Source of the DNA: Deltaproteobacteria bacterium RBG_13_61_14
Lineage (GTDB): Bacteria > RBG-13-61-14
Assembly (NCBI GenBank): GCA_001797815.1
Contig: MGQK01000106.1
Span: forward strand, 44,390 to 53,520
Length of the DNA stretch: 9,131 bases
Reading direction: 5' to 3'
Each line of letters begins with the position of its first letter. Position 1 is the first letter of the stretch. The notes under the pieces were generated by a model that was not told where the DNA came from, ran no database searches, and saw only the letters and a program-made list of their open reading frames with translations. The translations under genes and the position numbers were made by a program. Shown here one piece after another: positions 1 through 9,131 of the stretch.

Positions 1-98
1 TGGAGGCCTTCATGGCCAGCAAGATCAAGCTGGACGGCCCGGTGGAGTTTGCCATGCACGTGATGGCGCTGGCGCCGGAGGATGAAGAGGAAGACTAA
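1..98 (+). CDS. SCP2 sterol/lipid-binding domain protein, C-terminal end (partial)
   Basis: The frame is open from the window edge to a TAA at 96-98. The last 32 residues read as the end of an SCP2 (sterol carrier protein 2) fold: the core AFMASKIKLDGP matches the family pattern of a short helix, then 'M-x-GK-L-x-x-x-G', followed by a helix (VEFAMHVMAL) that normally closes the domain. A short acidic tail (EDEEED) follows. SCP2 domains bind lipids or other hydrophobic ligands in a tunnel. The stop codon abuts the GTG of the next gene, so the two are almost certainly cotranscribed and coupled. Only the C-terminus is visible, so it could be a stand-alone SCP2 protein or the tail of a multidomain protein. 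Assignment to SCP2 rests on recognising a short motif. Confidence 0.6.
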   Translation, partial: EAFMASKIKLDGPVEFAMHVMALAPEDEEED

Positions 99-1484
99 GT
101 GCTGCCGCGCAAAACCATCAGGCGCGCCTTGGAACTGGTCCTCATCATCGCCAAGAACGTCGGCCGATACGGGATTCAGCGCCTTGCGCTCCTCGCCCAA
201 AGGCCCGGGATGGACCCGCCGGCTTATGCGGACAAGCTCTGGCATCTCAAGGGGCGCTCCGGTCGGGTCATGTTCGAGGACATGGGCGCGACCTTTATCA
301 AGCTGGCCCAGATCCTCTCCACCCGCCGCGACCTGTTCCCGCCCGCGGCCCTGAAAGAATTTGAAAAGCTCCAGGACGAGGTGCCGCCTTTTGATGGCGC
401 GCTCGTGCCCCTGATCTTCGAGCGCGATTTCGGGAAGAAGATCGAAGCGGTCTTCGAAGGTTTTGATTTAACGCCGGTGGCAAGCGCGTCGGTGGCGCAG
501 GTGCATCACGGGGTGCTGAAAAACGGGAGAGAGGTGGCGGTCAAGGTCATCCGGCCTGGAATTGAAGCGGTCATGATCGAGGACCTGAAGATCGTGAACG
601 CCATCGTGAAGATGGCCGCTCGCATCCCTTTTTATGAATCCCCGTCGCTCATCGGCTTTTCCGAGCGCTTTTGTGAAATGGTCCTCAAACAGCTCGACCT
701 CACCATTGAAGCGGAAAATAACCGCCGGTATCAGGAATATATCAAGGATGAAATTAACCGAGTCCGGGTTCCGCAGCTGATTGATGAATACTGCTCCAAA
801 AACATCATGACCATGGAATTCGTGCGCGGGGTCAAGCCCACCGAGATCAAAGACGGCGACGGCCATTACCACGTCAAGAAACTGGCTGAAAACAGTTTGT
901 ATATTTACTATAGCATGGTCCTTTACGGCCTGATCCACGCGGACCTCCATCCCGGCAATATGCTCATCTCGCCGGAGCATTACTATTGGATCTTCGACCT
1001 GGGCCTGGTTGACGTATTGGATTGGGAATATCGTAAAGGGTTCTTCGAGGCCTGGTTTTCCACCTTCAACGGCGAGGGCGGGCCCCTGGCCCGCCTCATC
1101 CTCAACTCCTCGATCTCCCATGGCGTCAAGGACATGGAGGAGTTTGAAGCCGAGGTGGGAAGATTAGTCAAGACACACCTCTCCCAGCGCATCCAGGACA
1201 TTGAGTTTGGCGCCATCATGATGGCCATAGGCGACTTGCAGCGGCGGTATAAAATCGTGTCCAGCCCGGCGTTGACCAGTATTGGCGTCTCGCTGGCCTC
1301 CGTCGAGGGGTTGGCCCGCTACTTTGATCCGGAGCTGAACATCGCCCGGACCATCTCGCCCCATCTGAAAAAGTTCTTGCGCAAGATCTACCTGATGGAT
1401 CCTAAGCTCCGCGACCGAAGGACCGAAGCCGGCGAACGGATGGCCAAGCCGGAAACTGGACAAGCCGCCGGTCAATCAATCTAA
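99..1484 (+). CDS. ABC1/AarF/UbiB-family atypical protein kinase-like protein
   Basis: This 461-residue protein has the hallmarks of the ABC1/ADCK/UbiB family. In order: a KxGQ-type N-terminal motif (KLAQILSTRRDLFP, residues 68-81); an Ala-rich loop replacing the P-loop (ASASVAQVH, 128-136); the VAVKV lysine (Lys149); the LDLTIEAEN helix with Glu204; a hinge-like MEFVRG (239-244); a catalytic-loop HADLHPGN (280-287); and a metal-binding FDLG (299-302). Known members act as atypical kinases or ATPases supporting ubiquinone or other isoprenoid-lipid synthesis, often at the membrane. Two core motifs differ from the usual form: KxGQ is KLAQ and DFG is DLG. I see no C-terminal transmembrane pair of the kind found in E. 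coli UbiB; the end is charged. The GTG start directly follows the upstream TAA and has GAGG 8 nt ahead (87-90). I do not assign ubiB, because the pathway is not evident here. Confidence 0.9.
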   Translation: MLPRKTIRRALELVLIIAKNVGRYGIQRLALLAQRPGMDPPAYADKLWHLKGRSGRVMFEDMGATFIKLAQILSTRRDLFPPAALKEFEKLQDEVPPFDGALVPLIFERDFGKKIEAVFEGFDLTPVASASVAQVHHGVLKNGREVAVKVIRPGIEAVMIEDLKIVNAIVKMAARIPFYESPSLIGFSERFCEMVLKQLDLTIEAENNRRYQEYIKDEINRVRVPQLIDEYCSKNIMTMEFVRGVKPTEIKDGDGHYHVKKLAENSLYIYYSMVLYGLIHADLHPGNMLISPEHYYWIFDLGLVDVLDWEYRKGFFEAWFSTFNGEGGPLARLILNSSISHGVKDMEEFEAEVGRLVKTHLSQRIQDIEFGAIMMAIGDLQRRYKIVSSPALTSIGVSLASVEGLARYFDPELNIARTISPHLKKFLRKIYLMDPKLRDRRTEAGERMAKPETGQAAGQSI

Positions 1485-1501
1485 GAGCTAGAGGAAAGGG
1501 C

Positions 1502-2782
1502 GTGGCCGAAATGCATAAACGGATGTTGATCACGATCCTGCTGGTGATGGGGTTGGCCGCTCCGAAGCTTTTGGCCGGCCAAGGGACGCCGCTCTCCGAC
1601 CGGGTGGAGGCGGTGGTGATCAAAGGCAAGAGTTTGCCTCCAGCGTTCCTGGGCGCGCCCATCGCCAGCTATCGGGTCTTTGCCGCCTCGGGCGGGCGTC
1701 TGATGGTCATTCCCATGCAGATTGATGAATGCGATGACAGCGGGCTCATTATGGTGAAACAGGGGCCGAAGGCCGAAAAAGGCGATGGCCTCTTCCATGC
1801 CCGGGATGAGCTGGTTTTCATGGCCCGGGATGCGGGAGCGTTGTATACCGGAACGCCGGCCGAAGGCTGTCCCAAGACGGTGACGATCACCCTTACGGAC
1901 TCGCAGACGGGAGCGCAGGGACAGGTTATCCTCGCCCAATGCGACCATCCCCCGCCGCTCTCCCCGGTGAGTTACGTGCACTATGATCCAAACACCCGCA
2001 CCGCGATTACCGACCGGTATCGCCTGGGTTGGCATATGGCACCGGTCTATTATTACGATTATATCACGGTCAAGGATGGCCCGGACCTGCTCGACCGCCT
2101 CAAGGTCCGTTGCACGGTGGGCAAATGGAACATCAATTATACCTTTAACGAGGAACATTTCCATTACCAGTTCATTGGCTTCACCCAAGGACCGGTGCGA
2201 GTGTTTTGGAAGTCGGTGAATTACTGGAGCCTCGGTCCCTTGGGCAAGATTCCCCTCCCCGCTTACGGGACCTTCTACCCCGAGTACGTGCTCCTGCAAG
2301 ACCCCATGGACGCGAGATTCAATCCCGCGCTCTTTGGCCTGGATTTGACGGTGATTATCGCCCACGACCTGGCCCTGGATCGGACCCGCGGCTATAAACT
2401 TTGCGTGAACGTGGCCCCGGAATGCATTTCTTTGGCCGCGCCTCTCCCCGCGGATAAAGTCAAAGCCCTGTCCGAACAAAACATGAGCTGGGGCGGAGTA
2501 AGCGGTCCCGAGGGAGCGCTGATCACCCACTTCGTGCTGGATCCGAAATTGAACGCCCGCGTCATCGGCGAATTCCGCGACGATGACCAGTTTAAAAATC
2601 CCCCGGAATATCAAGTCGGCTCTTCACCCATGATCGCCTTTAAAATGATCAATTGGAAAAACGTCAAACCCGCGATCTATGACCTGACCTTCTACCACTT
2701 TTTCCTGGACCACTACTCCATCCCGGAGTTCGAGCGCTTCGACCGCATGGTGACCAGCCCCTTGGCGGTGTCGGCGAAGTAA
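1502..2782 (+). CDS. Exported protein of unknown function
   Basis: This 426-residue protein is not recognised. It begins with a typical Sec signal peptide: a basic HKR, a hydrophobic core (MLITILLVMGL) and a likely cleavage after LLA near residue 25. It therefore acts in the periplasm or outside the cell. The rest looks beta-rich and aromatic, with many Tyr, Trp and His residues around 160-245 (for example MAPVYYYDY and FHYQFIGF). An acidic motif, QIDECDDSG (73-81), and DELVFMARDAG (102-112) look conserved in style. Six cysteines (77, 123, 147, 204, 301, 308) could form disulfides after export. The gene starts 17 nt after the kinase-like gene. The Shine-Dalgarno GAGGAAAGGG (1491-1500) serves either GTG 1502 or ATG 1511; the ATG would remove three residues. 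No catalytic motif is evident, and no function is claimed. Confidence 0.8.
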   Translation: MAEMHKRMLITILLVMGLAAPKLLAGQGTPLSDRVEAVVIKGKSLPPAFLGAPIASYRVFAASGGRLMVIPMQIDECDDSGLIMVKQGPKAEKGDGLFHARDELVFMARDAGALYTGTPAEGCPKTVTITLTDSQTGAQGQVILAQCDHPPPLSPVSYVHYDPNTRTAITDRYRLGWHMAPVYYYDYITVKDGPDLLDRLKVRCTVGKWNINYTFNEEHFHYQFIGFTQGPVRVFWKSVNYWSLGPLGKIPLPAYGTFYPEYVLLQDPMDARFNPALFGLDLTVIIAHDLALDRTRGYKLCVNVAPECISLAAPLPADKVKALSEQNMSWGGVSGPEGALITHFVLDPKLNARVIGEFRDDDQFKNPPEYQVGSSPMIAFKMINWKNVKPAIYDLTFYHFFLDHYSIPEFERFDRMVTSPLAVSAK

Positions 2783-2795
2783 ACGAATCTTCTTC

Positions 2796-4670
2796 ATGAG
2801 AGATTCCATCCAGTGCACCATCGGAAGTCCCGGGCACCTGCTTACCCGCCTGCCGGCCCTCTTCAAGGCTATCACTAATCCCCAACTGGGACTGGGATTT
2901 CAATTTGCTCGCGCCGGCCTGGCGATCATGTCCATCGGAAAGTTCATGCCTCCGCCCAAGAACCAGATCGTTCTTGACCGAGACGCGATGATTCCGATGC
3001 GCGATGGGGTGCGGCTTTGCGCCGATGTTCTCCGTCCCGCCGGTGATGGCCGTCATCCGACTCTTCTCATCCGCCATCCTTATGGCCGCTACCTGTTTAG
3101 CTGGCCGGCACGCCAGTGGGCCCAGCAAGGGTATGCCGTGGTCCATGCCGATGAGCGCGGCCGCTTCGGCTCCGAGGGCCAATGGTATATGTTCCGCGCC
3201 AACGCGGCCGACGGCCGGGACCTGTGCGCGTGGATCGTCCACCAGCCCTGGTCCAACGGCCAGATCGGCGGCTGGGGATCCTCCATGCTCGGCATCAACC
3301 AGTGGTTCCTGGCCCTGGACAATCCCCTGGTCACGGCGATTGCTCCCAACATGGGCTGTCTCGACGTGCGCCGGCTCTTGCATTTCGGAGGCGCGAAACC
3401 CCTCTCCGCCCTGGCCCTGATCGGCAACTGGGTCGCGGTCAAGAAAAATTCCCCGATGATTGACCTGCTGGCTTGGCTTCCCGCCCGATATCCCGCGCTC
3501 CCCCTGCCGCAAATCATCCATCCTTCCCTTGGAAAGCTCGACTGGATTGAAGATTTCCTCGCTCACGACAGCTTCGATCCTTTTTTCGATTCCCTCTCCT
3601 GCCAGGGCCGATACGCCTCCCTCTGCGCCCCTTCCTTCAGCCTCACCGGCTGGTATGATATGCTCGGCGACGCTATGATCCAGGACTTCCAGGAACTGCG
3701 CGCCACCGGGACTGCGGCGGCCCGGAAAAGCCGGATCGTGATCGGCCCCTGGGGACATTACTGGGCGCCGACCTTGAGCGACCTGGACGAATACATCCGT
3801 TATTCCGGCCTGGAAACTCTCAAGTGGTACGAGCACCGGTTCCAGGGCGTGAAGAATGGGGTGGAGGAATGGCCGGCGATCCGCTATTACCTGACCGGAG
3901 CGGACACCTGGCGCTCTTCCGAAGAATGGCCGCCGCGTGGAACCCAAACGGTTAGCTTTTACCTGAAGAGCCAGGGCCAGGCCGCGGTCTCCCGCGAAGA
4001 CGGCAAGCTGTTGCCCGAAAGCCCGGAAAATGCCCAACCGGCCGATGCCTATGTTTATAACCCGGCCGACCCGGTCCCTACCGTGGGCGGAGACCACCTT
4101 TTCTTCAACTCGGGCCGGAAAGAGCAATCCAAGCTGGAGCGACGGCCCGATGTCCTGGTCTATCGAACCCTTCCGCTGGCCGAGCCGCTGGAACTCGCCG
4201 GCCCGATCCGGGCGGTGCTCTATGTTTCCACCGACGCGGCCGACACCGACTTCACCGCCAAGCTCCTTGACGTCTGTCCCGATGGAAAAGTCTGGAACCT
4301 GCGCGACGGGATCGTGCGCCTGAGATATCGGGAGTTCCCGTCACGGCCGATGAACGAACCCGCCCCGGTGGAGCCGGGGAAAATCTATGCGGTCACTATT
4401 AACCTGGGCCACCTGGCTCATCAGTTCAAACCCGGACACCGGCTTGGACTCCATGTCTCGAGCTCCAACTTTCCCAAATTTGATCGCAACCTGAACACGG
4501 GCGAGGATCTCCTGACCGCCACGAAGATGAGAACCGCCCGGCAAAAGGTTTACCATGACCGGGATCACCCGTCCTGCCTGGAACTTACGGTCTTTTCCCC
4601 TCCGGGAAGATCCGCTTGCGAGGTCTCTCGGTCCCGGGATATACTGAAGCAAGAAAAGAGGCAAGGATGA
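2796..4670 (+). CDS. CocE/NonD family hydrolase (peptidase S15-like alpha/beta hydrolase)
   Basis: This 624-residue protein follows the CocE plan. After an N-terminal extension, MIPMRDGVRLCADVLRP (65-81) opens the alpha/beta hydrolase domain. DERGRFGSEG (119-128) is the typical loop. GSSMLG (161-166) is the nucleophile elbow with likely Ser163. GWYD (285-288) supplies Asp288 and IGPWGH (316-321) supplies His321, so the triad looks complete. The C-terminal part, including TDAADTDFTAKL (479-490) and HPSCLELTVF (591-600), fits the jelly-roll domain of the family. Known relatives cleave esters or acyl-peptide bonds; the substrate here is unknown. No clear signal peptide is visible. ATG 2796 lies 13 nt after the previous stop but lacks a good Shine-Dalgarno. 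ATG 2928 (residue 45) is an alternative that keeps the whole catalytic domain. The last codons overlap the next gene (ATGA, 4667-4670). Confidence 0.9.
   Translation: MRDSIQCTIGSPGHLLTRLPALFKAITNPQLGLGFQFARAGLAIMSIGKFMPPPKNQIVLDRDAMIPMRDGVRLCADVLRPAGDGRHPTLLIRHPYGRYLFSWPARQWAQQGYAVVHADERGRFGSEGQWYMFRANAADGRDLCAWIVHQPWSNGQIGGWGSSMLGINQWFLALDNPLVTAIAPNMGCLDVRRLLHFGGAKPLSALALIGNWVAVKKNSPMIDLLAWLPARYPALPLPQIIHPSLGKLDWIEDFLAHDSFDPFFDSLSCQGRYASLCAPSFSLTGWYDMLGDAMIQDFQELRATGTAAARKSRIVIGPWGHYWAPTLSDLDEYIRYSGLETLKWYEHRFQGVKNGVEEWPAIRYYLTGADTWRSSEEWPPRGTQTVSFYLKSQGQAAVSREDGKLLPESPENAQPADAYVYNPADPVPTVGGDHLFFNSGRKEQSKLERRPDVLVYRTLPLAEPLELAGPIRAVLYVSTDAADTDFTAKLLDVCPDGKVWNLRDGIVRLRYREFPSRPMNEPAPVEPGKIYAVTINLGHLAHQFKPGHRLGLHVSSSNFPKFDRNLNTGEDLLTATKMRTARQKVYHDRDHPSCLELTVFSPPGRSACEVSRSRDILKQEKRQG
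4658..4661 (+). promoter_or_regulatory. Shine-Dalgarno deciding the start of the epimerase-type SDR
   Basis: GAGG, within a purine-rich run (4650-4661), sits 5 nt before ATG 4667 and inside the end of the hydrolase gene. It supports the ATGA-overlapping start over the TTG at 4616. Confidence 0.65.
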
Positions 4671-5653
4671 AACTGGTTATTACAGGCGCCGCGAGCGCGA
4701 TTGGCCGCGCCGTTTTGCCGGTGATAGAGAAAGAGGAAGCCATCACCGAGATTTTAGCTCTTGACCTCAAAGAGCCGAAGTTCACCTCCCCCAAGCATCG
4801 TTTCGTCAAGATGGACATCCGCGATCCGGCCCTGGTGCAAGCCTTCCAGGGGTATGATACGCTCCTCAACTTCGCCTTCATCGTGGCCGAGCTTTACGAC
4901 AAGGATCTTACCCGCGACATCAACATCGCCGGCGTCCGCAACGTGTTCCAGGCCGCGACCAAAGCCGGGATCCGAAAGATCGTGCACTTCAGCTCCCTCG
5001 CCGCTTACGGCGCGCACCCCGATAATCCCATCCCGATCCGCGAGGACTGGCCGCTCCGGGGGCATGACAACGACGAATGCTACTATGCCTGCCAAAAGAT
5101 CGAGACCGAGGCCATGCTCCGCGCCCTGGCGAAAGAGCGTCCCGAAATCGTGATCACCATCTTCCGGCCCGGTGTGGTCCTGGGCCGGCATTTGAACCCG
5201 GACTTCGAAGCCCTGGTCCGGCACCGGGTCTTCTTCCGCTTCCTGGGCCGAGACCCGAAGTGGTCCGGGGTCCACGAGGACGACGTGGCCGAGGCAGTTC
5301 GCCTGGCCCTGATCGAGGACCATCCGGGCGCTTATAACCTGGTGGCCGATGATTACCTGAGTTTGAGCCAGATGGGCGGCCTAATGAACCAGGTCCAGAT
5401 CCCAATCCCGTTCCCGTTGGCCGAGATCTTCCTCGACCTGGGATTCAAACTCCACCTGCCCGGCTTCCCCATCTCCCGGGAGAGCTTGCGACTGCTCAAA
5501 CATCACATGGTCGGTTCGAACGAAAAAATCAAAAAGGAATTCGGCTGGAAGCTCCTAAAGAGCGCCCGGGAATCCCTGCGGGAGAGCTATGCCTATTTCC
5601 AGAGCCGGCCGCCGGAGAAAAAGCCGGATACCCGGAAGCGCATTCCCGCTTGA
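4667..5653 (+). CDS. NAD(P)-dependent epimerase/dehydratase-type extended SDR
   Basis: This 328-residue protein carries a Rossmann fold with TGAASAIG (6-13), an acidic residue ending strand 2 (ALDL, Asp33) that favours NAD, and MDIRD with Asp50. The active-site Ser is in HFSSLAAYG (107-115) and YACQK (140-144) gives the Tyr-Lys pair. FRPGVVLG (166-173) and GVHEDDVAEA (201-210) are typical of extended SDRs such as sugar epimerases, 3-beta-hydroxysteroid dehydrogenase-like enzymes and dihydroflavonol reductase-like enzymes. The substrate cannot be read from sequence. The frame is open further upstream to a TTG at 4616, but ATG 4667 is preferred: it starts right at the Rossmann strand, overlaps the hydrolase stop as ATGA, and has GAGG (4658-4661) 5 nt upstream. 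The overlap implies translational coupling to the CocE-like hydrolase. Confidence 0.9.
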   Translation: MKLVITGAASAIGRAVLPVIEKEEAITEILALDLKEPKFTSPKHRFVKMDIRDPALVQAFQGYDTLLNFAFIVAELYDKDLTRDINIAGVRNVFQAATKAGIRKIVHFSSLAAYGAHPDNPIPIREDWPLRGHDNDECYYACQKIETEAMLRALAKERPEIVITIFRPGVVLGRHLNPDFEALVRHRVFFRFLGRDPKWSGVHEDDVAEAVRLALIEDHPGAYNLVADDYLSLSQMGGLMNQVQIPIPFPLAEIFLDLGFKLHLPGFPISRESLRLLKHHMVGSNEKIKKEFGWKLLKSARESLRESYAYFQSRPPEKKPDTRKRIPA

Positions 5654-5665
5654 CGACCTGGACCG

Positions 5666-5671
5666 AGGAGG
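5666..5671 (+). promoter_or_regulatory. Shine-Dalgarno deciding the start of the classical SDR
   Basis: AGGAGG lies 7 nt before ATG 5679 and in the 25-nt gap after the previous stop. It excludes the longer in-frame start at 5589. Confidence 0.8.
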
Positions 5672-5678
5672 GCGGAGC

Positions 5679-6500
5679 ATGAAAGATTTCAAAGACAAGG
5701 TGGCGTTGGTGACCGGCGCGGCGAGCGGGATCGGAAGGGCGCTGGCCCTCAACCTCGCCCGCGAGGGGGCGCACCTGGTTTTAACCGATGTCAATGCGGC
5801 GGGTCTCCAGGAAGTGCAGGAGATCATCGCCGGCATGAACCGCCGGGCGCTCCTGGTTAAAACCGACGTGTCCAAACCCGAGGAGGTGCGGAGCCTCTGT
5901 CAGCGGGCGATCCAGGAAATGGGCGGGGTGGACATCCTCTGCAACGTGGCCGGGATCGGCATTTGCGCCGAAATTAAGGACATGGACTTAAATCTTTGGG
6001 ACCGGATCCTGGGCGTCAACCTGTATGGCCCCATTTATACCATCCACTTCCTGCTCAACCACATGATCGCCCGCCGATCCGGCCACATTGTCAACGTCGC
6101 CTCCGGCGACGGCCTGATCGCTCTACCCACCCTGGGAGCTTATAGCGCCACTAAATTCGCCCTGGTCGGCTTGACCGAGACCCTCCGCGCGGAAACCGCC
6201 CGCTTCGGCATCGGCGTGACCGCGGTCTGCCCGGGCCCCGTGGACACCAATATCTTCAACGTCGCCGTCTATAAAAACTACGACCCACAGGCCCCCCTCA
6301 ATTTCATTCTCAAACATTTTTCCTGGACCCCGGAGCGCGTGGCCCGCGCCATCGTCAAGGGCATCAAAAGAAATCGCCCCCTCCTCGACCTTTCCGCCAT
6401 GACTTGGCTGGGATACCGGATCAAGCGCTTCTCTCCCGGCCTTATCTATTATGCCCAAAGACGGATCATTGATGTCATGTCCCGATATAGTACCCCCTAA
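5679..6500 (+). CDS. Classical short-chain dehydrogenase/reductase (SDR)
   Basis: This 273-residue protein has the classical SDR signature: TGAASGIG (12-19) for cofactor binding, Asp37 ending strand 2 (suggesting NAD), TDVS (62-65), NVAG (89-92, where NNAG is more usual), Asn114, catalytic Ser142 in NVASGDG, and YSATK with Tyr155 and Lys159. PGPVDTNIF (185-193) follows as expected. It likely oxidises or reduces a hydroxyl/keto group; the substrate is unknown. The C-terminal stretch after residue 230 is longer and more basic than in minimal SDRs (for example YRIKRFSPGLIYYAQRR) and might associate with membrane or a lipid substrate; that is inference. The start is fixed by AGGAGG (5666-5671), 7 nt before ATG 5679. 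An upstream in-frame ATG at 5589 lies inside the previous gene and is rejected. It sits 25 nt after the epimerase-type gene and closes the operon. Confidence 0.92.
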   Translation: MKDFKDKVALVTGAASGIGRALALNLAREGAHLVLTDVNAAGLQEVQEIIAGMNRRALLVKTDVSKPEEVRSLCQRAIQEMGGVDILCNVAGIGICAEIKDMDLNLWDRILGVNLYGPIYTIHFLLNHMIARRSGHIVNVASGDGLIALPTLGAYSATKFALVGLTETLRAETARFGIGVTAVCPGPVDTNIFNVAVYKNYDPQAPLNFILKHFSWTPERVARAIVKGIKRNRPLLDLSAMTWLGYRIKRFSPGLIYYAQRRIIDVMSRYSTP

Positions 6501-6533
6501 GCGGGGATGACGGACCCCCGGCCGGGCCAATGA

Positions 6534-6800
6534 CAACGACTTGCCCTTGGAAGAGCGTTGGGCCACCAGGACCCAGAAGGTATGGAGATACTGGAGCATG
6601 GGATAAACCTCTTGAAAGATCTTGGCATGAATGCTACCGTCTTACTCGGAGAATATATCAAGGGAAATATCCTGGCCCAATCTGGCCAAATCGAGATGGC
6701 CTGCGAGACCCTCGAAAAAGCGCTTACCATGATGGAAGAGACGGGCATGATGTACTGGCCGGACCGGGCGCGGGAGGTGTTGGTGAGGCTTGAGGAGTGA
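6534..6800 (+). pseudogene. 5'-truncated TPR-protein remnant
   Basis: The frame is open from just after a TGA at 6531-6533 to a TGA at 6798-6800 and encodes about 88 residues. It reads as TPR-like helix pairs: ALGRALG, then GMEILEHGINLLKDLGM, then LLGEYIKGNILAQSGQIEMA, then CETLEKALTMMEETGMMYW, ending in DRAREVLVRLEE. That pattern resembles the C-terminal TPR end of large bacterial regulators or ATPases (for example adenylate-cyclase/AAA-type TPR proteins). No start codon with a Shine-Dalgarno is present at a sensible place, and the homology-like frame begins abruptly after the SDR operon. I therefore read it as the tail of a larger gene whose front was lost. A TTG at 6558 could in principle start a small 80-residue protein, but that is less likely. 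The assignment to a family is by pattern only. Confidence 0.55.
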
Positions 6801-6859
6801 GGGATCGCGATAAAAGTCGCTTGCATACTTATACTGAATTTAGAGCACGGAGGTAAAGC

Positions 6860-7378
6860 ATGGAGTACCTGGAATTGGATACGAGTTTGAGTGACGAGGC
6901 CAAGGCCATGTCAAAGACCGCGGAGAAGTTCGGCATGGAGGTCATGCGGCCGGCGGGGATTGAGCTTGACAGGCTGGCTGAGCCGGAGGAGGTGATCGCA
7001 GACGGCTCGGTGCTGTGGGACGTTATCAAGCAGTTCCGCGAGCTGGGCTTCCACAAGACGGCCTTTGCCAAGGAGTTCGGCGGCATGCGGGAGGATATGG
7101 ACCCCAAGACCGGGCCTCTTGTCTCCGAGGCCATGGGCTACGCCGATGCGGGCCTGGCAGTGAGTCTCGGGGCCTCGGGCTTCCCTTTTCAGATGGCCGC
7201 GTTCAGCCAGGAGCCGGAGCTGAAGGACATGGTGCGGGCTTACTGCGAGGACACCGAGGGAAAAATAATCGGTTGCTGGGCCATCACCGAACCTGACCAC
7301 GGCTCGGTAATAGCCCAGCAACCGACCATATCGGCTTCCAGGTCTTCAGAGTACTCCCGGGCCCAGTTCCGCACTTGA
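6860..7378 (+). pseudogene. Acyl-CoA dehydrogenase, N-terminal fragment (+ strand copy)
   Basis: The start is sound: ATG 6860 with GGAGGT (6849-6854) 5 nt upstream. The first ~149 residues are the N-terminal helical domain of an acyl-CoA dehydrogenase, with MRPAGIELDR (29-38), ELGFHKTAFAKEFGG (61-75), MGYADAGLAVSLGA (92-105) and the FAD-contact motif GCWAITEPDHGS (138-149). Such enzymes oxidise acyl-CoA to enoyl-CoA and are normally about 380-400 residues long. Here the genuine sequence ends at about 7301-7307, inside the FAD motif. The last ~23 codons to TGA 7376-7378 are antisense of the opposing copy and not dehydrogenase-like. The middle beta domain and the C-terminal catalytic helical domain are missing, so it cannot be a working enzyme. 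Either the gene was broken by a rearrangement or this is a chimeric assembly join. Confidence 0.85.
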
Positions 7379-7734
7379 GAGTCGGGTGATATAACTGCAA
7401 ATGCAAATGGCATGCTTGATACCGCAAGACTGATGGCCAGCCCTGCGTCCGCGTAACCCAGTTGTTCACTTATCAGAGACATTGCCATTGGAGGCATTTT
7501 TTCCATCATGCCGCCGAAGGCCTTGGGTATCATCATCTTGTGAAAACCCAATTCGCGGGAATTCCTGTATACCTCCCACAAACGCGAGCCCTTTGCGATC
7601 ACCTCGGCAGGATCGTGAAGCTTGTCCAGCTCGATACCAGCGGGACGCATGACACCCATGCCGAACTCTCTTGCAGATTCCTGCATGGCTCTTGCCTTGC
7701 GGCCGATGCTAGCTCCAAGATCCAGGTATCCCAT
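7240..7734 (-). pseudogene. Acyl-CoA dehydrogenase, N-terminal fragment (- strand copy)
   Basis: Read on the minus strand from ATG 7734, this is a second acyl-CoA dehydrogenase N-terminus, paralogous to the + strand fragment: MRPAGIELDKLHDPAEVIA (29-47), ELGFHKMMIPKAFGG (61-75), LGYADAGLAISLA (92-104) and GCWAITEP (138-145). By eye about half the residues match the + copy in a gap-free alignment. The genuine sequence stops near 7301. The frame then runs through antisense of the + copy to a TAA at 7240-7242. The C-terminal two thirds are absent. The start is fixed by AAAGGAGG (complement of 7741-7748) 6 nt upstream; the frame extends further up to 7833, but that part is not dehydrogenase-like. 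It lies 67 nt downstream of the acetoacetate decarboxylase family gene on the same strand and was probably cotranscribed with it. Confidence 0.85.
7269..7325. repeat. Inverted repeat at the junction of two acyl-CoA dehydrogenase fragments
   Basis: The arms 7269-7293 and 7301-7325 are reverse complements at 22 of 25 positions, around a 7-nt spacer (7294-7300). Each arm encodes the same GCWAITEP motif on its own strand. The three mismatches are all third-codon-position synonymous changes (GCC/GCT, ATC/ATT, GAA/GAG). The repeat is thus coding homology between two paralogs brought face to face, not a regulatory hairpin. The segment 7301-7307 fits both genes (Gly-Ser of the + copy, Glu-Pro of the - copy) and is the likely microhomology at the join. 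Confidence 0.85.
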
Positions 7735-7740
7735 TAATTT

Positions 7741-7748
7741 CCTCCTTT
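7741..7748 (-). promoter_or_regulatory. Shine-Dalgarno of the - strand acyl-CoA dehydrogenase fragment
   Basis: On the minus strand this reads AAAGGAGG, 6 nt before ATG 7734. It decides the start over the longer open frame and shows that the gene front is intact. Confidence 0.8.
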
Positions 7749-7801
7749 GCTGCCCTAATAAGCGCCTTTCATAAACAAGCTCGCGGGAGAGGATAATGAT
7801 C

Positions 7802-8566
7802 CTACCGGAAGCGCATGCTATAAGTGTTAACAAACCACCTTATACCCGCGATACCCACCGGCAGGTTGTATCTTGAGCCCAATATATCCATAACCACGAA
7901 GCGGCCATTTATCGGGACGCCGGACGTAAGCTTTGATATCGGGTCATATTCCGATTCGCGGAGGGTAACCTTAGCTTCCGCGGACCAGGACTCCTGGATG
8001 ACTTCCTTGGGCCTGAACAGCCAGATCGGCTGGATAGCGAAGAACTGGCCCGGCCCTCCGGCATTGAAGGTTTTAAAGTCGAAGACCGGCCGGGGAGAGT
8101 CCTCCAGCTCTTTGCGTCGGGCCTCGATTTTCATTACCTCGATCCCGCGGCGTGAAACGCTTGCAGTGACCCTGTCATCTTTTTCTTCGAAGGTGAATTG
8201 ACCGAACTTTTTGGGATACCCCAGGATTTCCCGACCATAGATCAAGCCCGTATCGTCGTCCACGATCATCCACGGACAGTGCAAGCCGCTTCCCAAGGGC
8301 GTGCGCACGTGAACCAGGACCGCGGCCTCCTTATAAGGCACAGTGAAAGAGGTCTTGGTGTAATCGGCTATGAACAGGGTTGCCAAAGCGGGCTCCGCCG
8401 GCCTCATGCCCAACGGCAATATCTTCTTGACCTCACTCGGATAGAGCGGCACCTCCGCGAGCACGAACCGCGCGTTCTCCCACATTTTCACGTTACCCCT
8501 GATCGGCTCCAGGATACTCTTTACGTTTTCCATAAACGATGAAGCGCCTTCCTTTTCGTCAAGCAT
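7802..8566 (-). CDS. Acetoacetate decarboxylase family protein
   Basis: This 254-residue protein is close to the usual acetoacetate decarboxylase length (about 245). The signature GREILGYPKKFGQF (111-124) contains the Lys-Lys pair: by analogy with the Clostridium enzyme, Lys119 would form the Schiff base and Lys120 would lower its pKa. YKEAAVLVHV (78-87) carries the conserved Glu80 region, and GLHCPWMIVDDDTGLIYGRE (94-113) fits the family fold. True family members turn acetoacetate into acetone and CO2; several relatives do other Schiff-base chemistry, so the substrate is open. The protein is soluble, with no signal peptide. ATG 8566 has AAAGGAGG 7 nt upstream, a strong site. The downstream partner on the same strand is the broken acyl-CoA dehydrogenase, pointing to an acyl-CoA or 3-keto-acid breakdown operon. 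Confidence 0.9.
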   Translation of the reverse strand: MLDEKEGASSFMENVKSILEPIRGNVKMWENARFVLAEVPLYPSEVKKILPLGMRPAEPALATLFIADYTKTSFTVPYKEAAVLVHVRTPLGSGLHCPWMIVDDDTGLIYGREILGYPKKFGQFTFEEKDDRVTASVSRRGIEVMKIEARRKELEDSPRPVFDFKTFNAGGPGQFFAIQPIWLFRPKEVIQESWSAEAKVTLRESEYDPISKLTSGVPINGRFVVMDILGSRYNLPVGIAGIRWFVNTYSMRFR

Positions 8567-8573
8567 AATTTCC

Positions 8574-8581
8574 CCTCCTTT
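8574..8581 (-). promoter_or_regulatory. Shine-Dalgarno of the acetoacetate decarboxylase family gene
   Basis: On the minus strand this reads AAAGGAGG, 7 nt before ATG 8566. It is identical in core to the site of the downstream dehydrogenase gene. Confidence 0.75.
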
Positions 8582-8616
8582 CCGTTGACTTTAGATGCAC
8601 TGATTATCTCGCTTAA

Positions 8617-8645
8617 TATTTAGCACTTCACGAAATATATGTAAA
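8617..8645 (-). promoter_or_regulatory. Possible promoter of the decarboxylase/dehydrogenase operon
   Basis: On the minus strand a TTTACA (complement of 8640-8645) is followed 17 nt later by TAAATA (complement of 8617-8622), about 50 nt before the start codon. The -35 is a good match to sigma-70, the -10 a weak one. The surrounding intergenic DNA is AT-rich compared with the rest of the window, as expected of a promoter. It is a candidate only. Confidence 0.3.
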
Positions 8646-8674
8646 GAGACCGTTGCAAATTGACCTCCAAGCAC

Positions 8675-8693
8675 CATGGTTACTCGTTCCATG
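8675..8693. promoter_or_regulatory. Possible operator: CATGG-N9-CCATG inverted repeat
   Basis: Perfect 5-bp arms (8675-8679 and 8689-8693) flank a 9-nt spacer, about 30 nt upstream of the candidate -35 of the decarboxylase operon. The spacing suits a dimeric regulator, but the arms are short and could occur by chance. Confidence 0.2.
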
Positions 8694-8736
8694 TTTGAAT
8701 TTTGCTTAAAAATGAATCTTATAAGCGCCGGTTACA

Positions 8737-8766
8737 GCCGGATTTTCCGGTTATCCGGCCTTTTTT
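8737..8766 (+). terminator. Terminator-like hairpin with T-run (+ orientation)
   Basis: A 6-bp stem GCCGGA/TCCGGC (8737-8742 and 8754-8759) with an 11-nt loop is followed by C and six Ts (8761-8766), a classic intrinsic terminator on the + strand. No + strand gene lies directly upstream. On the minus strand, where the TPR-like gene ends nearby, the hairpin lacks a downstream T-run. It may serve a short + strand transcript or block antisense readthrough into that gene. Confidence 0.45.
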
Positions 8767-8794
8767 GCCCCGCGGGGCGCACCTCTCCTGTGCG
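8767..8794. repeat. Palindrome GCCCCGCGGGGC and adjacent small hairpin
   Basis: A perfect 12-bp palindrome (8767-8778) adjoins a 5-bp stem CGCAC/GTGCG with a 7-nt loop (8778-8794), just past the stop codon of the minus-strand gene at 8796. Together they could form structured 3' RNA for that gene, but no T-run follows on the minus strand. Confidence 0.4.
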
Positions 8795-8795
8795 T

Positions 8796-9131
8796 CTAAG
8801 CCAGCTCCCACCATGCCTCGCCCCATTTCAAGGTCACTAGAAAGGCTTTCCACACTTTACTGGCCAACTGGGGCCGGCTGAGTTTTTCGCCCAGCAGCTC
8901 GGCCAGGAGCCAATAGGCCGTCTCCAGACGAAACGCATACCTGCACTTGCCCCGGCCCTTCCGCTCCTCGATAAACTGCTTCAATGCCCGGGCCGCAATC
9001 TCATGCTCGCCCATCCGGATTAATTCCCGGCACAGGCCGAAGGGAAGAAGTCCAAAAGTCACCGGGCAGTATTTCCTGAAAAACTCCGCAAAGATCATGG
9101 CCGCCCATTGCCGCTCGCCCTGCTTCCAGAA
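8796..9131 (-). CDS. Helical, TPR-like protein, C-terminal part (partial, unknown function)
   Basis: The minus-strand frame is open from the window edge to a TAG at 8796-8798, giving 111 visible residues. The upstream codons at 9099-9131 continue in frame without a stop (FWKQGERQWAA), so the ATG at 9098 is probably internal and the N-terminus lies outside the window. The segment LLPFGLCRELIRMGEHEIAA followed by RALKQFIEER looks like a TPR-type helix pair (the 'MGEHEIAARAL' turn), and a second pair follows around YAFRLETAYWLLAELLGEKL. The tail is rich in Trp (KVWKAFLVTLKWGEAWWELA). I do not recognise the family. It could be the cytoplasmic tail of a larger membrane or signalling protein. Its strand matches the neighbouring decarboxylase gene, but a 229-nt gap separates them. 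Confidence 0.65.
   Translation of the reverse strand, partial: FWKQGERQWAAMIFAEFFRKYCPVTFGLLPFGLCRELIRMGEHEIAARALKQFIEERKGRGKCRYAFRLETAYWLLAELLGEKLSRPQLASKVWKAFLVTLKWGEAWWELA

Follow-up and report, generated by a model that had tools for sequence, protein, structure and literature searches.

Two acyl-CoA dehydrogenase gene fragments joined tail to tail in a shared motif: a possible scar of a single deletion

The window analysed here, a stretch of 9,131 bp (C106:44390-53520) inside a 122.8-kb scaffold, contains the 5' parts of two paralogous acyl-CoA dehydrogenase (ACAD) genes, A and B, which meet tail to tail and are both truncated in the same conserved motif. We favour the reading, at a probability of roughly 45%, that the joint is the real scar of a single deletion that took the 3' half from each of two convergent paralogs. 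The mechanism proposed is standard, and what was found is a rearrangement scar of the ordinary kind, if it is not an artefact. If it is real, the codons used for a conserved protein motif provide both the direct and the inverted repeat for a deletion, and two genes were killed at once. If it is an artefact, it serves as a warning that the 'microhomology' at a joint can be intrinsic to the motif of a protein family. The features of the joint and its surroundings are listed in Table 1.

Table 1 Features at and around the joint of the two ACAD fragments, in window positions.
Feature	Position	Strand	Remarks
A, 5' part of ACAD gene	6860-7307	+	PF02771; 56% to P0001 residues 1-149
B, 5' part of paralogous ACAD gene (MGYLDLG...GCWAITEP)	7301-7734	-	PF02771; 55% to P0001 residues 1-150; 54% to A
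Chance read-through of the A frame into antisense B (VIAQQPTISASRSSEYSRAQFRT, stop)	7308-7378	+	in ORF 6860-7378; without homology to the expected continuation DWILAG...
Chance read-through of the B frame into antisense A, to a stop	7240-7300	-	in ORF 7240-7833
Joint CGGCTCGG	7300-7307		common to A (H-G-S-D codons) and the reverse complement of B (T-E-P codons)
Imperfect hairpin of the two motif copies	7269-7325		arms 7269-7293 and 7301-7325; 22/25 complementary; 7-nt spacer
Acetoacetate-decarboxylase-family (ADC) gene	7802-8566	-	PF06314, E 8.9e-38; upstream of B, same strand

Fragment A consists of 149 codons (MEYLELD...GCWAITEPDHGS) and the initial base of the Asp codon that would come next, and a Shine-Dalgarno-like GGAGGT lies upstream of it. 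Fragment B starts with an ATG at 7734, preceded by AGGAGG. The sole Pfam match in each of the two open reading frames is Acyl-CoA_dh_N (PF02771; E 1.2e-7 for the frame of A and 8.3e-9 for that of B), and the middle (PF02770) and C-terminal (PF00441) ACAD domains are absent from both. Compared with the complete ACAD family architecture (PF02771/PF02770/PF00441), both stubs are N-terminal domains that end in the family signature. Aligned to P0001, a full-length 406-aa homolog from genome G026 of another phylum, A and B both end at one homologous site, GCWA(I/L)TEPxHGSD, at residues 149 and 150. This bears out the preliminary description, made from the sequence alone, in which two ACAD genes were joined inside the same conserved motif. 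A and B share 54% protein and 64% DNA identity, and an inverted alignment of their surviving 5' arms covers 741 bp (64%); they are diverged paralogs, as had been proposed, and not the self-foldback of one gene. Neither stub contains a stop or a frameshift. Judged by its domain content, neither can be a working ACAD, with the FAD-binding middle and the helical C-terminal domain gone. The gene predictions for A and B should be marked as truncated, whether or not the joint is an artefact.

At the joint, an overlap of 7 bp (GGCTCGG, 7301-7307) is certain. This segment had been described as fitting both reading frames; the fit is real, and the overlap is probably the full octamer of 8 bp, provided that the proline codon of B was CCG. 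On the A side, CA-CGGCTCGG encodes H-G-S and contributes the opening base of the D codon that should follow; on the B side, ACC-GAG-CC(G) on the other strand encodes T-E-P, its reverse complement being (C)GGCTCGGT. The repeat runs in the same direction in A and in antisense B, forming a direct repeat at the joint. Random joins within this scaffold show at least 7 bp of microhomology with a probability of 6e-4 (0.06% of trials), and the rarity of such an overlap by chance speaks for the deletion. The hairpin formed by the two motif copies has its best register, among those tried, at the 22 of 25 complementary positions already noted in the preliminary description, with the runner-up at 9/25, and the arms differ at three positions that, judged from the sequence, change no amino acid (GCC/GCT, ATC/ATT, GAA/GAG). 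As a single strand it folds at -21.6 kcal/mol (z = -7.0 relative to shuffles).

The microhomology has a source in the protein motif itself. TEPxxGSD is usually written in this genome's codons as ACCGAGCC...GGCTCGGAC, in which CCGAGCC-N8-GGCTCGG provides reverse-complementary ends, and a perfect 7-bp inverted repeat CCGAGCC..GGCTCGG is present in 12 of the 21 motif-bearing ACAD genes examined in this genome. Because the motif is self-complementary, the microhomology is no independent coincidence, and neither it nor the coincident breakpoints require recombination between A and B; any foldback of two such ACAD genes at TEPxxGSD would display it. The microhomology joint described earlier is itself supported. 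A wider claim appears very unlikely: that, where a GC-rich genome encodes dozens of ACAD paralogs, TEPxxGSD, as a self-complementary DNA element, acts as an inbuilt break site at which foldbacks rearrange the paralogs. The pattern ACCGARCC-N2-12-GGYTCGGT, which is narrow in codon choice, matched in 15 of 386 genomes and its reversed control in about ten, a result close to chance. The match in the window is the only one that reaches ACAD sequence on both sides, and none of the 385 other genomes searched yielded this hairpin joint. Within the narrow codon choice of the search pattern, these matches give no sign of a recurrent hotspot.

A role for the present structure, either as functional short proteins or as a hairpin acting as a regulatory element or terminator, is scarcely credible. 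Ribosome-binding-like sequences precede both open frames, and the hairpin is strong. However, the homology of the two coding motifs explains the hairpin fully and there is no T-run; the stubs lack two of the three ACAD domains and end in antisense read-through, and no counterpart of the joint was found in the other genomes searched.

We postulate that the ancestor carried complete, diverged ACAD genes, A on the plus strand and B on the minus strand behind the ADC gene, arranged tail to tail as a long imperfect inverted repeat. The plus strand would have contained two copies of CGGCTCGG in the same orientation, one at the H-G-S-D codons of A and the other in antisense B, across from T-E-P. During replication, the arms could pair as a hairpin and bring the two octamers near each other, and slipped pairing between the octamers would then lose the interval, with any spacer and the 3' half of each gene; by the length of the 406-aa homolog, each half would have measured about 0.77 kb. 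Two N-terminal stubs with collinear flanks would remain. Instability of direct and inverted repeats, slipped misalignment included, is established (PMC3519483). The arrangement proposed here resembles RecA-independent, inverted-repeat-assisted deletion by slipped misalignment in that each arm of the inverted repeat holds one copy of a short terminal direct repeat and the interval between the copies is lost. It differs in that the arms are diverged paralogs at 64% DNA identity instead of a perfect palindrome, in that the octamer arises incidentally from a protein motif, and in that the ancestor is one that we infer.

This deletion is the most economical history because one step explains both the joint and the loss of the two C-terminal halves. 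The preliminary description had offered microhomology-mediated inversion or deletion, template switching at a foldback, or an artificial chimera. The microhomology joint and the choice between a rearrangement and an artefact are genuine, but an inversion is unneeded, since a deletion between 8-bp direct repeats suffices. An inverted template switch or an inversion in vivo, with A and B originally in the same direction, seems unlikely. A strand of A ending 3' in CGGCTCGG could have annealed to CCGAGCCG in the TEP codons of B and been extended from there, with B copied in reverse; the same octamer and the self-complementary motif allow for this. Such an event would nevertheless leave the chromosome open unless a second joint formed, and it takes more steps than a deletion. 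An inversion would also leave reciprocal pieces, and none is seen, whether a 3' half of A, a 3' half of B or a second broken gene of the subfamily; convergent A and B genes and one deletion are preferred for this reason.

The missing halves were sought throughout the assembly. The genome contains 42 matches to the C-terminal and 44 to the N-terminal ACAD domain, nearly all in full-length frames; the exceptions are A, B, a shortened gene on C120 and a gene on C124 that a scaffold gap interrupts. Scaffold gaps aside, the assembly contains no N-terminal ACAD orphans other than A and B, which argues for the deletion. With P0001 as query, no C-terminal half of the A/B subfamily was detected in the assembly, contig ends included, again in favour of the deletion; the same query readily recovers A and B (55-56%) and a full-length cousin at 40%. 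A scan of genome contigs with B as query returned only relatives at 27-36%, viral contigs gave no match to A, and plasmids gave no match. Neither intact copies of A or B nor a true continuation of either partner were found elsewhere in the assembly. The phylum comprises three genomes in all, and the intact versions that the preliminary description had proposed to look for are also missing from the other two: at the cut-off used, these hold no A/B-type gene and only distant cousins of the ACAD gene Z described below.

The shortened gene on C120 (L042, G000:C120, 4252-4464, minus strand) is a damaged ACAD with an internal deletion that leaves an in-frame mini-gene of 71 aa. Here the first 20 or so residues (MALDFSLTEEQVALREAARK) run directly into the C-terminal end (VYLDALQLHGGYGYMREF...), and the two parts meet at a possible short homology that is EAARK-like.

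There is an appreciable chance that the joint of A and B instead arose when the DNA was amplified, the library prepared or scaffolds merged, the intact 3' halves residing in unassembled sequence such as a short unbinned contig. The assembly (4.7 Mb, 132 contigs, 95% complete, 0.5% contamination) is a gapped one. The scans for foldbacks, palindromes and gaps are based on 423 kb of assembly stretches, in which 32 small N-gaps occur, as in short-read assemblies; the window itself is an exact gap-free stretch bounded by two runs of N. Gapped scaffolding, open frames in A and B without decay and a second oddly shortened ACAD on C120 are all consistent with an artefact. So is the form of the joint, which is inverted, carries an intervening deletion and shows 7-8 nt of complementarity, as do chimeras of multiple displacement amplification. 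Of 475 such chimeras, 85% were inverted, and most had 2-21 nt of complementarity (PMC1855051). The joint resembles these chimeras in its inverted orientation, its intervening deletion and a complementarity within that range, but here the two paralogs are broken at the same homologous codons, and the assembly contains no intact parents. Further points weigh against an artefact. Neither C-terminal half was found, even at contig ends, in an assembly that is 95% complete, and true reads would normally outvote a chimeric read. The overlap is far below assembler k-mers, and a de Bruijn assembler would not by itself create one of only 7 bp. Within the 423 kb, no other foldback between coding sequences was seen, the remaining palindromes being mostly intergenic by appearance.

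A chimera between organisms was considered and is disfavoured. The two flanks (51 kb and 71 kb) correlate at 0.88 with each other in tetranucleotide composition and at 0.90-0.95 with other contigs of the genome, compared with 0.19-0.38 for contigs of G173/G311 and 0.62-0.66 for a Desulfobacterales contig. Both flanks carry the same genome signature, so the joint does not connect two organisms, in agreement with the favoured deletion.

Several observations weigh against that deletion. The stubs, free of stops and frameshifts as they are, call for a recent event or else for a joint that is not real. The gapped scaffolds and the internally deleted ACAD on C120 count on the same side. No relative with a convergent A/B pair was found, in a phylum of only three genomes, and no ADC gene lies beside the A/B-type homologs examined in other phyla.

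The ADC gene next to B is a probable partner in B's former operon. A similar ADC-ACAD pair, in the same gene order as ADC-B, is located at C106:41910-43849, about 8 kb upstream of A; its ADC-family gene holds a scaffold gap and is followed by the full-length ACAD Z (40% to P0001). The pair recurs, with this gene arrangement, in genome G001 (G001:C211), which belongs to the same taxonomic order. The nearest relatives of A and B belong to genomes of one family outside this phylum, and in a phylogenetic tree A and B form one well supported group with genes of G026, G173 and G311, the order within which is not resolved. The GC content at third codon positions is 0.59 in B, compared with 0.83 in A and 0.71-0.87 in the neighbours tested. 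The low value in B, the nearest relatives outside the phylum and the A/B subfamily not being seen in the phylum's two other genomes suggest that A and B were perhaps acquired horizontally.

Other parts of the scaffold show features of their own. The scaffold start (C106:1-25000) has a GC content of 0.38-0.51 compared with about 0.59 and a different tetranucleotide signature, and is a possible genomic island or misbinned end. Imperfect palindromes of 60-180 bp occur at G000:C106:102559-102740 and 85457-85560, at C53:83991-84138, 88414-88488 and 123486-123550, and at C130:18015-18090. They are mostly intergenic by appearance, and some have common sequence (GGGGCGCGATTCATCGCGCCC; GATTTTGGATTTC); they possibly represent a REP/MITE-like repeat family. 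Within the window, a short TPR-like frame of 80 aa (6558-6800) upstream of A resembles the tail of a larger protein and is possibly another gene remnant. The protein encoded at 1502-2782, which has no Pfam match, and that at G000:C106:31339-32760 are alike at the N-terminus, with a signal peptide followed by ...IPMQIDE and LLFQIDE, respectively, and may constitute an uncharacterised paralogous family.
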